Assembly: GCF_004366035.1 (NCBI RefSeq)
Contig: NZ_SOEE01000004.1
Span: 382,007 to 446,006, forward strand
Direction: 5' to 3'
Source: Cytobacillus oceanisediminis
GTDB taxonomy: Bacteria; Bacillota; Bacilli; Bacillales; Cytobacillaceae
Length of the DNA: 64,000 bases
Part shown: one piece after another, positions 1 to 64,000 of the stretch
Position numbering within the stretch: the first letter of the stretch is position 1
Layout: every line of letters starts with the position of its first letter
Translations under genes and position numbers: made by a program
The notes under the pieces: model-generated
What the model was told of the DNA's origin: nothing
Database searches by the model: none
Seen by the model: the letters and a program-made list of their open reading frames with translations, nothing else

Positions 1-156
1 ATTAGAGCAAAATACGGATGCAACATTGTAGGAATTCAAAAAGGGAAAGATATTATTGTGTCACCATCAGCAGAAGAAGTTATCCAAAAGGGCGATATAC
101 TAATTGTTATGGGGCATAACTCTGATATTAACCGATTTGAGAAAGAAGGAGTATAG
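1..156 (+). CDS. ktrA: KtrA-type potassium uptake regulatory subunit, C-terminal end (partial)
   Basis: The window opens inside a reading frame that ends with TAG at 154-156 and encodes about 51 residues. The residues fit the end of a TrkA-C (RCK C-terminal) domain: a GCNIVGIQKG strand followed by a GDILIVMGH strand, typical of the cytosolic gating ring of Ktr/Trk channels that binds ATP/ADP and controls K+ uptake. The next gene is a TrkH/KtrB-type membrane subunit that begins two bases after this stop, so the two are translationally linked, as expected for ktrAB. The N-terminal Rossmann domain lies outside the window, so the paralogue assignment (KtrA rather than KtrC) rests on the neighbour. 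Confidence 0.8.
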   Translation: MRAKYGCNIVGIQKGKDIIVSPSAEEVIQKGDILIVMGHNSDINRFEKEGV

Positions 157-157
157 T

Positions 158-1480
158 GTGAAGCGCGGAATTATTAATCTCAACCCATCCCAGTTGCTTA
201 TCTTGGTATTTGCCGTATTTATCTCTTTAGGTACCATCTTGCTTAAATTGCCCTTTGCGACGACAGAGTCCATTAGATGGATTGATGCCTTATTCACTGC
301 TACTTCAGCCATGACGGTCACTGGACTCGTTGTAGTAGATACCGGAACAGCCTACACCTTATTTGGTGAAATTGTCATTGCTTCGTTAATCCAGGTGGGT
401 GGTTTAGGAATCATGTCATTTGCCGTTCTCATTTATATGATGCTTGGCAAAAAAATTGGCATCAAAGAACGATTGGTTGTGCAGCAGGCATTGAATCAAA
501 CATCCCTGGGAGGAGTTATCCAATTAGTTAAAAACTTATTTATCTTTTCGATAATAATTGAATTCATCGCAATGGCATTTTTGTCAGTGAGATGGGTGCC
601 TGAGTTAGGATGGGGAAAAGGATTATATAATAGTTTTTTTCATGCTATTTCAGCATTTAATAATGCCGGATTTGCTTTATGGCCAGACAGCCTAATGGGA
701 TATGTCGGAGATCCTGTTGTAAATATTGTGATTACTTTCTTATTTATAATCGGTGGTATTGGTTTTACAGTATTATCTGATTTATGGTATAAGAAGGAAT
801 TCAAAAAAATGAGTCTTCATTCAAAAATGATGGTTGTGGGTACATTTGTAATCAATATTGTTGCAATGTTAATTATATTTGTGTTGGAATATAGCAACCC
901 TAATACTCTTGGTGGCTTAAATTCCATAGGTGAAAAACTTTGGGCTTCTTATTTTCAGGCAGTTACACCTAGAACTGCAGGTTTTAATACATTAGATATT
1001 GCAGGCCTAGAAGAATCAACAATATTTTTGTTTCTTCTATTAATGTTTATAGGAGCCGGGAGTGCATCTACAGGTGGAGGAATTAAACTAACAACCTTCT
1101 TAGTCATTTTATTCTCGGTTATCACTTTTTTAAAAGGGAAAGAAAACATAGTATTAGGAAGAAGGTCAATTAGTCTTACAGTTGTTTTACGTTCTTTAGC
1201 CATCTCAACCATCGCATTATTTTTTATTTGTTTTGCAATTTTTATTCTAAATATTACAGAGGATGCACCATTTCTCATGGTTGTCTTTGAAGTAATTTCA
1301 GCATTTGGAACAGTTGGATTATCAATGGGACTAACAGGCTCACTAACCTTTATCGGGAAATTTGTTATCATTTTTATAATGTTCGTAGGGAAATTAGGTC
1401 CTCTTACATTGGCATTCTCACTTGCAAATCCTGAAAAAGCAAAAGTTAAGTATCCTAATGAAGAGATCCTTACAGGATAA
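158..1480 (+). CDS. ktrB: KtrB-type potassium transporter membrane subunit
   Basis: This gene encodes about 440 residues of a polytopic membrane protein of the TrkH/KtrB superfamily, the Na+- or K+-translocating subunit gated by the RCK subunit encoded just upstream. The filter-type segments are visible: TATSAMTVTGL near residue 45, SAFNNAGFAL, AVTPRTAGFNT and SAFGTVGLS, one per pseudo-repeat, each with the expected central glycine. The start is taken as GTG at 158 because an AGAAGGAG box ends about 7 bases earlier. An upstream in-frame ATG would overlap ktrA by over 50 bases and has no comparable site. The length matches KtrB (about 445 aa). A strong terminator follows, so ktrAB forms a complete unit. 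Confidence 0.9.
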   Translation: MKRGIINLNPSQLLILVFAVFISLGTILLKLPFATTESIRWIDALFTATSAMTVTGLVVVDTGTAYTLFGEIVIASLIQVGGLGIMSFAVLIYMMLGKKIGIKERLVVQQALNQTSLGGVIQLVKNLFIFSIIIEFIAMAFLSVRWVPELGWGKGLYNSFFHAISAFNNAGFALWPDSLMGYVGDPVVNIVITFLFIIGGIGFTVLSDLWYKKEFKKMSLHSKMMVVGTFVINIVAMLIIFVLEYSNPNTLGGLNSIGEKLWASYFQAVTPRTAGFNTLDIAGLEESTIFLFLLLMFIGAGSASTGGGIKLTTFLVILFSVITFLKGKENIVLGRRSISLTVVLRSLAISTIALFFICFAIFILNITEDAPFLMVVFEVISAFGTVGLSMGLTGSLTFIGKFVIIFIMFVGKLGPLTLAFSLANPEKAKVKYPNEEILTG

Positions 1481-1508
1481 AGTTTATACTTTTAAATAAA
1501 TGGGTGGA

Positions 1509-1556
1509 TTTTGCCCCGTTAGGTTAATCTTATTGACCTAACGGGGCAAAATTTCT
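1509..1556 (+). terminator. rho-independent terminator of ktrAB
   Basis: A 16-bp perfect inverted repeat (TTTTGCCCCGTTAGGT with its complement, arms 1509-1524 and 1536-1551) lies 30 bases after the ktrB stop and runs into a T-rich tail. Confidence 0.9.
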
Positions 1557-1604
1557 GTTATAAGTTTGTGAATTAATGATTTAAACAATCAGGTGATAAA
1601 TCCA

Positions 1605-1690
1605 AGATTAGCTGCTGATAAGGCAGCCTCTTTCTTCTTCGACAAACGGGGCAGGTTTGTTGAACAAGGAATGATATACTTTTGTTAAAA
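1605..1690 (+). repeat. intergenic repeat, copy A (hairpin plus ACAAACGGGGCAGG block)
   Basis: The stretch contains TTAGCTGCTGATAAGGCAGC (hairpin), then ACAAACGGGGCAGGTTTGTTGAACAAG, then an AT-rich promoter-like segment. The same order of elements recurs at 2350-2450, and a weaker hairpin-only version occurs near 2727-2760. Each copy separates two small genes. By eye this is a dispersed terminator-plus-promoter type repeat; its biological role is not evident from the sequence. Confidence 0.55.
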
Positions 1691-1710
1691 AGTAATTAGA
1701 GGTGGAAAAA

Positions 1711-2315
1711 ATGGAGCCATTTTGGGAAAGGGCTTATTTGGATGATGAAGTTGAGACATTCGGAAAGCCAAGCGAAGAAGTAATAAATGTAAGCAAACAT
1801 TTACATAGAAATTCAAAAATACTTGACCTGGGTTGTGGGGATGGAAGGCATGCAATCTATTTGGCAAGAATGGGACACATAGTGGATGCAATAGATATAT
1901 CAAAAGCAGGGATAGCCAAAGTTAACCGTATTAAAGAAAAACTCAATTTAACGAATTTAAGAGGATTTGTAAGAGATGCAACAAACTACTCGAGTTTAAC
2001 TGTACATATGATTTAATTATCTCACATGGACTATTTCATTTTATTGAAAGGAATAATTGGTCAAATATTATTCATCGTATGAAAAAAGGAACTCAAAAAG
2101 GTGGATACAACATTGTTACAGTTTTTACGGATGAGGTTGAAATACCAGAAGATTAAAAGCCCTATGTTAAAGGCATATTTCATGAGGGAGAATTAAAAAA
2201 GCTGTACTTTGATTGGACAATAGAAATGTACCGTTCTTATCAGTTCGAGGATGAACATGAAAATAATATTAGACACTGTCATGCAGTAAATAAGATTGTT
2301 GCAAGAAAGTTATAA
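1711..2315 (+). pseudogene. class I SAM-dependent methyltransferase (TehB-like), frameshifted and interrupted
   Basis: The 5' part reads as a Rossmann-fold methyltransferase: EPFWERAYLDDE at the start, then motif I LDLGCGDGRHAIYLA around residues 33-47 and the acidic VDAIDIS strand end. The frame breaks near 1992, where the product would end at VHMI. Reading on in the next frame recovers the family's continuation (YDLIISHGLFHF, then a KKGTQKGGYNIVTVF strand) down to TAA at 2313. This second part also carries an in-frame TAA at 2154. Two independent lesions make a working enzyme unlikely. The intact length of about 200 residues would fit tellurite-resistance-type methyltransferases. The start ATG has an AGAGGTGG box 6 bases upstream. 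The gene sits in a decayed accessory stretch between repeat copies A and B. Confidence 0.8.
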
Positions 2316-2349
2316 GTAGAACAATGGAGAAAAATTTGTTCTTATTCAA

Positions 2350-2450
2350 CTATTAAGATATTAGCTGCCAATAGGCGGCTATTTTTCTTACTTAACAAAC
2401 GGGCAGGTTTCTTCAACAAGAGTTGTGTTTTTGTGGTAAAATATAGGTAA
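2350..2450 (+). repeat. intergenic repeat, copy B
   Basis: Second copy of the element at 1605-1690: TTAGCTGCCAATAGGCGGC hairpin, CTTAACAAACGGGCAGGTTT, TTCAACAAGAG, then a promoter-like AT-rich tail leading to the small membrane gene at 2459. The order of elements and the spacing match copy A. Confidence 0.55.
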
Positions 2451-2458
2451 TTCTTTAA

Positions 2459-2674
2459 TTGAGAAAACCTGCTATTGATAATAAGGAGTTGATAAAAATT
2501 CCTAAGATTGCAATGAAACGATGTTTTGCATTAAGACTAGTGGGGTTTATGATTCTCCTGGCATTTGTTATTTTTAATGGTTTAGAAACAAAAAGTTTTA
2601 TCGCATTGTTGATAACACCTTTATTTTTCATAGGAATGCCTTGGTACAGTTATTTTAGAAAAGAACAAAGGTAA
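2459..2674 (+). CDS. small membrane protein of unknown function
   Basis: I do not recognise this protein. The longest frame gives 71 residues with two hydrophobic segments (GFMILLAFVIFNGL and FIALLITPLFFIGMPW) separated by a short polar turn and ending in a charged tail, so a two-helix membrane protein is expected. The start is uncertain. The TTG at 2459 has a weak upstream site, while a strong AAGGAGTTGAT box at 2483-2493 points to a start inside the frame (ATT at 2498 or ATG at 2513, the latter leaving 54 residues). The gene lies alone between repeat copies, so context gives no functional clue. Confidence 0.5.
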   Translation: MRKPAIDNKELIKIPKIAMKRCFALRLVGFMILLAFVIFNGLETKSFIALLITPLFFIGMPWYSYFRKEQR

Positions 2675-3225
2675 ATTTATTATTGGTTATGGTTTTTGTC
2701 TTATAGATAACGAATAGCTTGCCTTTAATAAGGGTTGCTGCGGCAGCTCTTTTCCTTTTTACACTAACGGTACAGCTGTCTTGTATAAAAAACATTAAAA
2801 AAGTTCAAATTTGTGAAAAAATGCACTTAAACAATAGGGTGCTTTAGTTGAATAAGAAATCAAAATGATCACAAGCAATAGATGTTGACGAATTGTTGAC
2901 GAAAACGGTCAACAATGGTCCATTTTAAATCTAAAGGGACAAACTTCATTCCTTCTAAAGCCTTGATATGTAAGAAATTTTCCATAATAACTTTATTGCT
3001 TCCGTGACTGTTTGCTACTTTGACAGGGTAGAGGTCGCTGGATAATTATAAATGTCCAAAACAAGCAAAATTGGGCTATTAAATGATTAAAAAAATCGTT
3101 CCGACCCCAAACCGACCCCAAATTTAGATAATTAATTTTTATGAATAAACAAATTGAATAAAATAAAAAGCGCGAAACCCTTGATCTACAAAAAATTCGC
3201 GCTTTTCTTTAATAACGTCCCAGGC
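2675..3225. other. gene-free decayed stretch, probable element scar
   Basis: No credible reading frame is seen from 2675 to the mreBH gene end at 3944. This first part holds a weak hairpin (GCTGCGGCAGC at 2728), the first 145-bp repeat copy (2892-3041), the tandem phrase CCGACCCCAAACCGACCCCA at 3101-3120, and a perfect inverted repeat AAAAGCGCGAA/TTCGCGCTTTT near 3169-3212. Such a GCGCGAA hairpin next to a tRNA-end fragment resembles the edge of an integrated element that has lost its genes. Confidence 0.5.
2892..3041 (+). repeat. 145-bp imperfect direct repeat, copy 1, beginning with a hairpin
   Basis: The copy starts with ATTGTTGAC-GAAAACG-GTCAACAAT, a 9-bp stem with a 7-base loop, and ends with GTAGAGGTCGCTGG. 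It aligns over its whole length with 3363-3508 at roughly 80% identity by eye. The outermost base pair differs between copies but stays complementary (A-T here, G-C in copy 2). Confidence 0.75.
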
Positions 3226-3263
3226 GAGATTCGAACTCACGACCTACAGCTTAGGAGGCAGTC
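3226..3263 (-). other. 3' fragment of a tRNA-Arg(CCT) gene (attachment-site remnant)
   Basis: On the minus strand the sequence reads GCCTCCTAAGCTGTAGGTCG, then GAGTTCGAATCTCGCCTGGGACG. That is the anticodon loop with CCT, the T-arm and the acceptor 3' strand of a Bacillus tRNA-Arg. The match stops within the anticodon stem and the 5' half is missing, so this is not a functional tRNA. Integrases commonly target tRNA 3' halves, and a lone 3' half is what an imprecisely lost or decayed element leaves. One T-arm base differs from the usual sequence (a CACGA where CGCGA is expected), consistent with lost function. Confidence 0.7.
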
Positions 3264-3362
3264 TATAATCTGTCATTAATTAACTTTACCATTAGAACAT
3301 CTTTATTAGGCAACTGTTATTATGTATTATTCAGGACTTGCAAGAGAGGTCTAAATTATGGG

Positions 3363-3530
3363 GTTGTTGACGAAAACGGTCAACAACTGTCCGTTTTAAA
3401 CTTACAAGAACATACTTCATTCCTGCTGAAGCCTTGATATGTAAGGATTTTCTATAATTACTTTATTGCTTCAGTGACTGTTTGCCACTTTGCAGGGAGA
3501 GGTCGGTGGTTCGATCCCAGCCGGAAGCAA
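3363..3530 (+). repeat. 145-bp imperfect direct repeat, copy 2, ending in a tRNA T-arm-like segment
   Basis: The copy begins GTTGTTGAC-GAAAACG-GTCAACAAC and runs parallel to copy 1 up to GAGAGGTCGGTGG. It then continues as GTTCGATCCCAGCC, which has the GTTCGATC signature of a tRNA T-loop and acceptor. This is a second tRNA-end fragment in the same region and supports repeated integration and decay here. Confidence 0.7.
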
Positions 3531-3730
3531 TTGGGTATTGGAAAGTCTGATTTAACTCTACCCACTTTTTGCCCATCTTTGCCCATATTTTCACTTCTTC
3601 ATATATCGAATAGAATGTAAAAATATCAATATATCAATGTTTGATTTCTTTTATTTTCTTCTATTATATAGTCTGATTACTCCACTTATGAAATGGAGAA
3701 AATGTTTAAGAGAGTAATGTATAAAAGAGC

Positions 3731-3766
3731 GACGCCGAACCAGAGTGGTTCGGCGTTTTTTAATTT
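3731..3766. terminator. bidirectional hairpin (ACGCCGAACCA/TGGTTCGGCGT)
   Basis: An 11-bp perfect stem with a GAG loop is followed by T6 on the plus strand and preceded by an A-rich segment, so it could stop transcription from either side. No gene is visible immediately upstream on the plus strand. Confidence 0.7.
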
Positions 3767-3906
3767 ATAGACGATAATTATGTTATGTAAACTAATCGGC
3801 GTTCCATCCCTAATTTTCTTTTTTAGCTCATTTCGCTCATAAAAAACTTTATTTCTACGATAAAAACCTTTTTTTTGCTCAAAACGTCACTATACCAAAC
3901 AAACAA

Positions 3907-3937
3907 AGCATCCATTTCGCGAAATGGATGCTTTTCT
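3907..3937. terminator. terminator of mreBH
   Basis: AAGCATCCATTT-CGCG-AAATGGATGCTT lies just beyond the mreBH stop, with A/T runs on both sides. It works for the minus-strand gene. Confidence 0.8.
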
Positions 3938-3943
3938 TATAGC

Positions 3944-4951
3944 TTATCTCACTGCTGTATGCAATTTATCAATAAATTTCAGGGCTTTTCCTGTTCCAAT
4001 CGCTACAGATTCAAGAGGGCTAGGTGCAAGATGTACAGGGACTACAATTTCCTGTGAAAGCCATTCCTGCATGCCGTTTAAAAGGGCACCGCCGCCGGAA
4101 AGGATCACACCGCGGTCTACGATGTCTCCGCTGAGTTCAGCCGGACTGTCCTCTAATGTTGCACGGATTGCTTCAAGAATGTGAAGCAATGATTCTTTGA
4201 TTGCATCACGGATTTCATATGAAGTTAGAGTAATCGTCTTAGGCAGGCCTGTAACAAGGTCTCGGCCGCGCACTTCCATTGTCAGTTCTTCGTGGTCAAC
4301 CAGCGCGTAGCCGATTTCCATTTTAATATGCTCGGCTGTTCTTTCTCCGATCAGGACGTTGTATTCTTTACGCACATATTGAATAATATCATCGTCAAGT
4401 CTGTCGCCGCCAATCCGGATGGAATTGCAGGCTACCACTCCGCCGAAAGAGATGATGGCTACTTCTGTTGAACCGCCGCCAATGTCAACAACCACGTTCG
4501 CGACAGGCTCATCGACAGGCATGCCTGAACCAATTGCTGCTGCTACAGGCTCTTCGATCAGATGTACTTTCTTCGCTCCTGCATTGCGGACAGCATCATG
4601 GATGGCTCTTCTTTCAACACTTGTCGAACCAGATGGCGTACAAACAACGACATTCGGCTTCCTGATTGCAAATCCGACTTTTTTCGATGCTTTTCGCATA
4701 ACCTGGCGAAGCATTTCAGTAGTGGTGTCATAGTCGGCAATAACCCCGTCTTTAAGCGGACGGATGGCAACGATGCGGCCTGGTGTTTTCCCGATCATTT
4801 CCTTTGCTTCTTTACCAACAGCTAACACTTTTTTCGTTTCTGTATCAATTGCTACAACAGAAGGTTCATTAAGGATAATGCCTTTTGTTTTGCTGTATAC
4901 AAGGATATTAGCAGTTCCTAAGTCAATTCCAATTTCAGATGTATTTAACAT
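3944..4951 (-). CDS. mreBH: MreBH, cell-shape actin homologue
   Basis: MreB-family proteins form membrane-associated filaments that guide peptidoglycan synthesis along the cylinder of rod-shaped cells. The actin-fold nucleotide motifs are clear: phosphate 1 [14 protein letters not shown] at the N-terminus, phosphate 2 [14 protein letters not shown] near residue 160, and adenosine motif [13 protein letters not shown] near residue 285. The start is taken at ATG 4951 because a GGGTGA box precedes it and because this gives exactly 335 residues, the length of B. subtilis MreBH. The N-terminal sequence also resembles MreBH more than MreB or Mbl. It is a single gene between hairpins, and no mreCD follows, which also fits MreBH rather than MreB. 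The in-frame ATG 21 bases further upstream lacks a good site. Confidence 0.93.
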
Positions 4952-5226
4952 GAATTCTTCACCCAATTTCAAATTTATATTGTCACAATATAACCTTCTA
5001 ATAAATTAACATGATTTTGGGGGTTACCCTTTATTTGTTATGGAATCGTTAATAAAATGTAATTTTATAAGAAAATTTTAGGAAACTTGTCGAATAGGAA
5101 AGGTGAAACTTGTTCATAATGCATAAATGTTCTGTTTTTATAAAAAGAATGGTAAGATGATACCTGAAAAATTTTCCTGCTATATGGTAGGATAATAATT
5201 AGAATGGCAGTAAAGGCAGTGAACAG

Positions 5227-6189
5227 ATGAGTGAAAAAGAAAAGCTTGCAGTGCTGATTGGCCCTACAGCTGTTGGAAAAACAAAATTAAGCATCCTTCT
5301 GGCAAAAAGATTTAATGCCGAGATCATCAGCGGAGATTCTATGCAAATATATAAAAGCATGGATATCGGCACGGCAAAAATTAAAGAAGAAGAGATGGAA
5401 GGAATTCCGCATCATCTGATTGACATCAAAAATCCTGAAGACCCCTTTTCGGCTGCTGAATTTCAGGAACTGGTCCGCAGCAAAATCACAGAGATCACTT
5501 CAAGAGGCAAACTTCCAATGATTGTTGGAGGCACGGGATTGTATATTCAATCCGTTATTTATGATTACCAATTCTCTGATGCGCCTTCAGATGAGGAATT
5601 CAGAAAAACATTAGAGGATCGCGCCGAAAGGGAAGGGAACGATGCTCTTTTCAAGGAGCTTTTGGACATAGACCCTGAAAGTGCGGAAAAAATTCACCCC
5701 AATAACATTCGAAGAGTGGTCAGGGCATTGGAAATTTACCATTGCACAGGGAAAACGATGTCTCAGTATCAGGAGAATCAGGATCCAGCACTTCTTTATG
5801 ATACGGCGCTGATTGGGTTGACCATGGACCGGGATACCTTATATGAACGCATCAATCTCCGGGTTGAGATCATGATGAAGGAAGGCTTGCTTGAAGAGGT
5901 AAGAGCCCTATATGATCAGGGATTAAAGGATTGCCAGTCCATACAAGCCATCGGGTATAAAGAGCTGTATGAATACTTTAATGGACGTGTTTCTCTGGAG
6001 GATGCCGTAGTAAATCTGAAGCAAAATTCAAGAAGATATGCAAAAAGGCAGCTAACATGGTTTCGAAACAAGATGAATGTGGAATGGTTTGATATGTCCG
6101 ATACAGCCGGCCCTCATGAGTTTGAAAAAAAATTCGCTGAAATTTCTGCTCATATTGAAGGAAAGCTGAAAATAAAATCGAATACATAA
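5227..6189 (+). CDS. miaA: tRNA dimethylallyltransferase MiaA
   Basis: MiaA transfers a dimethylallyl group from DMAPP to N6 of A37 in tRNAs reading codons that start with U, which improves decoding. The 320-residue product has the P-loop IGPTAVGKTKLS at residues 11-22, the DSMQIYKSMDIGTAK segment that contacts the substrate tRNA, the GGTGLYIQS motif near residue 100, and the C-terminal RRYAKRQLTWFRN signature. Length and order match the family. The ribosome site is modest (GGCAG before ATG). The adjacent hfq starts 28 bases downstream, the conserved miaA-hfq arrangement. Confidence 0.97.
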   Translation: MSEKEKLAVLIGPTAVGKTKLSILLAKRFNAEIISGDSMQIYKSMDIGTAKIKEEEMEGIPHHLIDIKNPEDPFSAAEFQELVRSKITEITSRGKLPMIVGGTGLYIQSVIYDYQFSDAPSDEEFRKTLEDRAEREGNDALFKELLDIDPESAEKIHPNNIRRVVRALEIYHCTGKTMSQYQENQDPALLYDTALIGLTMDRDTLYERINLRVEIMMKEGLLEEVRALYDQGLKDCQSIQAIGYKELYEYFNGRVSLEDAVVNLKQNSRRYAKRQLTWFRNKMNVEWFDMSDTAGPHEFEKKFAEISAHIEGKLKIKSNT

Positions 6190-6216
6190 TGATAGAGATA
6201 AAAGAGGAGGATTATA

Positions 6217-6450
6217 ATGAAATCAGCAATCAATATTCAGGATCAGGTTCTTAATCAGCTACGCAAGGATAATATTAATTGTACTGTATTTTTGTTAAAT
6301 GGATTCCAAATTAGAGGCCAAATCAAAGGCTTTGATAATTTCACGGTATTATTCGAGTCAGAAGGCAAGCAGCAGCTCGTTTATAAGCATGCCATTTCTA
6401 CCTTCGTTCCACAGCGCAATGTTCAGCTGGATATGGAAAACCAGCAATAA
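6217..6450 (+). CDS. hfq: RNA chaperone Hfq
   Basis: Hfq is a hexameric Sm-like protein that binds A- and U-rich RNA. In Bacilli its role in sRNA pairing is weaker than in enterics. The 77-residue product shows Sm1 ([21 protein letters not shown], residues 25-45 approximately) and Sm2 with the diagnostic YKHAIST (residues 58-64). The AGAGGAGG box before ATG is strong. The gene follows miaA as one unit and is closed by a terminator. Confidence 0.97.
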
Positions 6451-6470
6451 TATAAAAGTTAACATTCAGA

Positions 6471-6506
6471 AGAAAAGCCCGCTTTAATTGAAGCGGGCTA
6501 TTTTCT
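6471..6506 (+). terminator. terminator of miaA-hfq
   Basis: AGCCCGCTT-TAATTG-AAGCGGGCT followed by ATTTTCTT. Confidence 0.85.
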
Positions 6507-6565
6507 TATGCAAAGACAACGCAAATATTTTTAATGAAATGGAGGTTGGCTGAATACATATAGAT

Positions 6566-6762
6566 ATGAGGGAGCCTGCCTGCTGGGCTTGTTTTCCATG
6601 AACAGGCAGAATGCTTCCAGGTATCGCAGCAACTAAAGCGGAGGAAAGCCCGAACAGGCGAAAATTTCACCTTATTTCTCGGGAAACCGCATGAACCGAC
6701 ACTCATGCATCAGTGATTGCTGAAACGCGAGGGAACTTGTCGGATTTTAGCCTAATAACCGT
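6566..6762 (+). ncRNA. possible structured RNA between hfq and spoVK
   Basis: About 200 bases without a reading frame but with several nested complementary segments. CTGCCTG pairs with CAGGCAG (6577/6603). CAGCAA near 6628 pairs with TTGCTG near 6717 as a possible closing helix. Inside it CCCGA pairs with TCGGG around a GGCGAAAATTTCACC hairpin, and CATGA pairs with TCATG around ACCGACAC. G+C is higher than in the flanks. The stretch GCGGAGGAAAGCCCGAACAG looks conserved-RNA-like, but I cannot match it to a known class. It could be an independent ncRNA or a long spoVK leader. The helices were found by eye only. Confidence 0.4.
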
Positions 6763-6843
6763 AATCTTGCGGATGCATATAGGCTTTTGTCACAACGATT
6801 ACTTCTATGCGTATACTGTGCTAAGAATGTGAGGTGATAGCTT

Positions 6844-7794
6844 TTGGACCAGCCGATTCGCCTGAAGAATAACGGACAGATCAGCATCGTGCTCAATTCA
6901 CAAAAGAGAAAAACATACACAAAAGAGCTTCCCGAATCCCAAGCGGCTCCAAAAGCCATTCCGCCTGAGCATACAGCTCTGAAAGAAATTGAAGAAGAAC
7001 TTGGCGCTCTTGTGGGAATGGAAGAGATGAAAAAAATGATAAAGGAGATCTATGCGTGGATTTATGTGAATAAAAAGCGGGAGGAAGCCGGTCTCAAAGC
7101 TGGAAAGCAGGCATTGCATATGATGTTCAAAGGCAATCCCGGCACCGGTAAGACTACGGTTGCCCGATTAATAGGCAAGCTTTTTCAAAAAATGAATGTA
7201 CTGTCAAAAGGTCATCTAATTGAAGCTGAGCGCGCTGATCTTGTCGGTGAATACATTGGTCATACCGCCCAGAAGACAAGGGATTTGGTGAAAAAAGCGA
7301 TAGGCGGGATCCTGTTCATCGATGAAGCATACTCCTTAGGAAGAGGAGGAGAAAAAGACTTTGGCAAGGAAGCCATTGACACTCTCGTTAAGCATATGGA
7401 AGACCGCCAGCATGAATTTATTCTTATACTGGCGGGCTACTCAAGAGAAATGAATCACTTCCTGACGCTGAATCCTGGCCTTCATTCCCGGTTCCCCCTA
7501 GTTGTTGACTTTCCTGACTATTCGATTGAGCAGCTGATGGAAATCGGGGAGCGGATGCTGAAGGAACGGGAATATACATTAAGCCACGAATCTGAAAAGA
7601 AACTGAGGGAGCACTTACACTTTGTGAAAAATAATCTCAGCCCAAACAGTTTTTCGAACGGGCGCTACATCCGAAATATCATTGAAAAATCAATCCGGAC
7701 ACAGGCCATGCGTCTATTATTGCAAAACTGCTATGACAAACATGATCTGATGACCATCAGAAGCAATGATTTGGTGTTTGAAGAAGCCGATTAA
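6844..7794 (+). CDS. spoVK: stage V sporulation protein K, AAA+ ATPase
   Basis: SpoVK is a CbxX/CfxQ-type AAA+ ATPase made in the mother cell and needed for spore maturation. The 316-residue protein has Walker A FKGNPGTGKTTVARL near residue 97, Walker B GILFIDEAYSL near residue 157, sensor 1 within ILAGYS, and an arginine finger region at LNPGLHSRFP. The start is TTG at 6844, 6 bases after a GAGGTGAT box. The position between hfq and hflX is the Bacillus order, although here a catabolic island separates spoVK from hflX. Confidence 0.93.
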   Translation: MDQPIRLKNNGQISIVLNSQKRKTYTKELPESQAAPKAIPPEHTALKEIEEELGALVGMEEMKKMIKEIYAWIYVNKKREEAGLKAGKQALHMMFKGNPGTGKTTVARLIGKLFQKMNVLSKGHLIEAERADLVGEYIGHTAQKTRDLVKKAIGGILFIDEAYSLGRGGEKDFGKEAIDTLVKHMEDRQHEFILILAGYSREMNHFLTLNPGLHSRFPLVVDFPDYSIEQLMEIGERMLKEREYTLSHESEKKLREHLHFVKNNLSPNSFSNGRYIRNIIEKSIRTQAMRLLLQNCYDKHDLMTIRSNDLVFEEAD

Positions 7795-7866
7795 GGGGAT
7801 ATTTAATAAAAAAAGACAGTGTCAAAGAACATTGGCATTGTTTTTTTACTGAAGGAGGAATATAAA

Positions 7867-8100
7867 ATGAACAATATTACGGTTTATACGACCAATACAT
7901 GTCCTTACTGTACGATGGTGAAGAATTTTCTGGATGAGCAAGGACTGGAGTATAAAGAGGTTAATGTGCAGAATGACCAGCGAGAGGCACAAAAACTGGT
8001 TGCAACCACTGGACAAATGGGAGTGCCGCAGATCAATGTGAATGGCAATTGGGTTATTGGCTTTGATCCAAATACGATAATGGCGAATGTGAAGCAATAA
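7867..8100 (+). CDS. glutaredoxin-family thiol-disulfide protein
   Basis: A 77-residue single thioredoxin-fold protein with the redox-active TCPYCTMV motif at residues 10-17, the cis-proline segment TGQMGVPQI near residue 49, and the GFDPNTI helix. NrdH/YosR-like glutaredoxins reduce ribonucleotide reductase or other disulfides. The start ATG at 7867 follows an AAGGAGG box, and a longer upstream in-frame ATG is not supported. It is a monocistronic gene with its own terminator. Confidence 0.9.
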   Translation: MNNITVYTTNTCPYCTMVKNFLDEQGLEYKEVNVQNDQREAQKLVATTGQMGVPQINVNGNWVIGFDPNTIMANVKQ

Positions 8101-8104
8101 TATA

Positions 8105-8142
8105 GAGGGGGCCTGCTCATGGTGGAGCAGGTCTTTTTTATG
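8105..8142 (+). terminator. terminator of the glutaredoxin gene
   Basis: GCCTGCTC-ATGGT-GGAGCAGGT followed by CTTTTTT. Confidence 0.85.
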
Positions 8143-8156
8143 GAATTGTGAACTCT

Positions 8157-8268
8157 GCAAATAAAATTGCATATTAGCAAAAAAAGTACCTATATTCGCA
8201 AATAAATAGGAAATTTTGCAAAGAAAGTGACTGAACTGGCAAACAAACAGCTTAAACCGGCAATTAAA
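8157..8268 (+). repeat. six-unit array with 20-21-bp periodicity (GCAAAnAAA)
   Basis: GCAA-type cores start at 8157, 8177, 8198, 8218, 8239 and 8260, that is every 20 or 21 bases. Each is followed by an A-rich segment of the form GCAAAnAAA or GCAATTAAA and an 11-12-base variable spacer. A 21-base period equals two helical turns or seven codons. The plus frame is broken by stops. Confidence 0.7.
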
Positions 8269-8311
8269 CATCTGAACCATGATTCTGTTTGAATTTCTAA
8301 GTGTAATTTCA

Positions 8312-8346
8312 AAAAAACATCAGGATAAACTGATGTTTTTTATTTT
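8312..8346 (+). terminator. hairpin with T-run upstream of the sulfolactate island
   Basis: AAAAAACATCAG-GATAAA-CTGATGTTTTTT, a perfect terminator-type hairpin that insulates the following promoter. Confidence 0.8.
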
Positions 8347-8369
8347 GAAGAAAGAATTTTCAAAAAACA

Positions 8370-8426
8370 TTGACCGAAATTCCTGGGGGTGATTTAATAA
8401 TTATAAGTGGTTGGGTCACCTAACCA
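8370..8426 (+). promoter_or_regulatory. promoter and operator 1 of the sulfolactate island (slcC)
   Basis: TTGACC (8370-8375), a 17-base spacer and TTTAAT (8393-8398) form a sigma-A promoter. The operator TGGTTGGGTCACCTAACCA occupies 8408-8426, just downstream of the expected transcription start, a position where bound repressor would block transcription. It is one of five such sites in the island. Confidence 0.85.
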
Positions 8427-8451
8427 TTTTATTCTGGAAGGAGCTTGAGAA

Positions 8452-9399
8452 ATGAAAATCCTAATTACTGAACTAATCTGGAAAGAAGGAATTGAAGAGT
8501 TAATAAATAATGGCTTTCAAGTGGATTATGATGAAAATCTATGGAGTAACCGTGAAGAATTATTGAGAAAAATAAACAATTACGATGGATTAATTGTAAG
8601 AAATCAAACAATTGTAGATCAGGAATTAATGGCAGCTGGTCTTCAATTAAAGGTTATAGGCAGGCTTGGAGTTGGACTTGATAATATAGACACAAAATCA
8701 GCAAAGAAAATGGGAATTCCAGTTGTTTATGCTAAAAATGCCAATGCCACTTCGGTGGCAGAGTATGTGATGATGGCCATGCTAAGTGTTTCCCGGCCTC
8801 TACATCTTGCTGATTATGATGTCAGGAAAGGAAATTGGGATAGAAAAACATACACCGGGATGGAACTAGCGGGTAAAACGCTGGGCCTTATAGGGTTAGG
8901 TGAAATCTCTCATCGCGTTGCCAAAAGAGCAAAATCGTTTGGAATGAAAGTGATCGGCTATGATCCCTTTATCGCGGATTATGATCACATCGTTTCTGAA
9001 ACTGGGGTTCAAATAAAAGAATTAACAGATCTGCTTGCTGAATGTGATTTTATTTCCTTGCATGTCCCGCTTACAGCTTCAACCAAGTATTTAATCTCCG
9101 AGACAGAACTTCAATCAATGAAGGTTTCTTCCTATATTATTAATACGTCCCGAGGCGGTATTATAAATGAACTTGATCTTGAAGCTGCTTTGACCAATGG
9201 TTCGATTGCAGGAGCGTTTCTGGATGTACTTGAGGAAGAACCAATTCACCAGTCGAACAAACTATTGACCTGCTCAAATGCTGTCATTACTCCGCATATT
9301 GCTGGTTTAACGGAAGAATCACAAATTAGAACTTCTCTATTGGTGGCAAAGGAAGTAGCAAAGGTTATGAAAAATCAGCCGTCTTTATGTGTAATTTAA
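8452..9399 (+). CDS. D-isomer 2-hydroxyacid dehydrogenase, probable (S)-sulfolactate dehydrogenase SlcC
   Basis: A 315-residue NAD-dependent 2-hydroxyacid dehydrogenase related to phosphoglycerate dehydrogenase but lacking the C-terminal ACT domain. The dinucleotide motif is LIGLGEISHRVAKRA near residue 145, where the third family glycine is serine. Catalytic residues appear in NTSRGG (Arg), DVLEEEP (Glu) and ITPHIAG (His). In known sulfolactate clusters such an enzyme (SlcC) oxidises (S)-sulfolactate to sulfopyruvate, and a second dehydrogenase then makes the (R)-isomer cleaved by SuyAB. Both partners lie downstream. An AAGGAG box precedes ATG. The function is inferred from context; the fold is certain. 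Confidence 0.8.
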   Translation: MKILITELIWKEGIEELINNGFQVDYDENLWSNREELLRKINNYDGLIVRNQTIVDQELMAAGLQLKVIGRLGVGLDNIDTKSAKKMGIPVVYAKNANATSVAEYVMMAMLSVSRPLHLADYDVRKGNWDRKTYTGMELAGKTLGLIGLGEISHRVAKRAKSFGMKVIGYDPFIADYDHIVSETGVQIKELTDLLAECDFISLHVPLTASTKYLISETELQSMKVSSYIINTSRGGIINELDLEAALTNGSIAGAFLDVLEEEPIHQSNKLLTCSNAVITPHIAGLTEESQIRTSLLVAKEVAKVMKNQPSLCVI

Positions 9400-9427
9400 A
9401 AAAGTTTCCGAAAATTTAAATAAATAA

Positions 9428-9489
9428 TTGACTTTGCCATTTAGGAGTGGTTTAATTAACCTATAAACAGTGGTTGGGTCACCCAACCA
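9428..9489 (+). promoter_or_regulatory. promoter and operator 2 (suyAB-comC)
   Basis: TTGACT (9428-9433), 17 bases, TTTAAT (9451-9456), then the perfect palindrome TGGTTGGGTCACCCAACCA at 9471-9489 (9-bp arms around a central base). A shorter TGGTTTAATTAACC palindrome overlaps the -10. This is the best-conserved of the five sites. Confidence 0.87.
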
Positions 9490-9510
9490 AAATAAAAAGG
9501 AGGTAATCGA

Positions 9511-9855
9511 ATGAGTAATAACAGTCAATCTACAACTCTGGCAGACACGCATTCTCCTGAGTCTAAAGAGGTTAGCACACATAAGTTTTTAATTCATCAT
9601 AAGGGAGATCATGTAGGGGTAGCGACTAGTCCAATAAAAGAAGGAGAACAGGTTATCGGAATCTTCATGGATGATAATTCTGAGGTGTCTGTAAAGTCTC
9701 GCGGGGATATTCCTTTAGGGCATAAAATTTCATTAGTGGACTTAAAGAGTAATCAGCCAGTCTTAAAATACGGAATTCAAATTGGGTTAACAACAACGGA
9801 ATGGGCTGTAGGAGACTATGTCCATACTCATAATATTAAAACGGCGAGGTGGTAA
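9511..9855 (+). CDS. suyA: SAF-domain small subunit of an altronate-dehydratase-type lyase, probable SuyA
   Basis: A 114-residue UxaA N-terminal (SAF) domain protein with the typical [15 protein letters not shown] strand and the closing [14 protein letters not shown], whose His-rich end belongs to the active site of UxaA-family enzymes. In split enzymes this small subunit pairs with a large catalytic subunit, here the next gene starting 2 bases after this stop. In sulfolactate degraders the pair is SuyAB, which eliminates sulfite from (2R)-3-sulfolactate to give pyruvate. Altronate or galactarate dehydratase would be alternatives, but no sugar-acid genes are present. An AAAGGAGG box precedes ATG. 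Confidence 0.8.
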
Positions 9856-9857
9856 AT

Positions 9858-11015
9858 ATGAATAATACACTAATGGGTTACCGCAGAAAAAATGGAAAAG
9901 TTGGTATACGCAATCATGTCATCATTTTGCCTGTTGATGATATCTCGAATGCTGCCTGTGAGGCTGTTGCAAGACAAGTTCAAGGAACGATGGCCCTTCC
10001 TCACGCATATGGAAGACTCCAGTATGGACCAGACCTTGACCTTCATTTCAGAACAATGATAGGAACCGGTTCAAATCCAAATGTGGCAGCGGTTATTGTC
10101 ATCGGCATTGAAGAAAACTGGTCCAAGAAGATCGCGGAAGGTATTGCAGAAACTGGCAAACCAGTATCCTATTTTTCTATCGAGGGAAATGGCGACTTTG
10201 AAACAATCCGACAAGCATCATGGAAAGCTAAAGAGTATGTTCAATGGGCATCTGAACTGCAGAGAGAACCGATTGAACTAAAAGATTTAACGATCAGCAT
10301 TAAGTGCGGGGAATCGGATACGACTACAGGGCTGGGATCATGCCCAACAGTATCTCAGGCAGTTGACCGCCTGGTAGATGCCGGTGCGACGGTATTCTTT
10401 GGGGAAACATCTGAATTAACAGGTGGAGAACATCTAATCGCACAAAGAATGGCAACGCCTGAACTTCATGAAAAGTTTATGGCTATTTATAAAGATTATG
10501 TAGGCGAAATCGAATCCAAAGGAGTAGATTTGCTTGGCTCACAGCCAACACAGGGAAATATTGCAGGAGGCCTATCAACTATAGAAGAAAAGGCTCTTGG
10601 AAATATTGCCAAAACGGGCACAAAGGAAGTAATTGGGGTGCTTGACCCAGCAGAAAAGCCAGAGAATGGCAAGGGCTTGTATTTTATGGATACTTCTTCA
10701 GCAGCTGCAGAATGCATTACGTTAATGGCAGCTGGCGGTGCAGTACTCCATCTTTTCCCAACAGGGCAGGGTAATATTATCGGAAATCCAATTGAGCCAG
10801 TTGTGAAAATTACCGCAAATCCGATAACAGCTGGAACAATGAGCGAGCATATTGATGTAGATGTACAGGGATTATTGTCCCGTCAGATTTCCCTGGAAGA
10901 AGCAGGCGACAAATTAATGGAAGTTATTTGCCGTACGGTAAATGGCCGCTTGACCAGTGCTGAAGCTTTGGGACATCGTGAATTTGTCATGACAAAACTA
11001 TACCGAAGCGCCTGA
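9858..11015 (+). CDS. suyB: UxaA-family large subunit, probable (2R)-sulfolactate sulfo-lyase SuyB
   Basis: A 385-residue large subunit of the UxaA/SuyB family. It starts [16 protein letters not shown] (the family's N-terminal signature), contains [18 protein letters not shown] near residue 150 with two cysteines likely to bind the metal or Fe-S centre, [12 protein letters not shown], and the late [16 protein letters not shown] loop. ATG 9858 is preferred over an overlapping upstream GTG because AGGTGG lies 5 bases before it. Together with SuyA it would release sulfite and pyruvate from sulfolactate, the key C-S bond cleavage. The presence of a YeiH-type exporter and sulfolactate-style dehydrogenases supports that substrate. 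Confidence 0.82.
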
Positions 11016-11089
11016 TTCAATTTCTCCCTGCACATTTTTGAGCGGGGAGAATCCTTTTTTAAAGAGAGTACAAAAAAAGGAGTTTAGAC

Positions 11090-12175
11090 ATGAACACATA
11101 TAATGAATCGGATCTAAAGGAATTCTGTGAAAAAGTTCTTGAAAAAATGGGAATGCGCAAAGATTATTCGGAAGTTGTCGCGGATTCACTGGTAAAAGCA
11201 AACTTAGAAGGTACAGATAGTCACGGGATCAGCAGACTTTCCATTTACGCCAAACGATTTATGGATAAAAGAATAAATGTGAATCCAGATATTAAAGTAA
11301 CAAAAAAAGCTCCAACCGTGCTTCAGATTGATGGCGATAATGGCCTGGGTCATGTAGTAAGCTGGAAGGCGATTAAAGAAGGTATTGAAATAGCAAAAGA
11401 AAGCGGCACTGCAGCAATCGCGATTCGTAATAGCAATCATTTTGGGACTGCTTCGTATTTTTGCCAAATGGCATGCGAGCAGAATCTCGCATGTATAGGC
11501 TTTACTAATTCCCCGCCAGGGATCGCACCCTGGGGAGGGAAGGAAGCTTTCTTTGGCACTAACCCAATCGCGTTTGGCTTTCCAACTGGCAACGATCAGC
11601 CTGTAATAATTGATTTATCAACCAGTATAGTGGCTAGAGGGAAGATCATATTGGCCGCAAAACAGGGAACTGAAATACCGGATGGCTGGGCAATTGATGA
11701 AGATGGGTATCCCACCAAGGAACCTGCGGCTGCCTTAAAAGGATCTGTATTACCGCTTGGCGGAGCAAAAGGGGCTGCACTCGCGCTTGCTGTTGAGATA
11801 TTAACTGGTGTACTTTCAGGAGCCGCATTTGGCCCCCATGTGAAAAATCTTTATGATGACAATGAAACAGAGAATGCAAATGTTGGACACTTCTTTTTGT
11901 TACTGGATATTAAAAAGTTTATGGATTTAACACTGTTCTTTACCTCTATTCAAAATTTGCTGCAGGAAATGAAAGAAGTTCCTAAGAAACCAGATGTAAG
12001 TGAAATACGCTACCCGGGGGAAAGAAGAAAAAGAGAAAGTGCCAGCAGGCAATTAACAGGAATTGAATTATCAGGCAATGTTGAACAGGAATTAAAAGAA
12101 TTGGGGGCGGATTTCCATATCCCTTTTCCTGAGGCAATGTCACTTGACCATTCCAGTAAAAGCTTTTCTCTTTAA
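11090..12175 (+). CDS. comC: Ldh/malate dehydrogenase-2 family oxidoreductase, probable (R)-sulfolactate dehydrogenase ComC
   Basis: A 361-residue member of the malate/L-lactate dehydrogenase type 2 family (not the Rossmann LDH/MDH). Family marks are DSHGISRLSIYA near residue 45, NSNHFGTASYF with the catalytic His near residue 120, GTNPIAFGFP, and LPLGGAKGAALALAVEIL. ComC-type enzymes interconvert sulfopyruvate and (R)-sulfolactate with NAD(P)H, so in this cluster it would complete the racemisation started by the upstream dehydrogenase. It follows suyB after a 74-base gap with a strong AAAAGGAG site and shares the suyAB promoter as far as visible. Confidence 0.8.
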   Translation: MNTYNESDLKEFCEKVLEKMGMRKDYSEVVADSLVKANLEGTDSHGISRLSIYAKRFMDKRINVNPDIKVTKKAPTVLQIDGDNGLGHVVSWKAIKEGIEIAKESGTAAIAIRNSNHFGTASYFCQMACEQNLACIGFTNSPPGIAPWGGKEAFFGTNPIAFGFPTGNDQPVIIDLSTSIVARGKIILAAKQGTEIPDGWAIDEDGYPTKEPAAALKGSVLPLGGAKGAALALAVEILTGVLSGAAFGPHVKNLYDDNETENANVGHFFLLLDIKKFMDLTLFFTSIQNLLQEMKEVPKKPDVSEIRYPGERRKRESASRQLTGIELSGNVEQELKELGADFHIPFPEAMSLDHSSKSFSL

Positions 12176-12245
12176 AAAAAGCTGTATGGTGATTATTGAC
12201 CCATCCAATTGGATGAGGCATATAAACACCATAACAGCTTTTTTA
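12173..12245. terminator. bidirectional terminator between comC and the GntR gene
   Basis: AAAAAAGCTGTATGGTG and CACCATAACAGCTTTTTT form a long hairpin enclosing a CATCCAATTGGATG palindrome. A and T runs flank both sides, suiting the two converging genes. Confidence 0.85.
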
Positions 12246-12938
12246 GCTGGATAATGTATTTTGAGAAATCGAACATTCTACACTTTCAATATGGTCTATC
12301 ATACGTTCCTGAGCCAACTCAATGTTGTTCTGCTTTATTGCCTCAAGAATCTTTTCGTGCTCCTGGACAGATTTTAAAGCACGGCCCGGAATGTTAATTG
12401 ATTTTGTACGTGACTCGGACAGAAGATCGATTAAAAAGTGCATAATTCTTACTAAAACCACATTATTTGAATGATCGGCAAGCGTCATATGAAATTTATG
12501 ATCCAATTCAGCCAGACGGTCAAAATCCTGGTCACCGCTTACAATTTCGTTTGCTTCCTTAAGGATTTGATCTAATTGCTGAATAAGATCAGGGCTTGAA
12601 TTCTCTATGGACCATTTTACTGTCCATTCCTCAAGAATTTTTCTGACCGAGAAGAAATCCTTAAATTGATCAGAGGATACAAAAAAAGCTTCAGTCATTT
12701 TTTGTATTTGCTGCTCAGGTGAAGCTACAAAGACCCCAGTTCCGTGTTTGGCGGTCAAATACCCATATGCTTCGAGTATTTTATAGGCTTCCCTTACTGT
12801 ATTCCTGCTGACAGAAAGCTCATTTCCCATTTCTCTTTCACCGGGGATTTTTTCACCTGCTCTGTATACGCCATTTTGGATTTTTTTCTTTATACTATCG
12901 GCTACCTGCTCCGAAATTCCTTTTCTATTAATGTCCAA
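12243..12938 (-). CDS. FadR-type GntR transcriptional regulator of the sulfolactate island (SuyR-like)
   Basis: A 231-residue regulator with a winged-helix GntR DNA-binding domain (PGEREMGNELSVSRNTVREAYKILEAYGYL, residues about 35-65, shown in the frame as separate short motifs EREMGNELSVSRNTVREA and GTGVFV) followed by an FCD ligand domain with metal-type residues in LAELDHKFHMTLADHSNN. The start is TTG at 12938, 5-6 bases after a GGAGGGG box; a longer frame would include the box itself. FadR-type proteins bind TGGT-N-ACCA palindromes, and five 19-bp copies of exactly such a site lie in this island, including one at this gene's own promoter. It is therefore the best candidate for the island's autoregulated repressor, with sulfolactate or sulfopyruvate as a plausible inducer (inferred). 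Confidence 0.85.
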   Translation of the reverse strand: MDINRKGISEQVADSIKKKIQNGVYRAGEKIPGEREMGNELSVSRNTVREAYKILEAYGYLTAKHGTGVFVASPEQQIQKMTEAFFVSSDQFKDFFSVRKILEEWTVKWSIENSSPDLIQQLDQILKEANEIVSGDQDFDRLAELDHKFHMTLADHSNNVVLVRIMHFLIDLLSESRTKSINIPGRALKSVQEHEKILEAIKQNNIELAQERMIDHIESVECSISQNTLSS

Positions 12939-12986
12939 ATATACCCCTCCAAGCAATTTACTGATGGGCTTTTTTTATAGGGAAAA

Positions 12987-13040
12987 TGGTTCAATGGCCC
13001 AACCTATTTTATTAAATCATTAACGGGTCAAGTAATCAAC
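12987..13040 (-). promoter_or_regulatory. promoter and operator 3 (regulator gene)
   Basis: On the minus strand TTGATT, 17 bases and TTTAAT are followed 5 bases later by AGGTTGGGCCATTGAACCA (12987-13005), the least symmetric of the five sites. This suggests weaker autoregulation. Confidence 0.75.
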
Positions 13041-13094
13041 ACCGCTGTCTTAAATTTCTCAAAAGGGTAAATAGAGCTGCCTTCATAGGCAGCT

Positions 13095-14159
13095 TTAAAT
13101 GAAATAAACGATTAAAAATCCTAATGCTGCTAAGGCGGCAGCTCCAAAAGTTCCCGTAAAAATTACCTTTCTGTTTAACTTTTTAAATTCAGTATAATTA
13201 ACTCCTAAACCTAAGCCTGCCATAGCCATAGATAATAAAAAGATACTTAGTGCGATTAGCATTTGGGTCATTCTATCAGAAAGTATGCCAGCCGTATTAA
13301 TCAGGCACATAAACAGAAAGCCAAAGATAAACCAAGGGACCGGCAAATCTCTGAATCTGGTATTCTGTTTGTTTAAGCTGTGCTTATTAAATATTAATCC
13401 GAGTATAATCGCTGCAGGAATTAATAATGCTACACGTCCCAGCTTCACCAGAATGGCAGTATCACTGCTTACATCACCTCCTGGAGCAGAAGCTGCAATG
13501 ACATGAGCAAGCTCATGCAAAGTTGCCCCTGTTAAAACTCCATAATCGTAAGGGCTCAGGTCCAGTACGGGAAACAAAAAAGTATAAATGATTGTCACAA
13601 TAGTACCCATAATGGCAATAAAAGCTACGGAGATAGCAGTAAACTCATTTTTAGCCCGGATTAGCGGGGCAACAGCAACTATGGCAGCAGCCCCGCATAT
13701 TGCAGTTCCAACTGCAATCAGTGCTGATAAATGGCGGTCGATTGAGAGAAGTTTTCCGATATACATCATAAGGATAAGAGTGAAACCGATTACAATTATA
13801 TCGACAATAATAAGAGAAAAGCCAGCGGCAAAGATTTGTTCAACATTGAGTCTTAATCCCATCAGAATAATTCCCGCGCGGAGAAGAGTCTTGCTGCTGA
13901 ATGTGATTCCGGTAGATGCATCGGCTGGCACATCCATTATTCCTTTCCAGCTCATGCCAAGAAGTATGGAAACAATCATGATTCCCATTACTGAAAAAAC
14001 AGGCAATTTCGCTATTGAACCAGCTAATACAGCAAGTATTAAAGTTAGCAGAACTCCTTTTAACCAGCCCTTTTGCAGCTTTAAGGTTTTAATTTTTTTT
14101 CTTGTGTGAAGGGGAACTGTTTTTGCTTTATGCAGTTTTGTTGCTCCAGCATTACTCAA
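13095..14159 (-). CDS. YeiH/UPF0324-family membrane protein, probable sulfite/sulfate exporter
   Basis: A 354-residue protein with about ten hydrophobic helices and a basic cytosolic N-terminus (LHTRKKIKTLKLQKG). It belongs to the putative sulfate exporter (YeiH, Cons_hypoth698) family, recognised by GITFSSKTLLRAGIILMGLRL, GTAICGAAAIVAVAP and GATLHELAHVIAAS. Start TTG is preceded by AAGGAGG. Desulfonation of sulfolactate releases toxic sulfite that must be exported or oxidised. Different exporter families fill this role in characterised clusters, and YeiH-type proteins occur with them. It is transcribed alone from a promoter carrying operator 4, divergently from the TRAP transporter. Function inferred from context. 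Confidence 0.8.
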   Translation of the reverse strand: MSNAGATKLHKAKTVPLHTRKKIKTLKLQKGWLKGVLLTLILAVLAGSIAKLPVFSVMGIMIVSILLGMSWKGIMDVPADASTGITFSSKTLLRAGIILMGLRLNVEQIFAAGFSLIIVDIIVIGFTLILMMYIGKLLSIDRHLSALIAVGTAICGAAAIVAVAPLIRAKNEFTAISVAFIAIMGTIVTIIYTFLFPVLDLSPYDYGVLTGATLHELAHVIAASAPGGDVSSDTAILVKLGRVALLIPAAIILGLIFNKHSLNKQNTRFRDLPVPWFIFGFLFMCLINTAGILSDRMTQMLIALSIFLLSMAMAGLGLGVNYTEFKKLNRKVIFTGTFGAAALAALGFLIVYFI

Positions 14160-14192
14160 TCTTCTGCCTCCTTTTTTGTAAAATTGGTCCGG

Positions 14193-14245
14193 TGGTTAGG
14201 AGACCCAACCAATATAATTTCATTTAAGCATTTTTAAAAAGGGTA
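14193..14245 (-). promoter_or_regulatory. promoter and operator 4 (exporter gene)
   Basis: Reading the minus strand, TTGATT, 17 bases, TTAAAT, about 10 bases, then TGGTTGGGTCTCCTAACCA (14193-14211). The geometry is the same as at operators 1 and 2. Confidence 0.82.
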
Positions 14246-14288
14246 ATCAAGAAAAATATAAAAATTAAACAAAAAAATTTAGAAAGTA

Positions 14289-14344
14289 TTGATTTTTTAG
14301 AAAATTATAAATAGAATATGGGTAGTGGTTGGGTGACTGTACCA
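14289..14344 (+). promoter_or_regulatory. promoter and operator 5 (TRAP transporter)
   Basis: TTGATT (14289-14294), 17 bases, TAGAAT (14312-14317), 8 bases, then TGGTTGGGTGACTGTACCA at 14326-14344. A leader of about 230 bases without a reading frame separates it from dctP. Confidence 0.82.
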
Positions 14345-14578
14345 TAACTTAACTAATCTCCTTTAAGAAAAGTCATTCCAAAATAAAAGATTTTAATAGA
14401 TCAGCAGGATAGTGAATAAAAAGGAGGAATTTTAAGGGGAAAATCAATTTAGTCTAATCAATTAACAATATTAACAGCTAATTTATGTAGAATTGGCGGG
14501 GGGAAATCTGAGGAATCCTTGCAGTTTTTCAATCATGTATTTGTAAGGGCTTACAATATAGTGCGGGAGGCGAATTTT

Positions 14579-15574
14579 ATGAGGGTATATCTGTCTATCT
14601 TATCAATCCTATTGTTAATATTTGTGAGCGGCTGCTCCAGCAATGTTAATGGCAAAGAGCCGGATGCAGAATATGTATTGAGACTGGGCCATCTTCAAAC
14701 GGAAACTCATCCTTACCACAAAGGGGCATTGAGGTTTAAAGAGCTGGTGGAAGAAAAATCTAACGGGCGGATAAGAATTGATATATTTCCAAGCAGCCAA
14801 TTAGGAAATGGAAGAGACCAGATAGAAGGCGCGCAAATTGGCTCCATCCATTTTCATATTGGTTCAGTAGCACCAGTAACCAATTTCGCCCCTAAATTTA
14901 ATTTGCTTAACCTTCCATATTTATTTGAAAGCCGGGAGCATGCTTTTCGGGTCCTGGATGGGGAGATAGGTAATGAGATCGCTTCTGATTTAGAGAACAG
15001 GGGCCTTATCAACCTCGGCTATATGGAGAATGGCTGGAGGCATATGACAAATAATAAGAAACCCATTAAGACAAGTGCCGATGCAGCGAAATTAAAATTG
15101 AGGGTCCAGGAGTCACCTCCATACATCTCATTCATCAAAGCACTTGGCTCAACTCCTGTTCCTGTTCCATTCGGTGAACTATATACTGCTTTGGAACAAA
15201 AAGTGGTCGACGGCCAGGAAAATCCGCTTGCTCAAATCTATTTAAATAAATTCCAAGAGGTGCAGAGCTATTTGACATTAACTGCCCATAACTATGATGC
15301 TGCTGTTTTTCTTATGAGTAAAACAACATACGACACATTGCCTGAAGAACTGCAAAAGGCAGTATCTGAAGCCTCTGAAGAAGCAGTTGATTATGAACGC
15401 AAAGTAGCCTTGGAGGATGAGAAAAAACTGCTGGAGGACCTTAAAAATACGGAGATAGAAATTGAAGAGAATCCAGATTTGGATTCATTTAGGGAAGCAG
15501 TAAAGCCGGTTTATGAGGAATTTGAAGAAACGATAGGAAAAGAGCTGTTTGATAAGATAGAAAACTTAAAATAA
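14579..15574 (+). CDS. TRAP transporter substrate-binding lipoprotein (DctP/SlcH-like)
   Basis: A 331-residue DctP-family extracytoplasmic solute receptor. The start ATG 14579 follows GGGAGG by 8 bases and opens a lipoprotein signal: basic start, hydrophobic stretch LSILSILLLIFVSGC with the lipobox cysteine at residue 19-20. The mature part has the family features RLGHLQTETHPYHKGALRF, then KLRVQESP with the conserved Arg that clamps the substrate carboxylate, and PVPFGELYTALEQKVVDGQENP. TRAP transporters use the sodium gradient to import organic acids at high affinity. In this island the substrate is expected to be sulfolactate, as with SlcHFG in proteobacteria (inferred). Confidence 0.88.
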   Translation: MRVYLSILSILLLIFVSGCSSNVNGKEPDAEYVLRLGHLQTETHPYHKGALRFKELVEEKSNGRIRIDIFPSSQLGNGRDQIEGAQIGSIHFHIGSVAPVTNFAPKFNLLNLPYLFESREHAFRVLDGEIGNEIASDLENRGLINLGYMENGWRHMTNNKKPIKTSADAAKLKLRVQESPPYISFIKALGSTPVPVPFGELYTALEQKVVDGQENPLAQIYLNKFQEVQSYLTLTAHNYDAAVFLMSKTTYDTLPEELQKAVSEASEEAVDYERKVALEDEKKLLEDLKNTEIEIEENPDLDSFREAVKPVYEEFEETIGKELFDKIENLK

Positions 15575-15593
15575 ATAACGGGGGTGCAGAAAA

Positions 15594-16166
15594 ATGAGTG
15601 AATTTTTCGGGAAATTGAGTGACAAAGCAGATAAGATATCGAGAAATATTGTTATCTTGTTTTTTGTCATTGCATTTATCTCCACAGTGTATCAGGTATT
15701 TTCAAGATACGTCCTGCAAAGTGCGATTGCAAAAAGTATACTCCCTTTTGTAGACTTCAGTATTTTCAATTTAACCTGGATTGAAGAACTTATCAGGTAT
15801 ATGTTTGTATGGATCGTGTTTTTAGGAATCGGAATCGTATATAAAAGCAAAGGGCATGCCCAAGTAGAAATTCTCCATCATTATTTATCAGAAAAATGGA
15901 AAAGTAAAGTAATGCTGCTGGTTGAATGTATTAACAGTGCACTTTTTCTGTTTCTCATTATTTATGGATCAAGAATATTGAAGTTCTCCGTTCAGCAGAT
16001 TTCTCCTTCGCTTGGATTGAATATGACTTTTATTTACGGAGCAGTCCTAGTCTGTTCAATTGTCTGTTTTGTTCACTCATCGGTCAATATTTTGGAGCTG
16101 CGCACTGCAAAAAGGGATGAAAGAGTGGTCGTTCAAGTAGAACCCCAAAATACAAATATGGGTTAG
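15594..16166 (+). CDS. TRAP transporter small membrane subunit DctQ
   Basis: A 190-residue protein with four hydrophobic helices and the family core NLTWIEELIRYMFVWIVFLGIG near residue 63, the segment typical of DctQ. It serves as the small membrane subunit needed for assembly or function with DctM. It lies 19 bases after dctP and 19 bases before the dctM start, with a GGGGGTG site. Confidence 0.88.
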   Translation: MSEFFGKLSDKADKISRNIVILFFVIAFISTVYQVFSRYVLQSAIAKSILPFVDFSIFNLTWIEELIRYMFVWIVFLGIGIVYKSKGHAQVEILHHYLSEKWKSKVMLLVECINSALFLFLIIYGSRILKFSVQQISPSLGLNMTFIYGAVLVCSIVCFVHSSVNILELRTAKRDERVVVQVEPQNTNMG

Positions 16167-16185
16167 CTGAAAGGGAGGGAAATTG

Positions 16186-17466
16186 ATGACGGTAGCAGTA
16201 ATCGTGTTGGCTGTACTGTTTTTATTAATGATTCTGGGTGTGCCAATAGCAATATCTTTAATTATAGCTTCCATTTCAGGATTTATATCAAGCATATATT
16301 ATATTCCTCTTGAAGTGGTTCCACAGCGTTTGATTACATCAGTTGATTCCTTTCCGCTGCTGGCAATTCCATTCTTCATGCTTACAGGGGAATTTATGAT
16401 GTCAGGGAGCATGGGCAAAAGAATAGCAGCATTTGCTTTTGCTGCTGTGGGCTGGGTAAGGGCAGGTCTTGCCCAGGTTTCTACCTTAACAAGTATGTTT
16501 TTTGCCGGGATATCAGGATCAGGAGCAGCAGATACAGCAGCTGTAGGTAAAATGATGATCCCGATGATGGAGTCCAAGGGATATGATAAAGGATTTGCAG
16601 CTGCCACTGTTGCAAGTGCGGGTACAATAGCTGTAGTTATTCCTCCATCCATCCCCATGATTGTATACGGTGTAACTGCCGGAGTTTCCATAGGGGACCT
16701 GTTTACAGCAGGCATCATACCCGGGATATTAATAGGCTTGTCTTTAATGATGTTAAATTACTGGTTAACCAGGAAAAACAATTATTCTGAGGAAAAAAGG
16801 ACATTCGAATTCACAACATTCCGGAAAACTTTATATGAAGGGATATTGGCTTTGCTCTTGCCGTTAATTATTATTTTTGGCATCAGGGGGGGGATCTTTA
16901 CTCCTACTGAAGCCGGTGCAGTCGCAGCTGCATATGCTTTCATCATTAATAAGTTTGTTTATAAAGATATGGATTGGAAGGATATACCTGAAGCGTTTAT
17001 AAACGCCGGAAAAATGTCTGCAATGGTTGTCTTTATTATAGCCGGGGCAAATTTATTCGGCTGGTTATTAACGGCTGAACAAATTCCTCAGCAGCTTGCA
17101 CAGCTTGTAATGAACGCAACTGAAAATAAATACCTAATACTATTTATGTTTAATATTATCTTCTTTATTGCAGGGTGCTTCCTGAACGCATCAGCAGCCA
17201 TTACGATCCTAACGCCATTGCTTCTCCCAATAGCACTGGGAGCAGGCATTGACCCGGTCTTCTTCGGATTAATCATGGTTGTTAACTTATCAGTTGGTTT
17301 AATTACTCCTCCTGTTGGATTGGATTTATTCATAGTGAAGGGAATTGCTGATGTTTCCTACGATAAATTAATCAAGGCTATAATTCCTTTTATTGCAGTA
17401 ATGGTTTTTGATTTATTTATTATTACTTATTTCCCTGCGATATCAATGTTTTTAACAACCCTATAA
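16186..17466 (+). CDS. TRAP transporter large permease DctM
   Basis: A 426-residue polytopic permease of the DctM family, the sodium-coupled translocating subunit. Recognisable segments are LLAIPFFMLTGEFMMSG near residue 62, SGSGAADTAAVGKMMIPMM near residue 107, and the late NLSVGLITPPVGLDLFIVKGI. ATG 16186 is used because AAGGGAGGG lies 6 bases before it; the frame also contains a TTG one codon earlier. It completes the dctPQM set and ends at a bidirectional terminator. Confidence 0.9.
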   Translation: MTVAVIVLAVLFLLMILGVPIAISLIIASISGFISSIYYIPLEVVPQRLITSVDSFPLLAIPFFMLTGEFMMSGSMGKRIAAFAFAAVGWVRAGLAQVSTLTSMFFAGISGSGAADTAAVGKMMIPMMESKGYDKGFAAATVASAGTIAVVIPPSIPMIVYGVTAGVSIGDLFTAGIIPGILIGLSLMMLNYWLTRKNNYSEEKRTFEFTTFRKTLYEGILALLLPLIIIFGIRGGIFTPTEAGAVAAAYAFIINKFVYKDMDWKDIPEAFINAGKMSAMVVFIIAGANLFGWLLTAEQIPQQLAQLVMNATENKYLILFMFNIIFFIAGCFLNASAAITILTPLLLPIALGAGIDPVFFGLIMVVNLSVGLITPPVGLDLFIVKGIADVSYDKLIKAIIPFIAVMVFDLFIITYFPAISMFLTTL

Positions 17467-17468
17467 TA

Positions 17469-17498
17469 TTAAAAAAGCATCGGCTAGCCGATGCTTTT
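17469..17498. terminator. bidirectional terminator after dctM
   Basis: AAAAAAGCATCGGCTAGCCGATGCTTTT, a near-perfect palindrome lying between converging genes. Confidence 0.85.
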
Positions 17499-18101
17499 GC
17501 TTGTTCCCAGCCTCTTAACCGGAAGCTTCCAATTATATGTGTAAGATAAAACCCGCAAAGCGGTAATAATAATAAACAAAGTGTATAGTTCAAACGATGC
17601 TGAGGCAATTCCGAGTCCGACAGCGAAACCGCAGAGGATAGCCCAGACCGCATAGATTTCAGACCGTAATACAAGCGGTTTTCTTCTTGCAAGAAGGTCA
17701 CGGATGATGCCCCCGCCGCTTCCTGTCAATACAGCAGCCACGATCACGGCGCTTAAAGGGTGGTTCATTTCCGTTGCGTACAATGCTCCTTGGATGGCAA
17801 AGGCGGATAAGCCGATTGCGTCAGTGAAATTGCCCCATTTTTGCCAGTGTTTAAGAAGGTTGTTAGGGAACAGCATTACCGCTGTGATGGATAAAAGGGC
17901 AATCTGAAAAAATAAACCCTGTTCCCAGAGGGCAGAGACAGGAACACCGATTAGCAGGTTTCGAATCGCCCCGCCGCCAAAAGCGGTAACAATCCCAAGG
18001 ATGTATACACCTAAAATATCATATTCTTCTTCCATCGCCACAATTGCGCCGCTGACAGCGAAAGCAACAGTGCCGATCATACTTAAAACTTCCCATGTCA
18101 T
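17484..18101 (-). CDS. TRIC-type cation channel (YvgT/UPF0126)
   Basis: A 205-residue membrane protein of two homologous three-helix halves, each with a glycine-rich signature: GIVTAFGGGAIRNLLIG near residue 36 and AVLTGSGGGIIRDLLA near residue 120. This is the prokaryotic TRIC/UPF0126 family, trimeric monovalent cation channels whose GGG kinks form the pore. The gene is single and lies at the edge of the catabolic island; it carries no operator of that system. Confidence 0.88.
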   Translation of the reverse strand: MTWEVLSMIGTVAFAVSGAIVAMEEEYDILGVYILGIVTAFGGGAIRNLLIGVPVSALWEQGLFFQIALLSITAVMLFPNNLLKHWQKWGNFTDAIGLSAFAIQGALYATEMNHPLSAVIVAAVLTGSGGGIIRDLLARRKPLVLRSEIYAVWAILCGFAVGLGIASASFELYTLFIIITALRVLSYTYNWKLPVKRLGTSKSIG

Positions 18102-18339
18102 ATGCTATTTCTCCTCTTGATGCAAAACTATATATCTATTTAAGTTTAAGTTAATTAAAAACGTAAATTCTTTCCAAACAATATGATTTTAACACGGAAA
18201 AAAAGAAATACAACCATTTTTTTTATCATTTCAAATGGACGGTGCAAAAGCCTGGGATTAGCGGTAAAAATTAGTATTTAAAAATGTTTTTTGTTATGAT
18301 GTTATCAATTAAAATAAGTATATGAAAGAGGGATGCTGG

Positions 18340-19596
18340 TTGGAACATAAGCCAGATTATGAAAAAGTCATTCTTGTCGGCTGTCATACTGATGAAGATG
18401 ACCAGCGATTTGAATATTCAATGGAAGAATTGGAATCTCTGACTGAAACCGCAAACGGAAAAGTATTATCTTCGATTACTCAAAAAAGGGAACGGGTTCA
18501 TCCGTCTACATATATAGGAAAAGGGAAAGTGGAGGAACTGGCTGCGCTTCAGGAAGAAATGGAAGCAGATATTATCATTTTTAACGATGAGCTTTCACCT
18601 AGTCAGGTCCGCAACCTATCTGCAGATTTGGATGCCAGGATTATTGACCGCACACAGCTGATTTTAGATATTTTTGCGCAGAGGGCGCGCTCTAAAGAAG
18701 GGAAACTCCAGGTCGAATTGGCTCAGCTGCAGTATCTGCTGCCGCGCCTGTCAGGCCAGGGTGTCCAGCTTTCAAGGCTTGGAGGGGGAATCGGCACAAG
18801 GGGACCAGGTGAGACCAAGCTTGAATCAGACCGCCGGCATATCCGCCGCCGCATTGATGATATTAAAACCCAGCTTTCCGTCATTGTTCAGCACCGTGAC
18901 AGATATCGTGAACGAAGGAAGAAAAACAAAGCATTTCAAATTGCACTTGTCGGCTACACAAATGCAGGGAAATCCACGATTTTTAACAGGCTGTCTGAGG
19001 CGGATTCCTATGAACAGAACCAGTTATTTGCCACACTTGATCCGATGACCCGGAAGCTGATTTTGCCAAGCGGATTTATTACACTTGTGACAGATACGGT
19101 CGGATTTATTCAGGATTTGCCGACTACACTTATTGCAGCCTTCCGTTCCACTCTGGAAGAAGTAAAGGAAGCAGATCTTCTTCTTCATGTTGTAGATATG
19201 TCTAATCCGGATTATTACCAGCATGAGCAGACAGTCAACAAACTGATAGAAGATTTGGAAAATGATAAAATACCACAGCTGACGGTATATAATAAAAGAG
19301 ATTTAAAGCATCCTGATTTTGTACCGACCGCCAGAACAGAAACGATTCAGATCAGTTCCTTTGAAGAAGATGACCGCAATGAGCTGAAACGGAAAATCGA
19401 GCAGATGATCCTGGGTATGATGAAGCATTACCATGTGGAGGTGCCTTCGACAGAAGGCAAATTACTGTCACAGCTCAAGAATGAAACCATCCTGAGGGAA
19501 TTGTCCTTCAATGAAGACAAAGAACTTTACGTATGCAAGGGCTATTTCCTCGAGGACCATCAGATTTCAGGGCCATTAAAGAAATATAACGTATAG
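18340..19596 (+). CDS. hflX: GTPase HflX
   Basis: HflX is a ribosome-associated GTPase that splits stalled or hibernating 70S ribosomes. The product of about 418 residues has the N-terminal ND domain ([15 protein letters not shown]), the glycine-rich linker [17 protein letters not shown], and the G domain with G1 [11 protein letters not shown]3 [10 protein letters not shown] and G4 YNKRD. The start is taken as TTG 18340, 7 bases after GAGGG; an ATG 18 bases upstream overlaps that box. This length matches the Bacillus protein (YnbA). It forms an apparent unit with ynbB, 13 bases downstream. Confidence 0.93.
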
Positions 19597-19609
19597 TTAG
19601 GAGAACATC

Positions 19610-20881
19610 ATGTTTCAACAGTTATCACAGGGGGAAAGGCTCCAGCCAATTGTAAAAGAAGTGGAGCAGCAGATTTCAGCAGTTTTATCGAAAATAGATG
19701 AGGGGATTGATGAGAATCAATTCCGTGTTTTAAAGAGCTTTCAAAATTTTAAGGTCAGCGATTCGCATTTCATTCCTTCAACCGGCTATGGTTATGATGA
19801 TATCGGCCGGGATACGCTGGAGGGAATATATGCAGAAGTTTTCGGCGGAGAAGCAGGATTGGTCCGCCCGCAGATAATATCAGGTACGCATGCCATTTCC
19901 ATTGCACTCTTTGGGGTACTGAGGCCAGGTGATGAGTTGCTGTATATCACCGGCAAGCCATATGACACACTCGAAGAAATTGTGGGAATTCGGGGAACAG
20001 GGAACGGATCGCTGAAAGAGTTCGGCATTGGATACAATAGCATCCCGCTGAAGGAAGATGGAAGCATCGATTATCCTGCCGTTGAAAAAGCAATCAGGCC
20101 GAACACGAAAATGATTGGTATCCAGCGTTCAAAAGGATATGCGACAAGACCTTCATTTACAATTGAACAAATTGAAGAAATGATCCAGTTTGTAAAAGAA
20201 GTTAAACCTGATGCGATTGTTTTTGTTGACAATTGCTATGGAGAGTTTGTTGAAGACCGTGAGCCTTGCCATGTTGGAGCAGACTTGATGGCCGGGTCGC
20301 TCATCAAGAATCCTGGCGGCGGAATTGCCAAGACGGGCGGTTATATTGTCGGGAAGAAAGAATGGGTGGAAGCCTGCTCATATCGAATGACTTCACCGGG
20401 AATTGGCGCAGAAGCGGGTGCGTCCCTTTACAGCCTTCAGGAAATGTATCAGGGCTTTTTCCTGGCTCCCCATGTTGTCGGTCAGGCGCTGAAAGGGGCT
20501 GTTTTTACAGCAGCGCTGCTTGAGAGGCTTGGAATGAACTCCAACCCAAAGTGGGACAGTAATAGAACCGATTTAATTCAATCTGTTCAATTTGATGATA
20601 AAGAAAAAATGGTGGCGTTTTGCCAGGCAATTCAATTTGCATCTCCTGTTAATTCCCATGTAACTGCCTATCCTGCTTATATGCCCGGATATGAAGACGA
20701 TGTAATCATGGCAGCGGGGACTTTTATTCAGGGTGCCAGCATTGAACTTACGGCTGATGGTCCTATCAGGCCGCCATATGTTGCTTATGTTCAGGGCGGG
20801 CTGACTTATTCACATGTGAAAATGGCTGTATGCATCGCGCTGAACCAATTGCTGGAAAAAGGTTTAGTCCAAATAAATTAG
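19610..20881 (+). CDS. ynbB: YnbB, PLP-dependent methionine gamma-lyase-like (aluminium-resistance family) protein
   Basis: A 423-residue fold-type I PLP enzyme of the YnbB/aluminium-resistance family. Visible features are STGYGYDDIGRDTLE near residue 62, the SGTHAI cofactor loop near residue 88, IVFVDNCYGEFVEDREP with the cofactor-binding Asp, and SLIKNPGGGIAKTGGY with the Schiff-base lysine. The family is annotated as methionine gamma-lyase-like, but its physiological substrate is not settled. It sits between hflX and glnR as in B. subtilis. Confidence 0.88.
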   Translation: MFQQLSQGERLQPIVKEVEQQISAVLSKIDEGIDENQFRVLKSFQNFKVSDSHFIPSTGYGYDDIGRDTLEGIYAEVFGGEAGLVRPQIISGTHAISIALFGVLRPGDELLYITGKPYDTLEEIVGIRGTGNGSLKEFGIGYNSIPLKEDGSIDYPAVEKAIRPNTKMIGIQRSKGYATRPSFTIEQIEEMIQFVKEVKPDAIVFVDNCYGEFVEDREPCHVGADLMAGSLIKNPGGGIAKTGGYIVGKKEWVEACSYRMTSPGIGAEAGASLYSLQEMYQGFFLAPHVVGQALKGAVFTAALLERLGMNSNPKWDSNRTDLIQSVQFDDKEKMVAFCQAIQFASPVNSHVTAYPAYMPGYEDDVIMAAGTFIQGASIELTADGPIRPPYVAYVQGGLTYSHVKMAVCIALNQLLEKGLVQIN

Positions 20882-20983
20882 GTAAATATTAAGAAGGACA
20901 GCTACATAGTTAGTTGTCCTTTTCTGTTGCTTTACTGAGAATTATATGAAAATATGAAAGGCAAAAATTTTTTGAAAAAATCA

Positions 20984-21034
20984 TGTTATAAAAGCTAACA
21001 TAATGTTGACAGATTATCTGACATTACATATAAT
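20984..21034 (+). promoter_or_regulatory. glnRA promoter with two GlnR operators
   Basis: GlnRO1-like TGTTATAAAAGCTAACA lies at 20984-21000 and GlnRO2-like TGACAGATTATCTGACA at 21007-21023, centres 23 bases apart. A sigma-A promoter TTGACA (21006-21011), 17 bases, TATAAT (21029-21034) overlaps O2. This matches the known B. subtilis arrangement, in which GlnR bound to feedback-inhibited glutamine synthetase represses the operon. Confidence 0.9.
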
Positions 21035-21069
21035 AAACTCAAGAAGTAATTGAAAAGGGGGAGAAATAG

Positions 21070-21477
21070 TTGACTGGAAGCGAAATTCGACGTTCCATGC
21101 CGCTTTTCCCGATTGGTACTGTTATGCAGCTGACTGACCTGACCGCCAGGCAGATTCGCTATTACGAAGAGCACCAATTAATTTCTCCAGCTAGAACTGA
21201 CGGAAATAGAAGGCTTTTTTCCTTAAACGACATCGATGTCCTTTTGGAAATCAAAGATTTGATTGATCAAGGCGTGAACATGGCTGGGATCAAGCAGCTA
21301 TTTTTCGTAAAAGAACAGCAAGCGATAACTGAAAACTTGGATAAGCAGGCAGAAAAAGCGAGACGGGATCTATCAGATGAAGAAATCCGGAAACTTCTTC
21401 GCAAGGAAATAGTGCAGGCCGGCCGGTTTAATCGCTCATCATTGCGGCAGGGCAACATGCACCGCTTTTTCCATTAA
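21070..21477 (+). CDS. glnR: nitrogen regulator GlnR (MerR family)
   Basis: A 135-residue MerR-type repressor: [32 protein letters not shown] (winged helix, described here as [16 protein letters not shown] near residue 18), then EGNRR-like [18 protein letters not shown], a short helix, and the C-terminal tail NMHRFFH that senses glutamine synthetase. Start TTG follows AAAAGGGGG. It is transcribed with glnA and controls its own promoter under nitrogen excess. Confidence 0.95.
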
Positions 21478-21579
21478 TAACGCCGTTTTTAAGCTCGTTG
21501 ATTTTGTCTTGGATTTCTGAGCGCACATTAACAGAGCAAAAAATAAATCACTCATGTAAATTTAAGGGAGGAACTACCA

Positions 21580-22914
21580 GTGGCAAAGTTTACTAAAGAA
21601 GATATTAAGCGTATTGCAGAAGAGGAAAATGTAAAATTCGTCCGTTTACAGTTTACGGATATTCTTGGAACAATCAAGAACGTGGAAATTCCGATCAGCC
21701 AGCTTGAAAAAGCGCTTGATAACAAAATGATGTTTGACGGATCTTCAATCGAAGGTTTCGTGCGTATTGAAGAATCAGACATGAATCTATATCCAGACCT
21801 TGATACATGGGTGGTATTCCCTTGGACAGCAGAAAAAGGAAAGGTTGCACGTCTGATCTGTGATATTTACAATCCGGATGGAACTCCATTCCTTGGCGAT
21901 CCGCGCAGCAACTTAAAACGTATTTTAGCAGAGATGGAAGAGTTGGGATACTCTGATTTCAACTTAGGGCCTGAGCCGGAATTCTTCCTATTCAAGCTTG
22001 ACCAGGCGGGAGAGCCGACTCTTGAACTGAACGACAATGGCGGATACTTCGACCTTGCGCCAACTGACCTTGGTGAAAACTGCCGCCGCGATATCGTGCT
22101 TGAGCTTGAAGAAATGGGCTTTGAAATTGAAGCTTCCCACCATGAGGTTGCACCTGGACAGCACGAAATCGACTTCAAATATGCGGATGCATTAACAGCT
22201 TGCGACCAGATCCAGACATTCAAGCTTGTTGTTAAAACAATTGCCCGCAAGCATGGCCTGCACGCGACATTCATGCCTAAACCGCTGTTCGGTGTTAACG
22301 GTTCAGGTATGCACTGCAATGTTTCATTATTTAAGGATGGCAAAAATGCATTCTTCAACGAAACAGGCGATCTTCAATTAAGTGAAGATGCTCGCCACTT
22401 TATCGCAGGCATCATCAATCATGCAACAGCATTTACTGCAGTAACAAACCCAATCGTTAACTCTTATAAGCGCTTGGTTCCTGGTTATGAAGCACCTTGT
22501 TATGTTGCATGGTCTGCTCAAAACCGTTCACCGCTTATCCGTATCCCGGCTTCACGCGGTGTAAGCACACGTGTTGAAGTTCGCAGTGTTGACCCTGCTG
22601 CAAACCCATACCTTGCGATGGCTGTACTTCTAAAAGCTGGTCTTGACGGAATCAAGAACAAATTGACTCCTCCGGCACCAGTAGACCGCAACATTTATGT
22701 AATGAACAAGCAGGAACGTGAAGAAGAAGGCATCAAGGATCTTCCGGCTACATTGGCTGCTGCCCTTGATGAGCTTAAGAAGGATGAAGTCATTGTATCC
22801 GCTCTAGGCGAACATATCTTCGAACACTTCATTGAAGCGAAAGAAATTGAGTGGGATATGTTCCGTACGCAAGTGCATCCATGGGAGCGCGAGCAGTACC
22901 TGAGCATGTACTAA
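21580..22914 (+). CDS. glnA: glutamine synthetase type I
   Basis: Glutamine synthetase makes glutamine from glutamate, ammonia and ATP. The 444-residue product is GSI-alpha size. Motifs: beta-grasp [18 protein letters not shown] near residue 50, metal ligands in GPEPEFFLF, the [15 protein letters not shown]/glutamate loop, and [17 protein letters not shown]. There is no adenylylation insert, as expected for Bacilli, where regulation is by feedback and GlnR. GTG start with GGGAGG upstream. Its 3' end is repeated twice downstream (23159-23221 and 24777-24837). Confidence 0.97.
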
Positions 22915-22922
22915 GAGGCAAT

Positions 22923-22957
22923 AAACCCTTGATACCATTGGTATTAAGGGTTTTTCT
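22923..22957 (+). terminator. terminator of glnRA
   Basis: AACCCTTGATACCA and TGGTATTAAGGGTT form the stem, followed by TTTCTTTTT. Confidence 0.88.
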
Positions 22958-23158
22958 TTTTGGGGAAAAGGGGAGGCTATTTATTAGGGTTTTTTATTCT
23001 ACCCTATTCTGCCCCTTCTTTAAGAATTTCCTCACTTAGTTTTTCAATACTTGCATTCGAGTACTTTCAATTTTTTTTACTTGAAACGGAGTGTAAGACC
23101 ATATCTGCTCTGATTTGCCCGTTACTGAAAATAATGATAATTAGTTACAAGCCATATT
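22958..23158. other. gene-free segment inside the glnA-adjacent insertion
   Basis: Short frames only, with no family resemblance that I can see. It lies between the genuine glnA terminator and the first degenerate copy of the glnA 3' end. Confidence 0.4.
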
Positions 23159-23222
23159 CAGTACTTAAGCATGTACTATAAATTAAACCTCTTGACACCA
23201 TTTTTGTTTAGGGGTTTTTGTT
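23159..23222 (+). repeat. degenerate second copy of the glnA 3' end and terminator
   Basis: CAGTACTTAAGCATGTACTA (23159-23178) matches the last codons of glnA (CAGTACCTGAGCATGTACTA) with two differences. The following AAACCTCTTGACACCATT and GGGGTTTTT parallel the glnA terminator. This looks like an attachment-site-type duplication. Confidence 0.65.
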
Positions 23223-23358
23223 ATGGCTAAAAGTATTCCAAGGCTGGCAGCCGTAACTTTCTCTGTTCCAGTTGGTCAATTATCCATAAACGAAAAGTGA
23301 GTTAATTAAGGTATTTAAAAGAGCTCAAGAGCTAAGGAAGTGGAGGGATGAAAACAAA

Positions 23359-23955
23359 TCATTTACTTAAAATAAACGCTAGTACAGTACCCCATATGAA
23401 AATCACTAAATAGCATAACCTCTTCAATAAACCGGCTGGCATAGGGATGAAATTTATTAAGAGGATGAGTATAAGAATGACTAGTAATAAGACTATGCAG
23501 TATTGAGTCCAGCGTCTTCATTTTTCTAAAGATTTGCAAATATATAAAGACCGGGCAAGACAGTAATCATGCCAAGTTGATATAAATTTATATCAGCTGG
23601 CATTAAGCCGGACACAATATTACCTAAAGCTAGGATAAGAATAAAAATTGTAGCTAACCCGTTTAATCTTGTCTTCTCAAGGTTTTGTGAAAGATACAAA
23701 AAAACAAATTAAAAGGTTAATCCGTTACTAATAAACAATACATTCATCCAAAAATGGTAAGGAGAACAAATCTCATGAGGTGCAATTGAATAGGTGTATT
23801 GCCCGCAAGAAGTAACGCCAAGGTCGCTCATTGCATGATTGAAAAAACTGTACGGAACTGTAGCAGTCAAAATGAAGGATGGTTCATTTAAAATACAAAC
23901 AAGTAGCAAACCAACTTAAAATACCGAGCTTCTTTGAAATGTTCAGACGACTCAC
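23359..23955 (-). pseudogene. DUF998-type membrane protein, multiply interrupted
   Basis: Read on the minus strand from a GTG near 23955, the pieces SRLNISKKLGILSWF, then FFNHAMSDLGVTSCG, ICSPYHFWMNVLFISNG, LATIFILILALGNIVSGLMPADIN and YLVIFIWGTVLAFIL follow one another as in DUF998 integral membrane proteins (six or so helices, conserved SDLG and PADIN). They are separated by a frameshift near 23900, an in-frame TAA near 23710, a TAG near 23535 and another frameshift soon after. The gene is clearly dead. It lies inside the insertion bounded by glnA-end copies. Confidence 0.7.
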
Positions 23956-24179
23956 CCTTTACAAAAGTGTTATATGTAAATTGTATATCCAAAAATGTTA
24001 AGAGGGATAGTCTTGGAGATTATATTTGAATAGGGCTAGAGGTTGATGCAGGTACTTCTAAAAAATACAAGCTGAATCAGTTTATTAGGTGGTAAAGGGG
24101 TCGGATAAGAATAAAAGATAATTAATATGAAATATTAAGCATTAGACGCGAGGCAAGGAATGTAAAAGGCGGGTGAATC

Positions 24180-24740
24180 ATGACATTCCAAGAAGGATTA
24201 AATCAACTTGATAAGACTAATAAGATCATTACCGATGCAAATAAATTGATTGCCGATGTTAATTTAAACACTTTCTTATTTACTTTAAGCTGGTGGGCAG
24301 CCTTAGCGATGTTACTTGTTCCTTGGATTTTGTGGGCATTTTTTCGGAAAAAAGAGAGTTCTGCCCGTTTGTTATTTGCGGCTTTTATAACGATGATAAT
24401 CTCTACAACCATCGATGGATTAGGTGTTGATTTTGGTAAATGGGCCTATCCGGTAAAGGTCATTCCAATACCAACGATCAGCTACTCATTTCGATATGGA
24501 ATTGTTCCAGTAGCTATAATGTTTTTAATTCAATTCAAACCAAATATTAATCCAATAGTGAAGGCTGTATTGTTCGGTGGGTTTGGTGCTTTTGTGGGAA
24601 TGCCTATCATGTCAATTCTGCACTTATATAAAAAAATCGACTGGGCCTATACTTATTCCTTTTTTATCTTAGTTTTACTATACTTAATTGCCCATTGGTT
24701 TAGCAGAAGGAGCAGTTTTGAAAAAATAGTAAAAGAGTAA
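24180..24740 (+). CDS. CBO0543-like integral membrane protein
   Basis: A 186-residue protein with an N-terminal amphipathic segment and four or five hydrophobic helices (WWAALAMLLVPWILW, LLFAAFITMIISTTI, YGIVPVAIMFLI, AVLFGGFGAFVGMP, SFFILVLLYLIAHWF). The pattern with a tryptophan-proline helix and a YPVKVIPIP turn resembles the CBO0543 family found in Bacilli and Clostridia, for which no function is established. The assignment is tentative. It has a GGCGGGTGA site before ATG and a terminator-like sequence after, and it is the only intact gene in the glnA-adjacent insertion. Confidence 0.6.
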   Translation: MTFQEGLNQLDKTNKIITDANKLIADVNLNTFLFTLSWWAALAMLLVPWILWAFFRKKESSARLLFAAFITMIISTTIDGLGVDFGKWAYPVKVIPIPTISYSFRYGIVPVAIMFLIQFKPNINPIVKAVLFGGFGAFVGMPIMSILHLYKKIDWAYTYSFFILVLLYLIAHWFSRRSSFEKIVKE

Positions 24741-24776
24741 AAAATCCGGGATTTTTACCGGAAACCTTTTATATTA

Positions 24777-24837
24777 TTGTTTCGTACGGAGGTATATCCC
24801 TGGGAGAACGGACAAAATATGTGCACTTACTAAGAAA
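24777..24837 (+). repeat. degenerate third copy of the glnA 3' end
   Basis: TTTCGTACGGAGGTATATCC, TGGGAGAACGGACAAAATATG and ACTTACTAAG align with the last 58 bases of glnA. In translation the FRT-V-PWER-Y pattern of glutamine synthetase's C-terminus is kept. No further upstream glnA homology is seen, so this is a terminal fragment, not a decayed paralogue. Confidence 0.75.
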
Positions 24838-24844
24838 ATCCGAA

Positions 24845-24884
24845 ATCCGAAAACCCCTGTTTGCTGGGAGCAGGGGGTTTTTAT
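24845..24884 (+). terminator. terminator after the glnA-end copy
   Basis: AAAACCCCTG-TTTGCTGGGAG-CAGGGGGTTTTT, a G+C-rich stem with a T-run. Confidence 0.8.
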
Positions 24885-24894
24885 ATAAATCAAA

Positions 24895-24930
24895 TACAAA
24901 AACCCCGTTTCTAAGTGAACGAGGTTTTAC
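24895..24930 (-). terminator. terminator of the DUF4257 gene
   Basis: On the minus strand AAACCTCGTT-CACTTAG-AAACGGGGTTTTTG; it lies 25 bases beyond the gene's stop. Confidence 0.75.
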
Positions 24931-24954
24931 TAATTTGTATTTCTCTGCATCTCT

Positions 24955-25239
24955 CTATTCTTTATGCCTGATCTTTAGGAAATCGAGACATGTCAGCAGT
25001 GCGTCTCCTCCAAATCCTGCAATTACCGCAAGGAGCACTACCTTTAAGGCAGAGTCAGGATCTGAAGATACGACCAAAAAAACAGCCGCTAAAGCCCCCA
25101 TGATAACTTCTTCTAAGACCCCCAGATAGATGAATTTTTTTGTCCTTCTGGGTTTGACCATTTTGCCTTCTTTCCGAATATGTCCAACGACACCGACCAG
25201 CCCACCAATCAACAAAGCGAAGGTAATGTTCAAAAACAT
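24955..25239 (-). CDS. DUF4257 small membrane protein
   Basis: A 94-residue protein with two glycine-rich hydrophobic regions (NITFALLIGGLVGVVGHI and MGALAAVFLVVSS, then VVLLAVIAGFGGDALLTCL) separated by a basic loop PRRTKKFIYLG. This is the DUF4257 pattern, common next to lexA/yneA in Bacillaceae and of unknown function. GGAG precedes the ATG at the right end. Confidence 0.8.
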   Translation of the reverse strand: MFLNITFALLIGGLVGVVGHIRKEGKMVKPRRTKKFIYLGVLEEVIMGALAAVFLVVSSDPDSALKVVLLAVIAGFGGDALLTCLDFLKIRHKE

Positions 25240-25484
25240 TTTTTCTTCACACTCCTAAAGTCGAGATTTTGGACAAGCGACCTTAGGTTGATTCTCGGTG
25301 TATTACCATTATATAGAAAGTGGCTATAAATTAATATGCATAAAAATACCGAATTTTCTGAATAATAAAATAGTCATACATGACTGTAACTTAGGACCAC
25401 AAGAAAAGGTATCAGTTACTTTCGTATGATTTCGCTAATAGCATCAGGTAATAGGAACTGATAACCTTCTTAAAATTGGAAAAA

Positions 25485-25517
25485 ATAAAAAGCAGGCAGT
25501 GGCTGCTTGCTTTTTAT
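25485..25517. terminator. terminator of lexA
   Basis: AAAAAGCAGGCAGTGGCTGCTTGCTTTTT lies just after the lexA stop; symmetric, so usable from either side. Confidence 0.8.
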
Positions 25518-25524
25518 CTTTCTA

Positions 25525-26148
25525 TTAATGCATATGGCGGTATACACCTATAACTTTGCCGAGGATAGAAACATTTCGAAGGATGATAGGTTCCATTGTA
25601 GAGTTTTCCGGCTGAAGCCGGATATAGTCTTTTTCTTTAAAGAATCTTTTGACAGTAGCTTCATCTTCCTCTGTCATGGCAACCACGATATCTCCATTAT
25701 TGGCAGTGCTCTGCTGTTTGACGATGACATAGTCGCCATCAAGGATTCCGGCTTCAATCATACTTTCTCCCATGATTTCAAGCATGAATACATGCTCATC
25801 AGCTGGTGCCATTCTTTCTGGAAGAGGGAAGTATTCTTCAACATTTTCAATGGCCGTTATCGGCTGCCCTGCAGTTACTTTACCAACGATCGGAACATTG
25901 ACAGCACTGATTTTAGGGATGTGCGAAGACTCGTCCAGATCTAAAATTTCAATTGCGCGAGGTTTGGTAGGGTCCCTGCGGATCAGCCCTTTGCTTTCAA
26001 GACGGGCGAGATGGCCGTGAACTGTTGAGCTTGAAGCCAGGCCGACTGCTTCTCCGATTTCCCTTACAGAAGGAGGATAGCCTCTCAATTTAACTTCTTC
26101 TTTAATAAACTCTAATATATCTTGCTGCCTTTTTGATAATTTCACCAT
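25525..26148 (-). CDS. lexA: SOS repressor LexA
   Basis: LexA represses DNA-damage genes and cleaves itself when RecA filaments form. The 207-residue protein begins [15 protein letters not shown] and has the winged helix with [24 protein letters not shown]-type recognition region (residues about 24-47), the scissile Ala-Gly in KVTAGQP, the catalytic Ser in MGESMIEAG and Lys in YVIVKQQ. ATG 26148 follows AGGTG by about 8 bases and gives the B. subtilis length; the upstream extension in the frame is not supported. It is divergent from yneA across three LexA boxes. Confidence 0.97.
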
Positions 26149-26206
26149 CTTTACGCACCTCGTATGTTTTTGTTGTCTCAATTATAGCATCAATTACCAT
26201 ATGATA

Positions 26207-26286
26207 CAAACATAAGTTCGAATTTTTATTGACACAAAACAAATGTTCGGTCTATAATAAAAATAACAAATACGAACATACATTCT
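26207..26286 (+). promoter_or_regulatory. SOS control region with three LexA boxes and the yneA promoter
   Basis: CAAACATAAGTTCG (26207-26220), AAAACAAATGTTCG (26236-26249) and CGAACATACATTCT (26273-26286) each fit CGAAC-N4-GTTCG with one to three mismatches. The promoter TTGACA (26229-26234), 18 bases, TATAAT (26253-26258) overlaps the middle box. Confidence 0.85.
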
Positions 26287-26303
26287 TTTAGAGGTGGTAT
26301 ATC

Positions 26304-26636
26304 ATGCTGAAAAAATTGTGGAAATCATATTCTTATGCTATTATTCTCTTCGTTTTAAGCCTGGCAGCATCGTTTATTATGCTCGTGCAAATAGAAACAC
26401 CTGATACGGAAAAGTTTGTGAAAGTCACTGTTGCAGAAGGTGACTCTTTATGGGAAATTGCTGAGAGTTTTTCGGCAGAACATTCGCTGTCTACAGATCA
26501 ATTTATTAATTGGGTCGAACAAAATAATGAGATAGCAGCAGGAAGAATTTTTCCGGGCGATGAAATTGTTATTCCAGTAAAAGCATTGGATGACGAGCCT
26601 TATAAAGAGCTTGCCAGTTCAGACCTTTACGAATAA
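26304..26636 (+). CDS. yneA: cell division suppressor YneA (LysM protein)
   Basis: YneA delays septation during the SOS response. The 110-residue product has a single N-terminal membrane helix (YAIILFVLSLAASFIMLV) followed by an extracellular LysM domain (VTVAEGDSLWEIAESF to GDEIVIPV). A GAGGTGG box precedes ATG. It is SOS-induced from the LexA-covered promoter and leads the yneA-yneB pair. Confidence 0.93.
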   Translation: MLKKLWKSYSYAIILFVLSLAASFIMLVQIETPDTEKFVKVTVAEGDSLWEIAESFSAEHSLSTDQFINWVEQNNEIAAGRIFPGDEIVIPVKALDDEPYKELASSDLYE

Positions 26637-27293
<657 letters not shown>

Positions 27294-27326
27294 AGCACTT
27301 TTCTTGTCAAAAGTGTTCTTTTTTAG
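27294..27326 (+). terminator. terminator of yneA-yneB
   Basis: AGAGCACTTTT-CTTGTC-AAAAGTGTTCT followed by TTTTT. Confidence 0.82.
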
Positions 27327-27436
27327 TATGATGGCAGTTGAGTTTCAGTATTGTTCCATATCTGAAGCTATTGTATAATAAAAACTTCTATCAGAATATC
27401 CAAAGGTAAACTTTTGATATAAAGGAGCTTTAATAT

Positions 27437-27670
27437 ATGCTGCCAAAACAAAAACTTGCCCGAATTAATGAACTGACAAAGAAGGCAAAGGAATCAGGTT
27501 TAACAGAAGCAGAAGCAAAAGAACAGACTTCTCTCCGCAAAGAGTATTTGGAGACTTTCCGCTCTGGCATGCTGAACACGCTTAAAGGTGTTACAATCGT
27601 TGATCCGAAAGGAAATGACGTAACTCCGAAAAAACTGAAAGAATTCCAAAATAAAAACCGCCTTCACTAA
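27437..27670 (+). CDS. ynzC: YnzC, DUF896 protein
   Basis: A 77-residue helical protein of the DUF896 (YnzC) family: LARINELTKKAKESGLTEAE, then LRKEYLETFRSGM and VTPKKLKEFQ. In B. subtilis it belongs to the SOS-region yneA-yneB-ynzC group; its function is unknown. AAAGGAG precedes the start, and a terminator follows. Confidence 0.93.
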   Translation: MLPKQKLARINELTKKAKESGLTEAEAKEQTSLRKEYLETFRSGMLNTLKGVTIVDPKGNDVTPKKLKEFQNKNRLH

Positions 27671-27716
27671 TATTATAATTGAAAGGGATACACAATGCTG
27701 TATTCCTTCTTTTAAT

Positions 27717-27763
27717 AGAAAGCGGAGATGACTCCTATACCGGCTATCTCCGCTTTTTTTACA
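27717..27763 (+). terminator. terminator of ynzC
   Basis: AAAGCGGAGAT and ATCTCCGCTTT arms with a 17-base loop, then T-run. Confidence 0.8.
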
Positions 27764-27899
27764 TACGCCGGGTCTTTTTGTGTCAATATAGTAACAAACC
27801 GGCTTTTTTGTCCTTTTCCTGACCCTATTGGTTGTGAAAAAAAGGGACACCCGATAATATTAAAAGAGTAAAGAATTACTACTCGAAAGGATGTATTGA

Positions 27900-29906
27900 A
27901 TGTTTAATCACACAGATGAACTATCCATCAGTTCCATTCGTACTTTATCAATCGACGCCATTGAAAAGGCGAATTCCGGCCATCCAGGGATGCCGATGGG
28001 TGCAGCGCCAATGGCTTATACACTTTGGACACGCTTCATGAACCACAACCCGAATAATCCTGAATGGTTCAACCGTGACCGTTTCGTCCTTTCTGCTGGA
28101 CATGGCTCCATGCTTTTATACAGCCTTCTTCATCTCTCTGGCTATGATGTTTCCATGAATGATATTAAAGAGTTCAGACAGTGGGGAAGCAAGACGCCTG
28201 GCCACCCTGAATATGGCCATACTCCAGGTGTTGACGCAACAACAGGCCCATTAGGACAAGGCATTGCCATGGCTGTTGGTATGGCAATGGCTGAACGCCA
28301 CCTGGCTGCAACATACAACAAGGACAACTTCAATGTTGTTGACCACTATACATACAGCATCTGCGGTGATGGAGACCTTATGGAAGGCGTTTCTGCTGAA
28401 GCCGCTTCCCTTGCTGGCCATTTAAAGCTTGGAAGACTGGTTGTTCTATATGATTCAAATGATATCTCGCTTGATGGTGACCTTGATAAGTCTTTCTCTG
28501 AAAGTGTTGAACAGCGCTTTAAGTCATACGGCTGGCAGTATATCCGCGTAGAAGACGGAAATGATCTTCACGAAATCGCAAAAGCAATTGAAGAAGCGAA
28601 GCAGGATGAAAACCGGCCAACAATGATTGAAGTTAAAACAGTCATTGGCTACGGTTCTCCAAACAAATCAGGCAAATCTGATGTTCACGGCGCTCCGCTA
28701 GGTGCCGACGAATTGAAATTAACGAAAGAAGCCTATAAGTGGACTTTCGAAGAAGATTTCCATATTCCACAGGAAGTATATGATCACTTCAAGCAGCAGG
28801 TTGTGGAAAGCGGCTCTAAAAAGCAGCAGGAGTGGGAAGACCTTTTTGCACAGTACAAAGAAGCGCATCCTGAGTTGGGAAAACAGCTTGAGCAGGCAAT
28901 CAATGGCGAACTTTCTGAAGGCTGGGATAAAGACATCCCTGTTTATGAAGAAGGAAAGAGCCTTGCAAGCCGTGCTTCTTCCGGTGAAGTGCTAAATGCA
29001 ATCGCACAAAACCTGCCTTCATTCTTTGGCGGATCTGCAGACCTTGCAGGCTCCAACAAAACAATGATCAAAGGTACAGGCGACTTTACGGGTGAGTCAT
29101 TTGACGGCCGAAACATCTGGTTTGGTGTACGTGAATTTGCAATGGGTGCTGCATTGAATGGTATGGCCCTTCATGGCGGATTAAAAGTATTCGGCGGGAC
29201 ATTCTTTGTGTTCTCTGATTACCTGCGCCCGGCAATCCGTCTGGCTGCACTAATGAACCTGCCTGTTACGTATGTATTCACCCATGACAGCATCGCTGTC
29301 GGTGAAGACGGACCTACGCATGAGCCTGTAGAACAGCTTGCTGCATTGCGTGCAATGCCAAATCTTTCTGTTGTCCGCCCTGCTGATGGAAATGAAACAG
29401 CTGCTGCATGGAAAACAGCAATTGAATCAACAAACAAGCCAACCGCATTAGTATTGACCCGTCAAAACCTTCCTACTTTAAAAGGAACGGATTCAGCGGC
29501 ATACGAAGGCGTACAAAAAGGAGCTTATGTTGTTTCTCCAGCTTCCAACAGCAACGCGGATGTTTTATTGCTTGCTGCGGGATCTGAAGTCAGCCTGGCT
29601 GTTGAAGCACAAAAGGCGCTTGAAGGCGAAGGCATCCATGCATCTGTAGTAAGCATGCCTGCTTGGGACCGCTTTGAAGCTCAATCAAAAGAGTACAAAG
29701 AAAGCGTAATTCCAAAGACAGTCAAGAAGCGTCTTGCCATTGAAATGGGATCTTCACTTGGATGGCACCGTTATGCAGGAGACGAAGGCGATGTTCTTGC
29801 AATCGATACCTTCGGTGCATCTGCACCAGGTGAGAAGATAATGGAAGAATACGGATTCACAGTAGAAAACGTTGTAGCACGCGTAAAAGCATTGCTGCAG
29901 GGATAA
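27900..29906 (+). CDS. tkt: transketolase
   Basis: Transketolase moves two-carbon units between pentose-phosphate sugars using thiamine diphosphate. The 668-residue product has the N-terminal [28 protein letters not shown], the ThDP/Mg motif [18 protein letters not shown] near residue 155 and the transketolase signature [20 protein letters not shown] in the pyrimidine domain. Full length, start ATG with GAAAGGA. Position downstream of ynzC is conserved with B. subtilis. Confidence 0.97.
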
Positions 29907-29914
29907 TAGTAACC

Positions 29915-29950
29915 GGTAAGGGAGAGCTGAGAGGCTCTTCCTTTTTTGTG
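29915..29950 (+). terminator. terminator of tkt
   Basis: GGGAGAGCT-GAG-AGGCTCTTCC followed by TTTTTTG. Confidence 0.75.
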
Positions 29951-30303
29951 TAAAAAGATTAATGAAGCCTTAAAAGTAAGGATAGGAATAAAAGTAGTCG
30001 TCAAAGAGGGTTCATGTAGCTCAAAACAAAGGCAAGCGAATAAAAATGGTCTGCATAGAGTATATTACCTTGAACTTCCATTCATAAAAAACAAGATTAC
30101 CAGCAATCAAATCTGGGAATAAGATATAGTGAATAATTGTAATAATATTCAATATTGAAGCTCTCCCAGCAAGAATCCTCATAATCAACTGAATTCTTCC
30201 CTTTCGACAAAATTAGTGAAAGTTTTTAACATCTTCAGACACATTCCTTATTTTGGGTTGCTTATAATTGAAAGAAATGGATTGTCCCGGAAGGAGGGGC
30301 CAG
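29951..30303 (+). promoter_or_regulatory. intergenic region with a consensus Spo0A box upstream of sirA
   Basis: No gene is seen here. TTTCGACAAAA at 30202-30212 is the exact complement of TTTTGTCGAAA, containing the 0A box TGTCGAA. A TATAAT at 30263-30268 lacks a good -35, consistent with an activated promoter. SirA is known to be Spo0A-controlled. Confidence 0.7.
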
Positions 30304-30741
30304 ATGAGAGCTTATCAATTGTATTTAATAGAAGATGAATTTGCTTCCCATTATTTTGGCAGAGAGCGGATGTTTTTTCAGTTGTTTGAAGAGTATGAGC
30401 AATCGTCAGGTGAAATGAAGTTTATTCTATCGAAGCAAATTGATTTTGTGACTAAGCCAATCCCGGGATTGAAAGTGCATCAATATATCCATCAGCAGCT
30501 GCAGCGAAAAAAGGACTTTATCATAGAAAAAAGTGCATACTATATAGAGATGAGCAAAAGAAGCAGGGCGAAGCTTGAAGTATTTGAACGAAGCCTGGTT
30601 TTAGAAGCGGCCGGCAGCTATGAGGCAGAGACAGTATTTTTCGAAGTGCTTCGAAAAAGCGAGTCTTCCTTCCTGGCTGTTGACCTCCAGCATAAGCGCT
30701 ATGGGTGGCTAAAACCGATAAAAGAGAGAAAATTCGTCTAA
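30304..30741 (+). CDS. sirA: sporulation inhibitor of replication SirA
   Basis: SirA binds DnaA domain I to block new rounds of replication once sporulation starts. The 145-residue product keeps the family's conserved ends: YQLYLIEDEFASHYFGRE at the N-terminus and YEAETVFFEVL plus KRYGWLKPIKERKFV at the C-terminus, matching B. subtilis YneE. ATG 30304 lies just after a GGAAGGAGGGG site. It lies between tkt and yneF as in B. subtilis. Confidence 0.93.
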   Translation: MRAYQLYLIEDEFASHYFGRERMFFQLFEEYEQSSGEMKFILSKQIDFVTKPIPGLKVHQYIHQQLQRKKDFIIEKSAYYIEMSKRSRAKLEVFERSLVLEAAGSYEAETVFFEVLRKSESSFLAVDLQHKRYGWLKPIKERKFV

Positions 30742-30827
30742 AATAAGAGAAAAAATGAAGCAAATATTGTATAATAACCTTTGGTCTAGTACACTGTATG
30801 ATAGACAACATGAAGGAGGAAGTTAGT

Positions 30828-31043
30828 ATGGGTATGTACATTCTAGTTGGTGTACTGGCGCTTCTTGCCGGTGTAGCACTAGGATTTTTCATTGCTCGAA
30901 AATATATGATGAGCTACCTGGAGAAAAATCCGCCAATTAATGAACAAATGCTTAAAATGATGATGATGCAAATGGGCATGAAGCCATCTCAAAAGAAAAT
31001 CAACCAAATGATGAATGCCATGAACAAGCAGACTGGCAAGTAA
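30828..31043 (+). CDS. yneF: YneF, UPF0154 membrane protein
   Basis: A 71-residue protein with one N-terminal membrane helix ([19 protein letters not shown]) and a methionine-rich cytosolic tail [19 protein letters not shown] followed by [12 protein letters not shown]. This is the UPF0154/YneF family, unknown function, conserved next to sirA. AAGGAGGAAG precedes ATG 30828. Confidence 0.93.
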
Positions 31044-31063
31044 TCAGGGACAAGCATCCCATC

Positions 31064-31108
31064 GGAAACCACTTTTCTGTTACAATACCAGGAAGGTGGT
31101 TTTTTTAT
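31064..31108 (+). terminator. terminator of yneF
   Basis: AAACCACTTTTCTG and AGGAAGGTGGTTT form the stem, followed by TTTTT. Confidence 0.75.
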
Positions 31109-31178
31109 ATCCAAAAATGAAACCTTCTTTGAAACAGACCGTATATATACTATGACAAATCATGAAAGGAACGAGCAA

Positions 31179-31619
31179 ATGAAAAAAGTAATTCTAATAG
31201 GGCTCCTTACCGTTTCTATGTTATTAAGCGGCTGTTCCGTTCTGGGTGAAGTGAATAATTCCATTGACTATGTTAATGAAGCGACTGAGCATATCAATAC
31301 ATTAAGCGACTTTGCTGAAGAGGCGCCGCAAATGATTCAGGAGGCGGCAGCGGATCCGGCATTAAAGCAGGAACTTGAAGACAGATTGACGACACTTAAG
31401 CAGGAAGTTGAAGAATTTATCGCCCTTCAGGACATCCCGAAGCTGGCAGAAGATGTTCATCAGGAGCTGGTGACCCAGAATGAAGCGCTTCTGGCTGAGA
31501 TCAATAAAGTATTGGAGAGCGGCAGCCTTGCACTGGATCAGCTGGAGAAATCAGAGCTGTTCACCACCATTAATGAGGCAACAAGCCTGTTAAACCGCAT
31601 AGAAGCATTAGGGCAATAA
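31179..31619 (+). CDS. small lipoprotein, DUF6376-like
   Basis: A 146-residue predicted lipoprotein: MKKVILIGLLTVSMLLSGC with the lipobox cysteine at residue 19. The remainder is acidic and helical, with strong heptad character (TTLKQEVEEFIALQDIPKLAEDVHQEL, seen as several short amphipathic blocks), resembling the DUF6376 family of Bacillus lipoproteins. Function unknown. The start ATG 31179 follows AAAGGAACGAG; the frame's longer version adds an unsupported leader. A terminator (GCATCCAAATGGGTGCTTTTTT) follows at 31617-31643. Confidence 0.75.
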   Translation: MKKVILIGLLTVSMLLSGCSVLGEVNNSIDYVNEATEHINTLSDFAEEAPQMIQEAAADPALKQELEDRLTTLKQEVEEFIALQDIPKLAEDVHQELVTQNEALLAEINKVLESGSLALDQLEKSELFTTINEATSLLNRIEALGQ

Positions 31620-31643
31620 AGCATCCAAATGGGTGCTTTTTTC
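31617..31643 (+). terminator. terminator of the lipoprotein gene
   Basis: AAGCATCC-AAAT-GGGTGCTT with a T-run. Confidence 0.75.
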
Positions 31644-31725
31644 TTGTGAGAAAATATCTTCCTTATTTTCTTAATATTTGTTAAACTATTTAAGCTATTA
31701 TGTTTCGGATTTCGGAGGATGGGGA

Positions 31726-33474
31726 ATGAAGGTTTTTTTGGATTTGATGTGGTTTTTTAAACAGGAGAAAAAGTCTTATGTAAACGGGATTATTCTGCTG
31801 TTATTTGTGGCAATGCTTCAGCTTGTGCCGCCAAAGGTGGTCGGCATTGTGGTCGACTCGATTAAAAATGGCGAGCTGACTGCAAAAGCATTATTAATGT
31901 GGATTGGACTTCTTGCTGTTGCCGCCCTCATGATGTATGTGCTCCGCTATTATTGGCGCATCATGATTTTTGGATCAGCCGTTAAGCTGTCCAAACTCCT
32001 GCGCAACAGGCTTTATCAGCATTTTACGAATATGTCACAGTCCTTCTACCAGAAAAAGCGGGTGGGGGACTTGATGGCCCATGCGACAAATGATCTGCAG
32101 GCGATTCAGCAGACGGCAGGAGCGGGGGTCCTCACATTTGTTGATTCACTGGCGACAGGCGGTTTCGTTATCATCGCCATGGCGACAACAATCAGCTGGA
32201 AGCTTACACTCATCAGTCTGATTCCGATGCCGTTTATGGCACTTTTGACAAGCTGGTATGGAACACTTCTTCATAAACGGTTCCACAAAGCACAGGAGGC
32301 TTTTTCTTCACTGAATGACAAAACTCAGGAAAGTGTTTCAGGAATTAAAGTGATTAAAACGTTCGGCCAGGAAAAAGAAGATATTGAAGATTTCCGCAGG
32401 CAGTCTGAAGATGTAGTGCAAAAGAACATTTCTGTTGCACGGGTTGATTCTTTATTTGATCCAACGATCAGCATTATTGTAGGAATCTCTTTCTTCCTAT
32501 CTATTGCATTTGGATCAAGATTTGTAATTGCAGGAGAGCTGACCATCGGGCAGCTGGTTTCATTTACTACCTATCTTGGTCTCCTGATTTGGCCAATGCT
32601 CGCATTTGGCTGGCTGTTCAACATTGTCGAGAGAGGCCGCGCCTCCTATGATCGAGTCTCTGTGCTTCTTGCAGAAGAAATCGATATTAAGGATGATAAT
32701 ACAGGCATCAATGAAGTTCCGAGCGGTGATCTTGAGTACAAGATCGAGGAGTTCGCCTATCCGGGTGAACAGGAAGCGCTGCTTAAGGATATTCATTTTA
32801 GCCTGGAAAGAGGAGAGACTCTCGGCATAGCAGGTAAAACAGGTGCGGGCAAAACCACACTGCTGAAGCTATTGATCCGTGAGTTTGATGGCTATAAAGG
32901 GGAAATTCTTTTTACCGGAAATCCTATCAACCGCTATAAAATTGAAAAGCTGAGGGAAGCGATTGGCTATGTCCCGCAGGAGCACTTCCTGTTCTCGGCT
33001 ACCGTTGCTGAAAATATAGCTTTCACGAGACCGGATGCAGACCTGGAAGATATATATGCGGCAGCGAAACTGGCCAATATCCATGAAGATATTCTCGATT
33101 TTACAGATGGATATAAAACCGTTGTTGGCGAAAGAGGGGTCTCGCTTTCCGGAGGACAGAAACAGCGTATTTCCATTGCACGAGCACTTCTGATGAAACC
33201 GGAAGTATTGATTTTGGATGACTCCCTTTCTGCCGTTGATGCGAAAACAGAGGAAGCGATCCTCACTTCATTGCGTGGTGAGCGGTCAGGTAAGACAACA
33301 ATCATAACCGCTCACAGGCTGAGCGCCATTCAGCATGCTAATCTGATATTGGTGCTGGATGAAGGGAAAATTGTTCAGCGGGGTTCACATGATGAACTGA
33401 TGGCAGAAGAAGGCTGGTATAAGAATATGTATCTGCGCCAGCAGCTGGAAGAGCTTGTGGAGCATGGGGGATAA
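31726..33474 (+). CDS. ABC exporter half with degenerate catalytic site (YheI/BmrC-like)
   Basis: A 582-residue fused transmembrane-NBD exporter half. Six helices (residues about 15-300) precede the NBD with Walker A GIAGKTGAGKTTLL, signature VSLSGGQKQRIS, and Walker B VLILDDSLSAVDAKTEE. The residue after the Walker B Asp is Asp, not the catalytic Glu, as in BmrC. The partner gene downstream has the normal Glu. This asymmetry is typical of heterodimeric multidrug exporters. ATG 31726 follows CGGAGG. The gene ends 4 bases before the ATG of its partner. Confidence 0.9.
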   Translation: MKVFLDLMWFFKQEKKSYVNGIILLLFVAMLQLVPPKVVGIVVDSIKNGELTAKALLMWIGLLAVAALMMYVLRYYWRIMIFGSAVKLSKLLRNRLYQHFTNMSQSFYQKKRVGDLMAHATNDLQAIQQTAGAGVLTFVDSLATGGFVIIAMATTISWKLTLISLIPMPFMALLTSWYGTLLHKRFHKAQEAFSSLNDKTQESVSGIKVIKTFGQEKEDIEDFRRQSEDVVQKNISVARVDSLFDPTISIIVGISFFLSIAFGSRFVIAGELTIGQLVSFTTYLGLLIWPMLAFGWLFNIVERGRASYDRVSVLLAEEIDIKDDNTGINEVPSGDLEYKIEEFAYPGEQEALLKDIHFSLERGETLGIAGKTGAGKTTLLKLLIREFDGYKGEILFTGNPINRYKIEKLREAIGYVPQEHFLFSATVAENIAFTRPDADLEDIYAAAKLANIHEDILDFTDGYKTVVGERGVSLSGGQKQRISIARALLMKPEVLILDDSLSAVDAKTEEAILTSLRGERSGKTTIITAHRLSAIQHANLILVLDEGKIVQRGSHDELMAEEGWYKNMYLRQQLEELVEHGG

Positions 33475-33478
33475 GACG

Positions 33479-35272
33479 ATGGAAAAGACACCGATTATGA
33501 AGGGGAAAGAGCAGCGGAAGGTCCTTTTCCGGTTGCTTTCCTATACAAAACCGCATAAGAAAACAATCATTCTTGCCTTCAGTCTGCTTCTGTTAACAAC
33601 GATTGGAGACATACTGGGGCCGATTCTTGTCAAAATTTTTATCGATGATTATTTAACACCAAGGAATCTGGTTTTTGAGCCGTTATTTGCCCTTGGTGCA
33701 GCATATCTGGGCATTCAAATTATGAATGTGCTGGTATCCTATTTTCAGCTGCTGAAATTTCAGGAAATTGCGCTTAAAATCATTCAGCAGCTGCGTGTGG
33801 ATGTCTTTTCAAAAGTTCAGTCACTGGGCTTGAAATACTTTGATAAAACGCCTGCCGGAAGCATTGTATCAAGGGTTACCAATGATACTGAGGCGATTAA
33901 AGATATGTTTGTCAGTGTCCTGGTTACCTTCATTCAGGGTGCCTTCCTGCTGACGGGGATCTTTGTGGCGATGTTTATCCTGAATGTGAAGCTGGCTCTA
34001 TTCTGCCTGGTGATTCTCCCGATTCTTTTTATGATCATTCGTACGTACCGAAAATACAGTTCGGTATTTTATAAGGACTTAAGGGAAAGGCTGAGCCAGC
34101 TGAATGCAAAGCTGAGTGAATCACTGCAGGGGATGTCCATCATCCAGGTATTCAGGCAGGAAAGAAGACTGCGGAAGGAATTTGGCGATATTAATGAACA
34201 GCATTACCAGGCAGGTATGCGCAACATCAAAATGGATGGGCTCCTGTTAAGGCCAGCCATTGACCTTGTGTATGTTCTGGCACTTATTATTGTATTGAGC
34301 TTCTTTGGCATTTCTTCTTTTAACAGTCCGATCGAAATTGGTGTGCTGTATGCCTTTATCAGCTATCTGGACCGCTTTTTTGAGCCTGTAAATCAGATCA
34401 TGATGAGACTTTCCATGTATCAGCAGGCAATCATTGCCGCTTCAAGGGCTTTTGCGCTGCTGGACGAAAAGGAACTTGCTCCGGCACAGGAGGATAAACT
34501 GTCTGATAGAATTATGAAGGGAGAGATTGAATTCAGGAACCTCAGCTTCTCCTATGACGGCAAAAGGGATGTATTGAAAAATATTTCTTTTACAGCCAAG
34601 CCGGGTGAAACCGTTGCCCTGGTTGGCCATACCGGCAGCGGCAAGAGCTCAATTATTAATTTAATGATGCGATTCTATGAATATGAGCGCGGCGATATTT
34701 TCATTGACGGAAAAAGCATTAAGTCTTATCCAGCGGAAGAATTGCGCACGAAGATGGGGCTCGTCCTTCAGGATCCTTTCCTATTTTACGGGACGATTAA
34801 GGATAACATCAGACTTCATAATGAGGAATTGACAGATGAAGAGATTAAAGCTGCGGCTCAGTTTGTTCAGGCCCATACATTCATAGATAAGCTGGAAGAC
34901 GGATATGATCATGCGGTGGTTGAGCGTGGATCGACTTTTTCAAGCGGACAAAGACAGCTTATTGCCTTTGCAAGAACGATTGCTGCCAATCCGAAAATTC
35001 TTGTGCTGGATGAAGCAACAGCAAATATTGATACAGAAACAGAGGAAGCGATTCAAACTGCACTGGAAAAAATGCGGAAGGGCCGCACGACCATTGCCAT
35101 TGCTCATCGATTGTCTACGATTCAGGATGCAGAATTGATTCTCGTTCTTCATCAGGGGGAAATAGTAGAAAGAGGAACACATCAGGAATTGCTTGCAAAG
35201 CGAGGCTTATATCACAAAATGTATCTGCTTCAGAATGGGTCTGCTGAAAAAGTGGAGGATGCAGTAGGTTAA
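33479..35272 (+). CDS. ABC exporter half with canonical catalytic site (YheH/BmrD-like)
   Basis: A 597-residue partner of the preceding half. The membrane domain has six helices; the NBD shows Walker A VGHTGSGKSSIINL, signature STFSSGQRQLIAFAR, and Walker B ILVLDEATANIDTETEE with the catalytic Glu. The signature serine-glycine pair is SSGQ rather than SGGQ. The pair probably exports drugs or lipophilic compounds; the substrate is not evident. ATG 33479 follows GGGGGATAAG; an ATG at 33464 would overlap the upstream gene. No BmrB-like leader peptide is visible upstream of the pair. Confidence 0.9.
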   Translation: MEKTPIMKGKEQRKVLFRLLSYTKPHKKTIILAFSLLLLTTIGDILGPILVKIFIDDYLTPRNLVFEPLFALGAAYLGIQIMNVLVSYFQLLKFQEIALKIIQQLRVDVFSKVQSLGLKYFDKTPAGSIVSRVTNDTEAIKDMFVSVLVTFIQGAFLLTGIFVAMFILNVKLALFCLVILPILFMIIRTYRKYSSVFYKDLRERLSQLNAKLSESLQGMSIIQVFRQERRLRKEFGDINEQHYQAGMRNIKMDGLLLRPAIDLVYVLALIIVLSFFGISSFNSPIEIGVLYAFISYLDRFFEPVNQIMMRLSMYQQAIIAASRAFALLDEKELAPAQEDKLSDRIMKGEIEFRNLSFSYDGKRDVLKNISFTAKPGETVALVGHTGSGKSSIINLMMRFYEYERGDIFIDGKSIKSYPAEELRTKMGLVLQDPFLFYGTIKDNIRLHNEELTDEEIKAAAQFVQAHTFIDKLEDGYDHAVVERGSTFSSGQRQLIAFARTIAANPKILVLDEATANIDTETEEAIQTALEKMRKGRTTIAIAHRLSTIQDAELILVLHQGEIVERGTHQELLAKRGLYHKMYLLQNGSAEKVEDAVG

Positions 35273-35274
35273 TA

Positions 35275-35306
35275 GAAAAGACGTGTGAATGCCACACGTC
35301 TTTTCG
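35275..35306. terminator. bidirectional terminator after the ABC pair
   Basis: AAAAGACGTGTG-AATGC-CACACGTCTTTT, between converging genes. Confidence 0.88.
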
Positions 35307-35309
35307 TCT

Positions 35310-36071
35310 CTAAAAGGAGCAGGATTCTCCATCTTCAGGCACTAAAAGTTGATCGGAAAAGCCTTTGTCTTTACTATAGCTTTTTAACTCTTCCTTCGAT
35401 AGAGTCCAATGGTTGACTGCCTCCATATGGACTGAAATAATCTTGGCATCTGGGGCAGCTTTGGAAACTTCATAAATATCCTCTTTCCCCATAACAAGCG
35501 AGCCGCCTTCAAGAAACTGGTTATCTCCGCCATTTACAACAATGACTTCAGGGCTATGTGTTTCAATGAGTTCCTGAACAGCATCATACCAAACTGTATC
35601 TCCAGCTACATAAAGCGTTTTTTCACTGTAATGTTTGAAGACCACTCCACAAACCAGCCCGGCCAGTTTTAAAATTTCGCCCCTGCCATGTTCGCCCTTT
35701 GTTTTTATTAGTTGGATATCTTCAAAAACAGTTTCTTCATGGAGAACTTCAATATTATTAAAACCAGCATTTTTCACTTCAGCAGCATCTTCTTCATTTT
35801 GCACAAACATTTTAATGTCCTTTGGCAATGCCTGTTTGGCTGCATCATCAAAGTGGTCTAAATGCAGGTGGGTAACAATCACTGCATCCACATTTTGAAT
35901 AATTTCATCAATGGAAACCGGAAGCTCTGTTAAAGGATTGTTTTGATCTTGTCTTAATGAATTTGGAAAAGGCGGGTAAGTCCCTTTTTCGGCTAAAAAG
36001 GGATCAATTAAAAACTTTTTCCCTGCATAATTGACAACTAATGTAGCGTTGCGGATTTGTTGTATATTCAT
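35310..36071 (-). CDS. MBL-fold metal-dependent hydrolase (UlaG-like)
   Basis: A 253-residue metallo-beta-lactamase-fold protein with the HxHxDH motif in VIVTHLHLDHFDDAA near residue 68, TKGEHGRG, LYVAGDTVWYDA with the bridging Asp, and a late SVHMEAVNHW. It begins NATLVVNYAGKKFLIDP, the pattern of UlaG-like hydrolases. The substrate is unknown. It is divergent from an Lrp-type regulator over about 115 bases, so the regulator may control it. Confidence 0.87.
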   Translation of the reverse strand: MNIQQIRNATLVVNYAGKKFLIDPFLAEKGTYPPFPNSLRQDQNNPLTELPVSIDEIIQNVDAVIVTHLHLDHFDDAAKQALPKDIKMFVQNEEDAAEVKNAGFNNIEVLHEETVFEDIQLIKTKGEHGRGEILKLAGLVCGVVFKHYSEKTLYVAGDTVWYDAVQELIETHSPEVIVVNGGDNQFLEGGSLVMGKEDIYEVSKAAPDAKIISVHMEAVNHWTLSKEELKSYSKDKGFSDQLLVPEDGESCSF

Positions 36072-36189
36072 ATAAATGTACTCCTTTTCTTTGATTTACG
36101 TATAGTTTATACTAAGACCCATTGATGCTTACATAGATAAAATCAAGTTTTTTTGCCGTTTAACTTGAAAAGTGAAAGGAGTTGAAAAA

Positions 36190-36597
36190 ATGCTGGATCA
36201 CACAGATCAGCGTATTTTGGAGGAACTCTCCAAAAATAGCCGGATCACCATGAAAGAGCTGGGGGAAAAAGTCCATTTAACTGGCCAGGCGGCCGCATCA
36301 AGAGTGGCAAAATTAGAGGATCAGGGAGTAATTGAGGGATATACAATCAAAGTGAACCAGGAGAAATTAGGATATTCGATCCATGCTTTTATTACAGTTA
36401 TTACTCAAAGTATGAATCATCAGCCGTATCTGACCTTCGTAAAAACACAGCAGGAAATCATACATAATTATAAAATCAGCGGGGATGGCTGTTATCTACT
36501 TGAATGCAAATTTCCGTCCAATGAGCGGTTAGATCAATTTTTAACCGAATTAAACAAGCATGCAAATTATAAATTATCGATTGTTATTAATAAATAA
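36190..36597 (+). CDS. Lrp/AsnC-family transcriptional regulator
   Basis: A 135-residue Lrp/AsnC protein: HTH region QRILEELSKNSRITMKELGEKV and TGQAAASRVAKLEDQGVI, then an AsnC ligand/oligomer domain (GYSIHAFITV, ISGDGCYLLECKF). ATG 36190 follows GAAAGGAG. Divergence from the MBL gene suggests a regulator-target pair. Confidence 0.87.
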   Translation: MLDHTDQRILEELSKNSRITMKELGEKVHLTGQAAASRVAKLEDQGVIEGYTIKVNQEKLGYSIHAFITVITQSMNHQPYLTFVKTQQEIIHNYKISGDGCYLLECKFPSNERLDQFLTELNKHANYKLSIVINK

Positions 36598-36620
36598 CTG
36601 CTTAGACCAGAGGGATGAAA

Positions 36621-36660
36621 TTTAAAAAACAGCCTGCATTGGTTGCATGGCTGTTTCTTA
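36621..36660. terminator. terminator of the Lrp gene
   Basis: AAACAGCCTGCATTGG and TTGCATGGCTGTTT arms; it also overlaps the end of the minus-strand Spo0E-like gene. Confidence 0.75.
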
Positions 36661-36828
36661 ATGTGTCTGCACTTTTTTTATAAAGGTTCGGTTATATTCA
36701 TTTAATAGGGCATCCAGTTCCTGGCTGTACCGGATTGCTGCGGCAGAGCTTAAGCCGCTTTTCATGGCCACTTGAATTAACTCTGTTCTTTTTTGTTCAA
36801 TCAATGTAAGCAGTTCCTGTTTACACAT
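36658..36828 (-). CDS. Spo0E-family aspartyl phosphatase (short gene)
   Basis: A 56-residue protein read on the minus strand from ATG 36828: CKQELLTLIEQKRTELIQ, then YSQELDALLNEYNR. The SQELD-(hydrophobic)-x2-Y motif is the signature of Spo0E-like phosphatases, which dephosphorylate Spo0A~P and so delay sporulation. Size (50-85 residues) and the two-helix pattern fit. AGAGGAA lies about 10 bases upstream, and TAG precedes it in frame. It is short enough to be missed by length cut-offs. Confidence 0.82.
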   Translation of the reverse strand: MCKQELLTLIEQKRTELIQVAMKSGLSSAAAIRYSQELDALLNEYNRTFIKKVQTH

Positions 36829-37174
36829 GGCCAATAGTTCCTCTCTGATAATTTCCTATATGTAGGTTTTACTCTGCCAATTCGATTCCATGTCAAAAGC
36901 TGAAAGATAATAACAGAATTTGTTAAGTCCTATCCTAGTATATCGAATAATGGTAATTAATTCAAAAGAAACTTGTTTTAAACTTTATTAACATTTACAT
37001 TAAAAATACATGTTTTAGGTTGAAATTTAATATGAATTAATATAATAGCAGGTGGTTTACTCAGAAATGTGTGAAATATTCGGGACACAAAATGTTCACA
37101 TTCTATCCATTATCTTTTCTATATGGGATTTGTTAGAATGAAAAGGGAATGAATGAGTATCAGGAGTTGTGACT
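36829..37174. other. intergenic region between the Spo0E-like gene and ccdA
   Basis: AT-rich, no reading frame of note. A TGTGAA/TTCACA inverted pair (37070-37100) lies upstream of ccdA but its 19-base spacing does not fit a known operator. Confidence 0.4.
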
Positions 37175-37882
37175 ATGACAGATTTGAATGTATTTATTGC
37201 ATTAGGGGCAGGGTTTTTAAGCTTTGTATCGCCTTGCTGCCTGCCATTATATCCGGCGTTTTTATCGTATATTACCGGAATGTCTGTAGGGGAGATTAAA
37301 GAAGAGAATGCAATGCTGCAGAGAAGGAGCATGCTTCATACGCTATTCTTCCTGATCGGATTTTCGGCCATTTTTATCGCAATTGGTTTCGGCACGACTT
37401 TGCTTGGCCAATTCTTTCAGCAGTACCAGGATTTAATCAGGCAAATTGGTGCTATCTTTGTATTCATCTTTGGATTATTGATCGTAGGTATTATTAAACC
37501 GGAATTTCTTATGAAGGAAAGGCGTTTTGAATTTAAAAACCGTCCATCCGGCCTTTTTGGCTCAGTTTTGATCGGAATGGCATTCGCAGCAGGCTGGACT
37601 CCATGTACGGGCCCAATATTAGGGGCAGTGTGGTCATTAGCTGTCACAAATCCTAATTCGGCCATGGTTTACATGTTTGCGTATATTCTTGGCTTTGCTA
37701 TTCCATTCTTTGTTCTCTCCTTCTTTATAGGAAAAATGCAATGGATCAGGCGAAACAGCGCCAAGATCATGAAAATCGGCGGTGTTTTAATGATGATTAT
37801 GGGTGTTGTCTTATTCTTTGACTGGATGACAAAAATAATCATATTCCTTTCGCCGTTTTTTGGCGGATTTACTGGTTTTTAA
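37175..37882 (+). CDS. ccdA: cytochrome c biogenesis protein CcdA
   Basis: CcdA passes reducing power across the membrane for cytochrome c maturation and spore cortex synthesis. The 235-residue protein has six hydrophobic helices with the two redox cysteines in [13 protein letters not shown] near residue 20 and [12 protein letters not shown] near residue 135, as in the DsbD/CcdA family. ATG 37175 follows AGGAG by 8 bases; a GTG two codons earlier is too close to the site. The order ccdA-yneI-ccdC is the B. subtilis one. Confidence 0.95.
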
Positions 37883-37885
37883 AAG

Positions 37886-37922
37886 CAAGAGCACATTCAA
37901 TTATGGAATGTGCTTTTTTTTG
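37886..37922 (+). terminator. terminator of ccdA
   Basis: AGAGCACATTC-AATTAT-GGAATGTGCTTTTTTTT. Confidence 0.82.
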
Positions 37923-38161
37923 CTATAAGTAAAAAGGGCTATGCGATCTGGTCGAAATTTGTCATATTCTTTCAATTGCTATTTATCTGATACTTAGATA
38001 TATTCTAATATGTGTTCTTTGAGCGTGGAAGAGTGTTTTTCACAAAAGGAAATGAATTTATTCCCCAAGATGTTTATTAATTTGTAATTATGGGTATTTT
38101 TTACTATGATTATAGTATAATAGAGATATAGCTTCCAATGCACTACAAGGGGGAAACAGCG

Positions 38162-38521
38162 GTGGCGAGAATATTAATAGTAGATGATGCAAAGTTTATG
38201 AGGGTTACCCTTGGCAGCATTTTGAAAAAAGCAGACCATGAAATTGTAGGAGAAGGGGAAAACGGAAAAGAAGCCGTGCACCTTTTTGAAAATCTGAAGC
38301 CTGATCTGGTGATGATGGATATCACAATGCCTGAAATGAGCGGACTTGAGGCTGTCAGGGAAATTAAGAGGGACAACCCAAATGCAAAAGTAATCATGTG
38401 TTCAGCCATGGGCCAGCAGAAGGTAGTGGTAGAATCCATTGAAGCTGGCGCGAAAGATTTTATCATAAAACCATTTGATGAAGGCCGTGTATTAGAAGCA
38501 GTGAATCGGGTATTAAGCTAG
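38162..38521 (+). CDS. yneI: YneI, CheY-like single-domain response regulator
   Basis: A 119-residue receiver-only protein: acidic pair LIVDDAKFM, phosphoacceptor Asp in LVMMDITMPEM near residue 54, Thr/Ser-position serine in VIMCSAMGQ, and the Lys in FIIKPFDE. No output domain. Its partner kinase is unknown. GTG 38162 follows AAGGGGG; a longer frame with ATG 38138 lacks support. It sits between ccdA and ccdC. Confidence 0.92.
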   Translation: MARILIVDDAKFMRVTLGSILKKADHEIVGEGENGKEAVHLFENLKPDLVMMDITMPEMSGLEAVREIKRDNPNAKVIMCSAMGQQKVVVESIEAGAKDFIIKPFDEGRVLEAVNRVLS

Positions 38522-38534
38522 GAGCTGACTCAGG

Positions 38535-38588
38535 GTACCCTGGACATACGGATGTGTCCGGGTATCAGCTGGAGTGGCTTTTTTTAAT
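38535..38588 (+). terminator. terminator-like hairpin after yneI
   Basis: TGGACAT-ACGG-ATGTGTCC with an outer GGTACCC/GGGTATC pairing, then GGCTTTTTTT. Confidence 0.65.
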
Positions 38589-38672
38589 GACTTTTATCCT
38601 TCTGAGTACCTAAATCAAGCCTATTAAGATATAATATGGTTAGTAATCAAATGAAATAGAGGATGAAATCGA

Positions 38673-39161
38673 ATGGACTATGTATTAATTTCATCAATCG
38701 GTGCCGTTTTTATGGCAATCTTCGTGATGTTCATCCGCATGAAGGCTGCAAAAAAGCCGGCTTCCGCCAAGAAAATCATCTTGCCGCCGATTTTTATGAG
38801 CACAGGTGCTCTTATGTTTGTCGTGCCTTATTTTCGCGTAACTCCAATGGAGATTTTAGAAGCAGCCACAGTTGGTTTGCTGTTTTCCATCCTTTTAATT
38901 AAAACTTCTTCATTTGAAATCAGAGACAGCGACATTTATCTGAAGCGTTCCAAAGCTTTCGCTTTTATATTGATAGGATTGCTTGTTATCCGGATCATTG
39001 GAAAAATGGTCCTCAGCTCATCGATTGATTATGGTCAGCTGAGCGGCATGTTCTGGATTCTCGCGTTTTCAATGATCTTACCGTGGAGGATAGCGATGTA
39101 TATGAATTATCGGAAGCTTCATCAGGAGCTGCATGGATCGGGGAATCCGAAAACAACTTGA
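38673..39161 (+). CDS. ccdC: CcdC (YneJ) membrane protein
   Basis: A 162-residue protein with four or five hydrophobic helices and a conserved LPPIFMSTGALMFVVPYFRV block. It matches the CcdC/YneJ family encoded downstream of ccdA and yneI in Bacilli. It is not essential for cytochrome c maturation, and its role is unclear. A GAGG site precedes ATG. Confidence 0.9.
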   Translation: MDYVLISSIGAVFMAIFVMFIRMKAAKKPASAKKIILPPIFMSTGALMFVVPYFRVTPMEILEAATVGLLFSILLIKTSSFEIRDSDIYLKRSKAFAFILIGLLVIRIIGKMVLSSSIDYGQLSGMFWILAFSMILPWRIAMYMNYRKLHQELHGSGNPKTT

Positions 39162-39165
39162 TAGA

Positions 39166-39204
39166 ATGAAAGCCGCCGGGCATTGCGCCCGGCGGCTTTT
39201 TGCG
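39166..39204. terminator. bidirectional terminator between ccdC and the DinB gene
   Basis: AAAGCCGCCGGGC-ATT-GCGCCCGGCGGCTTTTT. Confidence 0.9.
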
Positions 39205-39211
39205 TTTGCGA

Positions 39212-39706
39212 TTAATGGACCCCATTCTTAGGGTCCCAAAGTCCATACATTTTCCGTATTTCGACAATCTGTCCAATATGATAGGCGTTGTGGATGGTTA
39301 GATTGGAAATGACAGACGACCAGGATTCAATTGGTTCCTTATAGGCGGATAAGAGAAGCTTTTCTTCACTGCTTTCTTCCAGGGCTTTGATCCACTCAGA
39401 TAATACGGTTTGAAGAGCCTTTATGGCAGATTGCCAATCCTCTTCAGTAACGGATTCATTGGTGCTGAATGTTTCGTCATTGGCGATATGGGTTTGGGCG
39501 AGCGGCAATTCTTTGAATCTTGTTAGATAGCGATCATTCCAGAAGGTAAGGTGGCTGACGATCTGCCAGACCGAATTGGCGGTTCCAGACTTGAATGATG
39601 CTTCTTTTGCTGATAGTCCTTCGATGGCTGCTAATAAAGGGACAAACCAATTGGGCTGGTCGAGGCAGGCGGATAGTTGTTTTAGTAAGACTTCTTTTGT
39701 GGACAT
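39212..39706 (-). CDS. DinB/YfiT-family putative metal-dependent protein
   Basis: A 164-residue four-helix-bundle protein. The likely metal ligands are His in WQIVSHLTFWNDRYL near residue 52 and two more in LTIHNAYHIGQIVEIRKM near residue 145, the HxxxH pattern of DinB proteins. Some relatives are bacillithiol or mycothiol S-transferases; this substrate is unknown. Start ATG with AGGAG in the minus-strand leader. Confidence 0.87.
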   Translation of the reverse strand: MSTKEVLLKQLSACLDQPNWFVPLLAAIEGLSAKEASFKSGTANSVWQIVSHLTFWNDRYLTRFKELPLAQTHIANDETFSTNESVTEEDWQSAIKALQTVLSEWIKALEESSEEKLLLSAYKEPIESWSSVISNLTIHNAYHIGQIVEIRKMYGLWDPKNGVH

Positions 39707-39799
39707 TGGATTTCTCCTTTTTGGATAGAGTACTCTTCATTTCTATTCAACAAAGTTGGAGAGTATCCTTTAAAAATTCAGTTTGATGCTGGAATTTTG

Positions 39800-39960
39800 G
39801 TGTGTGTATTTCCTCTGCACGCACTCGCTTTCCGCGGGGCTACCGGGAGCCTCCTTGGCGTGACGCCTGCGGGGCCTCCCCTGGTTCACTACTCCCGCAG
39901 GACGATGAATAAACTTCCCCGAACATACACCGCACGAAGGAAATGCGGCAGCATTTTCGA
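39800..39960. repeat. G+C-rich palindromic intergenic repeat of Bacillaceae type
   Basis: CGCTTTCCGCGGGGC, CCGGGAGCCTCC, GGCGTGACGCC, GCGGGGCCTCCC and CCCGCAGGA follow one another and can fold into several nested hairpins. The segment is far richer in G+C than its surroundings. Elements with this CTTTCCGCGGG...GCAGGA character are dispersed in Bacillaceae genomes. Frames through it are artefacts. Confidence 0.75.
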
Positions 39961-40058
39961 GGATCTCGCGCCCTCCACTTCAATCCACACGTGCTGAATC
40001 GATGTTTGGCTCTTATAAACCCTGAATAATAAAAACCATTCCGGTGATCCGAAATGGC

Positions 40059-40484
40059 CTAAAATAAGTGCTCGTATGGAGTCATATTTATCTGTTTTTC
40101 TGTCAATTTCTTGCGCAGGAATTTATGATCCCTTTTTGGAGTGGCTAGAATATAGCCTCGAATCAGGAGGTCCTGATTAATTTGCGCTGCCTTTTCCTTT
40201 AGGGCAAGTTCACCGATTTTGCCGGCTATCTTCATTCTTGCTACATCTCTGAACAGTTCAGGAACTGGACTTACCAGATCCTCAAGCAGATCCTTTTCCT
40301 TCTGCTGCCATAGATGGCGCGTTTCATTAACGTAATGCTCTTCCCAATCCAAATCCGATTTGCCATCTTCTTTCGGCATGCGCTTTAAGAATTTGCGGAA
40401 CATAAAAAAGCCGCCGATCGCGAAGAAAGAAATCAAAACAACAACCCAAAACAAAATAAAATACATAAACCAGCCTTCTAGCAT
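40059..40484 (-). CDS. yneK: YneK, DUF2621 protein
   Basis: A 141-residue protein with a single N-terminal membrane helix (MYFILFWVVVLISFFAIGGFF) followed by a basic RKFLKRMP and a soluble acidic-basic domain ending MTPYEHLF. It matches YneK/DUF2621, unknown function, which follows the ccd genes in Bacilli. ATG 40484 is used because AGGTG is 6 bases upstream; an upstream GTG would be part of that site. Confidence 0.85.
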   Translation of the reverse strand: MLEGWFMYFILFWVVVLISFFAIGGFFMFRKFLKRMPKEDGKSDLDWEEHYVNETRHLWQQKEKDLLEDLVSPVPELFRDVARMKIAGKIGELALKEKAAQINQDLLIRGYILATPKRDHKFLRKKLTEKQINMTPYEHLF

Positions 40485-40563
40485 TTCCTTCACCTACACA
40501 CATATTTTCCTGTCCTTATTATAAGCCTTGTGCCGCGATACGACAAGAAAGGAAGCATTAGTC

Positions 40564-40592
40564 TTGAAAACAGCACCATTTGCCCTTATAAT
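40564..40592 (+). promoter_or_regulatory. sigma-A promoter upstream of the truncated tRNA-Sec copy
   Basis: TTGAAA (40564-40569), a 17-base spacer and a perfect TATAAT (40587-40592) end 10 bases before the left 49-bp repeat. This looks like the native selC promoter, now separated from the intact tRNA by the island. Confidence 0.75.
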
Positions 40593-40601
40593 AGGAAGAG
40601 T

Positions 40602-40650
40602 CTTTACGGGGCTGATTGGGGTGCTGGTGCCCTCCACGGTCTTCAAAACC
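40602..40650 (+). repeat. left attachment repeat: 5' half of tRNA-Sec (attL)
   Basis: These 49 bases are identical to 46533-46581. They cover six leader bases and the tRNA-Sec 5' part through the anticodon loop (GGTCTTCAAAACC). After 40650 the sequence departs from the tRNA, so this copy is truncated. Confidence 0.9.
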
Positions 40651-40815
40651 TGAAAGTTGCTAAATGTTGATATATCAAGGTTTTAAAGGTTTTACATAAA
40701 AAGTTCCCAACGGTCAAATATATATAATTTACAGGTTACACACTAGACCGACTATGTGTGACCGTGTGAATTCCTCGTCTACCTCCACTATATCAAAATA
40801 GTAGGAGGTTTTATT

Positions 40816-41571
40816 ATGTCTTCTTATTTCACAAGAAAGAAAGTAAAAACTAAGGGTGAGCAATACACCACTAGAAAACCTGTTTCCCAAGTAGATTTAA
40901 CTCTAACGGAAATGTTTGAACGATTCATGGACATCAAGAAAACAGAAGGGCTTGGAAAAAGAACAATTGATGACCATTATCTCCACTTCACTTACTTCTG
41001 TGAATTTACCCAACGTGATTTAAAAAATGAAGAAATAGCAGTTGAAGTATTCAGGGATTATATCGCTTATATGCTTGAAGAAAGAGATTTATCTCCCGTA
41101 ACTGTAAACATTAGAATTAGACCACTGAAAGCATTCCTAAGATACTCACATAAGGCAGGGTTTTTAAACTCTCCAATTCATGAAGATATTAAAATTTTAA
41201 AAACTCCAGAGGATACTATAGAATCTTTAACACCTGCTGAAATCAAATTAATTCTAGGTCAAATAGATGACCGATATTATGCAGGGTTTAGGGATAAATG
41301 TGTTATTTTCACACCCCTAGATACTATGGTTAGAATATCTGAGTTATTGGCTATTAAACGTGAAAATGTAGACCTTAAGCAAGGAACAATTAAACTGGAA
41401 GCACATGAAACTAAAACTAAAAGGGCAAGGACTGTGCCTATTTCTACTAAATCAGTAAACTTATTAAGAGAATATATATCTGAAACAGAAGGAAACAATG
41501 AATTATTGTTTCTTTCCTTTAATGGGGAAGAACTTGCTGCAAATACAGTGAGAACTCCTGGCTTTTATTGA
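40816..41571 (+). pseudogene. tyrosine integrase, truncated before the catalytic His-Arg-Tyr
   Basis: The 251-residue product has a SAM-like core-binding domain (FERFMDIKKTEGLGKRTIDDHY, LSPVTVNIRIRPLKAFLRYS) and the beginning of the catalytic domain with the first Arg in TMVRISELLAIKRENVD and the KTKRARTVPI beta-hairpin lysine. It stops at NTVRTPGFY, before the HxxR box and the tyrosine. The sequence continues directly into the C-terminal part of a portal gene in another frame, so an internal deletion removed the integrase end and the intervening genes. AGTAGGAGG precedes ATG. Confidence 0.85.
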
Positions 41572-42427
41572 ATCATTTGTTTGTGATGGTATCTCCTACT
41601 ATGTAGTGTATGAGGAAGATGTAGTAAGTAAATATGATAATGCTGGTGGAGATATGAGGTTAGTTGAAAGGTTTGCTAATCTAAGTGGATTACCTATTGT
41701 TTATCATAATGACAATGAAATATCAGATGTTGAAGATCGTTCAGAGTTAGATGATTGGATAAGTATTCTCGATTCAATGGAGGATTTGATTAGTAAGTAT
41801 ACTGATTCCTTTTATAAGTTTATTGATCCAATCTTTGTGACTCAAGGACAACAGTTAAAAGGTGAAGCATTGCCTAGTGAAGTAATAGGTAAAGGGATTA
41901 ATCTTGATGATGGAGCAGATGCTAAGTTTGTAGGTAATCAGTTGGATTATAAGTCATTTGAAACCATTTATAAGACATTGCTGCAATCTCTATTAGATAC
42001 TTCTCAAACACCTGCTGTCAGTATGAATAAGACGGATATAAGTAATTTGAGTGAAGTAAGTATCAAGTTATTATTCCAATTGGCTAATATCAAGGCAGGT
42101 ATGAATGAACAGTTTATAAGAGAGGGCTTGGAGGAACGGTTTGAGAAGATTAGAAAGTTGTTAGGATATAAAGGAATCAAGTTTTCTGATGATGAGTTTG
42201 AAACAATTGATGTAGTGTTCCAGTATGCAACTCCAAGTAATGATAAGGAAATTATAGAGAACTTACAGGCATTGAGGGAAATGGGAGCCATAAGTTTAAT
42301 TGGAGTGTTAGAGGATAGTCCATATACTTCTGATGTACAGTTTGAATTAGATAGGATTGTAAGTGAGGGGAATAGTGTAGGGAATAATAAGGACACGAAT
42401 ATGGACAACAAAGATAACGAAGGGTAA
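41546..42427 (+). pseudogene. SPP1-type phage portal protein, 5'-truncated
   Basis: The open frame begins within the integrase end (LLAFIESFVCDGISYYVVYEED) and continues for about 290 residues. The central part VVFQYATPSNDKEIIENLQ, SQTPAVSMNKTDISNLSE and ELDRIVSEGN matches the C-terminal half of SPP1 Gp6-like portal proteins, which form the DNA-packaging ring of phage heads. The N-terminal half and any proper start are missing. A later in-frame ATG at 41606 has no good ribosome site. It is evidence that the island derives from a prophage. Confidence 0.78.
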
Positions 42428-42852
42428 AGTGAAAATACTTGACAATTAAATAGGAATGTAGGCGTGGCAAGGGATTGATATTGAGATTAATATATCCACT
42501 GTCACGCACATGTTATTAGAGGGCTGGCTATTGACAACAAATAATCAGTAAGTTAAATTATTGTAAACTAGACTACTTTTAAAAATCCTCATAAATTGCA
42601 TTGTAACAACATTTTTTTGGGGTACAAAACAACTTCCTATAACATGCATTATGTAAACTACTTACTTAAAGGCGGTGGAATGAATATTATAGGGGTAATT
42701 CAATTGGTATATTTCAGGTGATTTATAACCCAGTAAATACCCTTAAACCGAAAAGTGAGCCGCCTAGCATACCACTTTACACACCCAAGAAAATATTGTT
42801 TTATTGTTCCCCTTTACAATTATTGGAGGTAAAATAGTATTGGGTGATGTAA
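42428..42852. other. gene-free segment between portal fragment and DUF4145 genes
   Basis: A+T-rich, only short frames. A GGAGG box at 42826-42831 followed by a TTG overlaps the DUF4145 leader. No repeat or RNA structure is evident. Confidence 0.4.
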
Positions 42853-43542
42853 ATGGAATTTTTAGAGAATAAAGTTTTTTGTAGGACTTGTGGTAAGAAA
42901 ACAAATCATTTAATTACTACATGTCACTATGAATCCATTAAAATAAGTAATGTACATGAATTTTTAATAACCCATGCCATTCTTAAGTGTGCTGGCTGCG
43001 ATACAATTACATATGCAGATATTCATCATGATCCACATGTTGATGAACAAGGTAATCAAAAGGATTTAAGAATAATTATTTTTCCTGAAGAGCCGAAAGT
43101 CTCAATGAGAGTAACCACTAAGGGAGATATTATTTATTCCTCTGAGATTCCAAAAAATATATCCGAAATATATAAACAACTAGTTGCTTCTTATAATAGA
43201 AAGCATAATCTACTTTGTGCAATTGGATTACGTACACTTATCGAAGCAATTTGTAATGAATTGAAAATAATCAAAGGCTTTAAATATGATGAAAACAAGA
43301 ACCCTCTAACTCAAGAGGGAAAAAAAGAGAGTATAGAAGGAAAAATAAATGGTCTTTATGAAAAAGAGTATATTATTTGGTATCAAACCCTCATTCTTCA
43401 AAGGATTCGGGAAATAGGTAATGCTGCTACTCATGAATTAGTTGAGCCGACATCAGAAGAATTATATAGTGCCATTGAAGTTGTAGAGAATTTACTTGAA
43501 AATATTTACAACCTCAAAAATCATAACTTATTAAAAAAATAG
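42853..43542 (+). CDS. DUF4145 protein 1: zinc ribbon plus HEPN-like domain
   Basis: A 229-residue protein. The N-terminus has two CxxC knuckles, FCRTCGKKTNH (residues 9-19) and LKCAGCDTITY (about 47-57), forming a zinc ribbon. The C-terminal half (residues 105-225) is the helical DUF4145 domain with LCAIGLRTLIEAIC and the HEPN-type IREIGNAATHELVEP, whose Arg and His resemble the Rx4-7H active-site pattern of HEPN nucleases. It is followed 27 bases later by a paralogue. Known DUF4145 domains occur in restriction and other defence proteins, so a host-defence or toxin role is plausible but unproven. Confidence 0.78.
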   Translation: MEFLENKVFCRTCGKKTNHLITTCHYESIKISNVHEFLITHAILKCAGCDTITYADIHHDPHVDEQGNQKDLRIIIFPEEPKVSMRVTTKGDIIYSSEIPKNISEIYKQLVASYNRKHNLLCAIGLRTLIEAICNELKIIKGFKYDENKNPLTQEGKKESIEGKINGLYEKEYIIWYQTLILQRIREIGNAATHELVEPTSEELYSAIEVVENLLENIYNLKNHNLLKK

Positions 43543-43568
43543 TATTAATATATTGAGGGGATAACTAT

Positions 43569-44300
43569 ATGGAAAAACTTGATGAAAAGGTTTACTGTTC
43601 GAGTTGCAAACAAAAGACAAACCACCAAATTTTATATACACATAGTCAATCAAGTGAAGTAAACGATGATTTTCATTGGCATGAAAAACACCATATTGCT
43701 CAATGCTTAGGGTGTGATGTTATTTGTTTCGTAAGACAATATGGTAGCGAGGATATGTGGGATATCAATAGTGGTGAACAAGTTTGGGTTGATGATTTCA
43801 CTGTTTACCCTGAAGAACCCCAAAAGGTTAGTATTAAAGAAAAATTAGAAGAAAAAATGTTTCATAGAAAGGCAAAGCACTTTAAAAATGCACCGGAAAG
43901 TATCCAAAATCTTTACAATCAAATTATTGAATCCTTTAGTAAAGGTCATGATATTCTTTGTGCTGCTGGATTACGCACCTTAATTGAGGGAATTTGTACT
44001 CACTTAGGTATAAAAAAGGGTTACTTATATGACGAAAATGGAATTCAAATTCCAGATGAAGAAGGGATAATACGAAAACACGAAAGTTTAGGCGGGAAAA
44101 TTTTTGAGTTATACGATAAAAAATTTATTATTCTTCATCAAGCATTAATTTTGCAAAAGGTAATCAAGTTTGGAAATGATGCTCTTCATAAAATGAAAAC
44201 TCCTAGTTACTATACTCTTACTGAGGCAGTAGATATTGTTGAGAAGGTTTTATATGACATTTTTGAACTTAAAAATCACTCCTTACTGAAAAAGAGTTAA
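43569..44300 (+). CDS. DUF4145 protein 2: zinc ribbon plus HEPN-like domain
   Basis: A 243-residue paralogue of the preceding gene: YCSSCKQKTNH (residues 9-19) and AQCLGCDVICF for the zinc ribbon, then FSKGHDILCAAGLRTLIEGIC and LQKVIKFGNDALHKMKTP for the DUF4145/HEPN domain. The Arg before GN in protein 1 is replaced (VIKFGND), so only protein 1 keeps the full Arg-His pair. The pair shares the ending LKNHxLLKK. TTGAGGGG precedes ATG. An active/inactive paralogue pair acting as a heteromer is an inference. A terminator follows. Confidence 0.78.
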   Translation: MEKLDEKVYCSSCKQKTNHQILYTHSQSSEVNDDFHWHEKHHIAQCLGCDVICFVRQYGSEDMWDINSGEQVWVDDFTVYPEEPQKVSIKEKLEEKMFHRKAKHFKNAPESIQNLYNQIIESFSKGHDILCAAGLRTLIEGICTHLGIKKGYLYDENGIQIPDEEGIIRKHESLGGKIFELYDKKFIILHQALILQKVIKFGNDALHKMKTPSYYTLTEAVDIVEKVLYDIFELKNHSLLKKS

Positions 44301-44375
44301 TTCCAAGATTGAACTTCTAATACATTATATTTAGTCAATGCTAAAACTAAGTAGGAGAACAACGTTATAAGTTGA

Positions 44376-44406
44376 GAGGGTGGTTGCAAAGTCACTCTCT
44401 TTTTAT
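44376..44406 (+). terminator. terminator of the DUF4145 pair
   Basis: AGAGGGTG-GTTGCAAAGT-CACTCTCTTTTTAT. Confidence 0.7.
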
Positions 44407-44519
44407 ATTAAATTATTTCATATTAAATATTTTTATAGATTTTTAGTATATTCTTCGTCTATTTGGAGACAAATGATTATTAGCAGCAGGACAAGCATAA
44501 AAAAATTAACGAAAGGAAA

Positions 44520-44810
44520 ATGAAAATGACTCACAGACAAAAAAACATATTAGAGAGAAATTTAACTGGAGAGGGTCATTTTAACAATTTACCACGTGAT
44601 GAGAAAGGAAGGTTTGTCTCCCAAAATAAATTACCAAAGAAACTAAAGAAACAGGAAGGGTATGATGATTTTCCACCTCGCTCAATCAAATTGAAAAAGG
44701 TTAAAGGTACATATGGTACATACATGGTTAAAGATAAACTCATACCTGATAACCTGAAAAGTTTAATCTATATTTGTGTAACAATTGGATCACTGATTGT
44801 ATTGTTTTAA
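44520..44810 (+). CDS. hypothetical protein with C-terminal membrane helix
   Basis: I do not recognise this 96-residue protein. Residues 1-75 are highly basic (LPKKLKKQEGY, IKLKKVKGTYG), and the last 20 form a hydrophobic helix (LIYICVTIGSLIVLF), a tail-anchor-like layout. GAAAGG precedes the ATG pair at 44520/44526. Together with the next genes it forms a plus-strand row of small island genes. Confidence 0.6.
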   Translation: MKMTHRQKNILERNLTGEGHFNNLPRDEKGRFVSQNKLPKKLKKQEGYDDFPPRSIKLKKVKGTYGTYMVKDKLIPDNLKSLIYICVTIGSLIVLF

Positions 44811-44866
44811 AAAGGGAATATATCCCTTTATGTCGAATGAAGTAGATAACAGGGAGGTGTCTTATA

Positions 44867-45214
44867 ATGGGGGATAATGTCCAAAAGTATAAGGATATGG
44901 AAAAAAGACTAACTTTGATGAGGGATAAAGATTGGCTTAACGCAATTAACTCATTGAAGTCATTAATTATTGAAGAAGATAAAGAATACTCAGTAACATA
45001 CAGAGAAAATAGACAAAGAAATAATAGAACATTTGGATTCCATAAAGTAAAATTTGTTGAAGATACACAGAGTTTTATCTTTACATCTTTTGTTTCAGAT
45101 TGGGAAAGTGGAGAGTTAACAAATGAAGTACGAGATAAAATTACATTAAAGGATATTGACATCATTAAGTATACTGTGAGAGATAAACCCGATTTAGATG
45201 GATTAGTCTTTTAA
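44867..45214 (+). CDS. hypothetical island protein
   Basis: A 115-residue soluble protein, charged, with alternating beta-type segments (YSVTYRENRQRNNRTFGFHKVKF, FIFTSFVSDWESGEL, IDIIKYTVRDKP described as strands). No family recognised. An AGGGAGGTG box precedes ATG and a terminator follows, so it is likely expressed. Confidence 0.6.
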   Translation: MGDNVQKYKDMEKRLTLMRDKDWLNAINSLKSLIIEEDKEYSVTYRENRQRNNRTFGFHKVKFVEDTQSFIFTSFVSDWESGELTNEVRDKITLKDIDIIKYTVRDKPDLDGLVF

Positions 45215-45225
45215 TTAGCACCACT

Positions 45226-45264
45226 AGTTTAAACCCTTCATATTTTGGAGGGTGTTTTTTTTTT
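45226..45264 (+). terminator. terminator after 44867-45214
   Basis: AAACCCTTC-ATATTTT-GGAGGGTGTTTTTTTTT. Confidence 0.8.
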
Positions 45265-45285
45265 CAATCAGAAAGGGATGATTAT

Positions 45286-45630
45286 ATGAACAACCTTCAA
45301 CGTTTAGAATTAGAAACTAAAGGTATAACGCTAAGACAGGATGAACTATCTATTTACCTTCAAGAAAACGACTTACAGCCATTCCCAGAATACAACCCTG
45401 AATCAGCAACTAACAAGAAAAATATTTATCGTGCTGCATTGTCTATTCTTGAATCAATTGCAAATAATCCTGCCAGTATGAAGTCATACAAAATGGATGA
45501 TATGACAGTTTCAGATTTCCATGAGAATTTAATGAATCGGATTGATCAATTAGAACGGAAAATTAGAACGCTAAAAACAGATGAACAATTACAGAATGAA
45601 TCTAACTTTTTTATGTTGTTCTCTGATTGA
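45286..45630 (+). CDS. phage-type structural gene, unknown (head-tail region)
   Basis: A 114-residue helical protein starting NNLQRLELETKGITLRQDEL, with YRAALSILESIANNPASMKSYK and FHENLMNRIDQLERKIR. Proteins of this look occur in the head-tail connector regions of Bacillus prophages, but I cannot name the family with certainty. AAAGGGATGA precedes ATG. It supports the prophage origin of the island. Confidence 0.6.
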   Translation: MNNLQRLELETKGITLRQDELSIYLQENDLQPFPEYNPESATNKKNIYRAALSILESIANNPASMKSYKMDDMTVSDFHENLMNRIDQLERKIRTLKTDEQLQNESNFFMLFSD

Positions 45631-45709
45631 GTTTATTTTGTAGAAAAGTAAATTTTAACTCTTGTTACCCGACAATCAAACTACCTAATTTTTGATTACC
45701 GAGGGGTCT

Positions 45710-45792
45710 GGGTAATTACCCGTAAGGCGGTAATCATTGCGGTAATGAAAAATACAAGCACTCGGTAATGATGCGGTAATAAGTGGGTAAGA
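45710..45792 (+). repeat. iteron-like array of GCGGTAAT units
   Basis: GCGGTAAT or TCGGTAAT occurs at 45727, 45739, 45762 and 45773, with GGGTAA at 45785 and GGGTAATTACCC at 45710-45721; inverted GATTACCGA lies at 45694. Spacings are 11-12 bases or twice that, about one helical turn. The array ends some 45 bases before the start of the next gene. Confidence 0.7.
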
Positions 45793-45835
45793 AGGATAAT
45801 CTATTTTAAAATAATATGGACGGGAGGTTAGAACA

Positions 45836-46407
45836 GTGTTTCAAGCCAATTCAGCCGACTTAGAATTTTTATTTAATGAAGCAGGACAAAAGGTATTAGT
45901 TAATGATGTGGTAAGAATTTTAGTTATTACTAACCACCTTTAATTGAATACGAAGAAAGACATATACATACTATTGATACTGTCTCACAAGGCGATATGG
46001 TGACGTTAGACAATGAGAAGTATTTAGTTATTACTGAATCCATTACTAAACGTGGAGGAAAGTATAAATCCTTAATGAGACATTGTAATGTAATGATTGA
46101 CTTACCAGGTGAAGAAGTTTGTGAGAAAGTGGGAGAAAATGACTTTGGGGAACCAATATTTGAGTGTACTACTGGTGATCCAGTTTTAGTTCCTTCCATT
46201 GTAGATAATAAATCCTTTTCAGTTGAAGACTCTGCAGCAATACGAGTTCCTGATAATCAGATTATTGTAGTGGTTAAGGATAATGATTACAACAGGGAAA
46301 AATTTCAGTTGAATAACACTTTTACATTTGAAGGAGTATATAAGGTTATTCATAGGGATTTTACTAAAAGAGGGTTAATGATACTGACTTGTGAAAAGGT
46401 TAATTAG
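45836..46407 (+). pseudogene. phage protein, frameshifted
   Basis: A GTG start (45836) after GGGAGG opens FQANSADLEFLFNEAGQKVLVNDVVRILVITN, which then shifts frame near 45930. The next frame continues PPLIEYEERHIHTIDTVSQG and runs to 46407 (MVTLDNEKYLVITESITKRG, VPDNQIIVVVKDN, VYKVIHRDFTKRGLMILTCE). The joined product of about 190 residues has the beta-rich look of a phage head-closure or tail-completion protein; the exact family is uncertain. A one-base indel in the ACTAACCACC run explains the break. Confidence 0.65.
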
Positions 46408-46532
46408 AAACTTCTTTATTGAAAGTTACTATTAAAAATAGTAATATGGTACTTGTGGTTCGTAGGCGAGTCCGTTGGGAACTTTTTTATAAGACCGAGT
46501 GAAACATGTCTAAGAACCTTGATAACATTACA

Positions 46533-46581
46533 CTTTACGGGGCTGATTGGGGTGCTGGTGCCCTCCACGGTCTTCAAAACC
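46533..46581 (+). repeat. right attachment repeat (attR) within the complete tRNA-Sec
   Basis: Identical to 40602-40650 over 49 bases. Confidence 0.9.
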
Positions 46582-46635
46582 GCTTGTGACCTGCGTGCCA
46601 GGTCAGCTGGGTTCGATTCCCAGGCGGTCCCGCCA
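46539..46635 (+). tRNA. selC: tRNA-Sec (anticodon TCA)
   Basis: A 97-base tRNA with the features of selenocysteine tRNA: anticodon loop CTTCAAA (anticodon TCA) on a CGGT/ACCG stem, a long variable arm TGACCTG-CGTGC-CAGGTCA, T-arm CTGGG-TTCGATT-CCCAG, an extended acceptor stem (GGGGCTG with CGGTCCC, two wobbles) and encoded GCCA. tRNA-Sec inserts selenocysteine at recoded UGA codons. Its 5' half and upstream DNA come from the island side, so its present promoter is not the one at 40564. Confidence 0.9.
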
Positions 46636-46812
46636 AATATACATATATGAAAATAATACTTAATAAAAATAATAATATGCTCTAACGGTATTCGAGCAGT
46701 TTATCTAAAGACTGTTTTAGGCTTGCTGTAAACGATGTTGGACTATCTCAACAAGACAAGATAGGTGTCCATATGCAGGGATTATTAAATTGAGGATGGG
46801 CATTATTGATAA

Positions 46813-46980
46813 CTAAGTGAACGTGAATGTTGGAGGCTAATGGGTTTTACTGATGATGATTTCGATGAGGTACTAAAAGAGTATCCAGGTAGAAGAAATT
46901 ATAAAAACTCCACCTTATACAAATTAGCCGGTAACAGTATTGTAGTAAATGTATTAGAGGCAATTTTTAAAGTTTGTTAG
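46813..46980 (+). pseudogene. C5-cytosine DNA methyltransferase, C-terminal remnant
   Basis: After an in-frame stop, LSERECWRLMGFTDDDFDEVL and NSTLYKLAGNSIVVNVLEAIF read as motifs IX-X of a Dcm-type methyltransferase (RECWRLMGF and YKxAGNS are diagnostic), ending at TAG 46980. The catalytic PCQ and ENV motifs are absent, so this is a fragment of about 55 codons. It suggests that a restriction-modification or orphan methylase module once lay here. Confidence 0.8.
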
Positions 46981-47017
46981 AATTATATACATACAAAGAA
47001 GCAAATTATCTACATAA

Positions 47018-47044
47018 AAAAGGGTGGATTTAAGACTATCCACC
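47018..47044 (-). terminator. terminator for the small minus-strand gene
   Basis: On the minus strand GGGTGGATAGTC-TTAAATCCACCC is followed by TTTTTTA. Confidence 0.65.
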
Positions 47045-47152
47045 CATACACCAAGATTTACCTATTGTCGCATTTCTGGTTGAAATCACCAGAACTAAGG
47101 GGAGGAAAGATGCCACCCTTAGTTAATCCATGATATGCCATTCCCTGCTTAT

Positions 47153-47320
47153 TTATGTCCCAAAAAATGTGAATCCTGCGAACTTTGGAGAGTTTGAAGG
47201 CTTAAGAGGATAATTTGGTGTAGAACGACGATGGCCAGGAACCTTAACAGTTTTATCTCCCACTTTTTTAGTGTGAGGGTTGACAGATACGATTTTCTTG
47301 CCACTTTGTGTTTTATCCAT
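47153..47320 (-). CDS. small basic hypothetical protein
   Basis: 55 residues: MDKTQSGKKIVSVNPHTKKVG, then KTVKVPGHRRSTPNYPLKP. Strongly basic with no membrane helix; no family recognised. The GGGAG box 8-12 bases upstream of ATG 47320 is good and a terminator follows, so expression is likely. A longer frame through the tRNA fragment upstream is not coding. Confidence 0.5.
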   Translation of the reverse strand: MDKTQSGKKIVSVNPHTKKVGDKTVKVPGHRRSTPNYPLKPSNSPKFAGFTFFGT

Positions 47321-47344
47321 TTTATCAACTCCCTGCTTCATCTG

Positions 47345-47408
47345 CGGGGTTCTGGTGCGTGCCAGCTCAGCTGCGTTTGATTCCCAGGCGGTCCCGCCAA
47401 ATATACAT
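47345..47408 (+). repeat. degenerate 3' half of tRNA-Sec (third copy)
   Basis: GCGTGCCAGCTCAGCTGCGT, then TTGATTCCCAGGCGGTCCCG and CCAAATATACATAT align with 46594-46647 (variable arm to the sequence beyond CCA) with a few mismatches. It bounds a further insertion of about 0.75 kb holding the methyltransferase remnant and the small basic gene. Confidence 0.8.
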
Positions 47409-47409
47409 A

Positions 47410-47446
47410 TTAGTGCCGCACAGTGGAATGCTGTGCGATTTTTTAT
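47410..47446 (+). terminator. terminator-type hairpin, member of a dispersed repeat
   Basis: CGCACAG-TGGAATG-CTGTGCGATTTTTT. The surrounding 85 bases recur in diverged form at 61675-61760 (see repeat). Confidence 0.7.
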
Positions 47447-47598
47447 TTCATCCATATACTCTCTTTGGGTGCTAAAGCATATTAAATTATTTGTTTCCGA
47501 ATTCTTCTCATTGTGAGGGTTCGGCTATGATAGACTTAAGATATTTAAATGGATACTGTTGTAATAAAGAGCAGTGAAAAATAGGAGGAAGTAAGCTG

Positions 47599-48093
47599 AT
47601 GGATAATAATGATATATTAATTCGATTGAGATATGCGTTAGAAATCAAAAATAGTGAAATGGCAGAGATCTTTAAACTTGGAGGAATAGAGGTGTCCGTA
47701 CCAGAGGTGGTAAAGATCCTCAAAAAGACAGATGATGAAGAAGAGAATGACAGCCAAATAAAATTAACAAATAGTATGTTAAATTCATTTTTGAATGGCT
47801 TCATAATTTATAAAAGAGGTAAACAAGAGCCAAAACCAGGTCAAAATAATACGCCAGAACCATCCATAGAAAATAATACAAATGTAAACAATATTCTTTT
47901 AAAGAAAACCAAAATCGCCTTGTCCTTAACAACAGAGGACATGATAGATGTATTCAAAAAAGCTGGATTAAACGTATCAAAAGGAGAACTCGGAGCTTTT
48001 TTAAGAAAAGAAGGACATAAAAATTATAAAGTATGCTTAGACAATTTTGCCAGAAACTTCTTAAAAGGACTAGCGATTAAATATAGGGGATAA
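47599..48093 (+). CDS. YehS-like DUF1456 protein
   Basis: A 164-residue protein made of two DUF1456 repeats. Repeat 1 has DILIRLRYALEIKNSEMAEIFKLGG and SFLNGFIIYKRG; repeat 2 has KTKIALSLTTEDMIDVFKKAG and NFLKGLAIKYRG. The pattern matches E. coli YehS and its Bacillus relatives; function unknown. AGGAGG precedes ATG. It lies just outside the tRNA-Sec region. Confidence 0.87.
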   Translation: MDNNDILIRLRYALEIKNSEMAEIFKLGGIEVSVPEVVKILKKTDDEEENDSQIKLTNSMLNSFLNGFIIYKRGKQEPKPGQNNTPEPSIENNTNVNNILLKKTKIALSLTTEDMIDVFKKAGLNVSKGELGAFLRKEGHKNYKVCLDNFARNFLKGLAIKYRG

Positions 48094-48224
48094 GGAAGAA
48101 AAGAATTCGTGTAAAAACATATAAATAGCCTATAAAGCAAAGCTGTCTGAGTTCATTAAAAAGTGAAATAGTTCATGAAATTAATTTATCTTCAGGAGTC
48201 ACATAAATGGACTCCTGCCCTAAA

Positions 48225-48264
48225 AACGAGCCTCAAAATTGATTGAGGAGGCTCGTATTTGGAT
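48225..48264 (+). terminator. terminator downstream of the DUF1456 gene
   Basis: ACGAGCCTCAA and TTGAGGAGGCTCGT form a hairpin followed by ATTTGG. Confidence 0.65.
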
Positions 48265-48269
48265 TATTG

Positions 48270-48326
48270 GTGTCTGACCCCGGCTGCGTTAAAACGTTAA
48301 TGCCTAAGGGGGCAGGCACCTTTTTT
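48270..48326. repeat. GGTGTCTGACCCC/GGGGGCAGGCACC hairpin element
   Basis: Long-range inverted repeat with T-run. Hairpins with this GGTGYCTGACCCC arm are dispersed in Bacillus genomes. It also terminates transcription from the left. Confidence 0.75.
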
Positions 48327-48429
48327 CATGATTTCAATTGTTTTAGTAAGATAAAAATTCTATGATAAAACCTTCAAAATTTTATTGCAAACTATTGGTT
48401 ATTATTGTGAGTAATAAGACATATATATT

Positions 48430-48529
48430 AGACAGGTTATTGTCTAGGGTAGAGATGCGGAGATTCCCTGTGATCAATAAATTGCATGACACTTCTTTGT
48501 GATGCAGTTATTGTTCATGGGTTTTTTTA
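48430..48529 (+). promoter_or_regulatory. leader RNA 1: GlpP-type antiterminator element and terminator, upstream of ugpB
   Basis: AGGG-TAGAGATGCGGAGATT-CCCT (48446-48469) forms a short stem with a conserved 16-base loop. The strand CCCTGTGATCAATAA (48466-48480) can instead pair with TTATTGTTCATGGG (48508-48521), followed by T7, an intrinsic terminator. The overlap makes the two structures exclusive. The loop recurs in leaders 2 and 3, and a GlpP-family gene lies in the locus. Confidence 0.82.
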
Positions 48530-48559
48530 TGAAAAAATGGATATTAAGGGGGAAATGGC

Positions 48560-49831
48560 ATGAAGGTTAAGTTTTTATCATTCGTTTTAGTTTTACTGGT
48601 TGTCCTTGCCGGATGCAGCAGTGACACTAAAGTGGAAGAAACGGCTGAGATTGATTTCTGGTTCCCGGTTGCGGTTGGCGGGGATGTAGCGAACATTGTT
48701 GATGGAATTGTAGAAGAATTCGAGAAAGAAAATCCTGATATCAAGGTCAATGCGAAATATGGCGGCAGTTATGCTGAAACTATGACTCAGGTGATGGCGT
48801 CAGCGCAGGGAGGGAATCCGCCTGAACTTGCTGTTTTATTCTCAATCGATCTTTTCACCTTACTTGAGAACGACCTGATCGAGGAAGTGACACCTTTGTT
48901 TGACGAAGAGTACTTAAATGATTTTTACGATGGATTCATGGCGAATTCTTCTATCGGGGATAAGGTATACAGCTTGCCATTCCAGCGCAGCACAATTGTC
49001 CTATACTACAACAAGGACGCATTCAAAGAGGCCGGACTGGATCCGGAAGCTCCACCTGAAAACTGGGATCAGCTGGTGGAATACGGTAAGAAGCTGACGA
49101 AAAATGGCGGTAAGGACCAATGGGGTCTTGAAATCCCGAGTACTGGATATCAATACTGGATGTTCCAGGCTTTAGCACTTCAGACTGAAGACAACATCAT
49201 GTCTGAAGATGGAAAGAAAGTGTATTTCAACGCACCTTACGCAAAAGGAGCGATGGATTACTGGTTGTCCCTTGGAAAAGAGCATAAGATCATGCCGGAG
49301 GGTGTCATTGAATGGGCGACAGTTCCTTCTGACTTCTTGAGCGGAAAAACAGCAATGATGTACCACACGACAGGTAATCTGACAAATGTGAAGAACAATG
49401 CAGACTTTGATTTCGGTGTATCATTCCTGCCGGCAAATAATCAGTATGGATCCCCGACTGGAGGAGGAAACATCTACTTGTTCAAAGATCTTCCCGAAGC
49501 TAACAAAGAAGCTGCGGTCAAGTTCATGAAATTTCTTACGGAACCTGAGCGTGTAGCACAGTGGTCTATCGATACAGGATATGTCGCCACTAGAGAATCT
49601 GCTTATGAAACGGACTTGTTGAAAAAGTATGTAGAGGAATTCCCGCCTGCACTTGTTGCCCGCGAGCAATTGGAATATGCGGATAGCGAATTGGCAACTT
49701 ACCAAAATGGTGAGGTGCAGAAAATTTTCAATGATCATATTCAATCGATCTTGACTGGCCAAAGCTCAGTTGACGAAGGATTGGAAAAAGCTCAGGAGAA
49801 AGCAGAAGAAGTGCTGAAGCCTTTTCAGTAA
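48560..49831 (+). CDS. ABC importer substrate-binding lipoprotein (UgpB-like)
   Basis: A 423-residue family 1 extracellular binding protein. Signal and lipobox: VLVLLVVLAGCSS with Cys at residue 19. The mature chain has EIDFWFPVAVGGDVANIVDGI, YGGSYAETMTQVMASAQGGNPPE near residue 65, LPFQRSTIVLYYNKDAFKEAG, and GGGNIYLFKD, as in UgpB-type receptors for sn-glycerol 3-phosphate or glycerophosphodiesters. GGGGG before ATG. It leads an operon with two permeases, an MBL hydrolase and, after a second leader, a HAD phosphatase. Regulation by GlpP-type antitermination supports a glycerol-phosphate-related ligand. Confidence 0.85.
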   Translation: MKVKFLSFVLVLLVVLAGCSSDTKVEETAEIDFWFPVAVGGDVANIVDGIVEEFEKENPDIKVNAKYGGSYAETMTQVMASAQGGNPPELAVLFSIDLFTLLENDLIEEVTPLFDEEYLNDFYDGFMANSSIGDKVYSLPFQRSTIVLYYNKDAFKEAGLDPEAPPENWDQLVEYGKKLTKNGGKDQWGLEIPSTGYQYWMFQALALQTEDNIMSEDGKKVYFNAPYAKGAMDYWLSLGKEHKIMPEGVIEWATVPSDFLSGKTAMMYHTTGNLTNVKNNADFDFGVSFLPANNQYGSPTGGGNIYLFKDLPEANKEAAVKFMKFLTEPERVAQWSIDTGYVATRESAYETDLLKKYVEEFPPALVAREQLEYADSELATYQNGEVQKIFNDHIQSILTGQSSVDEGLEKAQEKAEEVLKPFQ

Positions 49832-49926
49832 TAAAAGCTGCAGCAGTGGAGTGAATGGAGTGGAGCTCAGGTGAAAATATGCTGACTTGGGCTCCCTTTA
49901 TTCACAAGAAAGGTGGGTTAGATCTG

Positions 49927-50817
49927 ATGACAACGAAGCGAAGAAAATTCAGTTCCGGAACGAGGCACAATCTGTTCGCTTACGGATTACTGTTTCCTTC
50001 TTTCATTTTTTTAACTATGTTTACGTTTTACCCAACTCTCAAGTCGATCCAGTTAAGCTTCTACAGTGGTCCGATGACCCGGCTGCAGTTTTCCGGATTG
50101 GATCAGTATAAAGAAGTTTTAGCTGATGAGATATTCAGGAAGGTCATCCTGAATAACATCATCTTCATGATTGGGACAGTGCCAACGAGTTTGTTCCTGG
50201 CGATGTATCTTGCCATCTGGCTGAATAAAAAAATGGCCGGAAGCTCCTTGCTTAGGACATCGTTTTTCTACCCGACAATCATTCCGTTAATTGCGGTAGC
50301 GAATATTTGGCTTTTCATTTACACCCCTCAGTACGGACTGCTCGATAACTTCCTTCATTTGTTCGGGGCAGGGGACACGAACTGGCTGGGGAATCCCAAT
50401 ACAGTAATGATTGTAATGATTGTCATGATCATTTGGAAAGATGCTGGTTTTTATATGATTTTTTATTTAGCTGGTTTGCAAAATTTACCGAGAGATGTCT
50501 ATGAAGCGGCTGAGATCGAAGGGGCGAAACCGCTCCAGATGTTCCGTCATATCACGTTCCCGCTACTGATGCCGACGACGCTGTTCGTCATGATCGTGGC
50601 GATTACGAATTCATTCAAGAACGTCGACCACTTGTACATTATGACTAAGGGTGGACCGGATAATGCCAGCAATCTGCTGCTCTATCATATCTATGAAGCG
50701 GCATTTACGAACTGGGATCTTGGCAAAGCTGCCGTTCTGACCGTGATTTTGATTGTCATCATGCTGGGGATCACAGCATTCAACTATTTGTACCTTGATC
50801 GGAAAATCCATTATTAA
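49927..50817 (+). CDS. ABC importer permease (UgpA-like)
   Basis: A 296-residue MalF/UgpA-type permease with six helices and the EAA loop YEAAEIEGAKPLQMFRHITFP near residue 195, which contacts the ATPase. ATG 49927 follows AAAGGTGGG and gives the family length; the frame's 24-residue extension is not supported. No ATPase gene is present in the operon, so a shared MsmX/UgpC-type ATPase must energise it (inferred). Confidence 0.88.
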   Translation: MTTKRRKFSSGTRHNLFAYGLLFPSFIFLTMFTFYPTLKSIQLSFYSGPMTRLQFSGLDQYKEVLADEIFRKVILNNIIFMIGTVPTSLFLAMYLAIWLNKKMAGSSLLRTSFFYPTIIPLIAVANIWLFIYTPQYGLLDNFLHLFGAGDTNWLGNPNTVMIVMIVMIIWKDAGFYMIFYLAGLQNLPRDVYEAAEIEGAKPLQMFRHITFPLLMPTTLFVMIVAITNSFKNVDHLYIMTKGGPDNASNLLLYHIYEAAFTNWDLGKAAVLTVILIVIMLGITAFNYLYLDRKIHY

Positions 50818-50832
50818 GGAGGGTGAGAATCG

Positions 50833-51642
50833 ATGAAAAAACTGAACTATGGCATCATTATTGTTCTTGGGATCATTTCGTTTATCCCGCTGCTTTGGGT
50901 AATCATCACTTCTTTCTCTCCCGGGAATCAAGTGATCAATGGAGGTTTTCCGTTCTGGGTCTCAAACCCAACAGTTGAAAACTATGTGAAAGCGTGGGAG
51001 ACTGCACCATTTATCCAATACTACATCAATACGTTCGTCATCGTATTTGGCGTGCTGATAGTCCAGTTGTTCACGATTACGCTTGCAGCTTTTGCTTTTG
51101 CGCGGGTGAACTTCAAAGGAAAAAATGTACTGTTCATCTTGTTTTTGCTCCAGCTGATGATTCAGCCTGAAATTCTGTTGTTCCCGAACTACCAGGTTAT
51201 TAGCCAGCTTGGGCTCGTTAATACGAAGCTGGCCGTCATGATGCCGTATTGGGCATCAGCATTCGGGGTATTCCTGCTGCGCCAGACTTTTAAGCAGGTC
51301 CCGTATGATCTCGATGAAGCGTCGAGAATAGACGGCTGTAAATGGTATCAAACGCTGTGGCATGTATACATTCCATCAGCAAAACCGACATATATTGCGT
51401 TTGCGCTCGTGTCCGTCAGTCACCATTGGAGCAACTTCATGTGGCCGTTGATTATTACGGATTCTGTCGAGTCCCGGCCGTTGACCGTCGGACTTGCCTT
51501 GTTTGCGCAATCGTATGAAACGGGAGCACAATGGGGAATGGTCGCTGCAGGTACGGTAATGGTCATCATGCCATTGGTAGTTGCTTTCTTCATTTTCCAA
51601 AAACAATTCGTATCAAGCTTCATGCATTCAGGAATCAAATAG
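50833..51642 (+). CDS. ABC importer permease (UgpE-like)
   Basis: A 269-residue MalG/UgpE-type permease with six helices and the EAA loop LDEASRIDGCKWYQTLWHVYIP near residue 160. AAGGAGGGTGA precedes ATG. It lies 15 bases after ugpA and 11 bases before the MBL gene, so all are translationally close. Confidence 0.88.
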   Translation: MKKLNYGIIIVLGIISFIPLLWVIITSFSPGNQVINGGFPFWVSNPTVENYVKAWETAPFIQYYINTFVIVFGVLIVQLFTITLAAFAFARVNFKGKNVLFILFLLQLMIQPEILLFPNYQVISQLGLVNTKLAVMMPYWASAFGVFLLRQTFKQVPYDLDEASRIDGCKWYQTLWHVYIPSAKPTYIAFALVSVSHHWSNFMWPLIITDSVESRPLTVGLALFAQSYETGAQWGMVAAGTVMVIMPLVVAFFIFQKQFVSSFMHSGIK

Positions 51643-51653
51643 GTGGTGGTTAA

Positions 51654-52394
51654 ATGGATATTCATTTTTTGGGAACGGGAAGTGCCTATCCCGGTTCCAA
51701 TCGCGATAATACTTCAATTTGCTTTTCGAATGACGGTTATCATGTCCTGGTCGATGTCAGCGGCAATCCTTGCAGGAAACTGAAGCAGATGCAGATAGAC
51801 TTAAGTGAGCTCGATGCAGTGGTGTTCACCCATTTTCATATCGACCATATATATGGGTTGCCATCTTTGCTGTGGGGGATGTGGCTGGAAGACAGGAAAA
51901 AGCCTTTACGGATTTTTTGCGATTACCGTAATGAGAAAAAGCTTCACGAATGGCTGGCGACAATGGAGGCTGACAAGTGGCCGATCGCCTTTCCCATTGA
52001 GGTGGAAACATTTGATGGTGATCAGGAAGAGGAGCTGCTGTCAGGCGGGGAGATGACGTTTTCCTGTTTTAAAGCGCTTCATTCTGTTCCTACTGTTGGG
52101 CTGGAGGTACGATGCCCGGGTCGAGTAGTCGTTTATTCAAGTGATACGGAAATCAACGCACGAATCGGACAGTATGACCATATAGATATGTTAATTCATG
52201 AGGCGACATCTGCCCGTAAAGTGGCCGGTAACCACAGCAGTCTTTTTGAAGTGGTAGAGAAGTATGATTTGGATAAGATCGGTGAGATTGTGTTAGTCCA
52301 CTTGTCAGATAAAGAACCATATGAAGAAGAGGTGGCAAAGCTTAACAACTTGAAGGTCGTCATCGGTGAAGACATGATGACGAAAGCATTATAG
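51654..52394 (+). CDS. MBL-fold phosphodiesterase of the RNase Z/PhnP type
   Basis: A 246-residue metallo-beta-lactamase-fold protein with IHFLGTGSAYP at the start, the HxHxDH motif in VVFTHFHIDHIYGLP near residue 62, VVYSSDTEI with the metal-bridging Asp, and a final VLVHLS His. The layout resembles PhnP and RNase Z, which hydrolyse (cyclic) phosphodiesters. In an operon with a Ugp-like importer and a HAD phosphatase, a role in splitting an imported phosphodiester before dephosphorylation is plausible but inferred. AGGTGGTGG precedes ATG. Confidence 0.82.
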   Translation: MDIHFLGTGSAYPGSNRDNTSICFSNDGYHVLVDVSGNPCRKLKQMQIDLSELDAVVFTHFHIDHIYGLPSLLWGMWLEDRKKPLRIFCDYRNEKKLHEWLATMEADKWPIAFPIEVETFDGDQEEELLSGGEMTFSCFKALHSVPTVGLEVRCPGRVVVYSSDTEINARIGQYDHIDMLIHEATSARKVAGNHSSLFEVVEKYDLDKIGEIVLVHLSDKEPYEEEVAKLNNLKVVIGEDMMTKAL

Positions 52395-52402
52395 GTAAAT
52401 AG

Positions 52403-52492
52403 AAACAAGGATAGAGATGAGGAGATTCCTTGGGTTAGGCGGCATCCAATTATTAAATTGGAGGAATCGTCATGCTCAAGGAATTTTTTATT
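52403..52492 (+). promoter_or_regulatory. leader RNA 2: GlpP-type antiterminator element and terminator, upstream of the HAD gene
   Basis: CAAGG-ATAGAGATGAGGAGATT-CCTTG (52406-52432) forms a 5-bp stem. ATTCCTTG (52425-52432) can instead pair with CAAGGAAT (52477-52484), followed by T5, around an inner TCCAATT/AATTGGA hairpin. The stem bases differ from leader 1 while the loop is kept. Confidence 0.82.
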
Positions 52493-52555
52493 GAGTCTAA
52501 CGTGCAGTAAGACACCAACTGATCGAAGCTTCACTTTATTGGATGGAGGAGACCA

Positions 52556-53335
52556 ATGAGAAACTTGAAAGGATATATTTTTGACTTGGATGGCACCGTA
52601 TATCTTGGGAAGCAATTGATTGAAGGAGCAGATACAGTGGTGAATTCCCTTTTCAATGAGGGGAAGAAAGTGCTATTCCTTACAAATAAGACGATTGAAT
52701 CGCGTCAGCGTTATGTGGAAAAGTTGCGCCGCTTCAAGATCAATGCGAGACTGGAGAACATTTTGAATCCGACACTTACCTTGATTGAATATTTGCGGGA
52801 ACATCATCCTAATGCCGCATTGTATGTGATTGGAGAGCAGCCAATCAAAGATGAACTGGCACTTGCCGGATTTCGGGAAGGGCTGACACCAGCAGAGATC
52901 GACGTCGTTGTGCTGTCATGGGATCGAGATTTTCACTACGATCATTTGAATTTTGCCTATCAGTCCGTAAAGCTTGGTGCAAAGATGATTGCAACCAATC
53001 CTGACAGAACCTGTCCCATGGAGGTCGGCGATGTTCCGGACTGTGCCGGAATGATCGGTGCGGTGGAAGCCGTTGCCGGGAAAACGATTGATGTACAGAT
53101 CGGAAAGCCATCCATTCTAACGATTGAAACAGCATTGGGAATTTTGCAGCTTAAGCCGGATGAATGTGTGATGATCGGTGATCGCCTCGAAACGGATATC
53201 CGGATGGGAATCGAAGCTGGAATGAAAACAGTACTTGTACTTAGTGGGATTACTACCAAGGAGGACTTGAGGGTTTCTCCGTGGAAGCCAGATTATGTCT
53301 TACCCTCGGTGAGTGGATTGCTATCGTTAAAATGA
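52556..53335 (+). CDS. HAD-IIA (NagD/AraL-type) phosphatase
   Basis: A 259-residue HAD superfamily subclass IIA phosphatase. Motif I FDLDGTVYLG near residue 10, motif II LTNKT near residue 42, motif III Lys in QIGKPSILT, and motif IV MIGDRLETDIRMG near residue 205 are all present. Relatives dephosphorylate small sugar phosphates, glycerol phosphates or phosphoglycolate. It is controlled by its own attenuator (leader 2) within the importer operon. ATGGAGGAG precedes ATG. Confidence 0.87.
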   Translation: MRNLKGYIFDLDGTVYLGKQLIEGADTVVNSLFNEGKKVLFLTNKTIESRQRYVEKLRRFKINARLENILNPTLTLIEYLREHHPNAALYVIGEQPIKDELALAGFREGLTPAEIDVVVLSWDRDFHYDHLNFAYQSVKLGAKMIATNPDRTCPMEVGDVPDCAGMIGAVEAVAGKTIDVQIGKPSILTIETALGILQLKPDECVMIGDRLETDIRMGIEAGMKTVLVLSGITTKEDLRVSPWKPDYVLPSVSGLLSLK

Positions 53336-53337
53336 TA

Positions 53338-53380
53338 TTAAAAAAGGAAGCGGTAATAGAATCCCGCTCCCTTTTTTGTG
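53338..53380. terminator. terminator between the HAD gene and the lamin-tail gene
   Basis: AAAAAAGGAAGCGG-TAATAGAATC-CCGCTCCCTTTTTT, usable from both sides. Confidence 0.8.
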
Positions 53381-55303
53381 TTATTCGATTTCTTTATCAT
53401 CCATCATCAATTTCTTCATATCAATTTTGAGCATCCTGTCCATCGGATAGGTGGTCGTATAGCGGTATTTATCTGCTCCGGACTCAAACACGACGTAGAG
53501 TTCTTTTTGTACTTCTACGATTCCTTCTGGCATTGGTATTGCTTCGATACTTTGGCGTGGTTTAGCAGAGTGCCCATCAAGGAACCATAGGGGTACTTCT
53601 TTTCCTTCAACAGTGGCATAGGAATGAGGGTCTTCTTTTAATGGGTATTCATAACGATATAGTACACTGTCGTTTGCTCTTCCGTAGGATGTACTTAGCT
53701 TGATGCCATTCCTTGCTGCTTTTTGTATAATGGCGCCTTGGACTTTTCCAGTTGTTGAAAGGACGTAATCCGGCACAGCATTGTGCTCAGGTGAGCCATC
53801 CCAATGGGCTCCAGCAAGCAAGTCGTTGTTTCGTTCCAAATTGAAGCCGATCATCCAGGCGTAGTGCATTTCTCCATCCCTGTTTTCAATATGGTGAGAT
53901 GGATCGGTCGGATAGGAGCTTGCCTCATAGAATTCTCCGACCCAGAGAATGCCCTCATCATAAACTGTGTAAGCCGCCTCGACCGGTAATGGTATTTGTT
54001 TTGTGAACTGGATTTCTCCGTTATTTTCCGCTTCTTCCAGATCACTTAAATTGAAGCTGAACAAGTAATTCTCGGAAGCTACCCAGCCATGATCGCGACT
54101 GACGGTAACGCCGCCAGCGTGACCAGTATACGGTGTGCCATCTGTGTTGTAAAGGACAACGGATTTTAACAGTTTGCCTGTCGTGCGATCTGTTACGGTA
54201 ATGGTACCAGGCCGAATTCCATCATCGACATAGCTTATGGTAAGCAGCCAGTCTTTTTTCTTATAATAGGTTAATCCTTGGGGGACCAGTCCTTGCGCTA
54301 GGCCAGCAATCACCGGTCCTTCCGAACTGATATCCCATAGACTTTGATAGGCAGGATCTTTTTGATGTTTCCATCGTTCAAGCTGAGTAATGATTTGGTG
54401 TTCTGGTATTACTTGTACAGGGGCCGATTTTTCCGATACATTCCCTGATGTATCCTCTGCGCTTACTTGTAATGAGTACGTTTGGTTGCCGATCAACATA
54501 TAAAGGGGAAATTCTGTTTGTGATGCATCTACTGAATATTCGAAATGGCCATCTTTGTAAATATGATAACGGAATAGATCTGTTTCAGAAGATGCATCCC
54601 AGGTCAATGTAGCATTTCCACTGCCAGCAGCCGCCTCCAGGTTGACCGGTGGATGCGGTGCTTCTTTATCTATTACTGGACGAGCTGGGGCTTGATCTTC
54701 TACCAGCCATCCCGGAGTCGGGTTTTGGTTTATTGATAATTTTTCCATTTTCCGTGTATTGCCCTTAGGATAGGTAAAGGTGATTGTTTTCTTTAGAGAA
54801 ACGTCCTCTGCTGCATAATCCGCTCTGACGACTTCATGGCCATCGGGGTCATAAACGGTCAGTGTGTTACCACCATTGACTAGTCCGCCGATGTTGCCAA
54901 GGATGATTGTATCCTCTTCTTTTAAATACTTACTTTTGTAGGAAAAGAAATAGTTATAGTTAAATGCATCCAGTAAAATAGGGCTGATTGATGCGGTTCT
55001 TGTCCAGACCACTACTGTTTCCCAAGGCTTCAAAATGTATGCTTCCTCGATTTCTTCGTCCCAATTACGGGAAGCGAATCGATATCCTTTCAGGTCGATT
55101 GGATCCGGGCTATTGTTATAAAGCTCAAAGTATTCAAATGCATCATAACCTGCGTAGTTATCGGTATTAGGAATCAATTCCGTGATCAACAGGTTGGGTA
55201 TGCTTGCATCTTCTGCCTTGGCGTTTTGTGCTGGAATTAATAACATTCCGATTCCTAAAATGAGAATAAAAGCAGCTAGCCAGCTAATTGATTTAATTTT
55301 CAA
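53381..55303 (-). CDS. secreted lamin-tail-domain / fibronectin III / beta-propeller-like protein
   Basis: A 640-residue exported protein. A signal peptide (WLAAFILILGIGMLL, cleavage after AKA near residue 30) is followed by a lamin-tail domain (LLITELIPNTDNYAGYDAFEYFELYNNS near residue 38 onward, described as the ITELIPN and FEYFELYNN strands), an FnIII domain (APHPPVNLEAAAGSGNATLTW to YSLQVSAEDTSGN, residues about 215-300) and a C-terminal domain of 300 residues with repeated beta strands (GHAGGVTVSRDHGWVASENYLF) suggestive of a propeller. Lamin-tail domains often accompany extracellular nucleases or phosphodiesterases. No catalytic motif is seen. Leader 3 places it under the same antiterminator as the importer. 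Confidence 0.78.
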   Translation of the reverse strand: MKIKSISWLAAFILILGIGMLLIPAQNAKAEDASIPNLLITELIPNTDNYAGYDAFEYFELYNNSPDPIDLKGYRFASRNWDEEIEEAYILKPWETVVVWTRTASISPILLDAFNYNYFFSYKSKYLKEEDTIILGNIGGLVNGGNTLTVYDPDGHEVVRADYAAEDVSLKKTITFTYPKGNTRKMEKLSINQNPTPGWLVEDQAPARPVIDKEAPHPPVNLEAAAGSGNATLTWDASSETDLFRYHIYKDGHFEYSVDASQTEFPLYMLIGNQTYSLQVSAEDTSGNVSEKSAPVQVIPEHQIITQLERWKHQKDPAYQSLWDISSEGPVIAGLAQGLVPQGLTYYKKKDWLLTISYVDDGIRPGTITVTDRTTGKLLKSVVLYNTDGTPYTGHAGGVTVSRDHGWVASENYLFSFNLSDLEEAENNGEIQFTKQIPLPVEAAYTVYDEGILWVGEFYEASSYPTDPSHHIENRDGEMHYAWMIGFNLERNNDLLAGAHWDGSPEHNAVPDYVLSTTGKVQGAIIQKAARNGIKLSTSYGRANDSVLYRYEYPLKEDPHSYATVEGKEVPLWFLDGHSAKPRQSIEAIPMPEGIVEVQKELYVVFESGADKYRYTTTYPMDRMLKIDMKKLMMDDKEIE

Positions 55304-55334
55304 CCAACTTCCTCCTTTTAAAAATGTTTTTTAT

Positions 55335-55420
55335 GTAAAAATGAAAAGAACCCCATGACAACAGAATGTACGATCATCGTACACACAATTGGCACAGGGC
55401 TCTCTTCATCTCCACCCACT
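55335..55420 (-). promoter_or_regulatory. leader RNA 3: GlpP-type antiterminator element and terminator, upstream of the lamin-tail gene
   Basis: On the minus strand GGG-TGGAGATGAAGAGAG-CCC (55417-55397) mirrors the stem and loop of leaders 1 and 2. CCCTGTGCC continues into a long hairpin whose apex is TGTACGA-TGA-TCGTACA and whose far arm TTGTCATGGGGTTC ends in TTTT (55351-55343). The strand overlap again makes antiterminator and terminator exclusive. Confidence 0.75.
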
Positions 55421-55587
55421 ATTTTATTTCCTAATTTAATCATATGGGGGCTTTGGTGTGACAATGCATATTCGGCAGGATATTTAAGTATATTCTGAAT
55501 TATTAGAATAATACTTGATGTGGAGCAGCAAATGCTTTATAATTAATAGTAACGAAAATATACCCGGCTTGTAGGAAGAGCAAAAGA

Positions 55588-55672
55588 GATCACCTATGAA
55601 GCGAACACTATGATTTCCCCACTTTTAGTGGGGAGATTTAGCATTCGTTTCATGGCGTGGTCTCTTTTTATC
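55588..55672 (+). promoter_or_regulatory. structured leader with terminator-like end, upstream of mgtC-like gene
   Basis: AGAGATCACC pairs with GGCGTGGTCTCT, ATGAAGCGAA with TTCGTTTCAT, and CCCCAC with GTGGGG around TTTTA, giving a three-tiered hairpin followed by T5. It ends 19 bases before the mgtC start. It could be an attenuator or metal-responsive leader; no known riboswitch class was recognised. Confidence 0.6.
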
Positions 55673-55690
55673 GTGAAGGGAGTTGGTTGG

Positions 55691-56227
55691 ATGGCGGTTT
55701 ACATGGAGTATATGACTGAATTCTTCTGGCATTATGAGACTTATTTTCGGATTGTGGTCAGTGCTGTATTAGGATTTTTAATCGGATGGGACAGGACATC
55801 GAAAAATAAGCCGGCTGGTTTAAAAACGTATACGTATGTGTCGGTGGCATGTACACTGATTACGATTGTTTCGATCGAAAGCGCGGAGCTGCTAAGTCAG
55901 CCGGATAGCGGAAAAGTGATGGATCCTATGCGTCTGGCAGCTCAGATTGTATCAGGTCTGGGTTTCCTTGGTGCAGGTGTGATCTTGAAAGACGGGTTGA
56001 GAGTAAAGGGGCTGACTTCAGCTGCGATGATCTTTTACGCTGGGGGAGTCGGGATTGGAATTGGAGCAGGATTTTATACCATCGTCATCTTCGCAACGTT
56101 GGTTACATTCACCATTACAAAGATAGGAAACTACTTTGAAGAGAGGGAGATTACGAGAGTGCGTTTTCCAAGGTTTAAGAAAAAAAGAAAGACAGAAGAA
56201 GAAAATCAGGAAGAGGTTGGAACTTGA
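55691..56227 (+). CDS. MgtC/SapB-family membrane protein
   Basis: A 178-residue protein with four or five hydrophobic helices. Family motifs: RIVVSAVLGFLIGWDR near residue 22, LKTYTYVSVACTLIT, MRLAAQIVSGLGFLGAGVILKD and VKGLTSAAMIFYAGGVGI. MgtC proteins affect Mg2+ homeostasis or ATP synthase activity in some species. ATG 55691 follows AAGGGAG by 9 bases; the upstream frame runs through the leader hairpin and is not coding. Confidence 0.88.
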   Translation: MAVYMEYMTEFFWHYETYFRIVVSAVLGFLIGWDRTSKNKPAGLKTYTYVSVACTLITIVSIESAELLSQPDSGKVMDPMRLAAQIVSGLGFLGAGVILKDGLRVKGLTSAAMIFYAGGVGIGIGAGFYTIVIFATLVTFTITKIGNYFEEREITRVRFPRFKKKRKTEEENQEEVGT

Positions 56228-56230
56228 AAA

Positions 56231-56268
56231 GAGATAGAGCTCAACTCTTGTGAATTGAGCTCTATTTG
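56231..56268. terminator. bidirectional terminator between mgtC-like and glpP-like genes
   Basis: ATAGAGCTCAA-CTCTTGTGAA-TTGAGCTCTAT, between converging genes. Confidence 0.82.
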
Positions 56269-56269
56269 G

Positions 56270-56839
56270 TTAAAGATCCAGGTTCCAGAGCTTTGGATCA
56301 CCAGAGGAAATGGCGAGTGCACCGGCCCCTAATCCATTCAGAATGTCTTCCTTATGACTGATCAGGCCGCCAGCGATGATCGGCAGCGCTGTCATTGTCG
56401 TCAGTTTATCAATAACAGATGGCATAAGACCAGGAAGAACTTCGATTGCATCCGGCCTACAATTATGTGCGATATCGATACCCTTGACAAGAGCATTGCG
56501 GTCAATAAGAAAAAGGCGCTGGATCGTCATTAGGCCTTCTTCCTTTGCATATTTAATCAGGTTGCTCTTCGTTGTGATGATGCCGGCTGGCTTCCAGATT
56601 TCTGCTATGTATTTAATGGCACTCTTTGTGTTGGACAGTCCATCGATGAAATCAATATGGATGAAGGTAGTTTTGCCGGCTTGTTTTAGTTTTTTCAGGT
56701 ATCCATTCATCGTAATCAAATTTCCAGTAAGGATGAAGACGATGTTGGCTTTTGACCGGACTGCCTTTTCAAGGTCGTCTTCTTCCTTGATTGATGCAAT
56801 CACTTGTGATTGGACAATGTCAATAATATTTTGTTTCAT
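56270..56839 (-). CDS. GlpP-family glycerol-3-phosphate-responsive antiterminator
   Basis: A 189-residue TIM-barrel-type RNA-binding antiterminator of the GlpP family: FILTGNLITMNGYLKKLKQAGK, FIHIDFIDGLSNTKSAIKYI, PAGIITTKSNLIKYAKEEGLMTIQRLFLID, DAIEVLPGLMPSVIDKL and LPIIAGGLISHKEDI all follow B. subtilis GlpP, including the QRLFL and EVLPG motifs. GlpP binds leader RNA in the presence of glycerol 3-phosphate and prevents termination. Three leaders with a shared loop lie 1.4-8.4 kb away, so this is probably a dedicated paralogue for the local regulon. ATG start; the main glpFKD genes are not in the window. Confidence 0.88.
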   Translation of the reverse strand: MKQNIIDIVQSQVIASIKEEDDLEKAVRSKANIVFILTGNLITMNGYLKKLKQAGKTTFIHIDFIDGLSNTKSAIKYIAEIWKPAGIITTKSNLIKYAKEEGLMTIQRLFLIDRNALVKGIDIAHNCRPDAIEVLPGLMPSVIDKLTTMTALPIIAGGLISHKEDILNGLGAGALAISSGDPKLWNLDL

Positions 56840-57207
56840 CTGCTATGCTCCTTCAATAGTCTGAATATTCTATATTATAGCATAAATTTGAACTGGTTAG
56901 TTACTTTTGCAGTGGGTGATTAACGTATCGTTAATTAATTTATTCATCCAGGGCAAGAATAAAATAACTGCAAACTATCGTAGTTTATAAGGAATATAAA
57001 GATATGATTTGACAATTATAGAGTGAAATCTTTCCCTTTAAGGTTTTTTTAGTTAAACAGCAATTAAGGAGTAAACTCACCAAATCTTATGTATTGTGAC
57101 ATATATAGAATACAGTAGAGTGCAGAATGGAAGGAGTTGAGTTGACCTAGAGTTAGTACGTCAATGATTAAGAAAGGCACTACTGATCTCAAGAATACTT
57201 TTTCTGC
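56840..57207. other. intergenic region with a palindrome upstream of the glpP-like gene
   Basis: No gene seen. ATTAACG-TAT-CGTTAAT at 56919-56935 is a perfect 7-bp-arm palindrome about 80 bases upstream of the glpP-like start and could be an operator. Confidence 0.45.
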
Positions 57208-58176
57208 TTATCTCTCATTTTCACTATATAAATTAACCACACCTTCAGCCATCCCCCTAACACTTTTCCTAAGCGAAACAGGCCTTACAATCTTAATTTG
57301 ATTCCCAAACCCAAGTATATACTCTCTAGCCTCTTGTTCAGTATCAAAGCAAAGACTTGCCGGAATCCATCCATCATGCTTAGGGCTATCCAGGTGTATA
57401 ACTTGTACAAATCTCCCAGTAAAATTAATACGCTGAATAATAGTTGGAGCCATCTCCACTTCTACCTCAAACCTAGGCAGGCTGCTAATAAATTTTTGCT
57501 TCGATTCCTGCCAATAGCCAGCGAGATCAAAGTCATTCGGCCTGCTGAAATTCTCTTTAAGCAGTTTTGCATCCACTATTCTTGAAACACGATAGCTTTT
57601 TATCTTCTCATCAGAAGCAGCTATAAGATACCAGATGTTCCCTTTAGCTACCAGTCCTAAAGGCTCAACAATTCTTTCACTCGTTTGTTTACCGGCCTTT
57701 TCGTATTGAATCTGAAGTTTTTTCTCCTCCCAAACGGCCTGCTGTACTATTCCAAATGACTTCATTTCCCGTGGTGTTTGTCTCCAAGTGCCGGTGTCAA
57801 TATGAATCCGGTTGGAAATGTCTTTAACATCATCTTTCATTGGAGCGGGAATCGCTGCAAGGAGTTTCTGGCGTGCTTCTTTCCAATCATCGCTTATTCC
57901 TAGATCCGCAAGGTGCTGGAAAGAAGGGGAGAGAAGCAGTGTTTTAATTTCATCTGCTTTTAACCCGGTAAGATTTGTTCTGTATTTCTCAAGCAGTCTC
58001 CATCCGCCAAATTTTCCGCGTTCAGCGAGGACTGGAATGCCTGCAGCGCTTAAGGCTTCCATATCCCGGTGTATGGTGCGTTCTGTTACCTCCAATTCTT
58101 TTGCTAATTCCCTTGTGGTCATTCTTTCGTTATTTTGAAGCAATAATAATATAGAAATGAGTCTGTCAGCCCGCAT
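57208..58176 (-). CDS. YafY-type HTH/WYL-domain transcriptional regulator
   Basis: A 322-residue regulator with an N-terminal HTH_11 (RLISILLLLQNNERMTTRELAKELEVTERTIHRDMEAL, with recognition helix TERTIHRDM) and a WYL domain in the middle (VEPLGLVAKGNIWYLIAAS near residue 170), the presumed ligand-sensing SH3-like fold, then a WCX-type C-terminus. It is divergent from an SDR gene, which it probably regulates. Confidence 0.87.
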   Translation of the reverse strand: MRADRLISILLLLQNNERMTTRELAKELEVTERTIHRDMEALSAAGIPVLAERGKFGGWRLLEKYRTNLTGLKADEIKTLLLSPSFQHLADLGISDDWKEARQKLLAAIPAPMKDDVKDISNRIHIDTGTWRQTPREMKSFGIVQQAVWEEKKLQIQYEKAGKQTSERIVEPLGLVAKGNIWYLIAASDEKIKSYRVSRIVDAKLLKENFSRPNDFDLAGYWQESKQKFISSLPRFEVEVEMAPTIIQRINFTGRFVQVIHLDSPKHDGWIPASLCFDTEQEAREYILGFGNQIKIVRPVSLRKSVRGMAEGVVNLYSENER

Positions 58177-58273
58177 TCATTTCACTCCTGGACAATAAAA
58201 ATGTTAAATATGACATTGGATGTCAACATTAATGATTATAGTATAGATATAACACAAAAGGGGGCAGATAGGA

Positions 58274-59185
58274 ATGACGGCATTAAAAGGAAAAATTGCA
58301 TTGGTAGCCGGAGGAACACGGGGAGCTGGCCGCGGCATCGCCATGGAACTGGGGGCTGCAGGAGCTACAGTGTATGTTACAGGTCGTACCACACGAAATC
58401 AGATGTCGGAATATGGCCGTAAGGAAACCATTGAAGAAACAGCTGAATTAGTCAACGAACTGGGTGGTAATGGTATTGCTGTCCAAGTGGATCATCTGAT
58501 ACCTGAACAGGTGCAGTCATTGATTGAAAGAATAGAGAGGGAACAGGGAAGGCTGGATATCCTCGTCAATGATATATGGGGAAGCGAAAATTTGATGGAA
58601 TGGGATATACCTGTTTGGGAGCATTCCCTGGAGAAGGGGATGAGAATGCTTCGTCTGGCGATTGATACGCATATTATCACAAGTCATTATGCCCTTCCGC
58701 TCCTGATCAAAAACAAAGGCGGATTAGTTGCCGAAATCACAGACGGAACAGAGGAGTACAATCAAAATCGTTACCGTCTTTCTCTATTTTATGATTTGGC
58801 TAAAAGCTCGGTTATCCGCATGGCTAAAGCGCTGGCACATGAACTTGCTCCTTATGATTGCACAGCGGTTGCTGTTTCACCTGGCTGGATGCGTTCTGAA
58901 ATCATGCTCGAGGTGTTTGGGGTAACAGAAGAGAACTGGAAAGACGCAGCCGAAAAGGAACCACATTTCGTGATCTCAGAAACACCAAGGTATATAGGCC
59001 GTGCAATTAGTGCCATAGCAAAAGATCCTGATAATAAACGGTTGAATGGCGGGTCCTATTCTAGTGGCCAGCTGGCCAAAATGTACAATTTTCATGATCT
59101 GGACGGTTCGCAGCCTGATGCTTTCCGATATTTGGTTGAGGTTCAGGAGGCGGGGAAACCGGCCAATACTGAGGGATATAGATAG
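58274..59185 (+). CDS. short-chain dehydrogenase/reductase
   Basis: A 303-residue SDR. NAD(P) motif VAGGTRGAGRGIAMELG near residue 11 (TGxxxGxG type), LDILVNDIWGSENL (NNAG position degenerate), and a catalytic segment RLSLFYDLAKSSVIRMAKA in which Tyr and Lys are spaced YDLAK as in the YxxxK motif. The substrate is unknown. AGGGGGCAGATAGGA precedes ATG. A terminator follows at 59200-59236. Confidence 0.87.
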   Translation: MTALKGKIALVAGGTRGAGRGIAMELGAAGATVYVTGRTTRNQMSEYGRKETIEETAELVNELGGNGIAVQVDHLIPEQVQSLIERIEREQGRLDILVNDIWGSENLMEWDIPVWEHSLEKGMRMLRLAIDTHIITSHYALPLLIKNKGGLVAEITDGTEEYNQNRYRLSLFYDLAKSSVIRMAKALAHELAPYDCTAVAVSPGWMRSEIMLEVFGVTEENWKDAAEKEPHFVISETPRYIGRAISAIAKDPDNKRLNGGSYSSGQLAKMYNFHDLDGSQPDAFRYLVEVQEAGKPANTEGYR

Positions 59186-59197
59186 CTTTTTATTGGA

Positions 59198-59237
59198 AAA
59201 ACTCCTTTGCAGAACTCCTGCAAAAGGAGTTTTTTAA
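59198..59237 (+). terminator. terminator of the SDR gene
   Basis: AAAAACTCCTTTTGC-type arms (AAAAACTCCTTTGCAG and CTGCAAAAGGAGTTTTTT). Confidence 0.82.
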
Positions 59238-59353
59238 TTTGCCTAAGGGAGCCTGACTTTTATATCCAAATTTTGGTGAACAATATCACTTTAATCGTTA
59301 TAATAAAACCAGGTATATAAATTAAGTAGTTATACATAGAGGGGAGAATGGTC

Positions 59354-61393
59354 TTGATCATCCCAGTAAAGAATAATCCCATTTTACCAGTGACGATTAG
59401 AGTGAAAGACATAGAATCCATTGTTAGCTGGTTTGAACAGCATCAGCAATCCTTTTATGCAATTGGCTGGTCTTATCTTGGGAACCAGCGCAAGATTGAG
59501 GAGCTTTTTTATCGGGCCATTTTACAGGTGCATAAGGAGCTGCCAAGGTTTAAAAGCCGCACATTTTTCGAAATGTGGGTTTTATCCATTTTTATCCGTA
59601 TCTGCCGGGAGCATTCTCATAATAAAAGTTTACAAGCTTCGGAGGAAAGTGATTCCTATCAAGAGTTATTTCATGCACTCCATCAGTTAAAAGAGAAGGA
59701 AAGAGAAGTACTGGTTTTAACATACATAAAAGCTCTCACAAAGGACGAAACAGCACAGCTTCTCCAGGTTTCAGCCGAACAGGTTAAGGAGCTTTTATTC
59801 TCAGGACTCCAGTCACTCAGAAACGGAATGGGATATGGAGAGCACTATCACGGCTGTATCGAGTATAAAAAGATTTACATGGATTATCTGAAGAGAAACC
59901 TGGAACGGCCTGCGAAAATTGATTTTGAAATGCATATCTATCATTGCCAGGACTGCCAGGAGGATTTAGCTGCCTTACAGGAAGTTATGGTGAGCTTTAC
60001 TGAAGCCATTGAGAAATTCAGTGTACCCGAAGGTTTTATGGGAAATATCAAAGAAAGAGTTGCACAAAGGGAAAGTCTCATTCAGCAAAAGAAGAATAAA
60101 CGTAAAAGAAATGGGTTTATTGCGGCAAGTATATTCGTTTTAGCCATTTTAGCAGGGGGAATTACAGGTGTCTTTTCAAAACTTTATTACACCTGGACAG
60201 AGGAAAACCAGGAGCTGCGGGCCTTTCTGCAGGAGGATGTGGGTGAAAGGCTGAACCTGGAAGCAGAAAGTGATGGGGTGAAAATAAAGATTAAGAGTGC
60301 GATAGCTGATGATGTTCAGACCCTTATATTTTATGAAATAGAAGATACAAATGGAAACAATCAATTTTTGATAAATTATGATGATAGCGTTTATATTGAG
60401 GACAAACGAAAGATCATGAATGATTATACTCATCAAAGGTACTATCCTCCTGACTTTGAATCGGAGCTCAACAATAAGAAAAAGAACACTTATCATGGGA
60501 AGATTAGTCTGCCGCCGCTAAAAGAGGATAAAGGTACAATTAAGCTCAAAATTAATAATGTAATGAAAATAATACGTAAGACCTCTGATTCTTATATGAG
60601 TATGGAGCAGAAACCAGGAGAGTGGAACTTTGAAATTCCTTTAACAAAACAGCCTTCTACCGAGTATGCATTGGATGAAAATATAGAAATTGAGGGAGTT
60701 CCGGTTCGGCTGGATAAACTAATCCTTGCTCCGTCAGCGACAATTTTGCAATATGGCATTAATAATGAACAGTCAGCGAAGCGAATAGAAATGATTAATT
60801 TTAATGATCTTGAAGTTAACAATCAATTTTTGAAAGCTGATCAATATGGAAATTCTTATGTGCATAATCAGCCAGATATAAATTGGAGTATTTTTCAGGC
60901 GAATTTTGAACCTCTTTTTGAAAAAGAAACAAATGAGGTTAAGGTTCAATTTGGCAGTGTGTATTTATCAATTGAAGATCATAAAACAATTAAACTTGAT
61001 GCTTCCAAGGAATACCCTCAAACCTTTAAATATGCAGGCAGCACCATCTCCATTGATAAGGTGGAAATTGGTCAGCCGTCCACCGTTGTCTTCAGCAATC
61101 ATGAAATTAAGAATCGAGCGTATGAATCGCTTCATTACTTTATTGAGACTGAGCAAGGTGAAAATTCAATGGAGGGAGACTATGAAGGAGTGATTGTTGA
61201 TAAAAATGGGAAAGAATATGATATGAATAAAGTCACACCAAAAATATACGAAGAAATGGAACAGCCCCTTCACTTCTTTACGGTTCAAAGCTTGAAGTTA
61301 CATGGCGATAAAGTGATCCCTCAAAGTCTGAATATTACTGGATATAGCAAAACGAAATATTTGGATGATAAAGTGAGGATTTCGTTGGATTAG
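59354..61393 (+). CDS. fused sigma-factor-like / zinc anti-sigma / DUF4179 membrane protein
   Basis: A 679-residue protein with four parts. Residues about 20-160 resemble ECF sigma regions 2 and 4 (YAIGWSYLGNQRKIEELFYRAI; LKEKEREVLVLTYIKALTKDETAQLLQVS with an HTH). Residues 175-205 hold a zinc anti-sigma motif HIYHCQDCQEDL (HxxxCxxC). A single membrane helix (FIAASIFVLAILAGGITGVF, near residue 258) leads to an extracytoplasmic DUF4179-type region of about 400 residues. In most systems sigma and anti-sigma are separate genes. TTG 59354 is preferred because GGGGAG lies 7 bases upstream; the ATG at 59348 is too close to it. Confidence 0.8.
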   Translation: MIIPVKNNPILPVTIRVKDIESIVSWFEQHQQSFYAIGWSYLGNQRKIEELFYRAILQVHKELPRFKSRTFFEMWVLSIFIRICREHSHNKSLQASEESDSYQELFHALHQLKEKEREVLVLTYIKALTKDETAQLLQVSAEQVKELLFSGLQSLRNGMGYGEHYHGCIEYKKIYMDYLKRNLERPAKIDFEMHIYHCQDCQEDLAALQEVMVSFTEAIEKFSVPEGFMGNIKERVAQRESLIQQKKNKRKRNGFIAASIFVLAILAGGITGVFSKLYYTWTEENQELRAFLQEDVGERLNLEAESDGVKIKIKSAIADDVQTLIFYEIEDTNGNNQFLINYDDSVYIEDKRKIMNDYTHQRYYPPDFESELNNKKKNTYHGKISLPPLKEDKGTIKLKINNVMKIIRKTSDSYMSMEQKPGEWNFEIPLTKQPSTEYALDENIEIEGVPVRLDKLILAPSATILQYGINNEQSAKRIEMINFNDLEVNNQFLKADQYGNSYVHNQPDINWSIFQANFEPLFEKETNEVKVQFGSVYLSIEDHKTIKLDASKEYPQTFKYAGSTISIDKVEIGQPSTVVFSNHEIKNRAYESLHYFIETEQGENSMEGDYEGVIVDKNGKEYDMNKVTPKIYEEMEQPLHFFTVQSLKLHGDKVIPQSLNITGYSKTKYLDDKVRISLD

Positions 61394-62071
61394 GTGTGGG
61401 GCAGAGGTCGATAACAGTGGTTCCAAGAAGATAAGGTTAATAGAGTTTTATGACTAACCCATACTATTGTGTTGTCTCATACATTCAATAGAGGTAGAGA
61501 TTAAGACGGAGCTGATATTAAGAGATAAAGCAGGAACCCGATAAGGATTGCCTGCTTCTTTTCTTTTTTAGAATAAGGTAAAGGTGATAAATACCAATAC
61601 TATTCTTAACCGCAGTTGAGTAATCATCTCCATTCCCTCAATATTAGCATAGTAGAATTGAATATTTTTCCAAAAAACACATATTAATGCCGTAAAGTGA
61701 ACATGCTGTGCGGTTTTTTGTGTATCTTTTTAATTTCTTCAGGAGTAAAAGCATATTTAGGATGTGTTCCCGCATATTGTACTATTCGAGTGTTTCTTGC
61801 AGATAGTTTTTAAAGAAGCAGCAGGTCATAACAGAGGATTCCTGCTGTGTTTATTTAAATTTCGGAGGAGGAAAATTGGTTTTCTATCAGACTTAACTTT
61901 AATTACGCTTAACAAAGAGATGCATGATTCACTGTATTACTCCTGAGATATAATATCTTTCGCTCAGGAACCAAAGAACAAAAATTAGCTCTAACTATCC
62001 AAAAAATAAATATAATCCATGATAGAAACTTTGATTAACAAGGTTATCTTATAAGTAGAGAGTTAAAAAAT
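61394..62071. other. gene-poor stretch between the sigma fusion and the permease pseudogene
   Basis: A terminator GAAGCAGG...CCTGCTTC at 61530-61563 follows the fusion gene. At 61675-61760 lies a diverged copy of the repeat at 47400-47485. A 60-codon frame near 61764 shows no family features and is probably not coding. Confidence 0.5.
61675..61760 (+). repeat. dispersed repeat, copy 2 (copy 1 at 47400-47485)
   Basis: ACATATTAATGCCG, AACATGCTGTGCGGTTTTTT and TAAAAGCATATTTAG parallel ACATATTAGTGCCG, GAATGCTGTGCGATTTTTT and TAAAGCATATTAAA at 47400. The central hairpin is perfect in copy 1 and decayed here. Confidence 0.6.
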
Positions 62072-63487
62072 CTATGCAATATATTCATTTTTTTCATTAT
62101 CATTGGCTTCTTGCCTAATATAGTATTTTCCTTTGGTTGCAACAGCTAATATAATTGTTATGATTGATGCGAGCAGAGCTGCAAAAAATGCTGCAGTACT
62201 TTGCAGGAATGTTCCCATAAGCCCTAGTGCGGAAACCTTCCTAGGCTGGTTGCAATCAGTAGTGAGCCGACACCAACAGGATTCCATTTATATAAATTCT
62301 GTTGTCTGGCCTCATAATAGCCAGGCCCGATTCATAAAATTTTCTTAACGCAAACAGCATCTGTAACTAAAATAGCCGCCCAGGATAATAGGACTCCCTG
62401 GAAAGTCAGTACAGTTTCAAGATGATTCACAATATCTCCAAGCATCAGGATAATTGCGGATATTCCTGGAACCACTACCCAAAAGCGCCTGCCTGGTTTA
62501 AACTTAAAAACATTTTCGAAAAGGTTGGATAGTGACAATGAACCACTATAGATATTTGTCACATTAATTCTTATTTGAGTGATCATTGTAAATAGAGCTC
62601 CCCGGATACCAAGCAGCAGGACAATATATACTCCAGGATTTGGCTCTCCGAGTCGAACACCGAACCAAATTCCAATACCGCCCATCACACCAAAACAAAA
62701 AATCTGCGGAACAAATCCGATTGCGGATATTCCAATTTTTGTATCCTTTGGTTTCAAGAAACGAGCATAATCAGAAGCAAGCAGTGGTGTTAAACCCATA
62801 ATTCCGTGCTGCATTCCAATACAAAGCAATAAGGCGGTCCCTCCAATTTGAACATTTTCTGGCATATAGGTCCAAAAACTCCAAAAACTCCTATCATAAC
62901 TGGAAGGATTGAGAGCGCCACAACAATTGCAGCGATTAAAAAATACCGAATAGAGGCAATGACCATTTTTGCAATTTGTCCAATTGCTTGATCCCAAACC
63001 AATTTAACGGAATGACAATCGTACCGAAGTAAAGAACTAAAGCCCATTTTGGGATAGCGGGAAGGAATTCGTGTACTGCTGCTACTAGAATTAACCCTTC
63101 AAGCGCACAGTACATTATAAAATTAGTAGCATAAATAATGGAGGTTAATGATGCGCCAATATAGCCAAATCCACCGCCCCTTGATAATAAGTTCACAATC
63201 ATTCCCGATTATGCAGATAAATAGGCAATGAATGTTCCAAGGATCCCGGCAACAAAAATGGCGTATAGAGCTGAAATGATGGCATTGATTGCACCAAATT
63301 GAAATGCCATAACACTTCCCATTTGGGAATAGAAGATAGCCGTTGCAATTCCAAATGTGATGTTAGTAAAACTTAACCAGCCCATGTTTCTTTTGTTAAG
63401 AGGTACTCTATCCAATGAGTAATCATCACTTAACTCTTCGTTTCGATTGTTACCTTTAGAGGTATCAAACTCAGCAGTATCAACTCC
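62072..63487 (-). pseudogene. NCS1-family (cytosine/purine/nucleoside-type) permease, at least five lesions
   Basis: Reading the minus strand through several frames gives the order of an NCS1 transporter: EELSDDYSLDRVPLNKRNMGW, FGIATAIFYSQMGSVMAF, an in-frame TAA at 63209-63211 (IAYLSA-stop-SGMIVNLLSRGGG), FGYIGASLTSIIYATNF, PLNWFGIKQLDKLQKWS, a frameshift near 62950, a frameshift near 62885, YMPENVQIGGTALLLCIGMQHGIMG-type core (split here), LLASDYARFLKPKD, an in-frame TGA near 62340 and a frameshift near 62240 before GLMGTFLQSTAAFFAALL. The family signature SxxSGxxVNLLSRG is clear. The neighbouring PfkB kinase suggests a nucleoside or pseudouridine role, now lost. Confidence 0.85.
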
Positions 63488-63845
63488 CTTTCGTGATGTT
63501 TTTCACAAGGATACCCTGCAAATAAGTTAATTCATTATTATTTTCCAATAATAATATAGTATTAATAATAAATTGTACTCAAACGTGACAATTCAACATA
63601 TTCTGTTGTATTTCACATTTATAGCAATTCTAGACGTCATAGACTGCTTTTATCTCAGAAAGGCTCCAAACCCGTAAAATTGGCATATTACGTATTCTGC
63701 TATACTATTGTTTTGCATCTGGATTTAATGCAGGATTGAAAGAGCCAATCTTTTAAGCAGGCAACAACGAAGAGGGTGACCCAAAAGATAGTCATATAAC
63801 GATCTTTTGAGTCACCCTCTTTTATTAAGGATCGATAATTGCAGC
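63488..63845. other. intergenic region between kinase and permease pseudogene
   Basis: No reading frame. It holds the strong hairpin at 63768-63823 and A+T-rich DNA upstream of the permease remnant. Confidence 0.5.
63768..63823. terminator. bidirectional terminator
   Basis: AAGAGGGTGACCCAAAAGAT and ATCTTTTGAGTCACCCTCTT arms with a 14-base loop, A/T runs on both sides; it ends the minus-strand kinase gene. Confidence 0.88.
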
Positions 63846-64000
63846 TTAAACCTTAGGATTTTCATCCCTAAAATTCCTTACTATTTCATCAAGTTTTTCA
63901 GGTTTTAAAAATGATGATATAGATTCATCAGTTTGAATGGTAAGAGCAGCACCAGCCAGTCCTAACTGGCAAGCACTAAACAACGATTCTTCGTTCATGA
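63846..64000 (-). CDS. PfkB-family carbohydrate/nucleoside kinase, C-terminal end (partial)
   Basis: About 51 residues ending at TAA 63846: LFSACQLGLAGAALTIQTDES followed by LKPEKLDEIVRNF. The small-residue helix AxxxGLAxAALTIQT followed by a V/I-S-P-like strand matches the end of PfkB-family kinases such as pseudouridine kinase, where it closes the nucleotide site. The catalytic GAGD motif lies beyond the window, so the substrate cannot be read. Next to an NCS1 permease, a nucleoside substrate is likely (inferred). Confidence 0.65.
   Translation of the reverse strand, partial: MNEESLFSACQLGLAGAALTIQTDESISSFLKPEKLDEIVRNFRDENPKV

Follow-up and report, generated by a model that had tools for sequence, protein, structure and literature searches.

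A locus of Cytobacillus oceanisediminis in which an importer operon lies close to a gene of the GlpP family raises the question of whether a second GlpP controls RNA switches of its own. In excerpts of two published accounts, GlpP is described as acting in antitermination with glycerol 3-phosphate (PMC9604022; PMC7430163), and in Bacillus subtilis it acts on glpD, glpFK and glpT(Q), the 5' UTRs of which contain a site for GlpP together with a conditional terminator (excerpt of PMC9604022). An earlier note on this DNA had proposed a GlpP-type antitermination circuit with three local RNA targets and a second, dedicated GlpP. The window analysed here is the whole stretch of 64,000 nt (RefSeq GCF_004366035.1, contig NZ_SOEE01000004.1, 382,007-446,006, forward strand), and all coordinates are relative to it. 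The locus probably represents a glycerol-3-phosphate-responsive antitermination circuit of the GlpP family. The best reading is that a GlpP paralogue controls the scavenging of glycerol phosphates here, with two serial antiterminators in one operon.

Genetic organisation of the locus

The following features are found in the window:

48446..48528, forward strand: leader of the ugpB operon, GlpP-type antiterminator/terminator; P1 stem AGGG (48446-48449) with CCCT (48466-48469), 13-mer loop 48451-48463, terminator 48466-48521, U-tract 48522-48528
48560..49831, forward strand: UgpB-like solute-binding lipoprotein (SBP_bac_8, 1e-52; best PDB match E. coli UgpB, 4aq4, 1.9e-42)
49927..50817, forward strand: UgpA-like permease (profile matches)
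50833..51642, forward strand: UgpE-like permease (profile matches)
51654..52394, forward strand: MBL-fold hydrolase, RNase Z/PhnP/Apyc1-like (weak matches)
52406..52489, forward strand: leader of the HAD gene, inside the operon; P1 CAAGGA (52406-52411) with TCCTTG (52427-52432), 13-mer loop 52413-52425, terminator to about 52486, U-tract 52484-52489
52556..53335, forward strand: HAD-IIA phosphatase (TIGR01460, 4.1e-39, above cut-off)
53381..55303, reverse strand: secreted LTD protein with a signal-like N-terminus (by eye), an LTD domain, an fn3-like part and a conserved C-terminal domain without Pfam family
55335..55417, reverse strand: leader of the LTD gene; P1 GGG (55417-55415) with CCC (55399-55397), 13-mer loop 55413-55401, terminator pairing GAGAGCCC with GGGGUUCUUUU
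55572..55668, forward strand: fourth leader, 5' of the mgtC-like gene; P1 TAGG (55572-55575) with CCTA (55593-55596), 13-mer loop AGAGCAAAAGAGA (55577-55589), terminator to 55668
55691..56227, forward strand: MgtC-family membrane protein (PF02308, 1.1e-31)
56270..56839, reverse strand: GlpP paralogue (GlpP2), 189 aa (PF04309, 4.8e-64)

The three leaders proposed earlier, those of the ugpB, HAD and LTD genes, are present where they had been placed, and the fourth, at 55572-55668 before the mgtC-like gene, brings the local RNA targets to four. Only 11 nt separate the stop codon of the MBL gene from the P1 stem of the HAD-gene leader. A scan for sigma-70-like promoters yielded 21 matches against a mean of 17.4 in shuffled sequences, and no promoter is claimed, since the scan was not richer than the shuffles.

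Leader architecture and conservation of the P1 stem

In each of the four window leaders a 13-nt loop, RGAGNNNNRGAGA, sits on a short stem, P1, and an intrinsic terminator uses the 3' strand of this stem as its 5' arm. In the predicted folds of the ugpB, HAD and LTD leaders the terminator 5' arm includes both this strand and the second GAGA of the loop, and the terminators are more stable than shuffled sequences (z of -3.0, -5.1 and -6.3, respectively). P1 is weak beside the terminator and on its own, with 146, 16 and 61 of 200 shuffles folding as well or better for the three short regions. The P1 of the LTD leader comprises GGG/CCC and one wobble pair, and the best fold of its short region is another hairpin, while that of the glpD leader of the same genome is just GG/CC (2 bp) and the isolated region likewise prefers another fold.

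These weak stems lend some weight to an alternative in which P1 does not form and the GAGANNNNGAGA repeat is recognised by GlpP in single-stranded form, with the apparent stem a side effect. Masking of the repeat would then suffice, as the predicted terminators pair the GAGA of the loop with their U-rich end. The 5' strand of P1 is, however, not needed for the terminator, yet it changes along with the 3' strand from gene to gene and from genus to genus, which makes this alternative rather improbable. Of 176 candidate leader rows, 112 remained after removal of repeated sequences and 98 of these have a recognised gene; pairing was assessed in 59 leaders that precede a recognised gene and stem from protein-selected loci or from this genome. 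A P1 score of at least 8 was observed in 53 of the 59, against a mean of 20 (maximum 29, 500 rounds) when the 3' side was taken from the leader of another gene and a mean of 8 (maximum 18) when the 5' side was shuffled, with all of these pairing statistics inflated by the kinship of the leaders. Covariation of P1 in one fixed register was 0.328 versus 0.151, with none of 500 shuffles as high, and was also high when the partners were slid by two or three columns (+2, 0.295; +3, 0.330). By this comparison of sequences, pairing in P1 is kept through compensatory changes rather than through its letters, in line with the conservation of structure over sequence that the earlier note had seen in three copies.

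Specificity and distribution of the leaders

The canonical glpF, glpD and glpT genes of this genome are preceded by the same loop and layout, and all four window leaders share with them the loop RGAGNNNNRGAGA and the overlapping terminator. Elsewhere, such leaders precede glpF, glpD, glpK, glpT, GDPD, ugp-like, HAD, LTD and mgtC genes; the ugpB-type leader also occurs upstream of UgpB in relatives, and the mgtC-type leader is kept 5' of MgtC in loci L034, L037-L046 and L063. As the element lies upstream of both the canonical glp genes and the glycerol-phosphate genes of many relatives, it is taken to be a GlpP target, which bears out the proposed GlpP-type antitermination system.

The 13-mer was discarded as a criterion by itself, its background being high: allowing at most one mismatch, GGAGATGNNGAGA was counted 143 times in the genome, compared with 53 for the reversed pattern. 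When loop, P1 and overlapping terminator were combined, 53 matches (four of them in the window) were obtained versus two in the same sequences reversed, over a search space of 660,179 bases comprising the window, the glp locus of the genome and 30 loci of relatives. A chance likeness, in which Shine-Dalgarno-like GGAGA stretches happen to be followed by terminators, would be consistent with the background of the 13-mer and with the weaker model matches described below, half of which have no leader before a recognised gene; against the combined motif and the recurrence of leaders at the same genes across genera, its probability is negligible.

A model, R1, was trained on 19 leaders, including the four of the window and those of glpF and glpD of the same genome, and the E-values of these leaders are therefore low by construction; the glpT leader of this genome was outside the training set, and that of a relative inside. 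R1 matched at E<=0.01 in 118 of 249 genomes of the order, an overcount, because among 40 regions with weaker matches a leader before a recognised gene was found in 20 (19 at the match position) and none in the other 20. Among stronger matches (loci L115-L143), a recognised gene follows a leader in 27 of 29. Outside the order, 11 R1 matches other than own ones were obtained at E<=5e-4, with a terminator after the loop in six and none in five, as judged by eye; two of these six (L255 and L256) belong to a single genus and are almost the same leader. Outside the class, the P1 stems of six leaders include TGTGGT/ACCACA and TAGGAC/GTCCTA, and one of the six precedes a GlpP2-like gene followed by a gene for a UgpA-like permease.

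Leaders with terminators are common, and ordinary attenuators or a metabolite riboswitch acting without GlpP could in principle give such a picture. No Rfam 15 family matches the leaders at gathering score, the sole window match being tRNA-Sec. At E<=1 over positions 48000-57600 the sole match was SNORD15, at 20.8 of 75 bits (E 0.4); it overlaps the HAD leader at its start, lies far below the gathering score and was taken as chance. Among genomes without a GlpP above cut-off, a set covered in part, R1 matched in four of 24; of the four matches in three of these genomes (G048 left out), three have no loop-plus-terminator and the remaining one has a weak hairpin (-17 kcal/mol), no strong P1 and no recognised gene. 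Leaders without any GlpP, which the earlier note had named as contrary evidence, were thus not seen in the three GlpP-less genomes examined of the four with an R1 match, and with the same loop standing 5' of glpF, glpD and glpT, a GlpP-independent mechanism is very unlikely.

GlpP2 and the canonical GlpP

Two GlpP genes are present in this genome, matches to PF04309 of about 20 bits not being counted. Window GlpP2 scores 215.4 bits against a curated cut-off of 27 for this family, its only profile match, with neither a CAT RNA-binding nor a PRD domain, and shares 38% identity over 165 residues with the glpF-linked GlpP of the same genome. In a tree of 109 GlpP rows (117 before eight were removed for a length below 150 aa or as duplicates), the glpFKD-linked proteins form one clade of 61 rows (support 100/97) and GlpP2 falls outside it, as expected of the second GlpP that had been proposed. 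Once eight divergent rows among these 109 are set aside, 25 positions conserved at 95% or more are identical in the 61 canonical and 40 paralogue rows.

The earlier interpretation holds in part: the protein belongs to a paralogue clade, but the RNA is a general GlpP element rather than a paralogue-specific one. The antiterminators might be served by canonical GlpP, or by both proteins, with GlpP2 redundant or having other targets. Genome G234 has leaders before mgtC, permease and ROK genes and a sole GlpP of the canonical clade, and no leader was found, even with a relaxed motif, in the flanks searched for 11 of the 30 GlpP2-homologue loci (one of these, L036, is truncated by a contig end). 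Conversely, GlpP2 homologues adjoin HAD, ugp-like, GDPD, mgtC and LTD genes in several genera, and the LTD C-terminal domain, encoded in 10 of 249 genomes of the order, is accompanied in all ten by a GlpP2-type gene and by a leader before the LTD gene. The loop letters also differ, being G..G, with a G in both repeats, in all 24 glpF, glpK and glpT leaders, whereas an A is present in all 44 ugpB, HAD, LTD and mgtC leaders. A strict code was rejected, since the glpD leaders are mixed (18 of 24 G..G, six A-containing), and three of the six A-containing ones (G026, G182 and G163) occur in genomes with canonical GlpP alone or adjoining glpD. On balance, service by canonical GlpP, or by both, appears fairly unlikely, and GlpP2 is probably the protein acting on the window leaders. 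We propose more tentatively, and with some doubt, that the second GlpP and its leaders may form an insulated circuit in which loop letters separate the two GlpPs, with a regulon for surface glycerol-phosphate scavenging that would include an uncharacterised secreted protein and two serial antiterminators.

Predicted functions of the target genes

The NCBIfam UgpB, UgpA and UgpE models score best for the importer proteins; the scores fall below the equivalog cut-offs (166.5/411, 129.9/335 and 112.1/297 bits, respectively), and the glycerol-phosphate substrate is for this reason only putative. PDB matches of the HAD phosphatase include glycerol-3-phosphate phosphatases (7po7, 4i9f), with other HAD-IIA proteins scoring higher. 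The C-terminal domain of the LTD protein is perhaps a beta-propeller: its structure model has low confidence (mean pLDDT 54), and the weak Foldseek matches, mostly beta-propellers, reach TM-scores of up to about 0.33.

Proposed mechanism and relation to known systems

For the preferred GlpP2 circuit, we infer the ligand, the binding of the RNA, the readthrough and the identity of the acting GlpP as follows. In the absence of inducer, the ugpB, HAD, LTD and mgtC transcripts would stop at their intrinsic terminators. A GlpP-family protein bound to glycerol 3-phosphate, most likely the neighbouring GlpP2, would hold the P1 hairpin, the 13-nt loop of which displays two GAG(A) repeats. With P1 held, its 3' strand and the second GAGA of the loop would be kept from the terminator and transcription would continue. 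The operon would carry two serial switches, one 5' of the importer genes and another, just past the MBL gene, that would gate the phosphatase. A glycerol phosphate or diester may be taken up by the gene products and then dephosphorylated or cleaved, and the products may also act at the cell surface.

The circuit resembles that of B. subtilis GlpP in protein family, glycerol-phosphate gene targets and terminator in the 5' UTR, and differs in that the paralogue lies outside the glpFKD-linked clade, the targets are an importer operon and HAD, LTD and mgtC genes, and a second switch lies inside the operon. In the LicT/SacY systems the RNA hairpin overlaps the terminator. The likeness to these is one of logic, with LicT stabilising an RNA hairpin (excerpt of PMC7430163). 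By contrast, GlpP2 has no CAT or PRD domain, and its predicted target loop carries two GAG(A) repeats. Binding of NAG or GAG repeats, as by TRAP, has purine-rich RNA as its target. HutP binds NAG clusters (excerpt of PMC7430163). The likeness to both lies in the purine-rich repeat target; here there are two repeats in one hairpin loop, and the protein family is unrelated. The importer recalls E. coli Ugp in its UgpB/A/E-like proteins; here, however, no ATPase gene was seen in the operon, MBL and HAD enzymes are linked to it and control would be by antitermination. The E. coli ugp genes are under the control of the Pho system.

The excerpt of PMC7430163 mentions an RNA antiterminator for GlpP and gives no structure there, so that older papers on GlpP or the glpD leader may already contain a drawing of P1. 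Phrases such as 'GlpP paralog' and 'GlpP regulon' were not found in the literature searched, which agrees with the view that a GlpP paralogue circuit is undescribed. The grouping of four RNA switches of one hairpin type with an apparent second GlpP suggests separate control for glycerol-phosphate scavenging, and connects the metabolism of glycerol phosphates with a secreted LTD protein, an MBL hydrolase and genes of the mgtC type. A little-studied regulator gains a testable RNA target, and its binding mode and the insulation of the paralogue become testable with short RNAs. The compact RNA model of P1 and a double-GAGA loop, which has no Rfam 15 match and is found outside the class as well, predicts new targets.

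Leader elements in the window

The earlier note had described three GlpP-type leaders in the window, and all three are present at the places claimed, each folding as an intrinsic terminator. Its description of three local RNA targets holds for their existence but not for their number, since a fourth leader precedes the mgtC-like gene.

Leaders identified in the window
48446-48528, plus strand: leader before the ugpB-like operon; folds as an intrinsic terminator
52406-52489, plus strand: leader before the HAD gene; folds as an intrinsic terminator
55417-55335, minus strand: leader before the gene for the secreted lamin-tail (LTD) protein; folds as an intrinsic terminator
55572-55668, plus strand: fourth leader, before the mgtC-like gene; found in a looser scan and seen in relatives too

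At the terminator foot of each reported leader lies a short alternative stem (P1), closing a loop in which the 13-mer RGAGNNNNRGAGA is found. In the terminator, the P1 3' strand forms part of the 5' arm and the loop's second GAGA is base-paired to the U-rich end; because both are used there, P1 and the terminator are mutually exclusive. Only 11 nt separate the MBL stop codon from P1 of the HAD leader, which must therefore gate transcripts arriving from upstream or from within the MBL gene. A tRNA-Sec gene is also located in the window (46539-46635, plus strand) and a SelA gene on another contig, so that this organism may make selenoproteins.

The genomic background of the 13-mer on its own is high, with 143 matches at one mismatch or fewer versus 53 for the backward pattern. 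When combined with P1 and an overlapping terminator, it gives 53 matches versus 2 in reversed sequences, in 660,179 bases comprising the window, the organism's own glp locus (L003) and 30 loci retrieved in a similarity search with the window GlpP.

The leaders of the organism's own canonical glpF and glpD are identical in kind to those of the window in loop and layout, as is the glpT leader 11 kb outside it. Relatives carry the element ahead of glpF, glpD, glpK, glpT, GDPD genes and ugp-like permeases, as well as ugpB, HAD, LTD and mgtC, an ABC binding protein, an MFS gene, a GlpA-like oxidoreductase and a ROK gene. On the strength of these sequence contexts the element is interpreted as the RNA target of GlpP-family regulators; none of the Rfam 15 families reaches its gathering score on it. 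In one locus (L163, G033:C1:64001-72500) the glpP match is interrupted by stops, and the adjacent glpF and glpD leaders retain loop, P1 and terminator.

Conservation of the P1 stem

Leaders from the protein-similarity loci, the window and the own glp locus were selected on loop and terminator, not on P1, although the three stem-chosen leaders of the earlier note are among the 59 with a recognised gene. P1 scores at least 8 in 53 of the 59, versus a mean of 20 (maximum 29, 500 rounds) when the 3' side is swapped from another gene's leader and a mean of 8 (maximum 18) when the 5' side is shuffled. In a fixed ungapped register (53 distinct leaders), pairing occupies 64.5% of cells, compared with 51.7% after shuffling, and covariation scores 0.328 versus 0.151 (0/500 as high); sequence relatedness inflates these figures. 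Covariation is also high with partners slid by +2 or +3 columns (0.295 and 0.330), which is due at least in part to the different register of the mgtC leaders. The P1 scores and covariation support the proposal that pairing rather than letters is kept.

Six leaders outside the class have P1 stems of 4 to 6 pairs; they were found via the RNA model and are biased towards P1. The outside-class leader in L253 carries P1 GGGGT/ACCCC before an unnamed 477-aa ORF. P1 alone is weak: shuffled versions of the three reported regions fold equally well or better in 146, 16 and 61 of 200 cases, and the best fold of the LTD and own glpD short regions is not P1. Such folding would be expected of a hairpin that depends on a bound protein, and it fits a chance stem equally.

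A second GlpP and its association with the leaders

The genome encodes two PF04309 proteins, 38% identical to each other. The fetched loci yielded 117 GlpP genes; in a tree of 109 of them, a branch with support 100/97 separates 61 canonical GlpPs from the window GlpP, in agreement with the claim of a second GlpP apart from the glpFKD-linked one. Canonical genes mostly adjoin glpF, glpK or glpD, and window-type genes (GlpP2) adjoin HAD, LTD, mgtC, MBL, ugp-like or GDPD genes. The two groups share 25 conserved positions with identical residues, and the GlpP core is therefore kept. In L037, the GlpP is 93% identical to that of the window and the gene order is the same. More divergent PF04309 genes (L109, L244, L248 and L249) score similarly against both kinds.

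Among the 249 sampled genomes of the order, 10 encode the conserved C-terminal half of the LTD protein; each of these also has a window-kind GlpP and carries a leader ahead of its LTD gene. In L037-L042, L044-L046 and L063 this protein is longer (about 990-1040 aa as read), with an extra LTD/fn3-like part ahead of the conserved domain. A leader precedes a recognised gene within the fetched flanks of 19 of 30 GlpP2 loci; the other 11, one cut by a contig end, have none there even in a relaxed scan. Genome G234 has leaders of the window kind, yet only a canonical GlpP. These 11 loci and G234 count against strict GlpP2-leader pairing.

The RNA model matched in 4 of the 24 genomes without a GlpP above cut-off (20 without any match, 4 with weak matches). 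Among four matches from three of these four genomes (all but G048), none was confirmed as a leader: three showed no loop with a terminator in the scan, and the remaining one (L165) is a weak hairpin (-17 kcal/mol, P1 score 5.9) without a recognised gene.

The two R positions of the loop are G..G in 24/24 glpF, glpK and glpT leaders, and include an A in 44/44 ugpB, HAD, LTD and mgtC leaders, which hints at insulation between the paralogues. The glpD leaders are G..G in 18/24 and A-containing in six; a strict code is ruled out because three of the six (G026, G182, G163) sit in genomes with canonical GlpP alone or next to glpD.

Proposed mechanism and pathway

GlpP antitermination itself is already known; the accessible text of PMC9604022 and PMC7430163 names the terminator, binding site or 'the antiterminator' without giving its structure. 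The literature searched contained no GlpP paralogue, regulon of one, series arrangement or explicit P1/loop model, consistent with the view that the second GlpP is undescribed; the 1990s glpD-leader papers lay beyond its reach, and an earlier description of the stem there is possible. In the most likely scheme, inducer-bound GlpP would hold P1 and mask the loop GAGA, the terminator could then not form and the gene would be transcribed. Glycerol 3-phosphate is the inducer in published work (PMC9604022, PMC7430163) and is assumed here from it.

The nearest solved structure to the UgpB-like protein is E. coli UgpB; on the curated equivalog model for UgpB, the protein scores below the cut-off. The HAD protein belongs to HAD-IIA, and its matches include glycerol-3-phosphate phosphatases, with other HAD-IIA proteins scoring higher. 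We infer a pathway in which glycerol phosphates would be imported, cleaved and dephosphorylated, together with a secreted surface protein. Its model is teichoic-acid breakdown in B. subtilis, where GlpQ and PhoD degrade these polymers (PMC11488536). Outside the class, a GlpP-type leader in L256 (about 1510-3031) precedes a GlpP2-like gene and then a UgpA-like permease. This arrangement points to an ancient association between GlpP2-type regulators and ugp-type import and to possible autoregulation of the GlpP2-like gene there.
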